This document shows positions 1-64,000 of a stretch of DNA of 64,000 bases, in pieces. Every line of letters starts with the position of its first letter. Position 1 is the first letter of the stretch. Below the pieces are notes generated by a model. The model worked only from the letters and a program-made list of their open reading frames with translations. It was not told the origin of the DNA and made no database searches. A program made the position numbers and the translations under genes. The DNA comes from Desulfatibacillum alkenivorans DSM 16219 (GTDB taxonomy: Bacteria > Desulfobacterota > Desulfobacteria > Desulfobacterales > Desulfatibacillaceae). The stretch spans positions 1 through 64,000 of the forward strand of contig NZ_FQZU01000012.1 of the NCBI RefSeq assembly GCF_900142135.1, in the 5' to 3' direction.

Positions 1-230
1 CGTAAATCCTCCAAGCTCCGGCCGCCTCCATGAAGCATCAAAATAAGCGGTTCAACAAAGGCGGACGGCGCATATCCCGCCCCTGAACCGGGTTTGGGCA
101 AATTGCGGTTGACCAGAGCGTTCAATCCAAGGCCGTGAACAAACTCGCCGAACACAACCAACCCGGCATGGGCGGTGATTGTCTCGTTGGTGACTTCCAG
201 CTTGAAAGGGAGGACTGTCTGTGTCATCAT
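1..230 (-). CDS. IS1380-family transposase, N-terminal fragment (runs off window)
   Basis: Reading the reverse strand from a double ATG at 230/227 gives an open frame of 76 codons to the window edge, beginning MMTQTVLPFKLEVTNE. A later stretch (HAGLVVFGEF) resembles the N-terminus typical of IS1380-type DDE transposases. The frame stays open, so the gene probably continues outside the window. I could not identify the terminal inverted repeat; it should lie between about 231 and 430. The family assignment is from memory of the N-terminal pattern, not a search, and the catalytic DDE residues are out of view. Confidence 0.6.
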   Translation of the reverse strand, partial: MMTQTVLPFKLEVTNETITAHAGLVVFGEFVHGLGLNALVNRNLPKPGSGAGYAPSAFVEPLILMLHGGGRSLEDL

Positions 231-437
231 GGCTTCACCCCGTTGGTGATAGGTTGTTGTGGTCAACTCCATCCTATCTGCTTGTTTTCTCAAGCACAAC
301 GGGGTTTTTCATTTTTTTTCTCCCCATCAATCGCGGATCTGGGGATACTTACCTTTGTCGTTAATTTTGAAGGGGCCTATGTTTTTCCGGCAATTGAATT
401 AAAAGAAGGGATGCCTTGCATCCAAGCATAATAATTT

Positions 438-466
438 TTGACCTAATTCAAATGTTTTGCAATACT
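438..466 (+). promoter_or_regulatory. Candidate sigma70 promoter of the glycine-rich protein gene
   Basis: TTGACC at 438-443, a 17-base spacer, then AATACT at 461-466, placing a start site near 473, about 30 bases before the ATG at 503. The rest of 231-502 holds no credible gene and is AT-rich. Part of it is probably the end of the adjacent insertion sequence. The promoter call rests only on consensus and spacing. Confidence 0.35.
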
Positions 467-502
467 ACTAAAAAACGAATAACTTTCAGTGGGTTATATA
501 CA

Positions 503-3500
503 ATGACGATGACATCGAAACTTGTAAGCAACCTGTATTTTTGGAGCGTTGGCGCAATTGTTCTCGCGGCTTGCATAGTACTTCCCGGAACTTCTTTTGC
601 GTTTACATGCGATTCCGGCGATTTGAACGGAACCTGCGTTATCTCTTCGACGCAACTCATGGCAAACGGCGAGGTCATTTCCGGAGCCGGCGACTTGATT
701 ATAGCCGACGGAGGCAGCCTGACGACCAATGCCGGAGAGAGCTTCAGCATCGCCATGGACGGCGACGTCGTCATCGAGTCCGGCGGCTCCATTGCAGGGA
801 ACCTTTCCAGCCTGACAGCCGCCAACCTTACCCTTGAATCCGGAGGAAGCATTAACGCAAATGGAAAGGGTTATGCCGGCGGCCTGGGGCCTGAACCTGG
901 GGTAAGCGTCCACTCATACAAGCAAGGCGCCGGAGGCGGAGGGTATGGAGGATCAGGCGGAAACGGCCAAACGGGCGAGGGAGGAGACGTGTATGGATCT
1001 GTAACCACTCCTTCGGATTTCGGTTCCGGTGGGGGGAACGGCTCCTGCTATCCCGGCGGCGCCGGAGGCGGCGCTTTAATATTGGATGTTCCCGGTACTC
1101 TTTCATTGGATGGCTCCATCACCTCAAACGGCGGCGACGGCTCTGGCGGGGCTTCTTGCTATAGGGACTCGGGCGGGGGGGCCGGGGGAAGCATTTGGAT
1201 AAACACAGGAACGCTGGATGGTGAGGGCTCCATCTCCGCCAATGGCGGGGGGGGAGGCGGCGCTTACGGAGGCGGAGGCGGAGGAGGCGGAGGCAGGATT
1301 GCCGTGTACTCCACCACCGATACCTCGGCCATTGACATGCAGGCCTATGGCGGCTGGAGCAAGTGGCAATGGGGAGCGGCAGGCGTCATTTATACAAAGT
1401 CCGCCTCCCAGGCTTACGGGGATTTAATTGTAGACAACAACGATATCTCCGCCCCCGGCACCAATCAGGTGCTTACCACCACACTCACGCTGGATAATAT
1501 CACGCTCAGGAACAGCGGCAATTATGTCGTGCAGGAAAGTTGCGGCTTAAGCATAGAGGGAGTTTTTACGGGCTGTAATTCAAGCGGCAACCTCACCAAC
1601 AATGGCGCCGTAACCCTGACATCATCCACGGTGCTTTCCAACGTGACCTTCACCAACAACGGAACCGTTTACGGGCTGGAAAACCTGGACCTGACCTCGT
1701 CGGCCGCGTTTTACTCCAACGGAGTCTTTGACGCCTTATCGGACCTGACCGTGGGCGCGGGTTCCACGGTTGAGTTTCAGAACCTCACTGCGGACAAGCC
1801 CATAACCATCACCAATGTCATGGTTCTGGACACCGGCGCAATAACCCATGAAGCCAATGGAGCGACCCAGGATCAGATATTAAACCTCCACGTGACCGGA
1901 GACCTGGACGTGCAGGCAGGCGGCAGCATTCACGCTAGCTTAAAGGGGTATAGCGGCGGTTACGGGCCGGAAGCGGGCGGCGCCGCCGATTACTACAAAG
2001 AAGGCGCAGGAGGCGGCGGCTACGGGGGCCGCGGCGGAGACGGGACCATGGGAGACGGGGCGACTATAGGGCTCGGCGGCGCTGAGTACGGTTCTGTAGA
2101 AACCCCCTCGGACATTGGATCAGCCGGAGGAAACGGGTCCTGCTATCCCGGCGGGGCCGGAGGGGGCGCAGTGCTGCTGGATGTGTCCGGAACTTTCACC
2201 CTGAATGGGACTGTCGCGGCGAATGGCGGCGACGGCTCCGGAGGGGCTTCCTGTTACAGAGACTCCGGTGGAGGCGCCGGAGGCAGCGTCCTGATTACTG
2301 CAAATTCCCTGGCCGGAAGCGGCTCTATAACAGCCAATGGCGGGGCTGGCGGCGGGGCTTACGCCGGCGCAGGAGGCGGGGCTGGAGGCAGGATAGCCGT
2401 TTACTCCACCACCGATACTTCCGCCCTGACCATGGAGGCCTATGGGGGGTGGAGCAAGCGCCAGTACGGGGGGGCAGGCGCCATTTACACCAAAACCGGC
2501 TCTGCTACCCTTGGAGATCTTCTTATTGACAACAACGGCATTGCCACTTTCGCAACCACCCAGGTGCTTACCACAACCCTGCTGTTGAATAACCTCACGG
2601 TAAAAAACATGGGGTACTATGTGGTGCCGGAAAGCAGCTCCCTGTCCATAGAAGGGGATTTTACGGACTGCACGACCAGCGGATCTTTTACCAATAACGG
2701 GGTGGTGACTCTGCCTGTATCCACGGTGCTTACCAACGTTGTTTTTTATAACAACGGAGATATTTTTGGACCCACCGACCTTGATCTTGCTTCTGGGACC
2801 TCTTTTTACTCCAACGGGAATTTCGATGCCCTGACAGACCTGACAATAGGGTCAGGGGCCACCTTCGAATTTCAGAACATCGCCCCGGACAAGCCTTTTA
2901 GCCTTGGCAATATAACAGTCCGAAATTCCGGAGTGCTGACCCACAAAGCCAATGGGTCCACTCGGGAGAATATACTCTATCTGCACGTGGCAAACAACGT
3001 GGACGTCCAGGCCGGAGGCAGTATTTCGGTCGACGCAAAAGGCTATGCCACGGGCGCAGGCCCAGGCGCCGGAGCAACCGGTGACGGATATGCCGGAGGC
3101 GCGGGCGGTGCAGGCCACGCCGGCGCGGGAGGCAACGGTTCTACCGGAGCAGGAGGCGATGCATACGGAACGCTGACCAGTCCTGAAGAGCTTGGCTCCG
3201 GAGGAGGATACTGCACACAATACGCCTTTTCGGGCGGCGCAGGCGGCGGCGCTATTCGCATGGTGATTTCCGGAACACTAACTTTGGATGGTTCAATCAC
3301 TTCCAATGGCGCAAACGGTGCAAACGGACAATATGCCTCAGCAGGCGGCGGGGCTGGAGGAAGCATCTGGATTACGGCCAATAACCTGGAAGGAAACGGC
3401 TCCCTATACGCCAACGGCGGAAACGGAATTCCCTGGTACGGCCATGGCGGCGGCGGCGGGGGCGGACGCATTCAGATTGACGCAGACGCCGACTCTTCTT

Positions 3501-4255
3501 CTCTGACTAAATTGGCTATCGGCGGAACCGGTTTCCAAACAGGAGAAATCGGAACGATTTATCCCATTCCGCCGAAAGCGATCACGTCTTTTATGATCGA
3601 GTCTCTTTCGGCCATAGGAGAAATTGACGAAGACGCCAAGTCCGTTACGTTAACGGCGCCCTACGGAACAAGCCTCATGGGTCTTACGCCCACCATCGCC
3701 ATAACGGGCGTTTCCGTCTCTCCTGCTTCGGGCGCCGCCCAGGATTTTACGGACGGGGTTCCCGTCACCTACACCGTCACGGCCTACGACACCTCCACAC
3801 AGGACTACGGCGTGACCATCAATCTGGATCCTCCCAGTTCCAACAACACCATAACCAGCGCCGTTTACACCATCAGCGCCGGCGGAACGGCCAACGAGAC
3901 CATTGTCAACGTTCCTTTCGGAATATCCCTGGCGGACTTCCTGGCGGCCCTCACGGCTGGGGATGCATACCAGTCCTGGGATTCATCGGACCTGACCGAT
4001 CCCGTCATTTCCCGCCAGGAGCTTATTGTGACCGCCCAGGATGGGACGTCCGTGACTTACATCGTGTACATAAATCTTACGCCCGGAGACGTGAATCACG
4101 ACGGCTTGGTTGCCATGGAGGACCTGATCCTGAGCATTCAGGCCACCGCCGGGCTGGAAACCGCCGCGCCCGTCTATGGCAATGCGGACGTCAATGGGGA
4201 CGGCGTGCTGGGGTTGACGGACAGCCTGTATATCATGCGTGAGGTGCTGAAGTAG
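503..4255 (+). CDS. Exported glycine-rich repeat protein with DUF5018-like and dockerin-like C-terminal domains
   Basis: The start is placed at ATG 503 (MTMTSKLV), because the upstream in-frame ATG at 416 would add 29 residues before the signal peptide. The N-terminus is a classical signal peptide ending near TSFAF. The body has about three copies of a roughly 360-residue unit. Each unit alternates beta-rich segments (GSI.A, TLTLD-type strands) with very glycine-rich, cysteine-containing stretches such as GGNGSCYPGGAGGGA. After it comes a domain starting ITSFMIESL and ending in TYTVTAYD, resembling the DUF5018 immunoglobulin-like domain. The last 60 residues have two EF-hand-like calcium loops (DVNHDGLVAMED and DVNGDGVLGLTD), as in dockerins. 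It is probably a secreted or surface adhesin or matrix protein. The substrate and any cohesin partner are unknown. Confidence 0.75.
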   Translation: MTMTSKLVSNLYFWSVGAIVLAACIVLPGTSFAFTCDSGDLNGTCVISSTQLMANGEVISGAGDLIIADGGSLTTNAGESFSIAMDGDVVIESGGSIAGNLSSLTAANLTLESGGSINANGKGYAGGLGPEPGVSVHSYKQGAGGGGYGGSGGNGQTGEGGDVYGSVTTPSDFGSGGGNGSCYPGGAGGGALILDVPGTLSLDGSITSNGGDGSGGASCYRDSGGGAGGSIWINTGTLDGEGSISANGGGGGGAYGGGGGGGGGRIAVYSTTDTSAIDMQAYGGWSKWQWGAAGVIYTKSASQAYGDLIVDNNDISAPGTNQVLTTTLTLDNITLRNSGNYVVQESCGLSIEGVFTGCNSSGNLTNNGAVTLTSSTVLSNVTFTNNGTVYGLENLDLTSSAAFYSNGVFDALSDLTVGAGSTVEFQNLTADKPITITNVMVLDTGAITHEANGATQDQILNLHVTGDLDVQAGGSIHASLKGYSGGYGPEAGGAADYYKEGAGGGGYGGRGGDGTMGDGATIGLGGAEYGSVETPSDIGSAGGNGSCYPGGAGGGAVLLDVSGTFTLNGTVAANGGDGSGGASCYRDSGGGAGGSVLITANSLAGSGSITANGGAGGGAYAGAGGGAGGRIAVYSTTDTSALTMEAYGGWSKRQYGGAGAIYTKTGSATLGDLLIDNNGIATFATTQVLTTTLLLNNLTVKNMGYYVVPESSSLSIEGDFTDCTTSGSFTNNGVVTLPVSTVLTNVVFYNNGDIFGPTDLDLASGTSFYSNGNFDALTDLTIGSGATFEFQNIAPDKPFSLGNITVRNSGVLTHKANGSTRENILYLHVANNVDVQAGGSISVDAKGYATGAGPGAGATGDGYAGGAGGAGHAGAGGNGSTGAGGDAYGTLTSPEELGSGGGYCTQYAFSGGAGGGAIRMVISGTLTLDGSITSNGANGANGQYASAGGGAGGSIWITANNLEGNGSLYANGGNGIPWYGHGGGGGGGRIQIDADADSSSLTKLAIGGTGFQTGEIGTIYPIPPKAITSFMIESLSAIGEIDEDAKSVTLTAPYGTSLMGLTPTIAITGVSVSPASGAAQDFTDGVPVTYTVTAYDTSTQDYGVTINLDPPSSNNTITSAVYTISAGGTANETIVNVPFGISLADFLAALTAGDAYQSWDSSDLTDPVISRQELIVTAQDGTSVTYIVYINLTPGDVNHDGLVAMEDLILSIQATAGLETAAPVYGNADVNGDGVLGLTDSLYIMREVLK
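849..3480 (+). repeat. Large intragenic tandem repeat (~1.08-kb period) in the glycine-rich protein gene
   Basis: Equivalent points recur near 849, 1925 and 3022 (protein starts GSINANGKGY, GSIHASLKGY, GSISVDAKGY), giving a period of about 1.08-1.1 kb. The third copy is shortened at its end. The repeats are diverged at DNA level but clearly related in protein. Copies 1 and 2 share an almost identical CYPGGAGGGA...GGASCYRDSGGGAGGS core, while copy 3 lacks the cysteine pair there. This suggests old duplication with partial decay. Confidence 0.8.
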
Positions 4256-4283
4256 AAACGGATCCGGAGTTTTGAAATGGGAA

Positions 4284-4325
4284 AGGCGCCCTGAGCAGGT
4301 CAGGGCGCCTTTGGCTTTTTTTATT
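4284..4325 (+). terminator. Rho-independent terminator
   Basis: AGGCGCCCTGA (4284-4294) pairs perfectly with TCAGGGCGCCT (4300-4310) across a 5-base loop, followed by a T-rich tract (4311-4325). It lies about 30 bases after the stop of the glycine-rich protein gene. Confidence 0.9.
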
Positions 4326-4384
4326 AGGGATTTTTTCGCATCCTTCCGGTTGACTTCAAACCAGAATTACAGCGGCCGTTCTGA

Positions 4385-5194
4385 CTATACGAAACTCTGG
4401 GGCTCTCTCCGAGCCTGGTAGTGCTTGCACACCCAACCGAAAATTTTTGCAATATCCGGATTGTTCACCTCCCGCGCGTTCACGGGGCAGCCTTTAATGC
4501 AGGCGCAGCACAGAATGCAGGCCATGTTGTCGGTCTTGACGGCATCGTTTTCAATGGTGATGGCGCCCATGGGGCACATTTCCACGCAGTCTCCGCACAA
4601 GGTGCAGGTTTCTTCAATGGTGGAGGCGGCAATGTGCTCCCAGGCGCTTCTGTCGCGGAAGATATAGGGCTTGTTGCCGGGAACTTCGACCAACGCCGCG
4701 TCGTCAACCGCTTCCAGGCCGTCCAGCTTGGCGCGGATCCGGGCGCCGAAGTCCTTGGCCTTTCCCAGGTCCTCTGCGTCCGGGCGTCCGTTGGCCAGGG
4801 GTTTGTCTTCGCTGGCGAAAGAATGCTCGCCGATAAACGCCCCGCCCGCAATGGGCAAAAAGCCCCATTCCTTGCTCAGGTCGCTCAATTCGATCAATGC
4901 GTCTTCAAAATCCCGGTTGCCGTACATGACTACGATCACCGCCGGGGTTTTGTCGCCTTTCAGTCGTTCCAACCTGGGAATGGCGGCTCTGGCAACCCTG
5001 CCTTCGTAAACCGGGACGCCCATGACAACCAATTCATCTGCTTTCGCTTCAATGCTTCCATCGTCAGGTTGCGGCAGGGTCAGGTCGACGTCTTCGACAT
5101 TTTCCACGCCAATGCCTTCGGCGATGCTTTGGAGGACTTTTCTGGTGGTTCCCGTGGGGGAGAAATACGCTAATTTCAAGGCCTGAAAATTCAT
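4385..5194 (-). CDS. EFR1-type flavodoxin/ferredoxin fusion protein
   Basis: A 269-residue protein. The N-terminal half is flavodoxin-like, with the phosphate-binding loop YFSPTGTTRKV at residues 10-20 for FMN. The C-terminal quarter has two [4Fe-4S] ferredoxin motifs, CTLCGDCVEMCP and CILCCACIKGCP. This is the architecture of the EFR1 family, small cytoplasmic electron carriers common in anaerobes. A good ribosome site (GGAG) precedes the ATG at 5194. It stands alone between a terminator and the MFS gene, and its partner oxidoreductase is unknown. Confidence 0.9.
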   Translation of the reverse strand: MNFQALKLAYFSPTGTTRKVLQSIAEGIGVENVEDVDLTLPQPDDGSIEAKADELVVMGVPVYEGRVARAAIPRLERLKGDKTPAVIVVMYGNRDFEDALIELSDLSKEWGFLPIAGGAFIGEHSFASEDKPLANGRPDAEDLGKAKDFGARIRAKLDGLEAVDDAALVEVPGNKPYIFRDRSAWEHIAASTIEETCTLCGDCVEMCPMGAITIENDAVKTDNMACILCCACIKGCPVNAREVNNPDIAKIFGWVCKHYQARREPQSFV

Positions 5195-5282
5195 ATGCGG
5201 ACTCCTTTAACAGATTGGGTTAATTATAAAATACCAATATGAGATTAAGGCATAGCACAGCCAGATGCCAAATTCCGTCCGA

Positions 5283-6689
5283 CTATTTTTCGGGGGGGTA
5301 TCCCATCTCCTCCTGAGGCCTGATTTCCTTATGCTCCCTGGATCCCCGGAGCAGCCAGGCGCCCAGAATGACCAAAACCACCAGCCCGATCAGGAAGTAC
5401 CCCACAAAGTAAATCATGGAATCGATGAACACGGCGTTCTTCAGGGCCAATTCCTCCATGCCCGGCTGGTCCGCCGAAAGGCCGGTGCGCAGCCGCGCCA
5501 GAAGCAACGAATAAAGAATGCCGATGGCGCCGTAGCCCAGGTTCAGGGCGAGCCCCTTGAAGCTCAGCACTGTGGCCCGCCTGTCCGACCGGGTGGCCCG
5601 GTTGATGTAAAAACTCAGGAAAAAATCCAGCACGTTCATGTTGGCGAATAAAAGCATGGCCGGAATCACGCCCCACCAGGGGATGAATAGGGACATGCCC
5701 GAAACCCCGGCAAGCACCACAACAGCCATGAAGCCCAGGTTGAACAGCGGGGTTTTGTTTTCCGATAAATATCTGGCCAGACGGGGCACGAAAAAACCCA
5801 TGACGGCAATGCCCGCCCAAATCAAGCCGAACAGAGCCTCCGGGACGTCTATCAACCGGTAATACTGGCTGGCCATGGTGACGATCATACGGGCCACGCT
5901 GTCGAAAAGCAGCCCGGTCATGATGACCGTCAGCACAAAGGGCGTGCGCAAAATCCAGCGTCCCGCCCGAAAAGTAATGGCAAAGGCGTCTTTCACCGAC
6001 GGGGCGGAATCCTCTTCCCTGCCGCCTTCGTCCACCCTTTCTTCCTTCATCATCAGGGTGACGGCCAGAGTCATCACAGCCAGGACCAAGGTCATGTAGA
6101 TAGGCAGGCGCAAGGTGGTTTCCTGGGTGACGGCCATATCCGAACCCAGCCACGAAACGACTTTCTGCACCACGGTGGGGTCGTAGACGATGCCGCCCAA
6201 TATCATGGCGAAGATAAATCCCACGGACTTGAACCGGATGCGCCAGTCCATGATAACGCCCCAGTCGTTGGGATCTCCGTACTTTTTTAGCGTGTCGTAA
6301 GCGATGGCCTCGTCCGCGCCGCTGGCTGATGCCTCGGCCACGCCGCTGCAAATGCGGTTGATGGCGAAAACCAGAAACAACAGGTTGGGGTTGCCCCGGG
6401 GGCAAAAGGCGATCAAAAGCATTTCCAGCACCATGAGCGCGCCGGCCAACACCAGCAGGCGCTTTCTGCCGAATGCGTCGGCCAAAGCGCCGGAAGGCAC
6501 CTCGCACATGACGATGGTGGCCGCCCAGATGGCGTTCAATATGGCGAACTGGCTTAATGTCAGGCCAAAGTCCAAAAACAGGATGGAAAAAACCGGGTAG
6601 TAAAACCGGGAATTGAAAAAGACTCCAAAGGCTACAAATAATTTGACGTTGCGTAAGGCGAATGGAGACGGCTTTTTTTCGCTTTGCAT
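5283..6689 (-). CDS. Major facilitator superfamily transporter
   Basis: 468 residues with about 12 hydrophobic segments. The signature MFS motif A appears as SGALADAFGRKRLL between helices 2 and 3. A charged loop (KEERVDEGGREED) near residue 215 fits the central cytoplasmic linker. Nothing in the sequence fixes the substrate. The gene lies 24 bases downstream of the DUF3124 gene on the same strand, so the two may be cotranscribed. Confidence 0.85.
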   Translation of the reverse strand: MQSEKKPSPFALRNVKLFVAFGVFFNSRFYYPVFSILFLDFGLTLSQFAILNAIWAATIVMCEVPSGALADAFGRKRLLVLAGALMVLEMLLIAFCPRGNPNLLFLVFAINRICSGVAEASASGADEAIAYDTLKKYGDPNDWGVIMDWRIRFKSVGFIFAMILGGIVYDPTVVQKVVSWLGSDMAVTQETTLRLPIYMTLVLAVMTLAVTLMMKEERVDEGGREEDSAPSVKDAFAITFRAGRWILRTPFVLTVIMTGLLFDSVARMIVTMASQYYRLIDVPEALFGLIWAGIAVMGFFVPRLARYLSENKTPLFNLGFMAVVVLAGVSGMSLFIPWWGVIPAMLLFANMNVLDFFLSFYINRATRSDRRATVLSFKGLALNLGYGAIGILYSLLLARLRTGLSADQPGMEELALKNAVFIDSMIYFVGYFLIGLVVLVILGAWLLRGSREHKEIRPQEEMGYPPEK

Positions 6690-6713
6690 TGTTGACCGAA
6701 TCTTCCTTCTTTT

Positions 6714-7208
6714 TTAATCTTTGGTATCTATGACCTTCGCCGGGCATAAAAACGAAATCCCCTGGCCGCCCTTAAGACCCAGCATCAGGGCCTCGATAAC
6801 AGGCTCATTAACCAGTCCCTTGGCCTGCCAGGTAATGATGAAATTGGCGCCCGGGCCTCCCTTTTCATCATATTCCTTAATGTAAATATGCGTGGATGCC
6901 AAGGGGGCGAGGTCTTTTCCTCCCGGGAAATAACTTTCCACCAGCTTGCCTTCGTTATTGTAATAATCGGCGCGAACGATTTTGATGGACTCTTTGGGGT
7001 CTGTGTTGCGGATGCTCACCATGGCGGCGAGCTGAAACACATTAGCCCTGGGGCCGGAATAAACATTGGAATATACGGGCACATATACGGTCTGGCCCTT
7101 GGACAGCACAGGCTGGTCCATGGCCGGGGCCAAGCCGGGTAAAATAAAAACAAGCAGAAGACTGAAAAATACAAGACGTCTACGGGCGATTTTTTTTCCT
7201 CGGTGCAT
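6714..7208 (-). CDS. Exported DUF3124-like protein
   Basis: The start is set at ATG 7208 (MHRGKKIARRRLVFF), giving 164 residues with a signal peptide ending near GLAPA. Reading further upstream only runs into the repeat-coding part of the methyltransferase gene in another frame. The mature protein resembles the DUF3124 family: VYVPVYSNVYSG, then VSIRNTD and YIKEYDEKGG.GANF. That family consists of small periplasmic beta-rich proteins of unknown function. It overlaps the 3' end of the methyltransferase gene by 29 bases, indicating translational coupling. Confidence 0.75.
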   Translation of the reverse strand: MHRGKKIARRRLVFFSLLLVFILPGLAPAMDQPVLSKGQTVYVPVYSNVYSGPRANVFQLAAMVSIRNTDPKESIKIVRADYYNNEGKLVESYFPGGKDLAPLASTHIYIKEYDEKGGPGANFIITWQAKGLVNEPVIEALMLGLKGGQGISFLCPAKVIDTKD

Positions 7209-8496
7209 TAGGCTTCCTCCCTGGTTTGGCTTTGGGGCGTCCGGGACCGGACCCTTTGGCTGCAGGCTTGCCCTGGCTCCTGTTCGGGCCGGGCCTTTCC
7301 GGTCCGTCTTTCTTGCCGGGCTTTTGAAATCCGCCGCCGCTGCGGCTTTTTTCCGGCTGCTCCCACTGGTCCGATCCTGAATGCCTGCCTTGCCTGCCCT
7401 GGCGATACGGCTTGCCCCTGCCTGAGCTTCTCGGCGATTCAGGCTGATCCTCGTCCTTATAACTCCGCTGGCGGCCCCTCGTATTCCAGGACTTGCTGCG
7501 TCCGTCCTTTTTATTCTCACCCTGCTTTTTACCCTGCCTAGCGGGTTTATCTCCGTCCTTTTTTTTATCCCAAGCGGGTTTATCCCCATCCCTTTTTCCC
7601 TGCCAAGCGGGTTTATCTCCGTCCTTTTTTTTATCCCAAGCGGGTTTATCCCCATCCCTTTTTCCCTGCCTAGCGGGTTTGTCTCCATCCCTTTTTCTCT
7701 CCCAAGCGGGTTTGAACCCATTCCTTTTGGGCTTTCGGGTTTCCACATGATCCTGGATTTCCTGCTTGGGCCTGCGGTCGGGCAGCCATTTTTTGGGCGC
7801 CGCTTTGCTTTGCAAGGGCTTGTGCATGATGAACAGGTAATTAAATCCGCGCAGGAAAAAATTGCCCTCCACAGCCGCCGTATGCCAGTTGTTCTTTTTC
7901 AATTTGGCGTTATGCCGGACCACGCAGATGATGTCCACGGGATCGAAGTATTTTTGCATTCGTCGAAACAACTCAAACCCGATGGCGTGGAAAGCCTTGT
8001 CCTTTTCAAAGGAATCGGAAACGTACAACGCCATGAAACGGTCCGGCCGCAAAATCCGGTTGATCTCCCCGATCACCGTATCCATGGCCTGGTAATAATC
8101 CGGCCCGTCGGCGGAAAGCTCGCCAATGCACTCGGGCAGGCCCGAGTATTTTACGTGGGTGGAGTAGGGCGGGTCGATAAACACAAAATCCGCCTTTCCG
8201 TCCTCCAAAGGCAATTTTCGGGCGTCAGATCGGAAGATATCCTTCCGGGTGGGCTGAAGGTCGTAGCCAAGCGCCCTGCGGGAGATGTCCCGGGCCACAT
8301 CCAGGGTGGTGCCGCTGCCGGCCATGGGGTCCACCACCAGATCCTTGGGCTTGGTGTAGCGCTGTAAAAGGTTCCAGATGATCCAGGACGGCGTGGCGCC
8401 GAGGTAGTTTTTGTCGCCCTGATTTCCGTCTCCGTAATGCTGGGACGGGTATTCCCATAACGTGGTGGTTTGCAATTCCAACGGCGGTTTTGGCAT
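7180..8496 (-). CDS. DNA methyltransferase with long basic repeat tail
   Basis: The start is chosen at ATG 8496 (MPKPPLELQ), since an earlier in-frame ATG adds 30 unconserved-looking residues. The first ~240 residues are a Rossmann-type amino-methyltransferase: a cofactor loop DPMAGSGTT and the catalytic DPPYS, as in N6-adenine/N4-cytosine enzymes. No restriction enzyme gene is adjacent. The remaining ~200 residues are low-complexity and rich in Lys, Arg, Gly, Asp and Pro. They include six 11-residue repeats (GDKPAWDKKKD type) and an RNA-binding-like RG/KP tail. It could therefore be a nucleic-acid methyltransferase acting on RNA or structured DNA rather than a plain orphan DNA methylase. Confidence 0.75.
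   Translation of the reverse strand: MPKPPLELQTTTLWEYPSQHYGDGNQGDKNYLGATPSWIIWNLLQRYTKPKDLVVDPMAGSGTTLDVARDISRRALGYDLQPTRKDIFRSDARKLPLEDGKADFVFIDPPYSTHVKYSGLPECIGELSADGPDYYQAMDTVIGEINRILRPDRFMALYVSDSFEKDKAFHAIGFELFRRMQKYFDPVDIICVVRHNAKLKKNNWHTAAVEGNFFLRGFNYLFIMHKPLQSKAAPKKWLPDRRPKQEIQDHVETRKPKRNGFKPAWERKRDGDKPARQGKRDGDKPAWDKKKDGDKPAWQGKRDGDKPAWDKKKDGDKPARQGKKQGENKKDGRSKSWNTRGRQRSYKDEDQPESPRSSGRGKPYRQGRQGRHSGSDQWEQPEKSRSGGGFQKPGKKDGPERPGPNRSQGKPAAKGSGPGRPKAKPGRKPNAPRKKNRP
7541..7738 (-). repeat. Six tandem 33-bp repeats encoding an 11-residue unit
   Basis: GCGGGTTT recurs at 7541, 7574, 7607, 7640, 7673 and 7706, an exact 33-base period. Alternate units are nearly identical, giving a higher-order 66-base period. 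On the coding (minus) strand each unit encodes GDKPA(W/R) plus a charged pentapeptide. The near identity suggests recent expansion or contraction. Confidence 0.9.
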
Positions 8497-8655
8497 GGCT
8501 GATTCCAATAATGAGTATGAAGGCCTGCAAAACAGGCCAATGTAAAGAATTACCATGGCCGGGCCTGGATATTCAATGGAAATCATATGCGGAGGCTGTT
8601 TTGCCTTAGTGACTATGGGCCGGCGTAATGTTATGGAAGCCTTTCGAATTTCCCG

Positions 8656-8714
8656 GCGTTTGACTTACAGCGTTTGACTTACATCTTGACTACAGAGGAG
8701 GGGGCCGCTATTCT
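8656..8714 (+). promoter_or_regulatory. 14-bp tandem duplication and candidate promoter before the FG-GAP protein gene
   Basis: GCGTTTGACTTACA occurs twice in direct succession (8656-8669, 8670-8683). It is followed by TTGACT (8686-8691), a 17-base spacer and TATTCT (8709-8714). The remaining non-coding stretch 8497-8960 has no credible gene, and a leader of about 240 bases would precede the ATG at 8961. I see no riboswitch that I recognise. Confidence 0.35.
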
Positions 8715-8960
8715 ATACCTGCTCTGTGGAGCAGCGTTTGTGTTGAGTACCTTGCGAAGTATCTGGAACGGTGAAGACCGGAACCAGCTATTTGGTAAAG
8801 TCCCTCCCCTAAGCGCTCTTTTGGTCGGTGTAACAAAATTTTAAAAATTGCAGGTAAATCCCGCCTTAGGAGATTTGTCCCAATTGCCCCTTGCTGTCTT
8901 GCAAGGGGGACGCCCCCGCCGTGTCTTCAACAGCCTGCAAGGAAAAATGAGGGAGATCGA

Positions 8961-10346
8961 ATGAAGGTTTTGTTTCAAACGGTAATCATATTGATTGCTT
9001 GGGTGAGCTGCGCCTATGCGGCCCCGTTTCGGCTGCCTATCCCGGATGGAATCAGCATCCATGCCTATGCAATGAGCGATTCCTATATTTTTGCGGGAGC
9101 GCCCGGAGCAACAGTAGGTGAGAACGCTAACCAGGGAGCCGTCCTTGTTTATGAAAGAACGGGAGACAATACCTGGGAGCACACCACAACCATTCACGCT
9201 TCCGATGGCGACCAAAGCGATTATTTCGGATATTCGGTGGCCTATAACGGGTCCGGAACATTGATCGTGGGCGCTTATGGCGCCGAGTACGAAGGCTATA
9301 ATCGCGGCGCCATTTACAAGTTTAACCTTTCCGGCGGACACTGGGGCTCCGGAACCAAATACGGCAATGAGAATTGTAATAGAAAATTTGGGCTCTCTCT
9401 TGACTGTTTTCAGGACACAATCATCGTAGGCGCCCCGCAACATTACGACGGAGGTTATGTGGGCATGGTCACCATCATGGACATGTCCAACGGGGACATC
9501 CTGAGGCAGCACACAGGAACGCCCTCGACCGTCTCGGGTCATACCGGCTCCCGGCTAGGGACGGATGTGGGCATTTATGGAAGGTATGCGGTCGCCTCCG
9601 CTCCCGGAGACAGGAATAGCGGCTCCAGAGAAGGACGCATATGGGTCTTTGATGAAGAGATTGAGGATCTCGCCGGAAATCCGTTCGGGGTTAAACAATA
9701 CCTTGAGAATCCCGTCAGCACGTCGGAGTATCTTTATTTTGGACGAAAAGTGGCCCTTTCCCACGTGACGCGAGACCTTCTGGTCGGCGATTGCGACGAA
9801 AGCAGCGTGGCGGATTATGCCGGGGTTGTTCACCATTTTTACCTGAATCCCATAAGTGGAAACTGGGAGTTGCTGGAAACCTATAGGGGCGAAGCAAGTC
9901 CGGGTTATGCTTTTGGAGCGGCCATCGCAATATCCGGAGATACCGCTTTAATCGGAGCGCCGGGATACTGGAATCTGCCATATATGGGAGCTGTATACAG
10001 ATACAAACATGGAAGCGCCTGGTCCTACAAGGACATGCTTGTCGACGTGACCGGGACGGCCAATCCAGGCTTCGGCGGGGGGAATATTTGCATTTCCGAC
10101 GATTATTACCTGATTGACGAGATTGTATGTAAAAAAACCGATGACATGTCGCTCCATTTTGTTTCGCCAGGCGACGTCAACGACAGCGGCGCGGTCAACC
10201 TGATAGACGCCGTGCTTGCGCTTCAGGCCCTGGCCGGGATGGAGACGGCCGGGGAGGTCTACGCCGCGGCGGATTTCAACGACGACGGCAAGATCGGCTT
10301 GGCCGAGGTGATGTATATCCTCCAGGCTATTCGCACTGGCAAATAG
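8961..10346 (+). CDS. Exported FG-GAP beta-propeller protein with dockerin-like C-terminus
   Basis: 461 residues with a signal peptide (MKVLFQTVIILIAWVSCAYA). The body contains repeated FG-GAP-type blades such as FGYSVAYNGSGTLIVGAYG and FGAAIAISGDTALIGAPG, predicting an integrin-alpha-like beta-propeller. The C-terminal ~60 residues carry two calcium-loop motifs (DVNDSGAVNLID, DFNDDGKIGLAE), as in dockerins and like the end of the glycine-rich protein at 503-4255. It is likely secreted or surface-bound and calcium-dependent. The start has a GGGAG site upstream. Confidence 0.8.
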   Translation: MKVLFQTVIILIAWVSCAYAAPFRLPIPDGISIHAYAMSDSYIFAGAPGATVGENANQGAVLVYERTGDNTWEHTTTIHASDGDQSDYFGYSVAYNGSGTLIVGAYGAEYEGYNRGAIYKFNLSGGHWGSGTKYGNENCNRKFGLSLDCFQDTIIVGAPQHYDGGYVGMVTIMDMSNGDILRQHTGTPSTVSGHTGSRLGTDVGIYGRYAVASAPGDRNSGSREGRIWVFDEEIEDLAGNPFGVKQYLENPVSTSEYLYFGRKVALSHVTRDLLVGDCDESSVADYAGVVHHFYLNPISGNWELLETYRGEASPGYAFGAAIAISGDTALIGAPGYWNLPYMGAVYRYKHGSAWSYKDMLVDVTGTANPGFGGGNICISDDYYLIDEIVCKKTDDMSLHFVSPGDVNDSGAVNLIDAVLALQALAGMETAGEVYAAADFNDDGKIGLAEVMYILQAIRTGK

Positions 10347-10360
10347 CCTGCAAAACAATT

Positions 10361-10710
10361 CCATTTGCCGTGTAATGGCAGGCCCCGCACCTGCCATGGA
10401 CGCGCTTTGCGCGGCCCGCAAGGCATTGCATGCCGCGGCTGCCGGTTGACGGCGGAGGCGGGTTATAATGTTGGCGACGGCGCCGGATTAAAATATCGGC
10501 GCCCCTTGGGGTCGCGTAGTTTCAGGGCTTGCCCTGCAAAGACGCGCCTGGCGCGCCCCCCAAAGCACAGCAAGCTGTGCGACTACATTGCGCCATTATT
10601 CCACGAAGTCTGAATTCTGACCCATATCCATGGGTAGCCCTGGCAGAGCGGCATCCTGCCAGGGCCGCGAAGCGGCATGTTGCTCGGCCGGTTATAATTT
10701 AAAGCTCCTC
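10361..10710. repeat. Intergenic mosaic of palindromic modules (copy 1)
   Basis: The 515-base gap between the FG-GAP gene and the oxidoreductase terminator has no credible gene. It holds a patchwork of GC-rich palindromes: GGACGCGCTTTGCGCGGCCC (10398-10417), GGCATTGCATGCCGC (10422-10436) and a 23-base block around CAGGGCTTGCCCTG (10515-10537). A CCTGGC/GCCAGG hairpin lies near 10649-10672. The first three recur, in a different order, at 30790-31080. Confidence 0.7.
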
Positions 10711-10796
10711 TTTGGTTGGGCGAACGGATGGCCTTTTTATAAGGAAACAGGCTGTATGCTATGAATTTCCGCCCCCCCCAGGTCCATGCCTAATAA

Positions 10797-10838
10797 AAAA
10801 GGGGAAGAAGCCTTTTTGTCCCGGCTTCTTCCCCTTTT
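10797..10838 (-). terminator. Terminator of the 2-oxoacid oxidoreductase operon
   Basis: A perfect 16-bp stem (10797-10812 with 10823-10838, core GGGGAAGAAGCC) has a 10-base loop. On the minus strand it is followed by TTTTTTATTA. It lies 23 bases after the stop of the last operon gene. The T run at 10835-10838 could also allow weak plus-strand termination. Confidence 0.9.
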
Positions 10839-10861
10839 GGGATCAATCTGTCTTACGGCTA

Positions 10862-11400
10862 TCAGGACACGTAGGATGCGCCTTTGTCGATGGCCGCCAT
10901 GTTGGTTTCCAAGAGGGCGGGGTTCTTTTCTTTCATCATGTGGGAAAGATAGTCTTCCACGCTCTTGCGTTCCACGCAGCCGGTGAGCTGGAGCAAAGCG
11001 CCTACGCCCACCATATTGGCGGCCTTGACGTTGCCGATTTCCTCGGCGATTTTGGTCAAGGGGACCGGAGCCAGCTTGATTTTATCCTTGTTCTCCGGGT
11101 CGCCGCACAGGTCGGAATTGGTGATGATGAGGCCGCCGTCCTTGGTGTCCTTGGCGAACTTGTCCAAAGAGGGCTGGTTCAGAGCCACCAGCACGTCCAT
11201 CTTGGTGAAGATGGGGGAGCCCACGGGCTTATCCGAGACCACCACCATGACGTTGGCCGTGCCGCCGCGCATTTCAGGGCCGTAGGAAGGCAGCCAGGTT
11301 ACAAACTTGCCTTCGGCCATGCCGGCTTCGGCCACCAGCTTGCCGATCAGGAGTGCGCCTTGTCCGCCGAATCCCGCGCAAAGAATTCTTGTGGTCGCCA

Positions 11401-11401
<1 letters not shown>
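10862..11401 (-). CDS. 2-oxoacid:ferredoxin oxidoreductase, gamma subunit
   Basis: 179 residues of the pyruvate/2-ketoisovalerate ferredoxin oxidoreductase catalytic gamma family, starting with the glycine-rich GFGGQGALLIGKLVAEA. It is the last of four genes in the order ferredoxin-alpha-beta-gamma. Its ATG overlaps the beta stop codon by one base (TAATG), so translation is coupled. In the complex it helps form the CoA/thiamine-diphosphate active-site assembly. Confidence 0.88.
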
Positions 11402-12164
<763 letters not shown>

Positions 12165-12168
<4 letters not shown>

Positions 12169-13223
12169 GATATTTTCTCCCTGATTAAAGAAACAATCTC
12201 TTCGGGAGTGAAAACCACGCCCCCGGCCTTGCCGATGAATTCCACCGGACATTCGCCGCAGACCGCCAGCTTCACGTCTTCCACCATCTGGCCCATGCTG
12301 AGCTCGATGGTAATGACCTTTTCCTTGCCCTTGGCCGCTTCCGCCACCGCGTCGTAGGGATAGGGCCACAGTGTGATGGGGCGGATCAAGGCCAGTTCCA
12401 CGCCTTCTTCCTTCAGGGCGTCCACGGCGGACTTGGCCACGCGGGCGGCCGTGCCGTGGGCCACGATCAGGTATTTGGCGCCGGAGTCCATGTTATAGGT
12501 CTCAAAACGGGTTTCGTTTTTCTTGATCTCCTCGTAGACCTTAAACAGGGTTTCCGTTTTTTCCTGAAGCACGTACGGGTCAATGTACAGGGAGTTGATG
12601 ATGTGCCGGTCATCCGGAGTTCTCCGTGCGCCCAAAGCCCATTCCGAGGGATCCTTTTGGGGAGGATAAGCGTCCGGAAACTCCACGGGCTCCATCATCT
12701 GGCCCAGCATGCCGTCGCCCAGGATCATGACCGGAGTCAGGTACTTTTCGGCGATCTCAAAGGCCATGGGGGCCATGTCGGCGAATTCCTGGACCGTGGA
12801 CGGGCTCAGCACCGGCGTATAATAATCGCCGTGTCCGCCGCCGCGGGTGGCCTGAAAATAATCGCACTGCATGGGCGCGATGTTGCCCAGGCCCGGGCCT
12901 CCACGGGTTACGTTCACGATGACTGCGGGAAGCCTGGAAGCCGCAATGTAAGAGATGCCCTCTTGTTTGAGGGAAATGCCGGGGGAGGAGGAGGAGGTCA
13001 TAACCCGCACTCCACATGCAGCGGCGCCAAGCACCATGTTGATTGCCGCCACTTCGCTCTCGGCCTGCAAAAAGGTGCCGTCAACCAGAGGCATCTTTTT
13101 GGCCATGTATTCGATCAATTCACTTTGGGGGGTGATGGGGTATGCGAAATAGTGGCGGCATCCGGCCAGTATGGCGGCCTCAGCCACTGCCTCGTTCCCC
13201 TTCATCAGAACCTTTTTGCCCAT
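12165..13223 (-). CDS. vorB: 2-oxoacid:ferredoxin oxidoreductase, alpha subunit (VorB-like)
   Basis: 352 residues from ATG 13223. The start is set by GAGGAG ten bases upstream; the earlier TTG at 13232 would sit on that ribosome site. The pyrimidine-binding domain (YPITPQSELIEYMA), TSSSSPGISLKQEG and the C-terminal transketolase-like domain match alpha subunits of the VorB/KorA type. Which 2-oxoacid it prefers cannot be read from sequence; VorB-like (2-oxoisovalerate) is my best match. It acts in amino-acid or CoA-thioester metabolism with reduced ferredoxin. Confidence 0.85.
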
Positions 13224-13244
13224 TTTCGTCAAACTCCTCGCCAG

Positions 13245-13448
13245 CTATTTTTCTATGGTGATGGCCCCGTCAGGGCAGGTCACGTAACAAAGGGTGCAGG
13301 CGTTGCACTTGTCCTGATCCACGCAAACGGCGGGATGGTATCCCGCATCGTTCAGGTGTGAGGCAAGTTCAATGATCTTCTTGGGGCAGGCTTCGATGCA
13401 TAAGCCGCATCCTTTGCAATAGAACTCGTTAACAGTCATCCTCGCCAT
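13245..13448 (-). CDS. 2x[4Fe-4S] ferredoxin subunit of the 2-oxoacid oxidoreductase
   Basis: 67 residues with two complete cluster motifs, CKGCGLCIEACP and CNACTLCYVTCP. It is the first gene of the four-subunit operon, with AGGAG eight bases before the ATG. It passes electrons from the catalytic core to soluble ferredoxin. The intergenic gap to the alpha gene is 21 bases. Confidence 0.92.
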   Translation of the reverse strand: MARMTVNEFYCKGCGLCIEACPKKIIELASHLNDAGYHPAVCVDQDKCNACTLCYVTCPDGAITIEK

Positions 13449-13599
13449 CTAAAAATCTCCTAGCCTTCGGTCCGAATGTCGCACTTCATTTTAAAGTGAA
13501 GCGTCTCTCGGAATCAGCGCAGCAAGCTGCGGGGTATTTACCCACTCAAGAATAAAATAATTGCGCCGGGGGCTCCGTGCTTGCGTTTCGACGTGCGTC

Positions 13600-14301
13600 T
13601 TAACACCGGTAGGCCTTGCGGCATCCGGGCTCCCATGGCTTTTTCATAAACTTCTTCAGCACCACCAATTCTGCGTCCAGGGCCGAGGCGTCCACGTTGT
13701 CCAGATGGTCTTCCAGCACGCAGACCCTTGTAAACTTTGCATTCAGAGCCCCTGCAGCCTCCCTGGCCGCGGCAATTCCTTCCACGACCACGTCGGTGTC
13801 GGTGAACTCCATCAGGTGGGAGTTGGCCACGAGTTCTGTGATTTGCAGTCCCGAAGCCCTCTGAATCATGGCCGCCATGTTCAGAACTTTTTCCAAATCT
13901 TCCGTTTCCGGCCGCCGGGTGTTCACGATCAGGGCCATGCTGTAAGCCCTGGCCATGATATCCTGGGAAAACCGGCCCAATACCCGGGCGCCCATGGGGT
14001 CTCCCCCAACGTCCAGGATGACCGTCCGGTCCGTGCGCTTGACCGCCCCTTTTACACGGGGCGAAAGCATGGGCAAATCCGCATGGGTGAAAGCCCCTTC
14101 AGGCGCCACCACTTCAATGCCCAGACTGCTGAATTGGTCCCGTACGTCCCGGCTGCGAAAATAAGGATTGACCACGTCCAGATCCACCAAAGTGGTGGGC
14201 GCGCCGCCCTGATTCTTTTCTACAGCAAGGTTTACAGCGTATTCCGTCTTGCCGCTGCCATACGAACCTGTTATTATCAGCAAATCCTGGCTATTTTCCA
14301 T
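13600..14301 (-). CDS. P-loop ATPase linked to the oxidoreductase operon
   Basis: 233 residues from ATG 14301 (MENSQDLLIITGSYGSGKTE), preceded by GGGAG; the longer frame to 14361 is unlikely. It has the Walker A motif GSYGSGKTE at residues 12-20, VDLDVVNPYFRSRD after strand 2, and a Walker-B-like VILDVGGDPMGA. It resembles SIMIBI/MinD-like or CobQ/CobB-like NTPases. It lies about 150 bases upstream of the ferredoxin subunit gene on the same strand. A role in complex assembly or cofactor insertion is only an inference. Confidence 0.65.
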   Translation of the reverse strand: MENSQDLLIITGSYGSGKTEYAVNLAVEKNQGGAPTTLVDLDVVNPYFRSRDVRDQFSSLGIEVVAPEGAFTHADLPMLSPRVKGAVKRTDRTVILDVGGDPMGARVLGRFSQDIMARAYSMALIVNTRRPETEDLEKVLNMAAMIQRASGLQITELVANSHLMEFTDTDVVVEGIAAAREAAGALNAKFTRVCVLEDHLDNVDASALDAELVVLKKFMKKPWEPGCRKAYRC

Positions 14302-14503
14302 AGAACTTCTCCCGGCCTCGCCCGCCCCGGTCGGCGAGCGTTTGTGGCACGTAAAGTGCACCAGTTTTTAGTCTTAGGACCTTGTTGTCAAGCTTTTTGT
14401 GCGCCGGCTTTTCTTCGGCCGGTTGAAAACTTGCCTTAAGATCTTAATATTTTAACTTATATGAATGATTTGCAGGCCTTTGGCAGGCGTGCAAGCCCCC
14501 TGT

Positions 14504-14532
14504 CCGAAATTTGTCAAAGCGTCAAATTTCGG
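14504..14532 (+). promoter_or_regulatory. Perfect inverted repeat upstream of pckA (candidate operator)
   Basis: CCGAAATTTG (14504-14513) and CAAATTTCGG (14523-14532) are perfect complements separated by 9 bases. They sit 46 bases before the pckA start, with no T tract after them, so they look more like an operator or leader hairpin than a terminator. The gap 14302-14577 separates two divergent genes. Confidence 0.5.
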
Positions 14533-14577
14533 TGTTTGATAATGACGAACAATTCCCCTTTCCAAGGAGGTTGAACA

Positions 14578-16167
14578 ATGTCCCCGGAAGAAAAACGCAA
14601 ACAGGATCTGAAAGCCCTGGGCCTGAAAAACCTGGGACAAGTTTATTGGAACCTATCCACCCCCGGCCTTTACGAAGAATCCATTAAACGGCGCGAAGGC
14701 GTCATGGCCCACCTGGGGCCCATTGTGGTCCGCACTGGCCAGCACACCGGCCGCTCCCCCCACGACAAGTTTATGGTCCGGGAACCGTCCAGCCAGGACC
14801 AACTCTGGTGGGGCGACGTAAACAAAGGGCTTTCCGAGGAAAAATTCAATATCCTGCTGCATCGCCTCATGGCCTACGTCCAGGGCAAGGACCTTTTCGT
14901 CCAGGACTGCTACGCCGGCCAGGACCCGGAATTCCGGGTTCCTATAAGGGTAATCACGGAAACGGCCTGGCACAACCTGTTCGCCCGAAATCTTTTTGTG
15001 CAGGTCAAGGACCAGGACGAAATGGAGTCCCATTATCCGGAGTTCACCATTCTTAACGTCCCCCGGTTCCAGGCCGTGCCCGAACTGGACGGGACCTACT
15101 CCGAGGCCTTTATCATCGTCAACCTGGGCCGGAAACTCATCCTCATCGGAGGGACCGCCTATGCGGGTGAAATCAAAAAGTCGGTCTTCACCCTCATGAA
15201 TTACCTGCTGCCCCAAAAGGAAGTGCTTTCCATGCATTGCTCCGTGAACGTGGGCCAGGACGGCGACGCAGCCGTGTTTTTCGGATTGTCAGGGACCGGC
15301 AAGACCACCCTCTCCGCCGACCCGGAGCGCGCCCTCATCGGCGACGACGAGCACGGCTGGAGCGACCGGGGCCTGTTTAATTTCGAGGGAGGGTGCTACG
15401 CCAAGGTCATCCGGTTATCCAAAACCGCGGAGCCGGAAATCTACGAATGCACCCGCAAATTCGGAACCATCCTGGAAAACGTGGGAATCAACCTGCGCAC
15501 CCGGCGCGTAGACCTGGACGACGACAGCCTGACGGAAAACACCCGGGCGGCCTACCCCATCGCCCACATTCCCAGCGCCATGCGCGAGGGCGTGTGCGGA
15601 CACCCCAAGAATGTGGTCATGCTCACCTGCGACGCCTTCGGCGTCATGCCTCCCCTGGCCAGGCTGACCGCCGCCCAGGCCGAATACCACTTTTTGTCCG
15701 GCTACACCGCCAAGGTGGCGGGCACGGAAGCCGGAGTGAATGAGCCCAAAGCCACCTTCAGCACCTGCTTCGGCGCCCCCTTTATGGCCTTGGAGCCCCA
15801 TGTATACGCCGATCTTTTGCGGAAAAAGGTTCTGAAGCACGAGGTCAAATGCTGGCTTTTGAACACGGGGTGGGCCGGCGAGCCCGCCTCGAAGGCCGGC
15901 CGGATTTCCATCAAGTACAGCCGGGCTTTGGTCAAGGCCGCCCTCACCGGCGCTCTGGACAACGTGGAATACCGCAAGGATCCCCTGTTTAATTTCGAGG
16001 TTCCGGTTTCCTGCCCCGGAGTTCCCGGGGAAATTCTGAATCCCAGAAATCAGGCCAAGGACCCTGCGGAATACGACCAAAGAGCCCAAAAGCTGGCCCA
16101 GGATTTTAAAAAGAATTTCGAGCAGTTCGCCGCCAAGGTGCCCGACGAAGTCAAAAACGTTTTGTAA
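14578..16167 (+). CDS. pckA: Phosphoenolpyruvate carboxykinase (ATP)
   Basis: 529 residues, the usual length for the ATP-dependent enzyme. The kinase P-loop GLSGTGKTTLS is near residue 236, the metal/substrate region RALIGDDEHGW follows, and TGQHTGRSPHDKF near residue 42 is typical of the family. It converts oxaloacetate and ATP to phosphoenolpyruvate and CO2 in gluconeogenesis. A strong AAGGAGG site lies before the ATG. It has its own terminator and an inverted repeat upstream, so it is probably a regulated single-gene unit. Confidence 0.96.
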   Translation: MSPEEKRKQDLKALGLKNLGQVYWNLSTPGLYEESIKRREGVMAHLGPIVVRTGQHTGRSPHDKFMVREPSSQDQLWWGDVNKGLSEEKFNILLHRLMAYVQGKDLFVQDCYAGQDPEFRVPIRVITETAWHNLFARNLFVQVKDQDEMESHYPEFTILNVPRFQAVPELDGTYSEAFIIVNLGRKLILIGGTAYAGEIKKSVFTLMNYLLPQKEVLSMHCSVNVGQDGDAAVFFGLSGTGKTTLSADPERALIGDDEHGWSDRGLFNFEGGCYAKVIRLSKTAEPEIYECTRKFGTILENVGINLRTRRVDLDDDSLTENTRAAYPIAHIPSAMREGVCGHPKNVVMLTCDAFGVMPPLARLTAAQAEYHFLSGYTAKVAGTEAGVNEPKATFSTCFGAPFMALEPHVYADLLRKKVLKHEVKCWLLNTGWAGEPASKAGRISIKYSRALVKAALTGALDNVEYRKDPLFNFEVPVSCPGVPGEILNPRNQAKDPAEYDQRAQKLAQDFKKNFEQFAAKVPDEVKNVL

Positions 16168-16182
16168 CCAGTCAACAACAGG

Positions 16183-16214
16183 AGGGTCTTCTGCGCAAAG
16201 GAGGCCCTTTTTTT
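16183..16214 (+). terminator. Rho-independent terminator of pckA
   Basis: AGGGTCTTCT (16183-16192) pairs with AGGAGGCCCT (16199-16208), with three G-U pairs and a 6-base loop. Seven T residues follow directly (16208-16214). It starts 16 bases after the pckA stop. Confidence 0.8.
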
Positions 16215-16337
16215 CATGATTTCAGTCTTCCCACATCAGTCGTCAGGGATGAGAGGCAATGGGGATTTCGTCACCGGAATTGGAAAACAAAGTCAATTAC
16301 CCTGGATTTAAAACGTGGTTTAGCTGGTCAGCAACGC

Positions 16338-16478
16338 CTAATGTTTCTCGTCATCTTGGCAGGCGCATTCATGGTTCAGCACGTCCATTCTGAAGGAGGC
16401 ATAGCCCTTTGTCAGCGCTAAAAACGCCCCCACAACCAAACCGACGCCAGTGCCAAATAGGGCTTTGGTTAAAACCAT
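16338..16478 (-). CDS. 46-residue putative single-span membrane protein
   Basis: A short frame with a strong GGAGGG ribosome site just before ATG 16478. It has a hydrophobic segment LFGTGVGLVVGAFLALTKG at residues 7-25 and ends in a small Cys- and Asp-rich tail (NHECACQDDEKH). It lies 34 bases downstream of the acyltransferase-like gene on the same strand, so it may be cotranscribed. I do not recognise a family. The ribosome site and sensible topology argue it is real; conservation is untested. Confidence 0.5.
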   Translation of the reverse strand: MVLTKALFGTGVGLVVGAFLALTKGYASFRMDVLNHECACQDDEKH

Positions 16479-16512
16479 CTCCCTCCGCAATATCCCCGCC
16501 CCTGAAAACAAA

Positions 16513-17373
16513 CTATTTTTTCACCTTCTTCTTCCCGTTTTTCGACGCCAGCAACTTGGCTTCCCGGTGCTGCAAGTCTTCGGTCATGAGGTTCAACTGG
16601 GTGCGGATTTTCGCCACTTCCAGGCCGATCAGCAATTTTCTTTCCTTGGCCGAGGCCGCTTCCAACTCCGCTTTTTTAAGCGAGGGGCGATATTTTTTCG
16701 CCAGCATGGCGTACCGGTCGATTCTCCGCACCGGCCCGATGGGAATATTCACCCCCCTGAGCCCGCCGGGTATGGGCAGAGTCCAGCCAAAGGGCAGGTT
16801 GGCCTGGAAGTTCCAGGCGTCGCCGCCCTGGTGGGCGATGAGCACCAGCTTGGCCTGGGACAGGACGGCGGCCGCCACCATGCCCGCGTTGTCGTACGGC
16901 CCCACGTAATCTTCCCATTGAAAGTTGCAGTAAATGCCTTCGGGCGCCGTGCCCGTGACCTGAATCCGGCCGTCGTTCAGGCGCTCGACCAGCCCTGGCA
17001 GGTCGTAGACCTTGGTGGGCACGCCCAGCCTGCCGAAAATGGCCTTCATGCCCGGAACCCGCATGAACAGGGGGTGAGGGTAGAAGCTGCCCACAATATC
17101 CCCCAGGCCGTTGTCCAGAAAATACTTGCCCACGATGAACATAATGGGCGCCGGCGCCCATTGGGGGCCGTGGGCGGAAATGATGACCAGAGGCTTTTCC
17201 TTTTCCGGCAAAAGAGTTTTCGGATTGTATATTTTGTATTCCTTGACCGCAAATTGGAGAAACAAATTGATAATGGACTCGGCGTCTTTGACTACTATGC
17301 CTTCCCCGATTGTCGCTTCTTCGTCCATTTTTTCTTCCATCAGCAAGTCATTTTCTTTGATAACAGCAGGCAA
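16513..17373 (-). CDS. Divergent lysophospholipid-acyltransferase-like protein
   Basis: 286 residues. The pattern IISAHGPQWAPAPIMF near residue 66 resembles the HX4D block of PlsC-type acyltransferases but lacks the exact His-X4-Asp. TGTAPEGIYCNF near residue 140 resembles the PEG motif that binds the glycerol phosphate. The C-terminal ~60 residues are a charged, likely helical region ending in a Lys-rich tail. It is probably a membrane-associated acyltransferase on the inner leaflet, though the missing catalytic residue keeps this tentative. An alternative is a non-catalytic relative. Confidence 0.45.
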   Translation of the reverse strand: MPAVIKENDLLMEEKMDEEATIGEGIVVKDAESIINLFLQFAVKEYKIYNPKTLLPEKEKPLVIISAHGPQWAPAPIMFIVGKYFLDNGLGDIVGSFYPHPLFMRVPGMKAIFGRLGVPTKVYDLPGLVERLNDGRIQVTGTAPEGIYCNFQWEDYVGPYDNAGMVAAAVLSQAKLVLIAHQGGDAWNFQANLPFGWTLPIPGGLRGVNIPIGPVRRIDRYAMLAKKYRPSLKKAELEAASAKERKLLIGLEVAKIRTQLNLMTEDLQHREAKLLASKNGKKKVKK

Positions 17374-17665
17374 TCTGATTCCCTCCTTGTGGTAAATCGC
17401 CCCATCCGGGCGGTATTGAAATCAGATTACCACAGCCCGGCGTTTTTCTCCATGTTAAAAGGCAATAAGCCCTCCCCAACCGATGAAAATTTGTCCCGGA
17501 ACATAGTTCAAGCAAGGCCTGCTCCTCAAAATTGATTGACAGACAAGCCTTCTGCTGGTAGGTTTCTCACCGCCCGGTAAAAGCCTTGCCATGCCTACCG
17601 CGGCCGCTCACGCCAAATTACTTATTCTGCATAAATGCATCACGTTATTTTTTTATGGGGGGATC

Positions 17666-18436
17666 ATGAGCCAGGGAAAAAATATCGTCACAGAACCCTT
17701 TACGTCGCCTGTCAAATTTTTATTGGGAACCTGCGCCGCCTATGCAGTAACCTGGATTTTCAGCCTGTATTATCTGGCGGGACAGGTGGAGGGCGGCATG
17801 GAAGCTCTGACGGCCAATCCTTTTGACATTCGCGTAACCCTGATGTTCATCACGGTTTTCGGCTGCGTGATCGGCGTGGCCACCGGCCTGCTTTCCGCCA
17901 GGACCAAGGGGAAAAATTTCGCCGGCACGGTCACGGACGGATTTCTGGCCGGCCTGGCCGGGGTGGCGGGCGCCTGGATAAACTGGCTTTGGGCTTTTAT
18001 GTTGGTGATATGGACGATCATCATGGCGCTGCCCGTGGCCTTTAAAGCCGTTTCCTCCTCCCAATGGCCGGGAGCCAAAGCCTTTTTCGCCTTTTTCAGC
18101 AGCGGGCCCTTCAATGCAGGCGTTCTTTCCTATTCCCACGCCTTCGCCGTCGTGTGGGTCGGCGGGGCCGTCATGGCCGTGGTGTTCATCTTTTTATTCC
18201 ACCACACCCTGTACGATGGGTTCAATCCCGTGTTCAGCAAACCGACCCTGCCCGCCGTTCTGGGCATTGTGACGCTCACGGGCGTTTTGGCCGTCTTCAT
18301 CCCCCAATTTGGAATCACGCTTATGGGGATGCTTTTGGCCGGCAGCATTTCAGTGGGGCCGCTTTTGTGCATCCACGACTGCCTGTGGAGCGGCAACGGC
18401 CAGCCCGTGGTCATAGAAGAACCGGTTGAGGTTTAA
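17666..18436 (+). CDS. Multi-pass membrane protein of unknown function
   Basis: 256 residues from ATG 17666 (MSQGKNIVTEP), preceded by GGGGGGAT; the frame is open from 17591. It has about six hydrophobic segments, the first LLGTCAAYAVTWIFSLYYLAG and the last GITLMGMLLAGSISVGPLLC. I recognise no domain. Its stop overlaps the end of the converging glycosyltransferase gene by four bases. Confidence 0.65.
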   Translation: MSQGKNIVTEPFTSPVKFLLGTCAAYAVTWIFSLYYLAGQVEGGMEALTANPFDIRVTLMFITVFGCVIGVATGLLSARTKGKNFAGTVTDGFLAGLAGVAGAWINWLWAFMLVIWTIIMALPVAFKAVSSSQWPGAKAFFAFFSSGPFNAGVLSYSHAFAVVWVGGAVMAVVFIFLFHHTLYDGFNPVFSKPTLPAVLGIVTLTGVLAVFIPQFGITLMGMLLAGSISVGPLLCIHDCLWSGNGQPVVIEEPVEV

Positions 18437-19572
18437 CCGGCCGAGTTTTTTCCCAGCAGCTTTTCATAAGCCCGCAGGTGATTCTCCACAAACTCGCTTT
18501 GGGAGAAAGCCTTGCGGGCTTTTTGCGTCCATCCCCCCCGGCTGACCAGGATGACTCCGTCGGCAAGGGCCCGGGCGCTTCCCGGCTTCACAAGAATATG
18601 CCTGCCTGAAACCACTTCAGGCAAAGACCCCGCCCGGGTTGCAACCACCGGCTTATCCATGGCGCAGGCCTCGGCGCAGCAAAACCCGAATCCTTCGCTG
18701 AGGGAGGGAACAACCACGCAGTCCGCCGCCTGAATCCACTTTGGCAATTCATCTCCGGGGACGGAGTCCTTTATCAGGACGCTTTCCCATGGTAGGGATG
18801 CGGCCTTTTTTAAAATCCGCTTATATCCGGAAGCAGGCTCCCTGGAAAGAATCATGACAAGCAAGGCGTCCGGGACCTCCCTGCAGATCTTCGGGACGGC
18901 GTCCGCCAGATAGTCCGCGCCCTTCAGCATTCCCGGCCTGCCGTAGAACAGGTAGATGAACCGGGATTGTGGCAGGCCAATCTTTTTCCTGATTGATTTT
19001 TGGTCCTCGCCCTCCAATGGTTTGAAGCGCGTATAGTCCGGCGCAGGGTATGCCAAAAAGGTTTTATCCCTCGGAATTCCGTAGTGGGCCAGCCCCTTGC
19101 GGGTGCTTTGTGAGTTGCAGGAGTAGGCGTTAAAGGGCAGGGCAAGCACCGCTTTCTCCGCCGCGGCGCCCAGCCAGGCAGCCAAGCGGGGCAGCTTCAA
19201 CTCTTGCCACAACGGCCCCAGGACCTCATGGGCTGTTATTATGACCGGCTTGTTCAGGATTTTCCCCGCCAGCCAGGCGGGAAAGGCGCCGTTGTAGGTG
19301 GTGGTGTGGATAACGTCCGCGTCCTTGGCCTCCCGCAAGGCCAACTTCAATCCCAGAAGGCTGAACCACATGCGGTCTCCCCATTTGGGAACCCGAACCC
19401 GCTTCACTTGCACGCCGTTCCGAATTTCCTCCATGGGAGACCCTTTTAGGCCGCACGTGACAACGACGCATTCATGGCCCCTGGCGGCAAGCCCTTCGGC
19501 CAGCGCGGCGAACAAATTTTCGCCCCCTCCCACGTGGGGCGGGTAGTATTCCACGACAAAGCAGATTTTCAT
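18433..19572 (-). CDS. GT4-family glycosyltransferase
   Basis: 379 residues with a GT-B fold. The N-terminal acceptor domain begins ICFVVEYYPPHVGGGE. The C-terminal nucleotide-sugar site shows SLSEGFGFCCAEACAMDKPVVAT with the E-X7-E pair typical of GT4. Likely a cytoplasmic enzyme extending a lipid-linked glycan. Its ATG overlaps the stop of the upstream GT4 gene (ATGA), so the two are translated as a pair. Confidence 0.88.
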   Translation of the reverse strand: MKICFVVEYYPPHVGGGENLFAALAEGLAARGHECVVVTCGLKGSPMEEIRNGVQVKRVRVPKWGDRMWFSLLGLKLALREAKDADVIHTTTYNGAFPAWLAGKILNKPVIITAHEVLGPLWQELKLPRLAAWLGAAAEKAVLALPFNAYSCNSQSTRKGLAHYGIPRDKTFLAYPAPDYTRFKPLEGEDQKSIRKKIGLPQSRFIYLFYGRPGMLKGADYLADAVPKICREVPDALLVMILSREPASGYKRILKKAASLPWESVLIKDSVPGDELPKWIQAADCVVVPSLSEGFGFCCAEACAMDKPVVATRAGSLPEVVSGRHILVKPGSARALADGVILVSRGGWTQKARKAFSQSEFVENHLRAYEKLLGKNSAG

Positions 19573-20669
19573 CGGCGTTTTCCCGCAGTCTCCCGCGCCA
19601 GAGCCAGCATGGCGCCGGCGCTATTTTCCCACGAAAATTCCCTGGCCCGCTCCTTTCCTCTTTCCGCCATTTCCTTTTGCGTTATGGGATCTTTTAAAAC
19701 CCTCCCCATGGCCTGCGCCAGTTCCTCATGATCGTAAGGATCCACAAGCAGCGCCGCGTTGCCGGCCGTCTCGGGGATGGCTCCGGCCCGGCTTGCGATC
19801 ACGGGAGTTCCGCTTGCCATGGCCTCCAGGATGGGCAGGCCGAAGCCTTCGTACAGGGAAGGATACACAAAAAGCGTTGCGTTGCGGTACAGACCGGCAA
19901 GCTCTCCATCCGAGGTGTTTCCCAACGCGATCACCTTATTCCCCAACCCCAGGCGCCGGGCTTTTTCCAGCGCTAAGCCTTCCGAACCCTGAGTGTGGAC
20001 CAAAACCAAAGGCGCTTTCACTTTTTTATCCTGCACCAGAATTGTGTATGCATGCAGCAGCCGATCCAGGTTTTTATGGGGCCGGGCGCTGGCGCTGGCC
20101 AGGATGTAATCGCCGCTTTTTTTGCGGCTTGTTTCTTGTGGAAAAAAGATGGGATCGCAGGCGCCGGGAATGATGCTGACCTTGTCTCTGCTCACCCCGG
20201 TATGTTCGCAAATCCTGCTTTTGGAAAACCCGGACACCGTGACGATACGGTCCGCAGCCCTGGCCGACGCTCTGAAAAGGTTTTGCATGGCCTTTTTTTC
20301 CAAAGCTGAAAAACCGTGCACGGGCTCAAAGGGGATGGCGTCGTGCATGACAAGCAGCGAGGGGCGCGACAGGCGGACAGGGCAGATATTGCCAAAGGAC
20401 AGAACCGCATCGCAATGGCTGTCCTTTATGATCCCGGGCAGTAAAACCTGCTCCCACAGGACCCTGGCCCAGCGGGTTTGGGCGCTGATTGGCCCTTTGA
20501 TCACAGGAGCCGCGCCTTCCAGGCCGGGCAAGCCTTCCCGGCAGCCAAAGACGATCATCGCGTCTCCTTTCGCCGTCTGCGCCATGGCCTTGACCATGTT
20601 GACCAGATAGCGCTCCATGCCGCCGCCCTTGCCCGGGGCCAGGAATGTGGCGTTGATCCCCAATCGCAT
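19569..20669 (-). CDS. GT4-family glycosyltransferase
   Basis: 366 residues, GT-B fold, starting MRLGINATFLAPGKGGGMERY. The donor-site block SLYEGFGLPILEAMASGTPV carries the E-X7-E motif and resembles mannosyl/rhamnosyl transferases of the WbaZ/MtfB type. It lies between a DUF2304 gene (3 bases upstream) and another GT4 gene (4-base overlap) on the reverse strand. Confidence 0.9.
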   Translation of the reverse strand: MRLGINATFLAPGKGGGMERYLVNMVKAMAQTAKGDAMIVFGCREGLPGLEGAAPVIKGPISAQTRWARVLWEQVLLPGIIKDSHCDAVLSFGNICPVRLSRPSLLVMHDAIPFEPVHGFSALEKKAMQNLFRASARAADRIVTVSGFSKSRICEHTGVSRDKVSIIPGACDPIFFPQETSRKKSGDYILASASARPHKNLDRLLHAYTILVQDKKVKAPLVLVHTQGSEGLALEKARRLGLGNKVIALGNTSDGELAGLYRNATLFVYPSLYEGFGLPILEAMASGTPVIASRAGAIPETAGNAALLVDPYDHEELAQAMGRVLKDPITQKEMAERGKERAREFSWENSAGAMLALARETAGKRR

Positions 20670-20671
20670 GG

Positions 20672-21052
20672 CTATTTTTCATCTTCCTTTTCAGGTGCGG
20701 GCCAGATGCTTTTTAAGGCCCTGTTTTCCTCCCGAAGGATGGCCGTTTCCTGGGCCAACTCCGTAACCATGGTGGAAAGTCTTGAAATTTTAATGGAAAA
20801 ATGCAAGGTGATGAGCATGAAAAACAGGAGGCCGAACAAAAACAACGTGGTTGTGGGCAAAACCGCCCCGATGAGTTTGGTCAGGCCCACAAGCAGGTCG
20901 TACCAGAGCACCAGCACAAACAGGGCCGCACTGGTGACGAGCCACAACCAGGCGTATTCCTCCTTGAGTTTGCGTTTATGCACCAGACTGATGATGATGC
21001 CAAACAAGGCCACGCAAACCATGAGCGCAAAGATTTTCTGCCTCGGCGTCAT
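20672..21052 (-). CDS. DUF2304-family membrane protein
   Basis: 126 residues from ATG 21052 (MTPRQKIFALMV), with GGGGGG just before it; the longer frame to 21154 lacks such a site. It has three hydrophobic segments and then a coiled-coil tail with Leu/Glu heptads (RLSTMVTELAQETAILREE). DUF2304 proteins are commonly encoded beside GT2 glycosyltransferases, and here one is divergently encoded at 21208. A scaffold or flippase-partner role is inferred. Confidence 0.75.
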   Translation of the reverse strand: MTPRQKIFALMVCVALFGIIISLVHKRKLKEEYAWLWLVTSAALFVLVLWYDLLVGLTKLIGAVLPTTTLFLFGLLFFMLITLHFSIKISRLSTMVTELAQETAILREENRALKSIWPAPEKEDEK

Positions 21053-21207
21053 ATCCCCCCCTCCTAAATGATTTGACCAAAGCCCCGGGGCGTTATATGA
21101 ATACGCCTTCAGGCCTTGCTCTCCGGCTTTTTTCTCTAAGCCCTTGATTATCAAAGTATTGCCATAATAGCCAGTTTTAGGAATATCTCAAGGAAAAGTC
21201 CGGCAAA

Positions 21208-21942
21208 ATGCCCAAGCACGACCAAAAAACCGCATTTTTCAGGGTGATCGCCATCATCCCGGCCTTTAACGAGCAAAAAAATATCGCCCAAGTGATCCGG
21301 GGCATTCAAACCCATGCGCCTTTCGCCCAACCTTTGGTGGTGGACGACGGCAGCAAGGACGGAACCGCGGATTCGGCGCGGCGGGCCGGAGCCCGGGTGA
21401 TTCGCCTGCCGTTCAACCTGGGTTACGGCGCGGCCCTGCAAACCGGGTTCAAATTCGCCCTGGCCAACGGCTACGATTACGCCGTGCAGATCGACGGAGA
21501 CGGCCAGCACGATCCCCAAAGCCTGCCCATTTTGTTGAAACCCGTGCAGAAGGGCGAGGCGGACGTGGTTCTGGGATCCCGGTTTTTGGGGGAGGGGGCC
21601 TATTCCATGCCCGCCCTGCGCTACGCCGGGGTGATGGTGTTTCGCGTTTTGGTTTCCCTGCTGATCCGAAAAAAAATCACCGACCCCACCTCCGGCTTTC
21701 AAGCCTTGAACCGGGCCGCCATGGAGCGCTTTTACGCCAGCCCCCACTATCCGGCGGACTTCCCGGACGCCGATGTAATCATCATGCTGCACCGTGCGGG
21801 GTTGCGGGTTCTGGAAGCGCCTGTTATCATGCACCCCAACCCGGACGGCCGGTCCATGCACAAGGGGATGACCCCGGTGTATTATGTGTTTAAGATGTTT
21901 TTATCCATTTTTCTGGCCCTCATTCGCAAGAACCCCTTTTAA
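21208..21942 (+). CDS. GT2-family glycosyltransferase (dolichyl/polyprenyl-phosphate type)
   Basis: 244 residues with a GT-A fold. The nucleotide-binding VVDDGSKDGT is near residue 47 and the metal-binding IDGDGQHDP near residue 95. It resembles polyprenyl-phosphate mannose/glucose synthases without an added C-terminal membrane domain. It could load sugar onto a polyprenyl carrier for the GT-C enzymes encoded next to it. Confidence 0.88.
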   Translation: MPKHDQKTAFFRVIAIIPAFNEQKNIAQVIRGIQTHAPFAQPLVVDDGSKDGTADSARRAGARVIRLPFNLGYGAALQTGFKFALANGYDYAVQIDGDGQHDPQSLPILLKPVQKGEADVVLGSRFLGEGAYSMPALRYAGVMVFRVLVSLLIRKKITDPTSGFQALNRAAMERFYASPHYPADFPDADVIIMLHRAGLRVLEAPVIMHPNPDGRSMHKGMTPVYYVFKMFLSIFLALIRKNPF

Positions 21943-21969
21943 ACTCCCGGGCTTCAGCCAAGGATAGCC

Positions 21970-24078
21970 ATGGAAAACAGCACTGCCGAAAAAAATAACG
22001 CCGGGCTCCAACGTCCCGCACCCCAAACCAACAAACTGCTTATGATCCTCGCGGGCGCCGTCCTGGCCATGGCCGCCTTGTGGGTGTATTCCAATACCCT
22101 CTCCAGCCCTTTTGTGTTCGACGACGTGCCGTTCATCCAAAGGAACGCAAACATCGCCCTAAACGATTTGACTCTGGACAGCCTGAAAACCGCGGCCTTT
22201 GACTCCACCCGCCCCCTGGCCAACCTGAGCTTCGCCCTGAACTATTATTTTTCAGGAGGCAACGAGGCCGCCTATCACATGGTGAACATCGTCCTCCATT
22301 TTCTGGCCGGCCTGGGCATGTACTATCTGCTGCTATGCCTGCTTGCCGTCCCCGGAATAGGCCAAAAAAACGCCCCCTCTCAATGGGCGCCCTTCCTGGC
22401 GGCCTTGGTGTGGCTGGTTCACCCCGTGCACACCGGTGCAGTGACCTATATTGTGCAGCGCTCCGCCGTCATGGCGTCCATGTTTTGCTTGTGGTCCATG
22501 GCCATGTACATTAAGGCGCGTCTATCGCCGCCGGGCAAGGGACGGACGTATTGGGTCCTGTCCGTTGTCTTATGGGCGCTCGCCATGGGCGGCAAGGAAA
22601 TCGCCCTGGCCCTGCCTTTTGCAGCGTTGGTTTTTGAATGGTTTTTCTTTCAGGATTTACGTAAGGATTGGGCCGGCAAATTTGCGTTGATTTTGGGCGG
22701 GCTTCTGGCCGCATCCGTCATAGGGGCCTATTTGTTTCTGGGCTCCCATCCCCTGGACAGCATTTTATACGACTACAAGAATTTTGACTTCACCCTCAAG
22801 GAGCGCTTGCTGACCGAGCCGCGGGTGCTGGTTTACTACCTTAGCCTGCTTGTATATCCTTATCCCGGCAGGTTGATTTTGGATTACGGCATTCCCCCTT
22901 CCCAATCGCTTTTAAATCCCGCAACCACGTTCTATTCCATTCTGTTCATGGCCGGCTTGATCGCCGCTGCGTTACTGCTTGCCAAAAAGCGCCGCCTGGT
23001 TTCCTATGCCATTCTTTGGTTCTGCATCACCCTGTTTCTGGAGTCTTCGTTCATCCCCCTGGACCTGGCCTTTGAACATAGGCTGTATTTGCCTTCGGTC
23101 TTTCCCGTATTCGCAGTCGCCGCCTTGCTGCTTTCCAAAGAAAACCTTCGGAAGCCGGCTATTGCCAGCCTGCTGTGCATCGCCGTGATTTTTGGGGTGT
23201 GGACCCACCAGCGCAACACGGTCTGGCAAAGCGACGTTACGCTATGGCGGGATACGGTCGCCAAGGCCCCCAACAACGCCCGGGCGCACAATAATCTGGG
23301 GCTTGCCCTGGCCCATGCAGGCCAGGAAGAATCAGCTTTTAAAGAATTTCAGAAAGCCATTGAACTCAAGCCTGATTTCGCACAGGCCAATTACAATATC
23401 GGCATCAGCCTGGGCCACCAGGAAGAGCACGAAAAGGCCATTCCCTATTTTGAAAAAGCCGTAAAAAAGGAGCCGGAGAACGTCCTGTATCTGAACGACC
23501 TGGCCCTGGCCTACATGGGCGCGGGCAGGCTGGAAGATGCTATAACCCGCTTGTATCAGGCCCTGCGGATTGAGCCGGAATACGCCCCCACCCACAACAA
23601 TCTTGGGGTGGCCCTGGGCGGGCAGGCCATGGTGACTCAGGCCCTGGAGCATTTCAGAAAGGCCGTGGAAATATACCCGGATTACGTGGACGCCCACCGG
23701 AACCTGGGCATCCTGCTGGGCAACCTGGACAACCACCCCAAGGCCATCGCCGAGTTTGAAAAGGTGATCAAGTTGCAGCCCAGAGATCCCCAGGCGAACT
23801 TTTTGCTCGGCCGCTCCTATGCGGCCATCGGCAAATACGAAAAAGCCGTCCTGCATTTTAGGGAGACTCTGCAAGCGGCGCCAGACTACATTCCCGCCTT
23901 GTACAATGTTGGCTTGATCTACATGGGCAAGGAGAAATACGTTGAAGCGGCGAAGTATTTTGAGAGAATCCTTAAGATCAAGCCGGAAAACATGCAGGCT
24001 TCCAGGCAATTGAAAAAATGCATAGACGAGGCCAGGGCCAATGTTCAAGCGCAGAAAGAAGCGCTAAGCCCTGAGTAG
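21970..24078 (+). CDS. TMTC-like GT-C membrane protein with C-terminal TPR repeats
   Basis: 702 residues. The N-terminal ~400 residues have about ten transmembrane segments, with an early luminal-loop motif FVFDDVPFI resembling the acidic pair of GT-C/TMTC mannosyltransferases. From about residue 425 there are 7-8 TPR units (for example ARAHNNLGLALAHAGQEESA). This is the architecture of eukaryotic TMTC O-mannosyltransferases and their bacterial relatives. It likely transfers sugar from a polyprenyl-phosphate donor to exported protein or glycan. The gene follows the GT2 gene by 27 bases. Its last 15 bases overlap the converging radical SAM gene. Confidence 0.8.
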   Translation: MENSTAEKNNAGLQRPAPQTNKLLMILAGAVLAMAALWVYSNTLSSPFVFDDVPFIQRNANIALNDLTLDSLKTAAFDSTRPLANLSFALNYYFSGGNEAAYHMVNIVLHFLAGLGMYYLLLCLLAVPGIGQKNAPSQWAPFLAALVWLVHPVHTGAVTYIVQRSAVMASMFCLWSMAMYIKARLSPPGKGRTYWVLSVVLWALAMGGKEIALALPFAALVFEWFFFQDLRKDWAGKFALILGGLLAASVIGAYLFLGSHPLDSILYDYKNFDFTLKERLLTEPRVLVYYLSLLVYPYPGRLILDYGIPPSQSLLNPATTFYSILFMAGLIAAALLLAKKRRLVSYAILWFCITLFLESSFIPLDLAFEHRLYLPSVFPVFAVAALLLSKENLRKPAIASLLCIAVIFGVWTHQRNTVWQSDVTLWRDTVAKAPNNARAHNNLGLALAHAGQEESAFKEFQKAIELKPDFAQANYNIGISLGHQEEHEKAIPYFEKAVKKEPENVLYLNDLALAYMGAGRLEDAITRLYQALRIEPEYAPTHNNLGVALGGQAMVTQALEHFRKAVEIYPDYVDAHRNLGILLGNLDNHPKAIAEFEKVIKLQPRDPQANFLLGRSYAAIGKYEKAVLHFRETLQAAPDYIPALYNVGLIYMGKEKYVEAAKYFERILKIKPENMQASRQLKKCIDEARANVQAQKEALSPE

Positions 24079-25497
24079 GGCGTTTGCCGCGGTGAAAAAT
24101 CCGTGGGTCATGACCGCCGCGATTTCTCTGGCGCCGGTAGCCTGGCGAAGCACCGCCCGGGCGGCTCGAATATTTTGGGCCGGATTGCGCCTGGCCCGCG
24201 CCCGCAACTGCATCAACTCCCGGGCGCTCAGGCCTTGGGGAATGAAGACCGGCGCCTGCTGGCTCCAAGGCAGGGGGGCGCGATCATTTATCAGCCCCAG
24301 CGCCTTGGCGGTTTCGTATAGCTCGGCGCCCGGCAGGGGGTAAGGGAAGAAAAACTCCGTCACGTCGCTCTTCAGGGTTCCGGCTTTTGCAATGTTGCAA
24401 ACAATGTCCTCCCTGGTCTCCCACAAAAAGCCCATGAGAAAATAAACCATGGTCATGATTCCGTGGGACCGGCAGGCGGCCACCGCCTTCCTGACGTCTT
24501 CAAAGCAGAGGTCTTTTCTGATCAGAGCCAGGGTGTCGGCGTCCGGGCTTTCCGCGCCCATGCTCACCCCGCAAAGGCCGGCGGATTTCATGAGGCCGGC
24601 CAGCTCAGAATCCAAAGCGTCGGCCCGGGCGTTGCAAAGCCACCTGACGCCCGGCGCCTGCTTTTTCAATTCCCGGCACAAGTCCTTCAGCCAGGTCCGG
24701 GACGCGGTGAAGGTTTCCCCCCGCATGAAAAAATCCCGAATGCCCCAATGCTCCCGGCATTCCCTGATCTCCCGGACAAGGGACTCCGGGCTGCGAAGCC
24801 TGACGGCCGCTCCGCTCACTTTATGGGCCGGGCAAAAAACGCACCGGTGGCAACAGCCCCGGTTGGCCGAGATGGTCGCCATGGGCCGGGCCGTAACCGG
24901 GCTTCGGTACAACCTGTGGTTCAGCAAACGCCGGGCCGGAAAGGGCAGGGCGGTTATGTCGTTGTCCAGGCCGGGATCCGGCGTCTCTTCAAATGCATCC
25001 CCATGGCGCAGGGTGAATCCGGACGGAATCCTTTTGTCATTCGATTGAAAGAAATCTCGCAGCGTGAACTCCGTTTCCCCCCGGATGACTCCGTCCAAAG
25101 CGGAAAAGCGCTTTAGCAGGTCTTGACGGTCTATAAAACCCATGTGTCCGCCCCGTGTGATGATCATGGCCCGGGGCAGGATTTTTCTGATTTTTTCGGC
25201 CCAGGCAAGATCCTGCACATGCCCGGGATAGGTGGAGCTGATTACGACCATATCCGGTGCGAAGGCCCCAATGATTTTTTCGATTCCGCCCTTGGAAAGA
25301 CGCTCCGGCGCCGCATGGACGATCCGGCACGTTACGCCCAGATCCCCCAGAACCCCGGCCGCGTACATTTCCTCCACCGGCTCCCGGTACCTGAAAAAAG
25401 AGCCCTTGCCGATGTACGACTGGCAACGGTCTTCATACACATAAGGGCCGGGGAGCAAAAAAAGCGCCCGCCGGATTTTTTCGGGATTCAGGATCAT
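24064..25497 (-). CDS. B12-binding-domain radical SAM protein
   Basis: 477 residues. The N-terminal ~150 residues look like a cobalamin-binding Rossmann domain (VVISSTYPGH, ITRGGHMG). The radical SAM cluster motif appears as CCHRCVFC near residue 217, followed by a TIM-barrel region with VSMGAESPD. Such enzymes methylate or rearrange unreactive carbons in lipids, cofactors or peptides. It lies 3 bases downstream of a second radical SAM gene, and the target is unknown. Confidence 0.85.
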   Translation of the reverse strand: MILNPEKIRRALFLLPGPYVYEDRCQSYIGKGSFFRYREPVEEMYAAGVLGDLGVTCRIVHAAPERLSKGGIEKIIGAFAPDMVVISSTYPGHVQDLAWAEKIRKILPRAMIITRGGHMGFIDRQDLLKRFSALDGVIRGETEFTLRDFFQSNDKRIPSGFTLRHGDAFEETPDPGLDNDITALPFPARRLLNHRLYRSPVTARPMATISANRGCCHRCVFCPAHKVSGAAVRLRSPESLVREIRECREHWGIRDFFMRGETFTASRTWLKDLCRELKKQAPGVRWLCNARADALDSELAGLMKSAGLCGVSMGAESPDADTLALIRKDLCFEDVRKAVAACRSHGIMTMVYFLMGFLWETREDIVCNIAKAGTLKSDVTEFFFPYPLPGAELYETAKALGLINDRAPLPWSQQAPVFIPQGLSARELMQLRARARRNPAQNIRAARAVLRQATGAREIAAVMTHGFFTAANALLRA

Positions 25498-25500
25498 GGG

Positions 25501-26907
25501 TCAATACTGCTTTCTCAATTTGAGATACATGCTCAATACGCGCGGCCAGCTTGCCTTGACCATGGCTTTCATATGCAGGCCGTACACCGCCTGGTAAAGG
25601 GCGCGAAAAAGCCCGTTTTCAGGCAGTTCGACCAGCTTCATGACCAAAGGCTCCAGCTTGGGAAAGCGCACCAGCAGGGCGAAAAACTTGTGCAGGTTGA
25701 TCAGCCGCTCCCGGTCTTCCAAAGGGGCGATGCTGGTGTCGAACCAGCTTGCCGGGCATTGCTCCACCTGATCCTTGACCTGCTCCGGCGCCTGGGCGAA
25801 CTGCTCGGCCATGGCCGTGCCCGGATAGGGCTGGGCCAGGGAGCACCATGCATAGTACGGCTTGATTTCCTGATTCAGGCGCACGGTTTTCATGGCCTGC
25901 TGCAAGGTCTCGCCTGGCAGGCCGAGCATGTTGTAGGTCTGGATTTTTATCCCGGATGCATGGAGGATTTCAGCGCAGCGGCGAATGTCGTCGTCCGTGG
26001 TGCTCTTATTCAAGACCGTGCGCCGAAAATGCTCGTCCCCGCTTTCCAGGCCGAACTTGACCACCCGGCACCCGGCCCTGGCCAGGGCTCTGGCGCCTTG
26101 CTCGTCCAGCCTGTCCACCCGTACATTGCAGCAAAAGGGAACCTTGATCCGGCTGGCGTATTGGTCGGAAAATTCCAGAATCCAATCCGGGTCCACGGTG
26201 AAGATGTCGTCGTTAAAGTCGATGAATTTTGTCCCGAAGGTCTGCTTCAGGTATGCCGCCTCGTCCACCACGTGGGTTACGCTTCGGCGGCGCAAATACC
26301 GCCCCTTGCCCTTGAGGATGTCCTTCAAGGCCCGGTTATAGCAGTAGCTGCAATTATACGGGCAGCCCCGGCCGGTTATCATCTTGCGGAAGGGCAGCTT
26401 TTGGATGAACGGATAGTCTTTGAACAGGTTTTTCCGGCTGGGAATGGGGATTTGGTCCAGGTCCTCCACCAAATCCGCCGGCGGATTTTTATAAACCCGC
26501 CCCTCCCGTTTGATCCAAAATCCGTCTATGTCCACGGCCGGCCCCTTGCCGTTGATGGAGGCGGCAAGGGCCGGAAAGGCGTTTTCCCCCTCCCCCCTGC
26601 AAATGGCGTCCACACAGGGATGCTCGATCACTTCGGGAAAAAAAGTCGGGTGAGGTCCGCCCATGACCACCAAAGGCGCCGGGTTTATGAATTTCTTCAC
26701 CCAGGAGGCTGTCTCCAGCATTCCAGGATGCTCCCCCGTGCACACGGACATGGCGACCATTTCCGGAGAAAAGGCCTTGAGCTTGCGCGTCCAGCCCCGA
26801 TCCGGCAGAAAAAACTTCACCCTATGCCCTTGCCTTTCCAGCAATTCGCAAAGAATCAAGGGACCGGTCAGTTCTTCAAAAAAATTTTGGATAAACGCCA
26901 CCCTCAT
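25501..26907 (-). CDS. B12-binding-domain radical SAM protein
   Basis: 468 residues from ATG 26907 (MRVAFIQNFFEEL), chosen because CGGAGG lies just upstream; the frame extends to 26955 without such a site. It has an N-terminal cobalamin-binding region (VVMGGPHPTFFPE), the radical SAM motif CPYNCSYC near residue 200, and VKFGLESGDEH in the barrel. It is cotranscribed with the downstream radical SAM gene and divergent from the second TMTC-like gene. Confidence 0.86.
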   Translation of the reverse strand: MRVAFIQNFFEELTGPLILCELLERQGHRVKFFLPDRGWTRKLKAFSPEMVAMSVCTGEHPGMLETASWVKKFINPAPLVVMGGPHPTFFPEVIEHPCVDAICRGEGENAFPALAASINGKGPAVDIDGFWIKREGRVYKNPPADLVEDLDQIPIPSRKNLFKDYPFIQKLPFRKMITGRGCPYNCSYCYNRALKDILKGKGRYLRRRSVTHVVDEAAYLKQTFGTKFIDFNDDIFTVDPDWILEFSDQYASRIKVPFCCNVRVDRLDEQGARALARAGCRVVKFGLESGDEHFRRTVLNKSTTDDDIRRCAEILHASGIKIQTYNMLGLPGETLQQAMKTVRLNQEIKPYYAWCSLAQPYPGTAMAEQFAQAPEQVKDQVEQCPASWFDTSIAPLEDRERLINLHKFFALLVRFPKLEPLVMKLVELPENGLFRALYQAVYGLHMKAMVKASWPRVLSMYLKLRKQY

Positions 26908-27208
26908 GTCCCGCCTCCGAATATTACAGTTAGCCTTACGCGGGGCGCCTGTCAATATTCCTGTCGTCCCAAGCCCATGAAACGGAGGAAAAAAGCCGAA
27001 CAGCGGCGGCGTTCAACCGGGCGGGCTGGGCGCCCGGCACGCCTCCGGGCGTTCAGGCTTGCGCTAACCCGTGAAAACGGTTATATATCGGCAGGGTGGA
27101 TTTATTTTTAAAGAAAACTGCAGGGGCCGCCGCCCCATACTGCGAAAAACCAACCACGAACTGGTTTGCTCCCGATTTTTGCGCCCCTTTCCGGAAAGGC
27201 TGCCGGCT

Positions 27209-29542
27209 TTGAATAGCAACAACGAACATGTGGAAACTGCAAGCAAGGAAACGCCTGCTCCGCAAAAGAGCTTCGCCGACCTGTTGCGCGACAACCAAAC
27301 CCTGACGGCCTGCCTGCTGATCGCTTTGGCTGTCCTGTTTGTATACTGGTCCCTGCCGGGGCATGAGTTCATCAACCTGGACGACAAGGTTCAGATTCTG
27401 GAGAACAACGACCTGCATCGGGGCCTGGCGTCCCCGGACATCGGCTGGATGTTTTCCGTCTCTCAGCCAAGGGATTATTGGTATCCCCTGACCTGGCTCT
27501 CTCTGGCCGCCAATTACCAGTTCGGAGGACTCAACCCCTGGGGGTATCATCTGGTCAACCTGCTGTTGCATCTGGCCAGCGCCTGGCTGCTGTTTTTCGC
27601 CCTGAAAATAATGACCAAAAGGCTTTGGCCAAGCGCGCTTGTCGCCTTGCTTTTCGCGGTCCATCCTTTGAACGTGGAAGCCGTGGCCTGGGCCGTGCAG
27701 AGAAAAAGCACTCTGTCCGGCTTTTTCATCATGCTGTTTTTTCTTTCCTACGCCCGATACACGGCCAAACCCCAATGGAGCCGCTACGCCTGGGTTTGCC
27801 TGTGCTTTTTAGGGGCGCTCATGTCCAAGGCGCCGGTCATGCCCGTGATGTTCGCCTTGTTTTTGCTGGACTACTGGCCCCTATATCGGACGCCGTTGTT
27901 AAAAGGTCCGGAAGAGGCCCCCCTGGCTTCCCTTTTCGGCGGGCCGGACAAGCCCTGGCGCGCCCTGATTCTGGAAAAAGCCCCTTTGCTCCTCTTGTGC
28001 CTGGGCGTGGGATATTTGAATTATCTGGCCTTTTCGGCCAAAGGGCAGATTGTGGACGCCCAGGAAGTGGGGTATTTCCTGCGCCTTGAAAACGCCCTGT
28101 ATTCCTGTATCGCCTACATGGGAAAAACCCTGTGGCCCAGGAATCTTTCCATATTCTACCCCATGCCCGAATCCATGTCCCTGGCCAAGCCCCTGGCAGC
28201 CCTGGCGCTGCTGGTTCTCGCAACCGGCGCCTGCCTGCATCTTCGCCGCAAGCGGCCTTATTTGATCGTAGGCTGGCTTTGGTACTTGGGGATCATCCTG
28301 CCTTATCTGGGGCTCTTTTTCCGCACCGGCGTGTTTCCCGCCATGGTGGACCGGGCCTTGTATCTCCCGGGTGTGGGGCTTTTTATCATGCTCGTGTGGG
28401 GGGCGTTGGACCTGTTAAAAAGTAAAAACATCCCCAAACCGGCCATGGCGATTTTGGCGGCCTTGCTCATCGCCGCTCCGGCTTTTGCGGCCAAACGTCA
28501 GGTTTATTATTGGCAAAATTCCATGACTCTGTTTTCCCAGGCTCGGGATAACACCCGGGGCAACTATCTGGCCCATCACTGCGTCGGCATCGAGTATATG
28601 GCTCAGGGGCGTTACGATCAGGCTATCGAGGAATTCCGCAAGACCCTGGAGATCAATCCTTCGTACTTAAAAGCCCGGTTCAACCTGGCCGCATCCCTGA
28701 AACGCCTGGGCCGTTTGGACCAGGCCCTGGCAGAGTTGCAAAAAGGTCTGCTTTTGCCCGACTACAAGGTCCGGACCCATTGCAAGATCGGCGCGCTGCT
28801 GGTTGACATGGGCCGTTTTAAGGAAGCCCTGCAGCATTTTTCCATGGCCCGGGACCTGGCCCCTAACGACAGCAACGTATACAACAACCTGGGCATGCTT
28901 AGCCTGAAACTGGAAGAATCCAAAGAAGCCCGGGATTTTTTCGCCAGAGCCATCCAGCTTGATCCCAGAAATTTTGAGGCCTACAACAACATGGGGTCTT
29001 TGCTGGCTGCGGCGGGCCAGGACAAGGAAGCCGCATCCTATATTCAGGCCGCCCTCAGCCTGGCGCCAAGGTCCGTGGACGCCCTGAATAACATGGCGTC
29101 CATCTATTTCAAGACCGGCAATATCGAGGCCGGAGCCAATCAATTAAACCGTATCCTGGAAATCGAGCCGGAAAACATCGAAGTCCGGAGAAACCTGGCC
29201 CTGCTTATGCTGAAAACCGGCAACCCCCTGGGCGCCCGGGACCAGCTTAAAACCATTTGCTACATTTCCCCGGATGACTTCGATGCCCAATACCTTCTGG
29301 CCACCGTGCTTATCAGCCTGGGCCGCCTGGAGGAAGCCTACACCCATCTTTCCAAAGCCCTGGAGATCAACCCGGATCATCCCGAAACCCACAACAAAAT
29401 GGCCGCCGTGCTTTACAACCTGGGCTGCCAGGACGACGCCATCCGGCATCTGGAAACCGCGCTTAAAATCAATCCCGCTTATGAAAACGCCCGCCTGAAC
29501 CTGGAATTGATCAAATCCCGCCAAAAGGAGCAAAAGCAGTAA
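27209..29542 (+). CDS. TMTC-like GT-C membrane protein with C-terminal TPR repeats (second copy)
   Basis: About 777 residues from TTG 27209, chosen because GGAAAGG lies 9 bases upstream; the frame is open from a GTG at 27071. It has an N-terminal multi-spanning region with the early acidic motif INLDDKVQI, then about 8-10 TPR units (for example NYLAHHCVGIEYMAQGRY). It is paralogous to the 702-residue protein at 21970-24078 in architecture and motif but diverged in sequence. A likely membrane glycosyltransferase acting on exported substrates. The start is uncertain; the stop is firm. Confidence 0.78.
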   Translation: MNSNNEHVETASKETPAPQKSFADLLRDNQTLTACLLIALAVLFVYWSLPGHEFINLDDKVQILENNDLHRGLASPDIGWMFSVSQPRDYWYPLTWLSLAANYQFGGLNPWGYHLVNLLLHLASAWLLFFALKIMTKRLWPSALVALLFAVHPLNVEAVAWAVQRKSTLSGFFIMLFFLSYARYTAKPQWSRYAWVCLCFLGALMSKAPVMPVMFALFLLDYWPLYRTPLLKGPEEAPLASLFGGPDKPWRALILEKAPLLLLCLGVGYLNYLAFSAKGQIVDAQEVGYFLRLENALYSCIAYMGKTLWPRNLSIFYPMPESMSLAKPLAALALLVLATGACLHLRRKRPYLIVGWLWYLGIILPYLGLFFRTGVFPAMVDRALYLPGVGLFIMLVWGALDLLKSKNIPKPAMAILAALLIAAPAFAAKRQVYYWQNSMTLFSQARDNTRGNYLAHHCVGIEYMAQGRYDQAIEEFRKTLEINPSYLKARFNLAASLKRLGRLDQALAELQKGLLLPDYKVRTHCKIGALLVDMGRFKEALQHFSMARDLAPNDSNVYNNLGMLSLKLEESKEARDFFARAIQLDPRNFEAYNNMGSLLAAAGQDKEAASYIQAALSLAPRSVDALNNMASIYFKTGNIEAGANQLNRILEIEPENIEVRRNLALLMLKTGNPLGARDQLKTICYISPDDFDAQYLLATVLISLGRLEEAYTHLSKALEINPDHPETHNKMAAVLYNLGCQDDAIRHLETALKINPAYENARLNLELIKSRQKEQKQ

Positions 29543-29624
29543 ATCCGGTTTTCAGTTTTGAATTGGATATGTTACAGATAATTTTCGCCTATAATCCTTA
29601 ACAATCCGCCGGGATTCCAATATC

Positions 29625-30626
29625 ATGATTTTTCGCCGTAAAGCCCCCAAAGCGTTCCGTTTATTTTTGTTGGCCGTATTTGCCTGGCTATGCGCCGTCT
29701 CCTTTGTCCACGCCCAGGATTCCAACACCCTGATTCAAGCCGCCAGGAACGGCGACCCTAACGCCCAGTTTGAACTGGCCTCCCGGTACGCCAAGGGCCA
29801 GGGCCTTCCCCTGGACATGGAGCAGTCCCTATTCTGGCTGGAAAAATCCGCCGCCCAGGACCATGTTTTGGCCCAGATGGGCCTTGCCCTGGCCTATTCC
29901 AGCGGCACGGGCGTTCCCAAAAGCATGGAAAAGGCCCTGGCATGGTGGGAGCGCGCCGCGGACCAGGGGCAGTACTCCGCCATGTATAACGCGGCTCTTA
30001 TGCATCGCCAGGGAATCGGAACTCCCAAAAATCCGCAAAAGGCCGTCAAATGGCTGGAAAAAGCCGCCGATCTGGGATTGAGCGCCGCTCAAAATATGCT
30101 GGGGGACATGTATTATCAAGGCGAAGGCGTCCGCCAAAGCACGAAAAAAGCCGTCAAGTGGTATGAGAAAGCGGCGGAGCAAAAGGTGGGGCCCGCCTTC
30201 GCCTCCCTGGGCGCCGTGTATCTGCAAGGCGATAACCCGGATTATAAACAAGCCCTGGAGTGGTACCGCAAAGGCGCGGATATGGGCGACGCCGAATGCC
30301 AGAAAAACCTGGGCCTGGCCTATACCGGCCGTTGGGGAGTGCATGAAGACCTGACCCAGGCCGTGATTTGGCTCGGCAAGGCCGCCAAGCAGGGCCATAC
30401 CTCAGCCCAGGTGCTGCTGGCCAAGATTTATTTTGAAAACGATATGATCGATCTGGCTGAAGAATGGGCCAAAGAGGCCGCCAAGGCCCAGGACCCCAAA
30501 GGCCTGTACCTATGGGCCAGAATCCTCATCATCCGGGAGGACCACAATCGCGCCGAGCAGGTCATGCGCCAATCCGCCGCCCTGGGCTACGCCCCGGCAA
30601 AAGCCTGGTTGGAAAGGATTGAATAA
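29625..30626 (+). CDS. Exported Sel1-repeat protein
   Basis: 333 residues with a signal peptide (LFLLAVFAWLCAVSFVHA). About seven Sel1-like repeats follow, for example AQFELASRYAKGQGLPLDME and KAVKWYEKAAEQ, giving a TPR-like solenoid. Such proteins are periplasmic scaffolds, often in envelope stress or secretion. The stop is one base before the ATG of a 46-residue gene. Confidence 0.88.
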   Translation: MIFRRKAPKAFRLFLLAVFAWLCAVSFVHAQDSNTLIQAARNGDPNAQFELASRYAKGQGLPLDMEQSLFWLEKSAAQDHVLAQMGLALAYSSGTGVPKSMEKALAWWERAADQGQYSAMYNAALMHRQGIGTPKNPQKAVKWLEKAADLGLSAAQNMLGDMYYQGEGVRQSTKKAVKWYEKAAEQKVGPAFASLGAVYLQGDNPDYKQALEWYRKGADMGDAECQKNLGLAYTGRWGVHEDLTQAVIWLGKAAKQGHTSAQVLLAKIYFENDMIDLAEEWAKEAAKAQDPKGLYLWARILIIREDHNRAEQVMRQSAALGYAPAKAWLERIE

Positions 30627-30767
30627 ATGGATAAGCAAATCGCACATCATGTCGCCTACGAAGCATTTAAAGCATCTTCAGGATTAGCAAACCTGATCCC
30701 TTTGCTGAAAGAAAACTGCGATCAGGAAGAATATGAAATGCTTGCCAAAAAGATCGCCCCGGTTTGA
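30627..30767 (+). CDS. 46-residue acidic small protein
   Basis: MDKQIAHHVAYEAFKASS begins immediately after the Sel1 gene stop (TAA, then ATG), indicating translational coupling. The protein is helical-looking and ends EMLAKKIAPV. No signal peptide or membrane segment is visible. I recall similar unannotated mini-proteins but cannot name a family. Confidence 0.55.
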   Translation: MDKQIAHHVAYEAFKASSGLANLIPLLKENCDQEEYEMLAKKIAPV

Positions 30768-30789
30768 ACAGTTTTTCCAGATCACGATT

Positions 30790-31080
30790 TTTAGCCTTGC
30801 GGACCCCGGCATTGCATGCCGCTGCTGCCGGGTAATAGCGCCTATAGGCGGCATTTGATCCGTAGTTTCAGGGCTTGCCCTGCCGTTATGAAGCCAGAGG
30901 TAATTCAATTTGCAGTGTTGCTGCAGGCCGCCGCGCCCGCCAGGACGCGCTTTGCGCGGCCCCAAGTGGGTTCACGGGGGAGAGCAACTGCAATGTAACC
31001 CGGCCTGTTATGTGGGTGGCCGCGGCAGCGCAGTATCCTGCCGGGGCGCGCAGGCGCTCTTGGTTCGGCCTTGGTTTAAC
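30790..31080. repeat. Intergenic mosaic of palindromic modules (copy 2)
   Basis: Shares exact blocks with 10361-10710: GGCATTGCATGCCGC (30808-30822), a 23-base block around CAGGGCTTGCCCTG (30861-30883) and GGACGCGCTTTGCGCGGCCC (30943-30962). The order differs from copy 1. The non-coding stretch 30768-31156 has no credible gene. Confidence 0.7.
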
Positions 31081-31156
31081 AGGACGCCCAGGAAGTTTTT
31101 CGAACTGACGATCTATGAAAAACCATACAAAAGCAGGCCTTCAATCCACGCCGTGT

Positions 31157-32578
31157 CTACAACGCATCCAGCAATCGTTGATGGATGTTTTCAAACCCGC
31201 CGTTGCTCATGATAAGGGCCAGGTCGCCGGGCTCCAGGGTTTTGGCCAAAAAGTCGATGATGCCCTGCACGTCCGCAAAAAAATGGGCGTCCTTTCCTCG
31301 GGCTTTCAGGTCCTCCACCAGTCTTTCCGACGAGAACCGTTCCTCGGGCGGAATTTTTTCCAAAAGGGCGGGCTGGGGTATGCAAATGATGTCCGCGTCA
31401 TCAAATACTTCAGGGTACACATCCTGAAACACCTTACGGCGGCTGGAATTGGTCCTGGGCTCGAACACGGCGGCCACCCGGCCTTTATCGTAGAACGGCT
31501 TGACCGCCTTGATGGTTTCCCGCACGGCCGTGGGGTGGTGGGCGAAGTCGTCCATGACCGTGATATTGTTTTTCACGCCCCGGACCTGCTGGCGCCGGGC
31601 CACGCCCTTGAAGGTTTCCAACCCGGCCTGGATGCCCTCCACGGGAATGCGCAAATCGTCCACCACGGCGATTGCGGCCAGGCAGTTGAGGGCGTTGTGC
31701 CTGCCCATGAGGGGAACCTTGAATTCCGCGTAAAACTCCCCGCGCCGGAACACTTCGAGGAAGGTGTAGGGCGGCTCGGTCCTCATCTTGCCGATTCTCC
31801 AGGGCGCCTTTTCCCCGAAGCCGTAAGGCGTGATCCAGCATTCCGCCTGTTGCAGGATATCCTTTATATTGTCGTCCGCGTCGTGAAAGACCAGCAGGCT
31901 TTCCCTGGGCAGGTTTTTCAGCAGGGACGTAAACGCGCTTTTTACGTGATCCAGATCCTTGAAGATGTCGGCGTGGTCGAACTCCACGCTGGTCAGGACG
32001 GTCCTGGACGGCGTGTAATGCAGAAATTTGGGGCCTTTGTCAAAAAAGGCCGTGTCGTATTCGTCCCCTTCGATGACCATATAGGCTCCGGTCCCCACCT
32101 GGTGGTTGCTGTTGAAATTAGCCAGGATGCCGCCGATCATGAATGTCGGATCCAGGCCCACGGCGGCGATAAGCCAGGCGATGAGGGCCGAGGTGGTGGT
32201 CTTGCCGTGGGTTCCCGTAACCATGATGGGCGTCTTCTGGGAGGCGAAAAACCGGTCGATGGCCTGGGGGAACGAGCAGTAGTGCAGGCCTTTTTCCATG
32301 ACCGCGACGGCCTCGGGGTTGTCCTTGGAAACCGCATTGCCGATCACCACCAGATCCGGGTTGTGGGCCAGGTTGTCCCCGGAAAATCCCTGGATGACCG
32401 GAATTCCCTTGGATTCCAAAAAGGTGCTCATGGGCGGATAAACATTGAGGTCCGAGCCCGTGATTTGGTATCCTGCTTCCTTGAGCATGCCGGCCAGGGC
32501 GCCCATGCCCGTGCCGCAAATAGCTGTCAGATGAATGGTTTGTACTTTTTCCGGGATGACGTTTTTTTCAGGATTCAT
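31157..32578 (-). CDS. mpl: UDP-N-acetylmuramate:L-Ala-gamma-D-Glu-meso-DAP ligase
   Basis: 473 residues of the Mur ligase family. It starts with the UDP-binding IHLTAICGTGMGALAG, has the ATP loop TGTHGKTTTSALIAW, and DFAHHPTAVRETI in the central/C-terminal domain. Length and N-terminus fit Mpl, which recycles murein tripeptide, better than MurC. It lies divergently from alanine racemase, another murein gene. Confidence in Mpl over MurC is fairly high but not absolute. Confidence 0.88.
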   Translation of the reverse strand: MNPEKNVIPEKVQTIHLTAICGTGMGALAGMLKEAGYQITGSDLNVYPPMSTFLESKGIPVIQGFSGDNLAHNPDLVVIGNAVSKDNPEAVAVMEKGLHYCSFPQAIDRFFASQKTPIMVTGTHGKTTTSALIAWLIAAVGLDPTFMIGGILANFNSNHQVGTGAYMVIEGDEYDTAFFDKGPKFLHYTPSRTVLTSVEFDHADIFKDLDHVKSAFTSLLKNLPRESLLVFHDADDNIKDILQQAECWITPYGFGEKAPWRIGKMRTEPPYTFLEVFRRGEFYAEFKVPLMGRHNALNCLAAIAVVDDLRIPVEGIQAGLETFKGVARRQQVRGVKNNITVMDDFAHHPTAVRETIKAVKPFYDKGRVAAVFEPRTNSSRRKVFQDVYPEVFDDADIICIPQPALLEKIPPEERFSSERLVEDLKARGKDAHFFADVQGIIDFLAKTLEPGDLALIMSNGGFENIHQRLLDAL

Positions 32579-32712
32579 GAGACGTCCCTAAATTTGGAGA
32601 TTTTTTATTTCATAAACAGATTCCACCTATCCATACAGGATAGATCACGGAATCACAATCCCCTATGCAAAGCCGGATTGAAACCATCGTCCGGTTGTGC
32701 TAAGCCCGGAAT

Positions 32713-33804
32713 ATGGAACGCAAATACCTTGAAATAGATCTTAAAGCCCTGGCGCACAATTACCGCGTTTTGGCGGATTTGGCGGGGCCCGGGACGAAAA
32801 TGGTTTCCGTGGTGAAAGCCGACGCTTACGGCCATGGCCTGAAGCAGGCCGCCCGAACCCTTGTGGACTGCGGAACCTACGCCCTGGGGGTATTCGACCC
32901 GGCGGACGCGGCCGTCATCCGGCAAGAAGGGATTAAGGTCCCGATCGTCTCCTTGTCCGGCATTTTTCCCTGGGAGGCCGGGGACGCCGCCAAAAACAAT
33001 ATTGACGCCGTGATATTCTCCATGGAGGCGGCCCAGGCTTTGTCCCAGGCCTTTTTGGAAAAAGGCGAGACAGGAAACGTGATCATCAAGGTGGACACCG
33101 GCATGGGCCGCTTGGGAATCTTCCCGGAAGATCTGCCCGCCTTTGTGGAGGCCCTGGCGCCCTTGAAGGGAATTCGCGTCACCGGCATCGCCTCCCATCT
33201 GGCCGCTTCGGAGATTCCCGACCATCCCCACACAAAGTCCCAGGTGGAGGCCTTCAAACGCGCGTCCCTTTCCATGATCAACGACACCCTGGCAAACAGC
33301 GGCGCCGTTTTGGAAGGGCTGGCCAAGGGAGTCCCTCTGGCGCGTCCGGGGATCGCCTTGTACGGCTCGGCCCCCGATCCCGGGATGAAAGGGGCGGATC
33401 TGCTCAAGCCGGTCATGACCTTCAAGACCCTGATCATCTCCCTCAAAACCCTGCCCCAGGGAAGCCCCATCAGCTACGGCATGACCTTTACCACGTCCCG
33501 GCCCTCCCTGATCGCCGCCGTGCCCGTGGGGTACGCGGACGGATATTTTCGCAGGCTGGCCAACAAAGGCGCGGCCATTGTTCACGGCAAACGGGTTCCG
33601 GTTGTGGGAACCGTATGCATGAACCTGACCATGCTGGACGTGACCGGGATAGACAATGTGCAGCCGGGCGACGAAGTGGTCCTGTTGGGGGAAAAGGACG
33701 GGCTGCGGGTGACGGGGGATGAGCTCGCCGCCTCCGCCGGAACCATCAGCTACGAAATTTATTGCAGCCTTGGGCATGCCAATCCGCGGCAGTATAAAGA
33801 GTAA
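32713..33804 (+). CDS. alr: Alanine racemase
   Basis: 363 residues, the usual length. The PLP-binding lysine is Lys35 in VVKADAYGHG; the catalytic tyrosine region is SYGMTF, and VCMNLTMLD follows. It makes D-alanine for peptidoglycan in the cytoplasm. It is divergent from mpl and upstream of an MscS-type channel gene. Confidence 0.94.
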   Translation: MERKYLEIDLKALAHNYRVLADLAGPGTKMVSVVKADAYGHGLKQAARTLVDCGTYALGVFDPADAAVIRQEGIKVPIVSLSGIFPWEAGDAAKNNIDAVIFSMEAAQALSQAFLEKGETGNVIIKVDTGMGRLGIFPEDLPAFVEALAPLKGIRVTGIASHLAASEIPDHPHTKSQVEAFKRASLSMINDTLANSGAVLEGLAKGVPLARPGIALYGSAPDPGMKGADLLKPVMTFKTLIISLKTLPQGSPISYGMTFTTSRPSLIAAVPVGYADGYFRRLANKGAAIVHGKRVPVVGTVCMNLTMLDVTGIDNVQPGDEVVLLGEKDGLRVTGDELAASAGTISYEIYCSLGHANPRQYKE

Positions 33805-33838
33805 TCCTTAATTTATCGTTCTTAAGACGGATTTTAAA

Positions 33839-34924
33839 ATGGAATTCTGGAATAGAATCAACGAGATGCTTGCAGAGCTGGTCAACGAACACTCCATCTG
33901 GCAAAGCGCGGCCATGCGGGCCGCCGCCGGCGTTTTAGGCTCCCTTATTTTGTGGATGATCTTTCGCAAGGTGGTGAAAATAGTCTTCGCGCGGCTGGAA
34001 AAATATGAGTTTATCCAGTCCAATCAAAAGGTGTTGTCAGCCACCCGCCAAGCCTTGTTTTACGGGCTCATCCTGGCCACGGGCATGTACCTCATCGAGG
34101 TTTTGGGCCTTGAGGCGGTGAAAAATCCCTTTTTCGCTATCATGATCGTTTTTTTTGCAGCCCCGGGCAAAAAAATCATCTACCTTTCCGTGACCTATCT
34201 GGAAAGCCGCATCGCCGGAAAAACCGAAACCAAGCTCGATGACATCGTCTTTGACATCACCAAGCGCTTTGGCGGTGTGCTGATATATGTGGCCGCCATT
34301 ATATTCGCCCTGGACCGCATCGGCATCAACGTCATGCCCATCATCGCAGGCGCCAGCGTCATGGGGGTGGCCGTGGGCTTTGCAGCCAAGGACACCCTGT
34401 CCAACTTCATCGCAGGCGTGCTGCTACTGATAGACCGGCCCTTTGAAGTGGGGGACCGTATCGAGGTCTGGACCTCTCCCAGAAACAGCGCCACCTGGGG
34501 CGATGTGATGGAAATCGGCATGCGGGCCACCAAAATCCAGACCACGGACAACATCACCATCGTCATTCCAAACAACGAAATCATGACCCGGGACATCATC
34601 AATTACACCTCCGGGTCCGAAGGCATCCGGGTGCGCATCAATATGGGCGTCGCCTACGACGCCGACATAGCCAAAGCCAAGTCCCTGATCATCAACGTGG
34701 CCAATCAGTTGGATTGGGTCTCCAAAGACCCCGCGCCGGTGGTCGTGGTGGTCAATTACGGCGAATCCTCCGTGGATCTGCAGGTGCGGGTTTGGATAGA
34801 CGACGCCCGCAAGCGCATTCACACCATTTCGTATATCACGGACAAGGTCAAAGAGGAGTTTGACAAGCACGGGGTGGAAATTCCCTTTCCCAGGCGGGAC
34901 ATCATCATCAGGCAGGGGAACTGA
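33839..34924 (+). CDS. MscS-type mechanosensitive ion channel
   Basis: 361 residues. Four to five N-terminal hydrophobic segments are followed by the MscS pore/beta region: AGASVMGVAVGFAAKDTLSNF (about 176-196) and PFEVGDRIEV. IVIPNNEIMTRDIINYT lies in the cytoplasmic domain. It acts as an inner-membrane emergency valve in osmotic downshock. The next gene starts 2 bases after its stop. Confidence 0.92.
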   Translation: MEFWNRINEMLAELVNEHSIWQSAAMRAAAGVLGSLILWMIFRKVVKIVFARLEKYEFIQSNQKVLSATRQALFYGLILATGMYLIEVLGLEAVKNPFFAIMIVFFAAPGKKIIYLSVTYLESRIAGKTETKLDDIVFDITKRFGGVLIYVAAIIFALDRIGINVMPIIAGASVMGVAVGFAAKDTLSNFIAGVLLLIDRPFEVGDRIEVWTSPRNSATWGDVMEIGMRATKIQTTDNITIVIPNNEIMTRDIINYTSGSEGIRVRINMGVAYDADIAKAKSLIINVANQLDWVSKDPAPVVVVVNYGESSVDLQVRVWIDDARKRIHTISYITDKVKEEFDKHGVEIPFPRRDIIIRQGN

Positions 34925-34926
34925 GC

Positions 34927-35730
34927 ATGGAGCATTTCAAAAGGACCTTCTCCATCCCCCGGCTGGACCCCGGGAAATCCTCCCGCGAGGACTTGGACCT
35001 TATCCGGGAAATGCCCCTGACCGTTTCCGTGAACGGCCTGGTCCTGGCGGCAACCATGCGGACTCCCGGACTGGAAAAGGCCCAGGCCGCCGGCCTTTGC
35101 CTGGGGGACGGCATTTTGGCGAGCCGGGAGGATCTTTTGGGCTTCCAAGGAGACGCCTCGGAAAAAAGCGCGCATGTTCAGGTTCGGGTTTCCCGGGAGG
35201 CTTTTCAAAGAGCCCAAAACCTGGCTGAGGAACGGGGCAAAGACCAGCCTTTTCCGCCCGGCGCAACCGACGAGGATATTGCGGACCTGCTAAGCTCCCA
35301 AATCGCCCCGTTTACCACGGACCAGCCCCTGGTGGACCGGCTTAAGGCCCATGAACACGCCCAGGCCATATGGAGCAAGCAGCACATCCACCATATCACC
35401 CGAAGCGCCCACGCCTCCTTTGTTTTCGACCGCAGCCTGAATCCGTTAAGCATGGCCGAAGACGTGGGCAGGCACAACGCCCTGGACAAAGCCCTGGGCG
35501 CGGTTTTTCTGGATGGCAAGGCGGCTCAGGCGGAAGTGGTCATTGTAAGCTGCCGCATGAACAAGGACGTGGTTCGAAAATGCGCCAACGCCCGCATTCC
35601 CGTGGTGTTTTCCATATCCCGGCCCACCACGACGGCAGTCCTCATGGCCCGCAAATTGAACATGACCCTGGCCCTGTCCACCCGGGACGGCGGGGTGTAC
35701 GTATTTTCCGGCCGGGAGCGCATCGGCTGA
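34927..35730 (+). CDS. FdhD-like protein lacking the usual cysteine loop
   Basis: 267 residues. The C-terminal half has the FdhD hallmark EDVGRHNALDKALG, and a SISRPTTTAVLMARK motif for the Mo-bis-MGD/formate dehydrogenase sulfurtransferase family. The CGxCG persulfide loop expected before the conserved Gly/His block is absent; that region reads PFTTDQPLVDRL. The expected TGG-H-A motif appears as ITRSAHASF. It may be a catalytically altered paralogue, perhaps a cofactor carrier only. No formate dehydrogenase gene is adjacent. Confidence 0.7.
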   Translation: MEHFKRTFSIPRLDPGKSSREDLDLIREMPLTVSVNGLVLAATMRTPGLEKAQAAGLCLGDGILASREDLLGFQGDASEKSAHVQVRVSREAFQRAQNLAEERGKDQPFPPGATDEDIADLLSSQIAPFTTDQPLVDRLKAHEHAQAIWSKQHIHHITRSAHASFVFDRSLNPLSMAEDVGRHNALDKALGAVFLDGKAAQAEVVIVSCRMNKDVVRKCANARIPVVFSISRPTTTAVLMARKLNMTLALSTRDGGVYVFSGRERIG

Positions 35731-35767
35731 CAGCCTGCTCATACTATTTCTGAAACGGATTATAATT

Positions 35768-37753
35768 ATGCGACTTTTCCCAATCGGGCTTTTCAAGGCG
35801 GACGGCCAAAAGGCCGTCCTGAAAGCGGGCCTCGCAATGGCGGCGGTTTGCATCCTGGCGGCGCTGTTAAACGCCGGCTGCATCCCCAAAGACAAGATGC
35901 TGGCCCAGGCCTACTCGGACAGCGCCAGAGTGGCGCTTCAGGACCCGGCGGCCATGGATCAGGCCATTGAAGATCTTAGCGCCGCTGCAAAACTTTCCCC
36001 GGATAACGCCATGCTCCTGTTCCAGAGAGGGGGCGCCTACGCCCGGACGGGGGATCACGAGCAGGCCGTCCAGGATTTCACCCAAGCCATTAACATGATC
36101 AGCCGCTTTCCGGCGGCTTACGTCCAGCGTGCGAAAAGCTACGCCGCCTTGGGAGATTATGAAAAAGCCCGGGCGGATTTTGACGTTGCGGTCGCCCTGC
36201 TGCCGGATCAGGCCTGGCCCTACAGGGAGATCGCCGGTTTTTGCAGCCAGCGGGAGAATTACGGTGAAGCTGTGACGTACTACCTGAAGGCTTTGGAAAT
36301 GGACCCGGACAACGCGGGGCTCATGTGCCTCATGGGCAAGGCTCAGGCCGACGCGGGATATCCCGAAAAAGGGATTCAAACCTGCCTCAACGCCGCTAAA
36401 ATCGACCCCCAAAGCGCCGAGCCGTACCTGACCATGGGGTTGATCTACTCCAAGCAGGGAGACCATTATGCGGCCATTGAGCAGTATACCAAGGCCATGG
36501 ACATTAACCCCGGCTCCAACCAGGCCCTGGGCAGAAGAGCCCTGGCCTACTCTGCGGCGGAGGAGTTTGACAAGGCCCTGGCGGACGCCCAAAAGGTTGT
36601 AGCGGAGGACCCTGACCAGGCTTTGGGCTATTACTACCTGGGCTCCATATACACGCAAAAAAATGAGCCGGAAAAGGCTTATGAGAGTTATACAAAGGCC
36701 CTGGAATGCACCCCCAATGAGCCGGCGCTGTACCTGGGGCGCGCCCATGCGGCCCGTTTGGCCGGCGACTATGATCTGGCTTTGAAAAACGCCGGCGAGG
36801 CCATCGCCCTCTATCCGGGAAAAGACTCCCTGTATTTTGAAAGAGGGAATATTTACGAGGTCATGGGGCAAAAGCCAAAGGCCCTGGAAGACTATCTTAA
36901 AACCGTGGCGTTAAATCCCCAATCCGTGCAGGGGCATTACAGGCTCGGCGTTAACTACGCCCAGAGTGCGGCCAACCAAAAGGCCTATGAACACCTTTCC
37001 AAAGCCATTGAATTTAACGAAAATCATGTGATGGCCTACGCCTGGAGAGCCATAATCAACGCCCGCCTGGGAAAGAAAGCGGAAAGCGTCGGCGACATTA
37101 AAAAGGCCCTGGCGCTGAGATCGGACAGCCCCCTGGTGCTTTATTTCACGGGAACCGCTTACGGCCTGCTGAAAATGCCGGAGGCCGCGATCAGGCTGTT
37201 GGACAAAGCCGTTCAACTCAATCCGGAATACGCCCTGGCCTATATGGAAAGGGGCAAGGCTCACGTGCAGTTGCGCCAATACCAGGCTGCGGTCCGGGAT
37301 TTGGAAAAAGCTGTGCAATACAAGCCGGATTTGTGCGGGGCGAATTTACAGGCTGCATACGCGGCTCGCTATATGGGCGACGACCGCGGAACCGTGGATT
37401 GGCTGTCAAGGTGTCTGGAATGCCAACCCGGCATGGAGGAGCCTTCCAGGCTCCTGGCCTGGGTTCTTTCCGTCAGCTTTGACGATCAGGTGCGGGACGG
37501 CGCCCGGGCATTGGAAATCGCACAAAGCCTTGTGAATAAAAAGAAGCCCGCTTCTTACCTGGAAACCCTCGCAGCAGCCCTGGCCGAGACCGGCGACTTT
37601 CAACAAGCCATCGCCATCCAGCAACGCGCCCTGGAGAAAGTCAGGGCCGGTGATCAAACCGGAGGCGCCGACATGGAGCAACGCCTGGAATTTTATCAAA
37701 ACGAAAAGCCCTGGCGGGAAAGAGTTGGGATTCGTCCCGGCGAAACCGAGTAG
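35768..37753 (+). CDS. Large TPR-repeat lipoprotein
   Basis: 661 residues with a long N-terminal signal ending in the lipobox-like LLNAGC (Cys38), so probably a membrane-anchored lipoprotein. About 15 TPR units follow, for example PYLTMGLIYSKQGDHYAAIE and ALGYYYLGSIYTQKNEPEKA. Such proteins are usually envelope scaffolds or partner-binding modules, and this one has no enzymatic domain. The lipobox has Asn at -3, which is unusual, so lipidation is likely but not certain. Confidence 0.8.
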   Translation: MRLFPIGLFKADGQKAVLKAGLAMAAVCILAALLNAGCIPKDKMLAQAYSDSARVALQDPAAMDQAIEDLSAAAKLSPDNAMLLFQRGGAYARTGDHEQAVQDFTQAINMISRFPAAYVQRAKSYAALGDYEKARADFDVAVALLPDQAWPYREIAGFCSQRENYGEAVTYYLKALEMDPDNAGLMCLMGKAQADAGYPEKGIQTCLNAAKIDPQSAEPYLTMGLIYSKQGDHYAAIEQYTKAMDINPGSNQALGRRALAYSAAEEFDKALADAQKVVAEDPDQALGYYYLGSIYTQKNEPEKAYESYTKALECTPNEPALYLGRAHAARLAGDYDLALKNAGEAIALYPGKDSLYFERGNIYEVMGQKPKALEDYLKTVALNPQSVQGHYRLGVNYAQSAANQKAYEHLSKAIEFNENHVMAYAWRAIINARLGKKAESVGDIKKALALRSDSPLVLYFTGTAYGLLKMPEAAIRLLDKAVQLNPEYALAYMERGKAHVQLRQYQAAVRDLEKAVQYKPDLCGANLQAAYAARYMGDDRGTVDWLSRCLECQPGMEEPSRLLAWVLSVSFDDQVRDGARALEIAQSLVNKKKPASYLETLAAALAETGDFQQAIAIQQRALEKVRAGDQTGGADMEQRLEFYQNEKPWRERVGIRPGETE

Positions 37754-37924
37754 AACGCAAAGGATGGGGCTGCCAACCCGTCATTCCCGAAATGACGTCA
37801 AAAATGAGATAAGGCTAATGACTTTTTGAGAGAGGCCCCATGAATCCTGTCTGAGCGCTAAGTTAAAAACTTAAGGACGTCCCCAAAAATGCATTTTCGT
37901 ATTTATGAGGTTGTGCAAAAAATG

Positions 37925-38350
37925 TCATTGGATAAAATCCTTCTGTAGATTATGTATTTTTAATCGTATTTCAATTACAGTTTCCTCCATTTCCTTTAGC
38001 TTTTCTTCACTTTTTCTTAGTTTATTTCTTAATTCATTGAGGATATCGTCCTGTGAGTCGGAAATTCTTTCTACTTCTGAGTTTGTCTTAGAAGCAAGAG
38101 TCTTTTGTTCAATTGAAACATTCCTGATTTGTGACTGGGCGGCCTGTATAAGCGTTGTATTATTCTGAATTTCTGTCCCTAAAGACCTGACCTCTCTTTC
38201 AATTCTACTTAGGTTTGACCTTAGTGGATTGATTTCTCCGTACATTTGTCTTTGCAATTTTTGTAAGTCAGAAGATGAAGTGCACCCCACTGATGTCACG
38301 CAGATAATAAGCATTGAAAAAACAAGTGTCTTTATGTATGGTCTTTTCAT
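37925..38350 (-). CDS. Coiled-coil lipoprotein
   Basis: 141 residues with a signal peptide ending SVGC (lipobox Cys at about 23). Long heptad-rich coiled-coil stretches follow (SEEKLKEMEETVIEIRLK). It starts 3 bases after the upstream gene's stop with a GGAGG site. Codon use is AT-rich, unlike neighbouring genes. Function unknown; possibly an envelope structural or phage-like lipoprotein. Confidence 0.7.
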   Translation of the reverse strand: MKRPYIKTLVFSMLIICVTSVGCTSSSDLQKLQRQMYGEINPLRSNLSRIEREVRSLGTEIQNNTTLIQAAQSQIRNVSIEQKTLASKTNSEVERISDSQDDILNELRNKLRKSEEKLKEMEETVIEIRLKIHNLQKDFIQ

Positions 38351-38353
38351 AGT

Positions 38354-39097
38354 CTATCCTCCCACAAGTTGCTTTCGGAACTTCAGTTCTGTTACTTGCT
38401 CAGAAACATCGTAAGACAAACACTTAACATAAATGTCTTCTAAATCAGATAAATCTGCCTTTAGATATCCTTCTTTCGATGCCTTGCCAGAAACTTGAAA
38501 ATGTAATAATTGATCTATTGAAAGAAGGTAACAAGAGTCTCCAAATTTTTCACTAACGAGAGATGATTGAGTAAGTCGTGGTATGGCACCTGTAAATTTG
38601 ATAACAGGTCCTTTTTTTGTAATTTTTGTGATTTTCATAAAAAGAGAGGCGCTTGGTAATTTAAAGTGCACTCTATCTCCTGTGGAAAGTTTGACTTCCT
38701 GCCATGACGTTTCGATAGATGGCCCTTCGTATGTAAGCCCCCCAGTACTGGTTGCTTTATAATATCTCCTATTTAGAGAATTATATTCTTCCTGAAGGCT
38801 ATTGAACTCCTTTTTTATCTCTTTATGCTGTTTATTGAAGTCCTTTTCTATTTGTTCCTTTTGTTTATTGAAGTCCGAATTTAACTGTCCGATTTTATTA
38901 TTGAGTAAGGATATTTCTTTTTCAAGTGAAGAAACTTTGGATTTTGCATTATGCCATTTGTGGCGATAGTCTTCACATAAAATTGTTTTTTCATCAAGTT
39001 TCTCTGTATAAAATTTATAAACTGAACTCCCACCGAGTAATGCTGAAATGATCGCTGAAAAAATCATAACAAGCGTTCTTGCCTTAAGTTCTTCCAT
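38354..39097 (-). CDS. Membrane-anchored coiled-coil protein
   Basis: 247 residues: an N-terminal transmembrane helix (VMIFSAIISALLGGSSVYKF), a long coiled coil (about 45-110), then a globular C-terminal half with beta-type patterns and no recognised motif. AT-rich codon use. It precedes the lipoprotein gene by 3 bases, so both are probably one transcript and act together at the envelope. Confidence 0.7.
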   Translation of the reverse strand: MEELKARTLVMIFSAIISALLGGSSVYKFYTEKLDEKTILCEDYRHKWHNAKSKVSSLEKEISLLNNKIGQLNSDFNKQKEQIEKDFNKQHKEIKKEFNSLQEEYNSLNRRYYKATSTGGLTYEGPSIETSWQEVKLSTGDRVHFKLPSASLFMKITKITKKGPVIKFTGAIPRLTQSSLVSEKFGDSCYLLSIDQLLHFQVSGKASKEGYLKADLSDLEDIYVKCLSYDVSEQVTELKFRKQLVGG

Positions 39098-39187
39098 AGA
39101 GAAGTCCTCGACCCATGCATAGTTTTTATCTGCTTATTCCATTTTTGCTTAGGGCTTGGGTCTAAGTAGCCCCAGACTGTAAATTTT

Positions 39188-39259
39188 ACTAGTGGGTGAC
39201 GATAAGGATACACTAGTGGGTGACGATAAGGATACACTAGTGGGTGACGATAAGGATAC
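39188..39259 (+). repeat. Three exact tandem 24-bp repeats
   Basis: A 24-base unit containing GTGGGTGACGATAAGGATAC is present in three identical copies at 39188-39211, 39212-39235 and 39236-39259. It sits between the AT-rich gene pair and the REP region. It has no spacers, so it is not a CRISPR array. Iteron-like or a replication-slippage product. Confidence 0.9.
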
Positions 39260-39790
39260 ACACGTTAATATAAATATTTCAAGCCCTTTTTTGCCACATA
39301 TTCGATGTTTTAATGAAATCAAGTATTTTCAAGTCTTATGTGAGTACCCATATACACCGCAATCTTATAATGTTATGAAAAATTCCAAATACACCAGTTT
39401 GATAGAGGGTGGGAATTTCAGCCTGGCTATTTTTTTGTTGGGAAACAAGGGGACGTCCCTTACTAAGGGACTAACTTTATATAACTTTGAAATCATGGAT
39501 GAATTTTGAGCTATAATTCCAGATTGACTGAGGTTCATTATGCTCAAGGTTCCCGTCAGGGGCATGATTGACAAACTCTAAAATCCTCCGGCCGGGGCGA
39601 AAGCGCCAAGCCTCATCGTCTCGGCCGTCTATTTCCATTGGAACATTTCCCCGTATTCAATCTGGCAGGATACTGTTCTGCTAGCGCCGCCCAAGGTTTG
39701 GGAACCCAACCCCTACGCGGGCGCAGCAAGCGGCGGTCGACACAGGCGGGAAAATGGGCAGGCCAAAGGAGCTATTCAGGCCGATTAAGC

Positions 39791-39883
39791 CCGTCATCCC
39801 CGCGCAGGCGGGGACCCAGCGTCGTTGTAGTTTTAAAAGGCCAGTGACGCTGGATTCCCGACAGAAGCATTCGGGAATGACAA
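39791..39883. repeat. REP-type paired element (BIME-like)
   Basis: Starts CGTCATCCCCGCGCAGGCGG and ends ATTCGGGAATGAC. The two halves are inverted relatives with internal hairpins (CCCCGC/GCGGGG and TTCCCGA/TCGGGAA) and complementary CCAGCGTC/GACGCTGG. Similar REP-like units lie at 47243-47304, with a fragment at 37779-37796. The surrounding stretch 39098-39989 has no other credible gene. Confidence 0.75.
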
Positions 39884-39989
39884 ACCCAGCAACGCCCTTG
39901 CGCGCAGCGCACTTTAAAAAGTTTTTGATCGAACTTTTTTCAAAAAGTTCGCCGCCGGAGGCACTTTTTCTGTTTTTCAGATCCTAAAA

Positions 39990-40472
39990 TCACACCGCCT
40001 TCACCAAGGCGTCCAACACCTTTTGGGCGTGGCCGGCCGCCTTGCCCACCCGGCCCCAGGCTGTGTGGATTGTTCCTTTGGGGTCGATCAGGAAAGTGGA
40101 TCGCACCACGCCCATGCTTTCCTTGCCGTACATTTTCTTCAACCGCCAGGCGCCGTATTTTTCCAGGACCTCCTTGTCCGGGTCGGACAGCAGCGTCACC
40201 CCCAGGCTGTGCTTGTCCGTGAATTTTTTATGGGAGGCCGTGGAGTCCTTGCTCACCCCGATCACCGCCGCTCCGTGCTTTTCAAATTCCGGCAACAGAC
40301 CCGTAAACTCCAGGGCTTCGGTGGTGCATCCTGATGTGTTGTCCCTGGGGTAAAAGTACAAGACCGCCCACTTGCCCGCAAAATCCTTCAGGCAGACCTC
40401 GTTTTCGTTTCCGTCCTTCAGGCAAAAATCAGGCGCTTTGTCTCCCGCCTGGGGGATGTTGTCGTCAGCCAT
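39990..40472 (-). CDS. bcp: Peroxiredoxin of the Bcp/PrxQ type
   Basis: 160 residues. The peroxidatic site is in YFYPRDNTSGCTTEALEF (Cys49), with the second expected Cys position replaced by Ala/Leu, so a one-cysteine arrangement. A thioredoxin-fold peroxide reductase protecting an anaerobe from trace oxygen. The start follows AAAGGA on the reverse strand. Confidence 0.93.
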   Translation of the reverse strand: MADDNIPQAGDKAPDFCLKDGNENEVCLKDFAGKWAVLYFYPRDNTSGCTTEALEFTGLLPEFEKHGAAVIGVSKDSTASHKKFTDKHSLGVTLLSDPDKEVLEKYGAWRLKKMYGKESMGVVRSTFLIDPKGTIHTAWGRVGKAAGHAQKVLDALVKAV

Positions 40473-40944
40473 GGCTTATCCTTTCCGTTAGGTGATATTC
40501 ACTTTGAGCCCCATTTATCGGGAAAACCATACTGACAATAATGGGGCTGAAAACCGTTCTTGTCAAAACCAGGCTGGATAGGGGCGGGCGCGTTCTATGG
40601 TGCGGGAATTACGGGGAAATCGCCTCCTTAAAAAGGTTTTGCAAAAGGCCCTAAAGTTCTGAAAAATATGGATTCATCCCGAAACTTTTTGGTATGTCCC
40701 TAATAATTTAAAAGCCTCTCATCTCTTAAGGATGTTAAAATCTGGTGTTTTTCAAGTATCTGGTGTATAAGGACATGGACGTAGAAACTAAGATGCTAAT
40801 ATCCTGCAACTATTTGTTGGGCACAAAGCAGATTGATAATTACGGATCATAGCTTGTGAAAATACCCTGATGCAAAGTGGGTATATTATTGAGTTTTCAT
40901 CCAATTACGTTGACAACCTGATTTTGCGGAGCGGACGACTTCCT
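40473..40944 (+). promoter_or_regulatory. Upstream region of the hydrocarbon-activation locus
   Basis: 472 bases with no credible gene. Two direct ATCTGGTGT repeats lie at 40740-40748 and 40758-40766, and an ATACCC(N11)GGGTAT inverted repeat lies at 40862-40884. Both are candidate regulator sites because they sit just before the activase-side gene set. I found no convincing -24/-12 or -35/-10 pair, so this is a location rather than a proven promoter. Confidence 0.3.
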
Positions 40945-41190
40945 ATGGAACTCACGTGCAGCCATTGCGGGCATACGGGCGACAAAGTGGACTTCCGGTT
41001 CTTGAATCACGCGGACTCCGCCGGGGTGCAGTGCTTTCGGCAATGCCCCCAATGCCACGGCGCCGTGTATTGCGAGGAAATGGAAGAAGCCGAGGCCTAT
41101 TGCGGGGGCTCGGTCTGGGGAACCTCCGGGCTGCGGGGAAGGGTTTTCACCCGGCCGCGGCCCCAAAAGGAAAGAGAGCGGGAGGGATAA
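40945..41190 (+). CDS. 81-residue Cys2-Cys2 mini-protein of the ass locus
   Basis: Start ATG 40945 (MELTCSHCGHTGDKV). Two CxxC pairs (CSHC near 5-8 and FRQCPQCHGAV near 31-41) suggest a zinc-ribbon or rubredoxin-like metal site. The C-terminus is basic. Its layout matches the 73-residue protein at 46694 and the 112-residue protein at 47541. It directly abuts the first activase gene (TAA then ATG), so it probably functions with the glycyl radical system. Role unknown. Confidence 0.7.
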   Translation: MELTCSHCGHTGDKVDFRFLNHADSAGVQCFRQCPQCHGAVYCEEMEEAEAYCGGSVWGTSGLRGRVFTRPRPQKEREREG

Positions 41191-42150
41191 ATGGCCGAAA
41201 CCTGTCTGATTACGGAAATTCAACGCTTTGCGGTAAACGACGGGCCCGGGATTCGCACCAACGTCTTTTTAAAAGGCTGCCCGCTGAAATGCGCCTGGTG
41301 CCACAACCCCGAGACTATCAGCGCCAAACCCCAGGTCTTTTGGAAAAAGCGCCTTTGCGTCCAGTGCGGCGCCTGCATGGACGCCTGCCCCACGGGAGCG
41401 GTTCAGCCGCCCATCGACCCGGTGCTGTCCCGGGCCGAAGGCTCGGATTATTACAAGATCGACCTGGCCCGGTGCGATGGCTGCCTGAACTGCGTGGACG
41501 CCTGCCCTTACGGCGCCCTGGAGATCACGGGCCAGGCCATGACCGTGGAGGAAATTCTGGATGAAGTGGAGTCGGACCGGCCCTTTTACGAAAACTCCGG
41601 CGGAGGCGTGACCCTGTCCGGCGGCGAGCCCACGGCCCATCCGGAATTCGCCGGAAAGATATTGGCCGGGGCGAAAGCCCGGGGCTTGCACACCTGTCTG
41701 GACACCAACGGCCATTGCTCCTGGAGCGTTCTGGAAAGCCTGCTGAAGCACACGGACGTGGTGCTTTTCGACCTCAAGCACACGGACCCGGAGAAGCATA
41801 AGGAATGGACCGGCGTGGACAACGCCCTGATCAAGGAGAATCTGGCGCTCCTGGTAAAAAACCGGGTGGAGACCTGGGTGCGCATTCCCGTGATCCCCGG
41901 CTTTAACGACGCCATTCAGGATCATAAGGCCGCGGCCCTGTTTCTGTCCGAACTTCCCGGCCGCATCGCCCGGGTGGACTTGCTGCCTTACCACAACTGG
42001 TGCCAGGACAAATACGGATGGCTGGGCCGGAGCTGGTCTCTGTGGCAAACCGAGGCCATGGAGCCTTCCTTGCTGGAAATTCCCAGGGAGCTTTACGAAA
42101 TGAGCGGCCTGGAAGCCACCATCGGCGGCTCCGGGTTTGAAGGAGCATAG
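41191..42150 (+). CDS. assD: Glycyl radical enzyme activase (AssD-like), copy 1
   Basis: 319 residues of the radical SAM activase family. The SAM cluster is CxxxCxxC with Cys30, 34 and 37 (GCPLKCAWCHNPE). Two extra [4Fe-4S] ferredoxin motifs follow (CVQCGACMDACP and CDGCLNCVDACP), as in BssD/AssD and HpdA-type enzymes. It installs the glycyl radical on its partner by SAM cleavage. The next gene begins 7 bases after its stop. Confidence 0.88.
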   Translation: MAETCLITEIQRFAVNDGPGIRTNVFLKGCPLKCAWCHNPETISAKPQVFWKKRLCVQCGACMDACPTGAVQPPIDPVLSRAEGSDYYKIDLARCDGCLNCVDACPYGALEITGQAMTVEEILDEVESDRPFYENSGGGVTLSGGEPTAHPEFAGKILAGAKARGLHTCLDTNGHCSWSVLESLLKHTDVVLFDLKHTDPEKHKEWTGVDNALIKENLALLVKNRVETWVRIPVIPGFNDAIQDHKAAALFLSELPGRIARVDLLPYHNWCQDKYGWLGRSWSLWQTEAMEPSLLEIPRELYEMSGLEATIGGSGFEGA

Positions 42151-42157
42151 AACCGGT

Positions 42158-43099
42158 TTGAAGGCGCCAGGAAAAACAATCGGAATAGTCAACGACATCC
42201 AGCGCATGTCCACCAACGACGGTCCTGGATTTCGCACCACCGTATTTTTGAAGGGGTGCCTGCTGGACTGCAAATGGTGCCACAACCCGGAAGGGCGGCG
42301 CCGTTTTCCCGAGGTCATTCCCTTTTACACCAATTGCATCGGGTGCGGAGACTGCCTGGAAGCCTGCGCCGCCGGCGCCCTGTCTCTCAATGACGACGCC
42401 AAGCCAATGATCGACCGGGCCTTGTGCACGGACTGCTTTCAATGCGCCCGGACATGCACCCATTCCGGCCTGGTTCCCTGGGGAGCCATCCAAACCGCCG
42501 CCGAGGTCATGCAAGAGGTGTTTGCCGACGAACCCTTTTTTCGCCATTCCGGCGGAGGCCTCACCGTTTCCGGGGGCGAGCCCATGGCTCAGCCCGGATT
42601 CGTCCACGCCCTTTTTAGCCTGGCCAAAGAGGGCGCCGAAGAAGGCAGGCCCATCCATACGGCCCTGGACACCTGCGGCCACGCCCCATGGGAGGATTAC
42701 GCCCGGGTGCTGCCCCTGGCCGACCTGGTGCTTTTGGACCTGAAGCACATGGACCCCCAACCCCACAAAGCCTATACGGGCGCGACGAACAAGCTGATCC
42801 TGGACAACGCCCAAAAGATGGCTGAGGCCGGCGCCGTCATGCGCATTCGGGTTCCCATCATACCGGGAGTGAACGACAACCAGGAAAACTGGACCGCCAC
42901 GGCCAAATTCGCGGCGAGTCTGGACGACGCGGTCCAGGGCGTAGACCTTCTGCCCTATCACCCCTACGCCGGAAGCAAATACAGGGCCTTTGGCATGGAA
43001 TACGACTTTCCCGCGGGCGAAGGCTACGACGACGCCCGCCTGGAGCCGGTGATCGATCTGTTTTTGGAGCATGTTTACGAAGTAACCATTGGCGGTTAG
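42158..43099 (+). CDS. Glycyl radical enzyme activase, copy 2
   Basis: 313 residues, start placed at TTG 42158 (MKAPGKTIGIVNDI), with GAAGGAG 12 bases upstream; the frame is open from TTG 42137. The SAM motif is Cys34, 38, 41 (GCLLDCKWCHNPE), with two further cluster motifs (CIGCGDCLEACA and CTDCFQCARTCT). It is diverged from copy 1, not a recent duplicate. Either both act on the same enzyme or this one serves another glycyl radical enzyme. Confidence 0.82.
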   Translation: MKAPGKTIGIVNDIQRMSTNDGPGFRTTVFLKGCLLDCKWCHNPEGRRRFPEVIPFYTNCIGCGDCLEACAAGALSLNDDAKPMIDRALCTDCFQCARTCTHSGLVPWGAIQTAAEVMQEVFADEPFFRHSGGGLTVSGGEPMAQPGFVHALFSLAKEGAEEGRPIHTALDTCGHAPWEDYARVLPLADLVLLDLKHMDPQPHKAYTGATNKLILDNAQKMAEAGAVMRIRVPIIPGVNDNQENWTATAKFAASLDDAVQGVDLLPYHPYAGSKYRAFGMEYDFPAGEGYDDARLEPVIDLFLEHVYEVTIGG

Positions 43100-43151
43100 C
43101 CTGTCCCATAAAGGCGGCGCCTTTCATCGTCTTGACCAAGGAGGAAAAAGG

Positions 43152-43511
43152 ATGTCTCGAAGAAGTCAGTGGAAACAGGTGGCGAACGGCATGTTGGGCG
43201 ACGTCAGCAAAGCCCGGACCGTGGAGGAACGGGAGAACGTCCCGGAAAAGGCCTGCGGTTTTTGCAGGAATTTCTCCGAAAACGCCTACGCATCGGACGG
43301 CCGCGGCTACTGTAAAAAGCTCAAGGTCGGCTCGGACATCAAAGCGGTTCCGCCGGTCTACGTCATGGAGGGCGAGGCCAGCTACACCGTCCTGTTCAAC
43401 TCCGACGGCGGCAAGTGCGAACACTACACCCGCCAGGCCCTCATCGACACCAGCGGAAGCGAGGTGAACGACCCCAGTTACCGCAGGGCTCATCGCCAGT
43501 TGAAAAAGTAG
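43152..43511 (+). CDS. Small cysteine-rich subunit, candidate beta subunit (AssB-like)
   Basis: 119 residues from ATG 43152 with a GAGGAAAAAGG site. Cysteines are arranged CGFCRNF...GYCKKL...KCEHY, the C-x2-C-x(n)-C-x(n)-C pattern of the [4Fe-4S] small subunits of benzylsuccinate and alkylsuccinate synthases (BssB/BssC). It lies between the activases and assA. Beta-subunit assignment is by pattern and place. A GC hairpin at 43564-43598 follows. Confidence 0.65.
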   Translation: MSRRSQWKQVANGMLGDVSKARTVEERENVPEKACGFCRNFSENAYASDGRGYCKKLKVGSDIKAVPPVYVMEGEASYTVLFNSDGGKCEHYTRQALIDTSGSEVNDPSYRRAHRQLKK

Positions 43512-43659
43512 GGCGCGCCTGCGGCCCGCCCTTATTTCGCCGGGGCGCCTGCAGCGGATTGTCCGGACGGCCCCGGCCTTGGAGGCTGCGGCCGTCCGTC
43601 GGTGAATCTTGGCCCCGTATTTATCTTTGCCTTTATAATTAATAATTCAGTTAATTTCG

Positions 43660-43677
43660 AATTTTACATGTAAAATT
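43660..43677. promoter_or_regulatory. 18-bp perfect palindrome in the assA leader
   Basis: AATTTTACATGTAAAATT is a perfect palindrome within an AT-rich ~240-base stretch (43630-43875), directly before assA. TGTAAAATT recurs at 43684-43692 as a half site. A plausible operator. TTGTCT-16-TATCTT near 43748-43775 is a weak promoter candidate. The wider gap 43512-43891 has no credible gene. Confidence 0.5.
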
Positions 43678-43891
43678 ATTTGCTGTAAAATTGGGCTATT
43701 GATATCCTTCTATTTTAGAAATTAGTGTTAAATTTTTGATAAAAATTTGTCTAAATTGCGCCTAATAATATCTTTTATCAATTATGGATGGTAATTTTTA
43801 CGTCATCTGTGCTAATAGGATGGTATCATCATCAGGGGAACCGTTTTTCCGGAAGTAATGCCAGCAAACGCCAAGAGTGAAAGGAAAGACC

Positions 43892-46393
43892 ATGACTGCA
43901 GAACCCGCAAAGTTGGACGTGAGTCTCCAAGAACATGAAGAGAAACAGGAATGGTGGTGGATCGCGGAAAAAAAGCGCTCCAAAAGGCTGGACTATTTGA
44001 GGAAGGCCGTGTGGAAAAAAGGGGCTTTGGGCGGCAACTACGCCCCTGGAATCAAAGTGGACCTGGAAGGTCCCAAGCTGTTTACGGACATGTGGAAGTG
44101 GTGGAAATTCGACCCCATCATCATGCGCAGGGCCAAAGCACTGGCCCATGTTTTTGACAATATTCCCATTTTTATTACGGATCATTCCCAACTCGTGGGG
44201 TACTGGGGCAGCGCTCCCCATACCATCAGCTGGCGCGTGGACGGCGCGTCCATCGTCAACGAGGAACTGTACAACGAACCCGGCATCATGCCCGAGCCTG
44301 AAGAGGAATCCCTCCGCAAAGTGGCCGAGATCAACGATTACTGGGCCGGTCAGACCGCCGTGGACAAGGTGGCCCGCATTCTGGACCCGGAAGACGCGGT
44401 GAAGTTCCTCTCCGGCGCCATCGGCTGGGGCGCCCCGACCTCCGCATACGGCTATTCGGGCAAGAACTACGAATATTACCTTAAGGGCGAGCGCGGCTTT
44501 GAAGACATCATCGCCGACATTGAAGATCACATCGCCGAAGCCGAAGAAAAAACCATCGGCGTCCCCGGCCCGGACATCCTGCACATTTACGATCGCATCC
44601 AGAACTGGGAAGCCATGATCCTCGTGCTGGAAGCGGCCATCCGGTTCGCCAAACGCTACGCCCGTCTTGCCAGGACCATGGCCGAGCACCTGGAAACCGA
44701 CGAAAAGCGCAAGGAAGAACTCCTGCGCATCGCCGAAACCTGCGAGCGGGTTCCGGCCAAGGCCCCGCGGAACTTGCAGGAATCCTTCCAAATGGATTTG
44801 CTGATCCAGACCATGTCGCGCTTTGAAGCCAGCGAGGGCGCCTGGCCTGCAAGACCCGACTACTACCACGGGCCCTTTTACGAAAAAGACGTTCTCCAGG
44901 ACAAAAGCCTGACCGAAGAGGAAGCCACGGACCTTATCGGCGAATTCATGATCCGCGCATACGAAGTGGGCGGCTTCGGCCCCCGTTGGGCTCGTGAAGG
45001 CATGCAGGGCATCACCGGCACCTGGGTCTGGACCATCGGCGGCGTCAAGCCCGACGGCTCGGACGCATGCAACGCCCTGACCACCGCCTTCCTGCGCACC
45101 GCGCGCCTGATCCGGGTGTCCAATCCCACCTTCGCCTTCAGGTGGCATCCCAAAGTCTCCGACGAGGTCATGCGGGAATGCTTTGAGTGCATCCGCCACG
45201 GCCTGGGCTATCCGTCCTTCCGCAACGACCCCATTTTGGTGGCCAACTGCATGAACTGGCACGGCCACCCGGTGGAGGAAGCCCGCACCTGGGTGCATCA
45301 GGCCTGCATGAGCCCGTGCCCCACCACCAAAAACGGCGTCCAGCCCTTCCGCATGGCGTCCGCCACGGCCAATTGCGCCAAGATGGTGGAATACGCCCTG
45401 CACAACGGCTACGACCACGTGGTGGGCATGCAAATGGGCCCCCAGACCGGGGACGCCCGCACCTTTACGGATTTCGAGCAGCTCTTCGACGCCTGGACCC
45501 AGCAGATGCAGTGGCTGTTGAGCCTCCTGGTCCGCACTGTCAACCTGGGCCGGTACAAGGACCCCGAATTCTACGGCAGGCCCTTCCTCTCCGGCATCAC
45601 CGAGCGCGCCGTGGAAAGGGGCATCGACGCAGTCAGCCCCGAAGGCGAACGCGGCAACTGCTGGATCACCGCTTTCACCTGGGTGGAAAACGCCGACTCC
45701 CTGGCCGCCGTCAAAAAGCTGGTGTTCGACGATAAAAAATACACCATGGATCAGTTGATCACAGCCCTGGAAACCAATTGGGACGGCTACGAGCAAATGC
45801 GCCTGGACTTCGTCAATAAAGCGCCCAAATGGGGCAACGACGACGACTACGTGGACGACATCATGCTCCGGTGCCTGCGCACCATGGCCAAGCACAGCAA
45901 GGTCATGCGCTGCACCTCCAACAACACCTGGCCGGCCGCTCCCCAGAACGTCTCCGGCAACATCCACTACTCCTCCGTAGTGGGCGCCCTGCCCAACGGC
46001 AGAAGACTGGGCGACGCCCTGTACGACGGCGGCATCTCCCCCGGTCCGGGCCTGGATAAAAAAGGCCCCACAGCCGTGTTGAAGTCCTGCGGCAAGATCG
46101 ACCACGTGGCGGACGGCAGGGCCTTTTTGCTGAACCAGCGCCTTTCCCCCACCCAGATGGCCGGCGAGAAAGGGTATCAGCTCTGGCGGGCCTATATGCG
46201 CACCTGGGCCGACCTGGGCCTGGACCACATCCAGTTTAACATGGTCTCGGACAAAACCCTCCGGGCCGCCCAGAAAGACCCGGAAAAATACCAGGAGGTG
46301 ATCGTGCGGGTGGCGGGCTACAGCGCCCATTTTGTGGATATCTCCCGCAAAACCCAGGACAACATCATCCAGAGGACGATCCAGGGCATTTAA
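43892..46393 (+). CDS. assA: Alkylsuccinate synthase-type glycyl radical enzyme, catalytic subunit
   Basis: 833 residues from ATG 43892 (MTAEPAKLD), with AAGGAAAGACC upstream; the frame is open from GTG 43877. The C-terminal glycyl radical motif VRVAGYSAHF puts the radical glycine at Gly809. The catalytic-cysteine region is HQACMSPCPTTKNG with Cys472 and Cys476; the thiyl-forming cysteine is most likely Cys472. Sequence and length fit the fumarate-adding family (AssA/MasD, BssA). AssA fits best from memory of the N-terminal and central blocks, but a close aromatic variant cannot be ruled out. It adds an alkane carbon to fumarate, starting anaerobic hydrocarbon degradation. Activase genes and small subunits lie on both sides. 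Confidence 0.88.
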   Translation: MTAEPAKLDVSLQEHEEKQEWWWIAEKKRSKRLDYLRKAVWKKGALGGNYAPGIKVDLEGPKLFTDMWKWWKFDPIIMRRAKALAHVFDNIPIFITDHSQLVGYWGSAPHTISWRVDGASIVNEELYNEPGIMPEPEEESLRKVAEINDYWAGQTAVDKVARILDPEDAVKFLSGAIGWGAPTSAYGYSGKNYEYYLKGERGFEDIIADIEDHIAEAEEKTIGVPGPDILHIYDRIQNWEAMILVLEAAIRFAKRYARLARTMAEHLETDEKRKEELLRIAETCERVPAKAPRNLQESFQMDLLIQTMSRFEASEGAWPARPDYYHGPFYEKDVLQDKSLTEEEATDLIGEFMIRAYEVGGFGPRWAREGMQGITGTWVWTIGGVKPDGSDACNALTTAFLRTARLIRVSNPTFAFRWHPKVSDEVMRECFECIRHGLGYPSFRNDPILVANCMNWHGHPVEEARTWVHQACMSPCPTTKNGVQPFRMASATANCAKMVEYALHNGYDHVVGMQMGPQTGDARTFTDFEQLFDAWTQQMQWLLSLLVRTVNLGRYKDPEFYGRPFLSGITERAVERGIDAVSPEGERGNCWITAFTWVENADSLAAVKKLVFDDKKYTMDQLITALETNWDGYEQMRLDFVNKAPKWGNDDDYVDDIMLRCLRTMAKHSKVMRCTSNNTWPAAPQNVSGNIHYSSVVGALPNGRRLGDALYDGGISPGPGLDKKGPTAVLKSCGKIDHVADGRAFLLNQRLSPTQMAGEKGYQLWRAYMRTWADLGLDHIQFNMVSDKTLRAAQKDPEKYQEVIVRVAGYSAHFVDISRKTQDNIIQRTIQGI

Positions 46394-46445
46394 GGATAAT
46401 CCACGCCCTCCCGGCCCGTGGGCCGGAACCCGGCCTCTCAAAAAC

Positions 46446-46476
46446 GCAGGGAAAAAGGCCCTGCCTTTTCCCCTGC
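46446..46476 (+). promoter_or_regulatory. Stable intergenic hairpin between assA and the gamma-subunit gene
   Basis: GCAGGGAAAAAGGC (46446-46459) pairs with GCCTTTTCCCCTGC (46463-46476), one mismatch, 3-base loop. No T tract follows. It could protect the assA mRNA 3' end or set subunit ratios rather than end transcription. Confidence 0.55.
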
Positions 46477-46513
46477 AATCCGGGCCAGGGCGTTATGAAA
46501 GGAGAATGATCTA

Positions 46514-46678
46514 ATGAGCACATGCAGCGATTGCAAAAGTTTTTTCCCGCGTGAAGATGAACCCGGCAAGGGCGATTGCGTCCGGCGCGTGGTGGACCCC
46601 AGGCAGGCCTACTACACCACCAGGCCCAAGAACCCCGAGGAAGACGCCTCCGGTTGCGGCGAGTTCCGGAAAAGATAG
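46514..46678 (+). CDS. assC: Small gamma-type subunit of alkylsuccinate synthase (AssC-like)
   Basis: 54 residues starting MSTCSDCKSFFP, with GDCV and SGCGEF later: four to five cysteines in the order of BssC-type [4Fe-4S] subunits. It follows assA by 120 bases, with GAAAGGAGA before the ATG. Stop TAG at 46676-46678. Known relatives bind the large subunit and modulate its activation. Confidence 0.8.
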   Translation: MSTCSDCKSFFPREDEPGKGDCVRRVVDPRQAYYTTRPKNPEEDASGCGEFRKR

Positions 46679-46693
46679 AAAGGAAAACGCAAT

Positions 46694-46915
46694 ATGAAAT
46701 GCCCGGAATGCTCTTATGAAGCTCCCGTTCCTGAATTCAGGTATTTATATAATGTGCGCATTGATGCGCCCCTGACCCTGCGCCAGTGCCCCCAGTGCCA
46801 GGCGTGGCTGTCCGTGGACGAACTGGCCGGAGAATCCACCGGAAAGGTGGAAGCCGGCGACGCCCCCTGGGGCAAGTCCGCAGGCATCGAAAGAGACCTG
46901 GAAGAAGCCGTATAA
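46694..46915 (+). CDS. 73-residue Cys2-Cys2 mini-protein, paralogue 2
   Basis: MKCPECSYEAPV starts it, then LRQCPQCQAWLS: two CxxC pairs spaced as in the 81-residue protein at 40945. The C-terminus is acidic (RDLEEAV). It starts 15 bases after the assC stop with GAAAGGAAAACGC upstream. Likely a small metal-binding partner of the synthase; function unknown. Confidence 0.7.
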   Translation: MKCPECSYEAPVPEFRYLYNVRIDAPLTLRQCPQCQAWLSVDELAGESTGKVEAGDAPWGKSAGIERDLEEAV

Positions 46916-46934
46916 AGCAAACTTAAGCGGCGAT

Positions 46935-47142
46935 TGAGATTTCCCGGGACATGAACTCATCTCCCCGGCAGTCACACAACGCCTTGAGCAAGACATCGGA
47001 GATAAGTATCGTGTCCCCGTGAAATCGTTCCCTCCAACTACTGGTTTAGGTACGATTTCGAGGGACACGATACTGATTTCATCCGTTTTCACAGGCAGTT
47101 TTTTTGGTCTTGCAGAAATCAGTTCATGTCCCTGAAATCTCA
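46935..47142. repeat. Nested inverted repeats with four related 23-base arms
   Basis: The outer arms at 46935-46957 and 47121-47142 are near-perfect complements (TGAGATTT...GGGACATGAACT). The inner arms at 47005-47028 and 47052-47074 are likewise complementary (AGTATCGTGTCCC...AAATCGT). Arms of both pairs share GATTTC..GGGACA.GA..ACT, so four copies of one motif lie in two orientations. The stretch 46916-47540 has no credible gene. Confidence 0.8.
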
Positions 47143-47242
47143 GGCTGCCGCCGCATCCCTTCACGGGGATGAAGAAGATCGGCGGCGGCTTTAATCGACT
47201 TTGGCTTCAAGCGCCCTTTTACGCAACGCCTTCTGAAAAAGA

Positions 47243-47304
47243 CCGTCATCCCCGCAAGGGCGATCCGTTTTTTCAGGATCGCACGAAAGCGGGGACCCAG
47301 TGTC
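47243..47304. repeat. REP-type element with internal hairpin
   Basis: CCGTCATCCCCGC...GCGGGGACCCAGTGTC arms enclose a second hairpin, GCGATCC(tttttt-type loop)GGATCGC. Related to the element at 39791-39883. Confidence 0.7.
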
Positions 47305-47540
47305 TTTAAGAACATGAGGCAGAGGCTGTTATCGGCTTTTCAACAGACGGGCGCCGAAGGCCTTCGAATAAGAGCAACCAAGCATCAACTCCCCCATGGG
47401 GCGCAGCAGCATGAATCCGGACAACACGTCATATCAAACAGTCCGGGACACCCCGGAATCCCGCCCCCGCCCGGCGCGCTGCCGCTCTGCATCCCGCATA
47501 AAATTGCATCATCAAAAATATTGGAATCCAGGAGGATTGT

Positions 47541-47879
47541 ATGGAATTCACATGCCATCAGTGCGGCTATAAGGACGACCACGAGGAGTTTAAGTATCTT
47601 TGCCGGAACGGTTGCGTGGCCTGCGGAGAATCGGACCTCCGCGAATGCCCCAAGTGCGGCGCCCAGGTTATGTTCTCCCGGGCCCTGGCCTTGGAGACCG
47701 AAGACGTGCGCATGCGCGAGTTGTGCCAGGAATTGTCCGAAATTCCCAAGTCCGAGGATCCTGCCGTCCAGCAAAAAGCCATGGAAATCATCGGCAGCCT
47801 CAGGCGTATGAACGAACGCTGGAACATCCCCCAATTGAACGATTTTATCAAGCAGCGCTCCAGGGAGTTGTTTTTTTAA
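47541..47879 (+). CDS. 112-residue Cys2-Cys2 mini-protein, paralogue 3
   Basis: MEFTCHQCGYKDDHEEFKYL, then LRECPKCGAQV, repeats the layout of the proteins at 40945 and 46694. Two extra cysteines (RNGCVACGES) sit between the pairs. A helical acidic C-terminal extension follows (RMRELCQELSEIPKSED). Good AGGAGG site before ATG 47541. It precedes the MoxR gene by 15 bases, tying this family to the assembly genes. Confidence 0.72.
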   Translation: MEFTCHQCGYKDDHEEFKYLCRNGCVACGESDLRECPKCGAQVMFSRALALETEDVRMRELCQELSEIPKSEDPAVQQKAMEIIGSLRRMNERWNIPQLNDFIKQRSRELFF

Positions 47880-47894
47880 AGGAAGGGAGAAAGA

Positions 47895-48743
47895 ATGGCC
47901 GAAACGGAACACGGATTGGAAATCCCCCAGCGGGAGGAGCATTTTTTCCTGCCCCAAGACATCATCGACAACCTGGGAAGGATCGAAGCCCTGTCCCAAC
48001 GGCATCCGGTCAACATTTTGGTCGCCGGCAAGCAAGGGTGCGGCAAATCCACCATGGTGCGCCAGTTCGCCGCCAACAACAACCGCGCGTTGGCAACCTT
48101 CCAGATAGGCATTCTCTCCGAGCCGGGCCAGCTGTTCGGCGAGCACCGCTTGAAAGACGGCGAAACCTATTACCAGCAATTTTTGTTTCCCCAGGCCATT
48201 CAGACGCCGGGATGCGTCATCCATCTGGAGGAAATCAACCGGCCCGAGCATCCCAAAGCCTTGAACATGCTTTTTTCCGTGCTGTCCCAGGACCGCCAGG
48301 TCTGGACCGACGAACTGGGGCTGATCAAAGTCGCTCCCGGCGTGGTGTTTTTCGCCACATTGAACGAAGGCGAGGAGTTTGTGGGAACCGAAATGCTGGA
48401 TGCGGCCTTGCGGGACCGCTTTTACGTCACCCTCATGGACTATTTGACTCCCGAGGTGGAAACCGATGTTTTGCACCTTAAGACCGGCATTGACCAGGGC
48501 GACGCCCAGACCATCGTCAACATAGCCGGCCAGTTGCGGAAAAACACCCAGGAGCCGGTCACCGTGTCCACACGCCACACCTTGATGATCGCCGAAATGG
48601 TCGCCGTGGGCGCCACGGTGCGCGAGGCTTTCGCCAACAGCCTGCAGGTGAGCCGGGACATCCTGGAATCCGTGCTCCTTTCCCTGCATTTGGAGATGAA
48701 CATGACGGAAAGGTCCCATGGAAGCCGATACGAAAAATATTGA
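47895..48743 (+). CDS. MoxR-type AAA+ ATPase
   Basis: 282 residues. Walker A GKQGCGKST at residues 45-53; Walker B-like VIHLEEINRP at 108-117 with Glu-Glu in place of Asp-Glu. Sensor-type TLNEGEEFVGT lies near 155. MoxR/NorQ-type ATPases work with VWA proteins as assembly chaperones; BssE in benzylsuccinate loci is a comparable case. It overlaps the next gene by 26 bases. Confidence 0.87.
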   Translation: MAETEHGLEIPQREEHFFLPQDIIDNLGRIEALSQRHPVNILVAGKQGCGKSTMVRQFAANNNRALATFQIGILSEPGQLFGEHRLKDGETYYQQFLFPQAIQTPGCVIHLEEINRPEHPKALNMLFSVLSQDRQVWTDELGLIKVAPGVVFFATLNEGEEFVGTEMLDAALRDRFYVTLMDYLTPEVETDVLHLKTGIDQGDAQTIVNIAGQLRKNTQEPVTVSTRHTLMIAEMVAVGATVREAFANSLQVSRDILESVLLSLHLEMNMTERSHGSRYEKY

Positions 48744-50448
48744 TTTCACGCCGGCTTCGGCCTCGGACCCGGAGGAGGAAGATGGCCTTTCTTCCTTTTG
48801 GCGAAAAAACGTTTCCGGCCTGGAATCCGTGGAACTGGCCAACATCCTGCGGGCGCTCCGCAAGGTGGCGGGGCATATGGGGCCAAACGTGGGCCGGATC
48901 GAATACACGGGCATGGCCCACGGATCCGCCGCGTCCATCATCATCGACCCCGAGGTGGTCATGGGCGAATATCCGGCGCCGCCCCATAAGGTGGATTACC
49001 TCACGGGCCTGGTGGTGCATGAAGCCCTGCACAAAATCGAGTGGTCGGAAAAAGTGTGGAAAACGCTCGCCCCGGATTTCTCCGCCATGCCCGGCTTTTC
49101 CAGGATCGCCTTTCAAAAAATAATCCATACCGGCGAGGACGTTTACGTGGACCGCCTGGCCGACCGCTCCATCCTGGGCCGGTACGCAGCCCGCACCCGC
49201 AGCCGGGCCATGGACGAGGCGCAAGCCCGGCTGAGCGCCGAAAAGCCCACTTTGGAGCATTTGATCCATCTGTGGTGGGCCTCGTCCTGGTCCCCCCAAA
49301 TATTCGAGCGCGCTGCAGATTCTTACCTGCCCGCCCTGAAAATTCTTCAAAATTTAACCGCCTCCCTGGAATCCCTGCCTGACCGGACTGCAAGCATCAT
49401 CAAACGCTGCCAGGGCAGGGCGGACCTGTACAAAGCCGCCTGGAAAAACCTGGAACCGGAGGTGAAAGGCCTTTCCATCCAGGACAAGCGCTTGATCTGG
49501 CTGCCCGATTCGGCGGTTTCCGTCCATCAGGACGAGGACTCAGGCGCCCCGGCGCCCTCGCCGCGCAAAGGGCTGAACAACGCCCTCATGCGCGATATTG
49601 AAACCAACCTGGCCCAAAGCTCCGCAGACATCACGCCCATCATCCGATCCATCGTGGGGCCGGACAACCCGGACGTGGCGCCCATCTCCCGCTGGGACTT
49701 CAACATGGCCGCCCATCCGGTGATCGACCGGAAAACCGTGGGCAGGCTTAAAGCCGTCTTCGCCAATTACGCCGACCGGAAAAAAATCATGAGCCGGGGC
49801 CTGACCGGAGGCCGCGTGGACGGCCGCAAGCTGTACCGCGCGCCCATCAACGGCCGGTGCTTCAGGCAGACGGATTCCATCCCCTCCATGGACTGGAACG
49901 TCACCCTTTTGCTGGACGCCACGGGCAGCATGCGGGGCGGCAAATGGCGCATGGTGGAGAACACCGTAGGCGCCATGCACAAGGCCCTGGCCGGCTTTCA
50001 AAACCGCCTGGGCGCCTGGGCCTATTTTGAAATGGACGGCATCTGCATGATGTCCCGGCTGCTTTCCGGCCGCAACCTGTTGTCCGTGCCCCCCAGCGGC
50101 CAGACCGCCTCGGGCCAGGCCATCATTGCGGCGGCTTATTTCATGCCCAAGGACAAGCGCCGCAAGCTCTTGATCCACGTTACGGACGGGCAATCCAATT
50201 TTGGGGTGGATGTATCGTGCGGGATAGATTATTGTAGGCAGCAAAACATCAACCTGGTTACAATCGGATGCGGGGTTAAGGATCGGGCCAAGATGGAGGA
50301 GCAGTACGGAAGGACCATTCAGTTTGTGAGTCATTTCGGACAGCTTCCCATGGCCATGGAAAAGCTGTTAAAATGGTCATTTTTATACGGCGACGGAAAA
50401 AAACTCACTGCGGAGGCCCGCTTGCGCAGGCTTTTCGCAACGGACTAA
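48718..50448 (+). CDS. VWA-domain protein with HEXXH metallopeptidase-like site (DUF2201 type)
   Basis: 576 residues from ATG 48718, inside the end of the MoxR gene. HEALH near residues 101-105 (VVHEALHKIEW) matches the HEXXH zinc site of DUF2201_N-type putative metallopeptidases. The C-terminal von Willebrand A domain has the metal site DATGSMRGG near residue 399 and ends near ATD. With MoxR it forms a pair resembling NorQ/NorD or CbbX/CbbO systems that assemble or remodel metalloenzymes. In this locus the client is probably AssA; this is inferred from position. Confidence 0.85.
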   Translation: MEADTKNIDFTPASASDPEEEDGLSSFWRKNVSGLESVELANILRALRKVAGHMGPNVGRIEYTGMAHGSAASIIIDPEVVMGEYPAPPHKVDYLTGLVVHEALHKIEWSEKVWKTLAPDFSAMPGFSRIAFQKIIHTGEDVYVDRLADRSILGRYAARTRSRAMDEAQARLSAEKPTLEHLIHLWWASSWSPQIFERAADSYLPALKILQNLTASLESLPDRTASIIKRCQGRADLYKAAWKNLEPEVKGLSIQDKRLIWLPDSAVSVHQDEDSGAPAPSPRKGLNNALMRDIETNLAQSSADITPIIRSIVGPDNPDVAPISRWDFNMAAHPVIDRKTVGRLKAVFANYADRKKIMSRGLTGGRVDGRKLYRAPINGRCFRQTDSIPSMDWNVTLLLDATGSMRGGKWRMVENTVGAMHKALAGFQNRLGAWAYFEMDGICMMSRLLSGRNLLSVPPSGQTASGQAIIAAAYFMPKDKRRKLLIHVTDGQSNFGVDVSCGIDYCRQQNINLVTIGCGVKDRAKMEEQYGRTIQFVSHFGQLPMAMEKLLKWSFLYGDGKKLTAEARLRRLFATD

Positions 50449-50475
50449 CTCCCTATAATTTCAAGGAGGACAGCC

Positions 50476-50886
50476 ATGCTGGTAAGTGAAACCGTAGCAA
50501 AATTCCTGGAATCCCCGGACAGGACCAATGTGCTTGCCACCGCCAACGCCAAAGGCAAGGTCAATGCCGCGACTTTCGGCTCCCCCATGCTGGTGGACGG
50601 CAATAAGATACGCATGATGCTGGGGGATAACCGGACTTACGACAATTTATGCCAGAACCCCTCGGCCGCCCTTTTCATATCCATGCACGGCAAGACGGGC
50701 ATGCAGATGGAAGGCTGCCGCCTGTACTTAAAGGTGCTGGACATGGAGGACGAAGGCCCGGAATTTGATGAAGTGAAAAGCGAAATCAAAAAGCGCATCG
50801 GCGATGCCGCCGAGATGCTCAAGCATTTGATCAAATTTGAAGTTACGGAAACCCGGCCCATTGTGGATTTCGGACAGGGCGTCTGA
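50476..50886 (+). CDS. Pyridoxamine 5'-phosphate oxidase-fold protein
   Basis: 136 residues of the split-barrel flavin-binding family: TNVLATANAKGKVNAATFGSP near residue 18 is a typical strand pair. AAGGAGG precedes the ATG. It probably binds FMN or F420 but the sequence does not fix the reaction. Encoded just after the VWA gene in the same direction. Confidence 0.72.
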   Translation: MLVSETVAKFLESPDRTNVLATANAKGKVNAATFGSPMLVDGNKIRMMLGDNRTYDNLCQNPSAALFISMHGKTGMQMEGCRLYLKVLDMEDEGPEFDEVKSEIKKRIGDAAEMLKHLIKFEVTETRPIVDFGQGV

Positions 50887-50889
50887 TCC

Positions 50890-51363
50890 ATGGAGATTGG
50901 CGAAAACACCGAGGTCACCCTCCAGTTTTCCATCAAGGACCAGAAGGGCGAAGTCCTGAACGACATCTATGAATACACGCCGTACCGGTTTGTATTCGAC
51001 GAAGCCCCCAAAGATCAGTACCCCGGCCTGGAAAAAGGGGTGAAAGGCATGGCGCCGGGCCAGACCCGCATGTTTACGGTTCCGGCCGAAAGCGCCTTTG
51101 GCGAACGCGACAAGTCCCTGGTGGAGCGAATCCGGTCTGACGAATTGCCCAAAGGCTCCGTGGTCGTGGGCAATATGGTCAGGAAACTCTCGGAAACCGG
51201 CAAAGCCTCCAAACCTTATACGGTCACAGGATTTATCGGCGATTGGGTGTACCTGGACCAGAACCATCCCTGGGCGGGCAAGGATTTGTATTACACGGTG
51301 CGCATCATGGCCGTGGCGCCGGTCCCGGAAAAGAAGGACAAAGTCACCCCCATACGGCAGTAA
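50890..51363 (+). CDS. SlyD-like FKBP-type peptidyl-prolyl isomerase
   Basis: 157 residues starting MEIGENTEVTLQFSIKD. FGERDKSLV and DQNHPWAGKDLYYTVRI match SlyD/FKBP chaperone-isomerases, with an inserted domain between. Likely folds or matures a metal-containing client. It begins 3 bases after the PPOX gene stop. Confidence 0.82.
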   Translation: MEIGENTEVTLQFSIKDQKGEVLNDIYEYTPYRFVFDEAPKDQYPGLEKGVKGMAPGQTRMFTVPAESAFGERDKSLVERIRSDELPKGSVVVGNMVRKLSETGKASKPYTVTGFIGDWVYLDQNHPWAGKDLYYTVRIMAVAPVPEKKDKVTPIRQ

Positions 51364-51395
51364 CCCCATTATCCCCCGGAAAGGAAGACAAGTTC

Positions 51396-52193
51396 ATGCC
51401 TCAGGAAAATCTGCTGGCGGAAATCAGGGACCACGTGGGCGTCCTGACCTTTAACCGTCCGGAAAAGGGCAACTCCCTCACCCCGGAAATGCTCATTCGC
51501 GTGCACACGACCCTGGAGGAATGGGCCAAAGGCCCGGACGTGCGGTGCGTGCTTTTCACCGGAGGCCAGGGCAAATCCTTTTCCACCGGATACGACATTT
51601 CCGCCATTCCCACCAGCGTCTCCAAGGAAGAAGAGTCCTTGCTTAAGGAAAACAATCCCGTGGAGCTGGCGTTTCGCACCATCAAAAATTTTCCCTATCC
51701 CACCCTGGCGGCCTGGAACGGATACTGCTTCGGCGCGGCCCTCAACCTTTCCGTGTGCTGCGACATGCGGGTGTCCGTGGACGACGCGAAGTTCGGCATG
51801 CCTCCGGCCAAGCTGGGGGTGGTCTATCATGCGGAAGGCCTGCAGCAATTCGTGGAAGCCCTGGGCATGAGCGTCACCCGGGAGTTGTTCATGACCGCCG
51901 CGACCTACACGGCCCTGGAAGCCAGGGAGTTGGGCGTGGTCAGCCGCTTATATCCCCGGGAGATCTTTCATGAAGAGGTTGCAAAGCTGGCCCAATCCAT
52001 TGCAGACAACGCGCCCATCGCCTTAAAAAACAACAAGGCTGTTTTGAACATGCTGGCCGGCGGGGTTGAATTGACACCCGGGCAAAAGGCCCTGGCCGAA
52101 CAGCTTCAGGCCGAAGGCTTCGCCAGCGAGGACTTGAAGGAAGGGCAGGCTGCTTTTTTGGAAAAGCGCAAGCCCGTGTTTAAAGGCAGATAA
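51396..52193 (+). CDS. Enoyl-CoA hydratase/isomerase family protein
   Basis: 265 residues from ATG 51396 (MPQENLLAEIRDH), with AAGGAAG upstream. GVLTFNRPEKGNSLTPEM and the oxyanion loop FSTGYDISA are typical crotonase-fold motifs; the later WNGYCFGAALN block follows. The usual hydratase Glu pair is not fully clear, so it could be an isomerase or CoA-thioester lyase. It may act on beta-oxidation intermediates of the alkylsuccinate route. Confidence 0.8.
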   Translation: MPQENLLAEIRDHVGVLTFNRPEKGNSLTPEMLIRVHTTLEEWAKGPDVRCVLFTGGQGKSFSTGYDISAIPTSVSKEEESLLKENNPVELAFRTIKNFPYPTLAAWNGYCFGAALNLSVCCDMRVSVDDAKFGMPPAKLGVVYHAEGLQQFVEALGMSVTRELFMTAATYTALEARELGVVSRLYPREIFHEEVAKLAQSIADNAPIALKNNKAVLNMLAGGVELTPGQKALAEQLQAEGFASEDLKEGQAAFLEKRKPVFKGR

Positions 52194-52210
52194 TGTGATA
52201 TAGGAGAAAC

Positions 52211-53164
52211 ATGTCCCACCCCCCCAAAAAAAATCCTGTTTCCGCTATCTTAGGAACCCAATACCCCATTATGCTGGGGGCCATGCGATTGATTACCCAC
52301 GCCAAGCTGGCGGCCGCGGTTTCCAACGCCGGAGGCTTCGGCCTGATCGCCGCCTCCGGCATGGACGTGGAAACCATGCGCAGAGTCCTGGGCGAGGCCC
52401 AAACCCTGACGGACAAGCCCCTTGGCATCAACGCGCCCATATACAGGCCCAATGCGCCGGAGCTTATCCAAGCGGCGGCGGAGATGGGCGTAAAAACCAT
52501 CAACACCTCGGGCGGGAATCCAGCCAAAATCATCAAAGTGGTGAAAGATAACGGGCTGAAGATCGTGCACAAGGTATCCTCCCTGACCATGGCCTTAAAG
52601 GCTCAGGAAGCCGGAGTGGACGCGGTCACCGCCATGGGCTTTGAGGCCGGAGGCCACGTTGGCCGGGAGCACGTGACCACCCTGTGCCTGGTTCCCCAGC
52701 TTGTGGATCATCTGGACATTCCGGTCATCGCAGCGGGCGGCATTGCAGACGCCAGAGGCGCGGCCGCAGCCTTCGCCCTGGGCGCTTTGGGCGTGGAAAT
52801 GGGCACCCGGTTCGCCGCCTGCACCGAAAGCGAGGCTCCCCTGTTTTACAAACAAAGCCTGGCCAACGCCGACTGCGAAGCCACTTTAATCATGGGCAAG
52901 AAAGCCATGCCTGTCAGGGTGCTGAAAAACGCGGCGACAAACCGAATTGCAGGCGCGGAAAATGAAGAGGAAAACCCGTCAGGCGCAAAACCCGCTCAGC
53001 CCATTTATGTGATGAGCGGAGGGGACGCCCAAACCGCCGTCATGCCGTGCGGCCAGACAGCCGGGCTTATCAGGGGGGAAAAAAGCGTTCGGGAGATCAT
53101 TGAGGAGATTACGGAGGGAATTCGGCGAATCGCCGGAAAAATGGAGGATGATTTTTTTCTTTAG
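52211..53164 (+). CDS. Nitronate monooxygenase/FabK-like FMN enzyme
   Basis: 317 residues with a TIM barrel: LGTQYPIMLGAMRLITHAKL at the start, EAGGHVGREH with the FMN-binding His, and AAGGIADARGAAAAFALGA. This family covers 2-nitropropane dioxygenase-like, nitronate and enoyl-reductase activities. In an anaerobe an enoyl-CoA/ACP reductase or related flavin role is plausible. Start follows AGGAGA. Confidence 0.82.
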   Translation: MSHPPKKNPVSAILGTQYPIMLGAMRLITHAKLAAAVSNAGGFGLIAASGMDVETMRRVLGEAQTLTDKPLGINAPIYRPNAPELIQAAAEMGVKTINTSGGNPAKIIKVVKDNGLKIVHKVSSLTMALKAQEAGVDAVTAMGFEAGGHVGREHVTTLCLVPQLVDHLDIPVIAAGGIADARGAAAAFALGALGVEMGTRFAACTESEAPLFYKQSLANADCEATLIMGKKAMPVRVLKNAATNRIAGAENEEENPSGAKPAQPIYVMSGGDAQTAVMPCGQTAGLIRGEKSVREIIEEITEGIRRIAGKMEDDFFL

Positions 53165-53946
53165 CCTGGGAAAGGGAGAAGGAATTTGGGGAAAGCCCGG
53201 TTTTAAATGGTATAAATATGATTTCAGGCCGGAGGCGGTTTTTCTGCAAAAAATAAAAATTGTACACTTGTTGAGTCTTGTCCTGATTTTTAAACTATGT
53301 TATACCGTGTACGGCTTCAGGCAAATCCATACGCAGCCGGCCTTGAATCAAGGGTCAACCAAAGCGGCGAAACCACGAAGGTCTTAATCAGGATTTGTTC
53401 AAAAGCCGTCTGATGGAGTATAAACAGGGGGGGGGCTACATGGGGATGTTAGCGACTTCATCACAAAGCGCCGATCATTTAAAGATCAACCAACTGCGCG
53501 ATTTGGTTTTTTTCGGGCGCTGATAATATTGCTATAGAAAAAAGCGCGGTTGTAAGGCAGCCCTTCCTTTTATTGAATTCCCGGATTATTTCAGCAAGCG
53601 TCCCATGCGTTCGGACCGGCCTTGGGTTTGTGCGTTCGGACCTGGTTTTTGCATCAACAGCGGGTGGAGCAAGAGTGGACTGGCCTTTTACCATTCTCAA
53701 AATCACTGGTCTTGTAAAAAGACGCTCAACCGAATCTCTATGCCTGCAGGCCGGCTTTTTGGGCGGTTTTCTATCCGGCTTAAAGGCGCCGGTGCGGGGT
53801 TTTTTCACCTGGCAACCGGTTTTCTACTAGGCGGGAAAGCGCAATAATTGGCCCGGTTCGGGGCGATCACCATAAAGCATTGCGACAAGGCGGGCAATCG
53901 GCCGCCGGTTGTATTTCGTTCAGCAAAGATAAAGGAGAAGGACAAC
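53165..53946. other. 782-base intergenic region before the TRAP operon
   Basis: No credible gene on either strand; short frames here lack ribosome sites and conserved motifs. Two direct copies of TGCGTTCGGACC lie about 28 bases apart near 53604 and 53632. The TRAP operon promoter is probably here but I could not place it. Confidence 0.4.
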
Positions 53947-55431
53947 ATGGAGTGGTCTAATAAATGGGCTCCCAGGTTCAATGAGATCCTGCCGGCCGGG
54001 CTCCTGATCATTTTTGGAGTCGCGGTGATGACGGCTGTGCTGGTTTATTCCATCTGCAGCATGCAAGTCAGGCAGGCGGAGACGGGGCTCAATTTCGCCG
54101 TTCAAAATGCTGCGGAAAGAATTTCGGACTGGATAGAGGGGCACCTGGGCGAGTTAGGGCTTGTGGCGGCGGACCAAACCTTTATCGCCCTTTCCGAGGG
54201 CGGCGATCAAAACGAGCAGGCGGTCCAGGAAGTCTCCAACTCGCTGCAGGCGGTCACCAAGGATATAAAGGAATACCGGGCGGCCTTGCTGCTGAACAAT
54301 GCCGGGGAAATCGTAGCCGCCGGCGATGACAAAACGGACATGACCGTCAATTTGGCCGGGGACGCGGATTTTCAAAAGGCGCTGGAAGGCAAGCCGGTGG
54401 TATCCAGCGTTTTCCAGAGCGGACGCTACCCGGTTTTTTACCTGATGCAGCCCGTTTACAAAGAGAGGGACAAACGGGGCAAGGTGGATCAAACCCCGGA
54501 AAACACCGTGGGCGTTCTGGCCGTCACCGTGGATATGAACAAGCTGGTCAAACGCTTTATCAAGGGCTTACGCTCCGGCGAGGAGGGGGAGGCCTATATG
54601 ATCGATTCCACGGGCCTGGTGATCGGCTCCACCGAAAAAGACGCAATCCTGGAAGTCAATGTCAACGACCTGGGCTACGGCTCCCTTATCTTAAAGGACA
54701 GAAACGGCCTCACGGCTTTTGCGGCTAATGAAACTCCCATGGCTGCAGCCTTTCACACCGTGGGAGACTGGGGCTGGAAGCTGGTTGTGGAGCAAAACTC
54801 CGACGACCTGTACGAAAGAGCCCAGGGCACCCGCAGGGACATTCTCCTGGCGGGCGTTGTGCTGGCCGTGTTTCTGTTCTTCGCCGTCTGGTACATCATC
54901 AACAAAGAAGCGTCCGTGGAATGCATGGCCAACATCCATAAAAGCATGATCTACGTGGAAAAGATCGCCCTGATCATTCTCTTGTTCACCATGATCTTCA
55001 TGCAGTTCGGCCAGGTTATCGCCAGAAACATCTTCCAGACCGGCATCATGTGGGTGGATGAGGTGCTGCGGGTGGAGGTGCTTTGGGTGGCCTTTCTGGG
55101 AGCGGGCCTTGCCGCGGAATACAACAGGCATATCAAGATTGACGTGCTCTCCCATCTCCTGGGGGACAGCAAAGCCAGCAAAATCCTGGACGTTTGCGCA
55201 CAGGTCTTCGCTCTGATCGCCTGCGCATTGTTGTTCAACGCCGCAGTGACTTATATCGAATCGGAAGCCAAATATCCCGCCTTCACCCTGGTGGACACGG
55301 ACTTCCTGAAAGTTCCCGACCATTTCTTTCGCTTGGTCATTCCCTATTTCTTCCTGGTTATGAGCGCCCGGTGCATTATCAATATTCGCCGTATTATCCT
55401 GGGCGGCTATACCAGAACCATTGAGCCCTGA
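53947..55431 (+). CDS. TRAP transporter small subunit (DctQ) fused to an extracytoplasmic Cache-like sensor domain
   Basis: 494 residues from ATG 53947 with AAAGGAGAAG upstream. After a first membrane helix (about 15-39), a ~250-residue extracytoplasmic region (FSYLQ.. type; strands such as AALLLNNAGEIVAAG and GEAYMIDSTGLVIGS) resembles a double Cache ligand-binding domain. A second helix lies near 298-318. From about residue 338 the remaining ~155 residues are a four-helix DctQ domain (LLFTMIFMQFGQVIARNIF, WVDEVLRVEVLW, FFRLVIPYFF). Normal DctQ proteins are ~160-180 residues with no sensor. No HAMP, kinase or methyl-accepting domain is present. Cache domains usually bind small organic acids or amino acids. 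Confidence 0.82.
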   Translation: MEWSNKWAPRFNEILPAGLLIIFGVAVMTAVLVYSICSMQVRQAETGLNFAVQNAAERISDWIEGHLGELGLVAADQTFIALSEGGDQNEQAVQEVSNSLQAVTKDIKEYRAALLLNNAGEIVAAGDDKTDMTVNLAGDADFQKALEGKPVVSSVFQSGRYPVFYLMQPVYKERDKRGKVDQTPENTVGVLAVTVDMNKLVKRFIKGLRSGEEGEAYMIDSTGLVIGSTEKDAILEVNVNDLGYGSLILKDRNGLTAFAANETPMAAAFHTVGDWGWKLVVEQNSDDLYERAQGTRRDILLAGVVLAVFLFFAVWYIINKEASVECMANIHKSMIYVEKIALIILLFTMIFMQFGQVIARNIFQTGIMWVDEVLRVEVLWVAFLGAGLAAEYNRHIKIDVLSHLLGDSKASKILDVCAQVFALIACALLFNAAVTYIESEAKYPAFTLVDTDFLKVPDHFFRLVIPYFFLVMSARCIINIRRIILGGYTRTIEP

Positions 55432-55520
55432 TTATAGGGGCATAGGGAAGCTGAGGCGCGGTTGAACGCAATCATGAGCAAGTTTGAAATGGATACATTG
55501 AATCGGATAAGCGGGGAATC

Positions 55521-56828
55521 ATGGAACAAATTTTAACCGTTTTTTTAGTCGTGATTTTTATCGCCGCCATTCTTGTGGGGGCGCCTTTGTTCACCATCAT
55601 CGGCGGCGCCGCGGTGGTTTTGTTCATGCTGGTGGCCCACGAAAGCACGGCGGCCATTATCATTGAAATGGGCCGCCTTGCCAACGCCCCAGGCATCATA
55701 GCCATTCCATTGTTTATTTTCGCCGGGTACATGTTTGCGGAAAGCAAGGCCTCCAACCGGCTTATCCGTATGTCCAACGCCCTCATGGGCTGGGTGCCCG
55801 GCGGTCTGGCTGCGGTGACGGTCATCGTGTCCTCGGTGTTTACGGCCCTCACCGGCGCCTCGGGCATCACCATCATCGCCTGCGGCGGCATCCTGCTGCC
55901 CGCCCTGATCAAAGACGGCTTTGACCGGGATTTCTCCCTGGGCATTGTCACGGCTTCGGGAAGCTCAGGCGTGCTTTTCGCCCCCAGCCTTCCCATCATC
56001 ATCTACGGCATGATCGCTCAGGTGGACATCACGGAATTGTTTATCGCCACCGCCATTCCCGGCCTGCTCATCGTCTTTTGCCTGGCCGGCTACGGCATTA
56101 TGTACGGCGCCCGGAACAGCATTCCCACCACCAAGTTCTCCTTTAAGAAGATCCTGGAAAGCATCTGGGAGACCAAGTGGGAAATTCCTCTGCCCTTTGT
56201 GGTCATCGGCGGCATTTACGGCGGGTTTATCACCCCGGGCGAGGCCGCCTCGGCCGCGGTGGTGTGCGCCCTGTTCTCCGAGGTGATTATCTACCGCGAG
56301 ATTTCCTGGAAGCATTTGCTGAAAATCGCCGTGGACTCCATGATCACCGTGGGCGCCTTGCTGGCTGTTTTGGGCACGGCATTGGGTTTCACCAACTTTT
56401 TGGTGGACCAGGAAGTGCCCCAAAGGATCATGCAATGGGTGCAGGTGATCATCCACAGCAAGATCGCCTTCCTGGTGGCCTTGAACGCCTTCCTGCTGGT
56501 GGTGGGATGCGTGATGGACATCTTTTCAGCCATCGTGGTTGTGGTGCCCCTCATTGCTCCGGTGGCGGCCAAGTTCGGCGTCGACCCCATCCATCTGGGC
56601 GTCATCTTCCTGGCCAACCTGGAGTTGGGATACCTGACCCCGCCTGTTGGAATTAACCTGTTTATTGCTTCATTACGGTTTGACGTTTCCGTAATGCGTC
56701 TGTATAGGGTGGTATTACCCTTCCTGCTGGTATTGTTGATTGCCCTAATCGCAATCAGTTACTTCCCGCAATTGAGCCTCTTCCTGGGCGATTTGTTGGG
56801 ACATAAGACGGAAATGCTGACAATTTAA
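55521..56828 (+). CDS. dctM: TRAP transporter large permease subunit (DctM)
   Basis: 435 residues with about 12 hydrophobic segments: VVIFIAAILVGAPLFTIIGG at the start, and SVFTALTGASGITIIACGGILLP, a hallmark DctM block. TPPVGINLFIA near the end is another DctM signature. It forms the sodium-coupled transport channel for dicarboxylates or similar organic acids. It lies 89 bases after the fused DctQ gene. Confidence 0.92.
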   Translation: MEQILTVFLVVIFIAAILVGAPLFTIIGGAAVVLFMLVAHESTAAIIIEMGRLANAPGIIAIPLFIFAGYMFAESKASNRLIRMSNALMGWVPGGLAAVTVIVSSVFTALTGASGITIIACGGILLPALIKDGFDRDFSLGIVTASGSSGVLFAPSLPIIIYGMIAQVDITELFIATAIPGLLIVFCLAGYGIMYGARNSIPTTKFSFKKILESIWETKWEIPLPFVVIGGIYGGFITPGEAASAAVVCALFSEVIIYREISWKHLLKIAVDSMITVGALLAVLGTALGFTNFLVDQEVPQRIMQWVQVIIHSKIAFLVALNAFLLVVGCVMDIFSAIVVVVPLIAPVAAKFGVDPIHLGVIFLANLELGYLTPPVGINLFIASLRFDVSVMRLYRVVLPFLLVLLIALIAISYFPQLSLFLGDLLGHKTEMLTI

Positions 56829-56875
56829 TATTGCCTGGAACACAATAGGGACTTTTTAAAGAGGAGAATATAGGC

Positions 56876-57775
56876 ATGAAAATCACAAGGCTTAAAGGGT
56901 TCAAACTTTTGTTGACCATCGTTCTGGCGCTGGCCATCATGACCGGCTCAGGATGCGTCAAAACCGCCGTTAAAACCGGAGTGCATTTGTCCGCCGTGCC
57001 TGTCATGGACTTGATGATGGAATCGCTTTTGGACTCCCCCAGCTCCACGCTCCTTAAAGACGGCATGGCCAGCAACGTGCTGCTCGTTACGGCCCTGGCC
57101 GAAATGGACCCGAAAAATCAGGGCCTTCTCTCCAAGACCTGTTTTCTTTACACCTCTTACGGCATGATGGTGGAGGACGAGGATCCCGCTTACGCTGTGG
57201 AGCTTTACTCCATCGCCAAGGAATACGGCATGCGCTCCCTTATGACCGACAAAAAGTTCGCCAAGGGGCTGGAGGAAGGCAAAAAAATTCCTGAATTGAC
57301 GCCTCTCCTCGGCAAAAAATACATGGAAGCCCTGTGCTGGACCGGTCTGGCCTACGGCCTGTATCTCATGCAGAACATGGACGATCCCATGGCGCTCATG
57401 GATATGCCCGACTGCGTCGCCATGGTGCAAAGGTCCATGGAATTGGACGACCATTATATGTTCGGCGTCGGCAAAGCCTTTATGGGCGGCTACTACGCCA
57501 TGCTGCCCGAGTTCCTGGGCCTGGGCGGCGGACCTGACGCTTCCGCGGCCATGTTCGAGGAAGCCAGGGAGGTTTCCGGCGGCAAGTTCCTGCTGGTGGA
57601 CGTGTTCGAAGCCAGGTTCCTTTCCACTTACGTGGACGACCGGGACCGCTTTGAAAGCCTGCTGAACAGCGTGCTGGAGGCGGATTCCTCCGCGCTGTCC
57701 GGGGGAGAGGGCTTGAACGACCTGGCCAAGGCCAAAGCCAAGTACTACCTCTCCATTGAGGATACTCTGTTTTAA
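56876..57775 (+). CDS. TatT-like TRAP-associated TPR lipoprotein
   Basis: 299 residues with a signal peptide and lipobox MTGSGC (Cys near 24). The helical TPR-like body (VALLVTALAEMDPKNQGLLSK type pattern, ANM..., GAGKAFMGGYYAML) matches the T component of tripartite TatP-TatT TRAP systems. These periplasmic T proteins bind the substrate-binding TatP. No TatP or DctP gene lies next to it. AGGAGA precedes the ATG. Confidence 0.75.
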   Translation: MKITRLKGFKLLLTIVLALAIMTGSGCVKTAVKTGVHLSAVPVMDLMMESLLDSPSSTLLKDGMASNVLLVTALAEMDPKNQGLLSKTCFLYTSYGMMVEDEDPAYAVELYSIAKEYGMRSLMTDKKFAKGLEEGKKIPELTPLLGKKYMEALCWTGLAYGLYLMQNMDDPMALMDMPDCVAMVQRSMELDDHYMFGVGKAFMGGYYAMLPEFLGLGGGPDASAAMFEEAREVSGGKFLLVDVFEARFLSTYVDDRDRFESLLNSVLEADSSALSGGEGLNDLAKAKAKYYLSIEDTLF

Positions 57776-57808
57776 TAGACATCCTTACGCCGTAAATCCG
57801 AATCAACC

Positions 57809-57907
57809 CGGTGCGCATGGTCTGAGCCAAGCAAAGGGCCATGCGCACCGTTCGGCATTCAGAAATGTTTTAAAAAAGGCCTCTTTCCCAAGGATCAGGC
57901 CTTTTTT
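57809..57907 (+). terminator. Double hairpin with rho-independent terminator after the TatT gene
   Basis: CGGTGCGCATGG (57809-57820) pairs perfectly with CCATGCGCACCG (57839-57850). A second stem, AAAAAAGGCCT (57872-57882) with AGGCCTTTTTT (57897-57907), ends in a T run. The second is a clear terminator, also usable in reverse. The first may bind a regulator or stabilise the transcript end. Confidence 0.8.
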
Positions 57908-57956
57908 GATTTGCATCGCATCGATTCAATCTTCAATAATCGCAAGGGCTGAGTGT

Positions 57957-58526
57957 ATGCAATCCAATGAATCCATCATAAATGACATCATCGCCCTGGA
58001 ACTGGAAATGTTTCTGGCCGTCAATGCCAAGGAGCCGGCTGCGTGCCAGGATAACCCGGAGCGATTCCGGGACATGCGCAAAGCCCAGTTTTGGCCCTGG
58101 TCAAAAGAAACCCTGGAATCCTACCTGCAGGACCTGAAAGACGCTGTCCGGGAGGGCAAAAATCTGTTCACCTTGAAATACGCGCGCATGGACAACCTGA
58201 TTCCCCGGCTAAACGCCAATCCGGCCGTGTTGGGCATTGCAGAGGCCCAACTGGTATGGCAGCGCAGGCTGGCTGAGGAATATCCCAAAACCGTAGGCCG
58301 GGGCCGGTCCCTGGAAGACGGGGATGAGAAGTTGGGAGGCGGCTCCTTTTTAGTGTATATTACGTCTGAACTGGAAACCTATTCGGACCGCACCTTGGCC
58401 TTGCTGGAGCAGGATGTTTTAAGGCATCTGGAAGCAAAGACGAATATGTCCCGGATCGTGTACGAGAAAATGGTTTCGGACCTGGGATACAAATCCCTGG
58501 ACGAAGCCGAAGCCCTGGCCCGATAA
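57957..58526 (+). CDS. DUF4125-like protein
   Basis: 189 residues from ATG 57957 (MQSNESIINDIIALELEM); an earlier in-frame ATG gives an unrelated-looking 67-residue extension across the terminator. It is helix-rich, with CQDNPERFRDMRKAQFWPW and VGRGRSLEDG blocks as in DUF4125. No membrane span or catalytic motif is visible. Function unknown; possibly a domain-of-unknown-function partner to nearby transport or signalling genes. Confidence 0.65.
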   Translation: MQSNESIINDIIALELEMFLAVNAKEPAACQDNPERFRDMRKAQFWPWSKETLESYLQDLKDAVREGKNLFTLKYARMDNLIPRLNANPAVLGIAEAQLVWQRRLAEEYPKTVGRGRSLEDGDEKLGGGSFLVYITSELETYSDRTLALLEQDVLRHLEAKTNMSRIVYEKMVSDLGYKSLDEAEALAR

Positions 58527-58597
58527 AGCAATGGGGTCAAATCTACGTTTGACGTTTGAGAATTCCGAAACTCCAACCCGGCCAAGTGAGGCGAAAC

Positions 58598-59611
58598 ATG
58601 GAAACCGCGAACAAGCTGGAAAGGTTCCGATGCGTCATGGGGCCGGGCGATCATAAGGCCTTTTTCATCATCGCCCTGGCCGCGCCTGTATATTTCGTCC
58701 TGTTTTCCCTGTTAAGAAGCTATGTGGAAACCGCCTTGATGGGAAACTATCCCATGTTCTCCTATTACCGCGGGCTCCATCATGTCTTATGGAACGCCAC
58801 GGCGGCCCTTGTTTTGATCATGACCCTGCAGGCCTTCACCCGCACGGAGCCGAGAAAGCTCATGGGCATGCTTTTCGGCGTGACCTTCATGACTTTGCCC
58901 CTGCTGCATTCGTTGGCCTCCGGCGCTCCCCTGGAGCTCACTTATCTCCAGGGCGGAGTTAAAAGCATATTGCGAGACATAGCTACATGCTGTCTGTACA
59001 ATCCTAAAAATCGTCCTTTAAGCCTGGAGATGTTATTGCTTACGGCGGGCATAGGCCTGCTTTGCTGGATGATCACCGGGAGCAGGCTCAAGGGGCTGGG
59101 GGCTTTTTTTGCGTCTTACCTGACGGGAACCTTAACCGCAGTCCACTGGATCGGCCTTTCCTCCAGGCCCGAGGCCCTGATCAAAGTGCATACGGAGCTT
59201 AGCATCCACCCTTTTCAGGCCGTGGTTTATTCTACAGGCGCCATGGGCGCGGCCCTTTATGCAGCGTATAAGCAGGGCCTTTTTCAACAGGATTCCCAGG
59301 CCTGGAAGCGGTCTTTCGGAGGGGGCGCCGCCGCATGGGTTTTATGCTCGGCAACGGTTTTTGCTGCTGGATGGCGCCAGTTCCTTTTTGACTCCATAGC
59401 CGCCGGACTGCCCCTGTTTTTATCCGCAGCAATCATCTTGCGGCTGCAGCAGGAAGGATGGAAAAGCAGGACGACCATCGTTTCCATAGGCTTGCTCACG
59501 CTGCTTTTGTTTTTTCAGGTTTTGGTAATGGGGCCCATGTATCTGGGGGTGCAGGAAAGCCTGACCGGCCCCGGCGCCGTCCAGTGGATTATTGCGCCCG
59601 TAACCGGGTGA
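58598..59611 (+). CDS. Multi-pass membrane protein, paralogue A flanking the UbiA gene
   Basis: 337 residues from ATG 58598 (METANKLERFRC), with GAGGCG upstream; the TTG at 58556 is less likely. About nine hydrophobic segments. FSYYRGLHHVLW near residue 50 matches FSYYTLCHHMLW in the protein at 60495, with shared LTYL.GG and GLFQ..K.W motifs. No recognised domain. It probably functions with the prenyltransferase between them. Confidence 0.7.
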   Translation: METANKLERFRCVMGPGDHKAFFIIALAAPVYFVLFSLLRSYVETALMGNYPMFSYYRGLHHVLWNATAALVLIMTLQAFTRTEPRKLMGMLFGVTFMTLPLLHSLASGAPLELTYLQGGVKSILRDIATCCLYNPKNRPLSLEMLLLTAGIGLLCWMITGSRLKGLGAFFASYLTGTLTAVHWIGLSSRPEALIKVHTELSIHPFQAVVYSTGAMGAALYAAYKQGLFQQDSQAWKRSFGGGAAAWVLCSATVFAAGWRQFLFDSIAAGLPLFLSAAIILRLQQEGWKSRTTIVSIGLLTLLLFFQVLVMGPMYLGVQESLTGPGAVQWIIAPVTG

Positions 59612-59628
59612 GCTTTTAGGGATCAACT

Positions 59629-60498
59629 ATGCCGCCAGTCAAAGCGTATCTTCAATTGTTTCGGCCCGACGCCGCGCTTATTTCGTTCGCCACCTATCTG
59701 GTGGGGGCGGTGCTGGCCAACGGTCTGGATCTGATGGACGTGGCGGCCGCCTTTTTGATCACGGGATTTTCCACCAATTTTTGCTACAGCTTCAATTCCT
59801 GGGCCGATTGGGAAACGGACGCCGTCAACAAGCCCCACAGGCCCATTCCTTCGGGCAGGCTGACGCCCAGGCAGGCGTTGATTTACAGCATGTTTTTGCT
59901 GGCGGCTTCCCTGGTGTATCCCTTTTTTCTGGTCAGACCCGGTTGGATGCTGTTCGCCTATCTGCTGTTGCCCTTGCTTGGCCTGTCATATTCCGGCAAG
60001 CCTTTCTCCTTGAAATTAAGGCCCCCGGCCTCCGTGTTCGCCGTGAGCGGCGGGCTAGTCATTCCTATCATTGTGGGCTATTACTCCAATGTGCGAGGCG
60101 CCGCTCCCGACCTTCGGGCCTTTTTTCTGGCTCTTTTCGTTTATTGCCTGGCAATTATTCCCCTCAAGGATATTGAAGACGAACGCGGAGACGGCGACTG
60201 GAACCTGTACGCCAAATACGGCGCCCGGCTGCCTTATTACGCCCTGGCCGGCCTGTTGATCGACGCGGCGCTCCTGTCGGTCTTGCCGGCGCCGCCTCTT
60301 TTGAAGGCCGGGCTGCTTCTGCTGTTTCTTCTTACGGGCCTGATGATCCGGTGGCACATGGCGCGGCCGGACCAGATGGGCTTTTTGTACCGGAGAAACA
60401 TCCATATTGTGGAGGCGGGAGGAGCCTTGTTTTTGGGCTGGCAGGTGTTATACAACAAAGGCGTCATCAGCCTGAGTTTGATGGGAGGCCTCCCATGA
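59629..60498 (+). CDS. UbiA-family prenyltransferase
   Basis: 289 residues with about eight transmembrane helices. The first Asp-rich motif is NSWADWETDAVNKPHRP, a slightly altered NDxxDxxxD, and the second is KDIEDERGDGD. These bind prenyl diphosphate via magnesium. It likely attaches a prenyl chain to a membrane aromatic or lipid head group; the acceptor is unknown. Its stop overlaps the ATG of the next gene. Confidence 0.85.
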   Translation: MPPVKAYLQLFRPDAALISFATYLVGAVLANGLDLMDVAAAFLITGFSTNFCYSFNSWADWETDAVNKPHRPIPSGRLTPRQALIYSMFLLAASLVYPFFLVRPGWMLFAYLLLPLLGLSYSGKPFSLKLRPPASVFAVSGGLVIPIIVGYYSNVRGAAPDLRAFFLALFVYCLAIIPLKDIEDERGDGDWNLYAKYGARLPYYALAGLLIDAALLSVLPAPPLLKAGLLLLFLLTGLMIRWHMARPDQMGFLYRRNIHIVEAGGALFLGWQVLYNKGVISLSLMGGLP

Positions 60499-61556
60499 CC
60501 CCCCACAGCAAGGGAGCCGCCCCTGCGCCCGAGGGGAAGGCGGCGGAAGGCTTGTCCATAATCGGGCGCTTCAATGCCTGGCGGTTGAGAAACCTGATTG
60601 CCGTCAATGTTTTTGCGCCGTTTTTTTTCGTGCTGGTCGTGGGGGCAAGAATATATATTGAAACAGAGCTATTAGCCCCCGAACCCTACTTTTCGTATTA
60701 CACCCTGTGCCACCACATGCTTTGGTTTGCAGGGACCTTCTTAAGTTTGATGCTGGTGATTCACTTCATCATCAAAACGCCTATCAAGGATTTGTTCATC
60801 CTATGCTACGGCTCGATTTTGGTGTTCATTCCCATATTGTATTTACTTCTGACCGGGCAAAAAGCCGCTCTGACCTATTTGCGGGGAGGATTTTGGGAAA
60901 TCCTGAAGCACGCCCTCACCTTTGTCTGGACCTGGGAGGCGGACCGGGCTTTAAGCATTGAACTGGGATTGATTTTCGCCGGGATAACCGGTCTGGCCTG
61001 GCTGATAACCAAAAGGCCGGGAAAGGCGGTGTTGACCGGCGCGGTCTCGTACTCCGTCCTGATGCTGTGGGCGGTGCATTGGGTGGGCAAGACGCCCCAC
61101 AAATATGCGGTGTTTTCCATCAACACCTGGATGGTTTCCAATTGCCTTATCTCCGTGGTTTTGCTTCATGTGTTCTCGTTTCTGGTTATAATAACCATAT
61201 GGCGGGCGGGGTTATTTCAAAATGCGAAAAAGGCGTGGAAGGCGGCGTTTATAACCGGCGCGGCTGCCTGGATAGCTTTTTCCCTGATCATGAAAATAAC
61301 GCAATGGTTCGTGCTTCCATTCGATATAGCAGCCTCGGGCCTGATCGTTTTTACGGACGCGGTCATATTGACGGCCCTTTACAAAGGGTTGAAAAAAAAC
61401 ATCTCCCGCATTGCTCTGGCGGCGCTGATCGGGCTGTTTTTTGTCCAGGCTGCCGTGATGGGCCCATTGCTGATTCGTGCGGAAGAGGGCCTGATTACCC
61501 AGGGCGAGCTGCAAAATAAGACAAAGAGGCTTGAGGCGGTTTTACCTGACGCTTAA
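60495..61556 (+). CDS. Multi-pass membrane protein, paralogue B flanking the UbiA gene
   Basis: 353 residues from ATG 60495 (MTPHSKGAAPAPE), overlapping the UbiA stop (ATGA); the frame is open from 60351. About nine hydrophobic segments. Shares FSYYTLCHHMLW, LTYLRGG and RAGLFQNAKKAW patterns with the 337-residue protein at 58598, so it is an ancient paralogue. Function unknown. Confidence 0.7.
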   Translation: MTPHSKGAAPAPEGKAAEGLSIIGRFNAWRLRNLIAVNVFAPFFFVLVVGARIYIETELLAPEPYFSYYTLCHHMLWFAGTFLSLMLVIHFIIKTPIKDLFILCYGSILVFIPILYLLLTGQKAALTYLRGGFWEILKHALTFVWTWEADRALSIELGLIFAGITGLAWLITKRPGKAVLTGAVSYSVLMLWAVHWVGKTPHKYAVFSINTWMVSNCLISVVLLHVFSFLVIITIWRAGLFQNAKKAWKAAFITGAAAWIAFSLIMKITQWFVLPFDIAASGLIVFTDAVILTALYKGLKKNISRIALAALIGLFFVQAAVMGPLLIRAEEGLITQGELQNKTKRLEAVLPDA

Positions 61557-61567
61557 GAACGGGATTC

Positions 61568-61590
61568 ATGGGAAAAAATATCCCATTTTT
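61568..61590 (+). terminator. Candidate weak terminator after the UbiA triad
   Basis: ATGGGA (61568-61573) pairs with TCCCAT (61581-61586), 7-base A-rich loop, then TTTT. Short stem, so only a weak terminator. The gap 61557-61839 holds no credible gene. Confidence 0.45.
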
Positions 61591-61839
61591 ACCTTTAAAT
61601 GGCAGGATTAGGTTTGACATTGCCAAGTCATCCTGATATAAGAGGATTAATCACCCATGCCTGCATTCAGGCTGGGCCGGGGGGGCAAAACAGCCTGTCA
61701 TTCTTGTTTTTTTCCAGTATTAACTCATCGGGCGCGCGTATCGCCGTATAATTATCATCCGTTATAAAACGGCCGTTGATTTCCGGCTCCAGCAATATCC
61801 GCGTATTCCGAAAAATTTACCGCCAGTGGAGGAAATGAC

Positions 61840-62805
61840 GTGCAGACGGAAAGACAACCAACAGACCAGGAACAGGAAGGCAGCGCCGGAAAGGTCGCCT
61901 GGTCCCTCTTGGCCGTTTTTCTGATTGTTTTTCCCCTCATTGCCATAGGCCGCATTATGGTGGCCACGGACGATGAGTTGGCGGACATCCGCGCTCAAGC
62001 GGTTGCAGAGATGGAGATAGACCATCGCAACCTGGCGGTCACCTACGTTTCGTCCTTCGGGTGGAACGAAAGCATGACCAACAGGGCCTACAGCCTGAAC
62101 TACGACGTGGCCGTTTTGAAGATCAACGCCCGAGTGGCCATGCAGGACGTTGAAGGCGACCGCATCGCCGCCCTTAACTACACGGGGTTTTGGGGGGTTT
62201 CCGACGGATGGGATTTCTATGTCGACGCACATACCTTCGGCGATACCACGGGGGTCGGCGATGACGGCATAATGATCATGAACGGAATTCGGGTGGAACT
62301 GGCTTACGACGATATAGACAGCGTGGACCGGCGCTTTTTGTTTTTCCGATTCGGCACCGACGATCAAACCGGCCGCTTTAACGTACAAAATCACATGAGG
62401 TATATCAGCTTTGACGGCATCCTGGACAACAACCTGGAAGAAACGCTAAGCTGGCCGGATAACGATACGGAGCCTTACATGCGGATGAACTATCACCGCC
62501 AGACCCTGGCCGCCAGTCTGCCCTTTGAGACGGGACTTGGGAAGCAGGCGCTTTCTGCGGTCAACTACATGGATTTCGGCGTTGAGTACGATAGCAACGG
62601 CAATCCCGCCAGTTCCGGCCCCACGGACTTTTATATTTCCATCGCTGATACAATTACTGCAAAAAGAGGCACAGCGGTCATTACCAATGACGGCCGGGCT
62701 TTGGGGCCGTGGAACATGGCCAGGAACTCCATTCCCGGAAGAGGGCTCTGGATGCACTTTCAGAGAGGCTTTGTCAGTGCGGAAGTTGATACGGGCAATT
62801 GGTAG
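61840..62805 (+). CDS. Exported protein with N-terminal DDELADIRAQ motif
   Basis: 321 residues from GTG 61840, with GGAGG nine bases upstream. An N-terminal transmembrane helix or signal anchor (WSLLAVFLIVFPLIAIG) is followed by VATDDELADIRAQA. The body is beta-strand rich with Asp/Asn-heavy loops. The N-terminal motif matches that of the next gene (DEDLAEITAQTG). Function unknown. Confidence 0.6.
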   Translation: MQTERQPTDQEQEGSAGKVAWSLLAVFLIVFPLIAIGRIMVATDDELADIRAQAVAEMEIDHRNLAVTYVSSFGWNESMTNRAYSLNYDVAVLKINARVAMQDVEGDRIAALNYTGFWGVSDGWDFYVDAHTFGDTTGVGDDGIMIMNGIRVELAYDDIDSVDRRFLFFRFGTDDQTGRFNVQNHMRYISFDGILDNNLEETLSWPDNDTEPYMRMNYHRQTLAASLPFETGLGKQALSAVNYMDFGVEYDSNGNPASSGPTDFYISIADTITAKRGTAVITNDGRALGPWNMARNSIPGRGLWMHFQRGFVSAEVDTGNW

Positions 62806-62846
62806 CAATCTTCCAAAAAAGCAAAACCTGCAAAGGGTGACCACAG

Positions 62847-63998
62847 ATGATCAAATGGCTGGGCGCAAGCATCGTTGCAATGCTCATGATAATCGTCCTG
62901 ATCAGCCAGGAACCGGCTGGCGCGGGCATGGCGCCCGTGGGGGATGAGGATCTTGCCGAAATCACTGCGCAAACGGGCATCAATCTGTACGGCTCCCTAA
63001 AAGCCACCGCCGGCAACCTCATCATCGCCAGTACGGCGGGCGGGCTGAAACTGGGCGGCTGGCGCCTTAATAACGCCACCACCTCCACGGCGGACCCCGC
63101 CAGCACCACCGACGGAACCATTTCCTTCAGCCAATGGGGGCCTTTTTCCATCAATGTGGGCTATAGGAATGCTCCCGCAGGAAAAAGAGCCGTGCTGCGC
63201 ATCGGCCTGGACGCCCGCGTGAATGATGACGCTCCCACCTGGGTCTTTAAAAATATCCAGATGTGGCAGGATGAAGACTGGAGCAGCTACAGCGGCGCGC
63301 CCTACTATAACGGTGCGGACTGCTTAAGAGACGATCCTTCGGGAAATTTCTGGAACTATGACTGGTCTGCAGCCAATCCTTTGACCGACTTGGAAGAGGG
63401 AACCTACGCAGGCGCGCCAAATACCTACACCGCGGGAAACCACACGGAAGCCGGCTGGATAGACATTGGCGGCCTGTATCTCACCACCATCCATTTGTGG
63501 CAATCCTACATTGATATTTTCAACGACGGACAGACCTCAACCTCCCAGATTCAGGGTTACGGCCGGTTTTTCGGGACGGTGGAGAGGACGACCATCCAGT
63601 GGGGACAGACCTATTTGGACGGCGCCGCGGTCATAGACAACCTGACTTTCAGCCGGCTGCCCGTTTCCACGGGCGGAACCACCGACAACTACATGATCCT
63701 GGGAAACGAAACCGGCGGCGACCCCCTGGTGTGGGATCAAACCTCCAACTTCCGAGACTCCACCGGAACCATCCGCATGAACAACATGCGCATCTGGTTT
63801 CCTTTTGAAGGCTCCCTGACCTGGGATAATTTTGCCATCAGAGACACCAGCTACACCCGCAGCGACGGCCCGGTCGACGCTAATGGATACCTGAACCTGG
63901 GCGCCTTGGAAGTAAATCATCTGCGCGGCACCATCACCATTGACTTTCCCCAACAGGAAAACCCCGACGCCTACGACGGCGGATGGTGGAATTACTAA
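62847..63998 (+). CDS. Exported protein of the DUF6160-like type
   Basis: 383 residues with a signal peptide (LGASIVAMLMIIVLISQEPAGA) and DEDLAEITAQTGINLYGSLK near residue 32. This short motif resembles DUF6160/FilA-like surface proteins. The rest is beta-rich with Gly/Asn/Asp loops and few cysteines. It ends just inside the window (TAA at 63996-63998). It may be part of a surface or pilus-related assembly with the upstream gene. Confidence 0.55.
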   Translation: MIKWLGASIVAMLMIIVLISQEPAGAGMAPVGDEDLAEITAQTGINLYGSLKATAGNLIIASTAGGLKLGGWRLNNATTSTADPASTTDGTISFSQWGPFSINVGYRNAPAGKRAVLRIGLDARVNDDAPTWVFKNIQMWQDEDWSSYSGAPYYNGADCLRDDPSGNFWNYDWSAANPLTDLEEGTYAGAPNTYTAGNHTEAGWIDIGGLYLTTIHLWQSYIDIFNDGQTSTSQIQGYGRFFGTVERTTIQWGQTYLDGAAVIDNLTFSRLPVSTGGTTDNYMILGNETGGDPLVWDQTSNFRDSTGTIRMNNMRIWFPFEGSLTWDNFAIRDTSYTRSDGPVDANGYLNLGALEVNHLRGTITIDFPQQENPDAYDGGWWNY

Positions 63999-64000
63999 GT

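Follow-up and report, generated by a model that had tools for sequence, protein, structure and literature searches.

AssE and AssF of Desulfatibacillum alkenivorans, a MoxR-type ATPase and VWA protein probably dedicated to a fumarate-adding glycyl radical enzyme

The window analyzed here is a stretch of 64,000 nucleotides at the start of contig NZ_FQZU01000012.1 of Desulfatibacillum alkenivorans DSM 16219. It contains an alkylsuccinate synthase (ASS) locus in which genes for a MoxR-type AAA+ ATPase (AssE) and a von Willebrand factor A (VWA) protein (AssF) lie downstream of two activases, the catalytic subunit AssA and several small cysteine-rich proteins. In window coordinates, the genes and their overlap are as follows:

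41191-42150, + strand, AssD, radical SAM glycyl-radical activase (TIGR02494 above cut-off)
42137-43099, + strand, second, tandem activase (TIGR02494 above cut-off)
43089-43511, + strand, cysteine-rich AssC-like small protein, start probably internal (MSRRSQ), from the reading frame and related loci
43877-46393, + strand, AssA, alkylsuccinate synthase catalytic subunit and presumed client (PFL-like and Gly_radical domains)
46514-46678, + strand, cysteine-rich protein of 54 aa, similar to the gamma subunit BssC; small proteins like it occur in ASS and BSS loci
46694-46915, + strand, 73-aa CxxC small protein with counterparts in loci L088 and L092
47541-47879, + strand, 112-aa zinc-ribbon-like small protein directly 5' of assE, its position conserved in ASS loci
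47895-48743, + strand, AssE, MoxR-type AAA+ ATPase, BssE/NorQ/CbbQ-like, 282 aa (AAA_5 and CbbQ_C matches)
48718-48743, + strand, overlap of assE and assF, 26 bases (from the coordinates of both genes)
48718-50448, + strand, AssF, BssF-like partner of 576 aa, helical in its N-terminal domain and ending in a VWA domain (VWA match)

AssA shares 76% identity with AssA of Desulfosarcina alkanivorans and 36% with the benzylsuccinate synthase (BSS) subunit BssA of Aromatoleum tolulyticum. The tandem activases (41191-43099) overlap by 14 bases and precede AssA, and two activases are also present in several other ASS loci. Another contig of the same genome carries a second copy of the arrangement, with 82% identity between the AssA proteins and 73% between the VWA proteins. 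The original prediction placed assE and assF correctly, including their overlap of exactly 26 bases, which is the commonest E/F spacing in the ASS clade; many ASS loci overlap, whereas BSS-type pairs are separated by gaps, mostly without overlap.

AssE matches both AAA_5 (E=8e-18) and CbbQ_C (E=8e-7) above the Pfam gathering scores, and its Walker motifs are found at the following positions:

48027-48053, + strand, Walker A, GKQGCGKST (sequence motif)
48216-48248, + strand, Walker-B-like VIHLEEINRPE, with E112-E113 where D-E is expected

Across 79 homologues, the Walker A residues G45, G48, G50, K51, and S52 are invariant, as are both E112 and E113. A sensor-1 segment (ATLNEG) and an arginine finger segment (LRDRF) are also present, and together with Walker A and CbbQ_C these are the features that mark AAA+ proteins of the MoxR/VWA-chaperone type. 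Among solved structures, AssE matches midasin, NorQ (E=1.6e-15), CbbQ, and, weakly, CobS, and it is 60-90% identical to the MoxR partners in most related loci.

In AssF, VWA is the sole Pfam match, above cut-off at E=6e-7. The domain carries a complete MIDAS of the DxSxS-T-D form (D400, S404, T489, D490), and the DATGS metal site that had been predicted for the C-terminal part is indeed there:

49798-49845, + strand, conserved GLTGGRVDGRKLYRAP, directly ahead of the VWA domain, candidate pore 'finger'
49915-49929, + strand, MIDAS DxTxS, here DATGS (aa 400-404), D400 and S404 invariant
50179-50193, + strand, MIDAS Thr/Asp segment VTDGQ (aa 488-492), T489 and D490 invariant

The AlphaFold model of AssF (mean pLDDT 82.7) shows an N-terminal helical domain followed by the C-terminal VWA domain, for which the best structural match is the VWA domain of NorQ-bound NorD (Z 19.1). 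The best profile match of AssF to a solved structure is CobT (E=6e-6), a likeness limited to about 150 residues that span the segment preceding the MIDAS. Part of this segment, RGLxxGKxDxRRLYRAP at residues 360-376, is near-invariant in our alignment (A3) and aligns with CobT, and the finger-candidate segment has a pLDDT below 50, being disordered in the model of free AssF. Such disorder, along with the CobT alignment, would be expected if a finger becomes ordered only within the AAA+ pore, and residues 358-388 are therefore a candidate finger, conserved and predicted to be disordered in isolation. AssE/AssF thus resemble CobS/CobT of the aerobic cobaltochelatase through the CobT profile match and the weak CobS match. 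In CobS/CobT, the metal is inserted into a tetrapyrrole.

The closest known counterparts are BssE and BssF of Azoarcus, Aromatoleum, and Magnetospirillum 15-1, in which an AAA+ gene is likewise followed by the gene of a roughly 580-aa VWA protein, both located 3' of the genes for a fumarate-adding enzyme, its activase and its small subunits. The MoxR gene lies directly upstream of the VWA gene within the operon of the fumarate-adding enzyme at our locus as well, and homology to the A. tolulyticum proteins (L133) extends over the full length, with 62% identity for AssE and 31% for AssF (61-62% and 31% when the Aromatoleum copies are taken together); the F proteins fall in one tree. The genes bssE and bssF, encoding AAA+ and vWA proteins, are common to all sequenced toluene degraders (PMC7285207, PMC5874301). 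In Azoarcus, bssE is essential for toluene degradation, and disruption of bssF in strain CIB abolished growth on toluene and m-xylene, possibly through polar effects (PMC5874301). The proposal of the glycyl radical enzyme as the client is therefore no new idea, as a MoxR/VWA pair serving such an enzyme is already known from the orthologous toluene degradation systems, and it is well supported here by the co-occurrence described below. Our literature search found no experiment on AssE/AssF, and no paper linking alkylsuccinate synthase with MoxR or a glycyl radical with MoxR and VWA.

The original prediction had also pointed to NorQ/NorD and CbbX/CbbO as analogues. The former comparison holds, while the rubisco pair is CbbQ/CbbO, CbbX being a different AAA+ activase. 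NorQ/NorD, which act in iron insertion into nitric oxide reductase, likewise combine a MoxR ATPase with a VWA partner, although they serve a membrane enzyme with haem and non-haem iron. In NorQD, a finger of the VWA protein enters the pore of the hexamer, the MIDAS is dispensable for NorQ binding yet required for the client, and twisting of the linker was proposed to open the client so that metal can be inserted (PMC9976466, PMC13036017). CbbQ/CbbO, the rubisco activase of chemoautotrophs, remodel a soluble enzyme by means of a MoxR ATPase and a VWA/MIDAS protein (PMC4660213) and resemble AssE/AssF in this respect, in a comparison that covered CbbQ, but their client is inhibited rubisco.

We surveyed 59 relatives for co-occurrence of the pair with fumarate-adding enzymes, which were called at an AssA score above 500 bits (the score thresholds are our own). 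The VWA gene was found in 14/14 genomes with a fumarate-adding enzyme and in 2/45 without (Fisher p=9e-12, a value that ignores shared ancestry). In a sample of 247 genomes from the phylum, the corresponding counts for the F gene were 8/9 and 2/238 (p=1e-12, likewise ignoring shared ancestry). In addition, a glycyl radical enzyme or activase was present in 28 of the 31 loci with full 10-kb flanks. Many of the surveyed genomes encode glycyl radical enzymes that score below the fumarate-adding range and have no F gene, indicating that the distribution of the pair tracks the fumarate-adding branch.

Several exceptions deserve comment. One of the 2/45, G009, carries a distant pair with 24-32% identity and the motif HETGH. 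In G171, which appears to be Smithella sp. M82, the contig starts just upstream of the small-subunit gene, and in the published genome of this strain the ass genes lie on other contigs (PMC5606693), so that this exception is attributable to an assembly break. A further exception, G122, is a contig of 3.4 kb. By contrast, G173 is a real exception: this genome is 98% complete and encodes a BSS-clade enzyme (53-56% identity to BssA proteins) with no F gene. The enzyme is encoded there in two near-identical copies (L134: 7817-10243 and L135: 7015-9441), and next to the first lie an activase gene and molybdenum-hydroxylase-like genes. A single small cysteine-rich subunit accompanies the enzyme, and the E/F pair is absent. 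This small subunit is beta-like, a gamma-like one was not found in G173, and its family-mates gave no further cases. This single genome gives a lead that the pair may track not the synthase but its BssC-like (gamma) subunit.

PPOX-like and FKBP-like genes are located 3' of assF in several ASS loci, and one might suppose that the pair serves one of these nearby-encoded proteins, its linkage to AssA being indirect; related pairs that have no glycyl radical enzyme close by, one of them beside SPASM radical SAM genes (L115), would fit this idea. However, the BSS-type loci, in which the pair persists, yielded no PPOX/FKBP genes, genome-wide co-occurrence tracks the fumarate-adding enzyme, and bssE is essential for toluene degradation in Azoarcus as noted above. 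We regard a PPOX-like or FKBP-like client as very unlikely.

The N-terminal part of AssF contains the HEALH motif that led the original prediction to suggest a metallopeptidase-type step in maturation of the synthase:

49018-49032, + strand, HEALH (aa 101-105), on helix 89-107 (motif and AlphaFold model)
49132-49152, + strand, GEDVYVD (aa 139-145), E140 invariant and on helix 126-148 of the AlphaFold model, D141 tending to go with HEXXH

HEALH is not accidental, given a chance expectation of 0.014 HEXXH motifs per protein of AssF composition and its position in a recognizable column of the family. This column is nevertheless not conserved across the F family, as HEXXH is present in 45 of 92 full-length homologues and missing from 47, and the tree requires ten or more changes. 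Zincin metallopeptidases, considered as a possible family for AssF, are defined by a conserved HEXXH, and these counts do not support the assignment. HEXXH is missing from every partner of the BSS branch, such as BssF of Aromatoleum with QEAYK, and is retained in 37/47 proteins of the ASS clade, where about six losses occurred. Within this clade, broken versions occur in the nearest relatives from outside the genus (L055, HEALG; L005, HEAML; L056, HEALL) and likewise in L066/L074, L065, and L079/L090. L097 has HQAMH instead, and in D. alkanivorans (L088) the copy next to AssA reads HEALR. Furthermore, genomes G005 (HEAML), G304 (HEAIL), and G305 (HEALL) each have a single F gene, without HEXXH, beside at least one intact AssA gene. 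HEXXH is thus dispensable, and required proteolysis by it is excluded as a general mechanism by these single-copy genomes, the BSS branch, and the repeated losses.

It could still be argued that AssF is an active metallopeptidase in which HEALH and E140/D141 bind zinc and cleave AssA, a small subunit, or another factor in maturation. Within the ASS branch, H101 and E140 are invariant, E102 is conserved at 98% and H105 at 81%. D141 tends to vanish with HEXXH, being kept in 33/37 HEXXH-bearing and 3/10 HEXXH-less proteins of the clade, but in independent pairs the co-loss has a median p of 0.125. When modelled alone, the N-terminal domain (pLDDT 86) is predicted to place HEALH and E140 on two neighbouring helices, and its top VIA match is a Zn-dependent peptidase (3c37), although at Z 4.2 this weak match falls in the chance range. 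The HETGH of the distant G009 homologue would also agree with a peptidase. On the other side, in addition to the losses listed above, AssF has no match to a metallopeptidase domain or peptidase family in Pfam or NCBIfam, and the N-terminal domain alone gave no Foldseek match in the PDB at E<=0.001. The N-terminal domains of NorD and CbbO were absent among its structural matches as well, which does not exclude likeness to them. Overall, we consider an active metallopeptidase highly improbable.

As judged from the distribution of the motif, the best reading is that HEALH in AssF is a remnant, an optional or vestigial metal site and no required protease centre; it may bind metal where retained, or it may be decaying. 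Its retention in most of the ASS clade suggests that it probably does something there, and a tentative refinement of the chaperone interpretation, not exclusive of it, is that HEALH and E140/D141 form a non-catalytic structural or regulatory metal site that most ASS systems retain, for instance to sense iron or redox state. The conservation pattern that could speak for a metallopeptidase would speak for such a site too, and its repeated disappearance from systems that persist is what a dispensable modulator would show, but the losses suit an ancestral site in decay as well. A more specific version, in which most ASS systems have a working N-terminal metal centre in AssF (H101, H105, E140 and/or D141) as a sensor of iron or redox state or for cleavage of a client, seems rather unlikely to us; if true, it would add a control on AAA+ remodelling that has been lost from benzylsuccinate synthase systems.

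Taken with the domain likeness, the survey makes it quite probable that AssE/AssF are the alkylsuccinate synthase version of BssE/BssF, a MoxR AAA+ and VWA pair dedicated to fumarate-adding enzymes, with a mechanism like that of NorQD and CbbQO and with HEALH optional. Counting against this interpretation are the G173 enzyme without a pair, the pairs of L121, L126, and L127 without a nearby glycyl radical enzyme, the potential polarity of the bssF mutant, and the retention of HEXXH in those 37 ASS-clade proteins. By analogy with NorQ/NorD and CbbQ/CbbO, AssE would assemble as a hexamer on which the VWA domain of AssF would be seated, its finger inserted into the pore. The MIDAS metal of AssF might dock on an acidic residue of the client, specificity being supplied by the N-terminal helical domain, and ATP hydrolysis would then pull AssA into a state in which the small Fe-S subunits could be placed or displaced. 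The remodelled AssA would be open to glycyl radical formation by AssD. Alternatively, AssE/AssF may repair the synthase after damage.

The puzzle is why fumarate-adding enzymes have a dedicated ATP-driven chaperone that other glycyl radical enzymes do not need, one that follows them across phyla in our survey. As the natural HEXXH-less variants indicate that no protease step is needed, these variants and the survey narrow the search to the MIDAS, the N-terminal docking surfaces, and the small Fe-S subunits. They also suggest co-expression of AssE/AssF when active alkylsuccinate synthase is to be made outside its host.

Other loci showed further arrangements of these genes. In L121, L126, and L127 (9058-11770), of a Firmicutes lineage, a pair with intact HEXXH lies in a conserved neighbourhood with no glycyl radical enzyme within 10 kb. 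At L115 (6862-14797), three SPASM radical SAM genes, whose heme b synthase/NirJ-like scores are below cut-off, are interspersed with one MoxR gene and two VWA genes that resemble assF and retain HEXXH, and no glycyl radical enzyme was found within the stretch examined; it is possible that a different client of the same chaperone family is served here. In the ASS loci L066, L069, L074, and L060, a second, more divergent MoxR-VWA pair is located a few kb 3' of the first, its VWA protein about 30% identical and without HEXXH. Finally, in Aromatoleum anaerobium LuFRes1 (L129: 3425-7640), a BssA-like gene next to an intact E/F pair appears to be interrupted by a transposase-like reading frame on the opposite strand (5594-6928).
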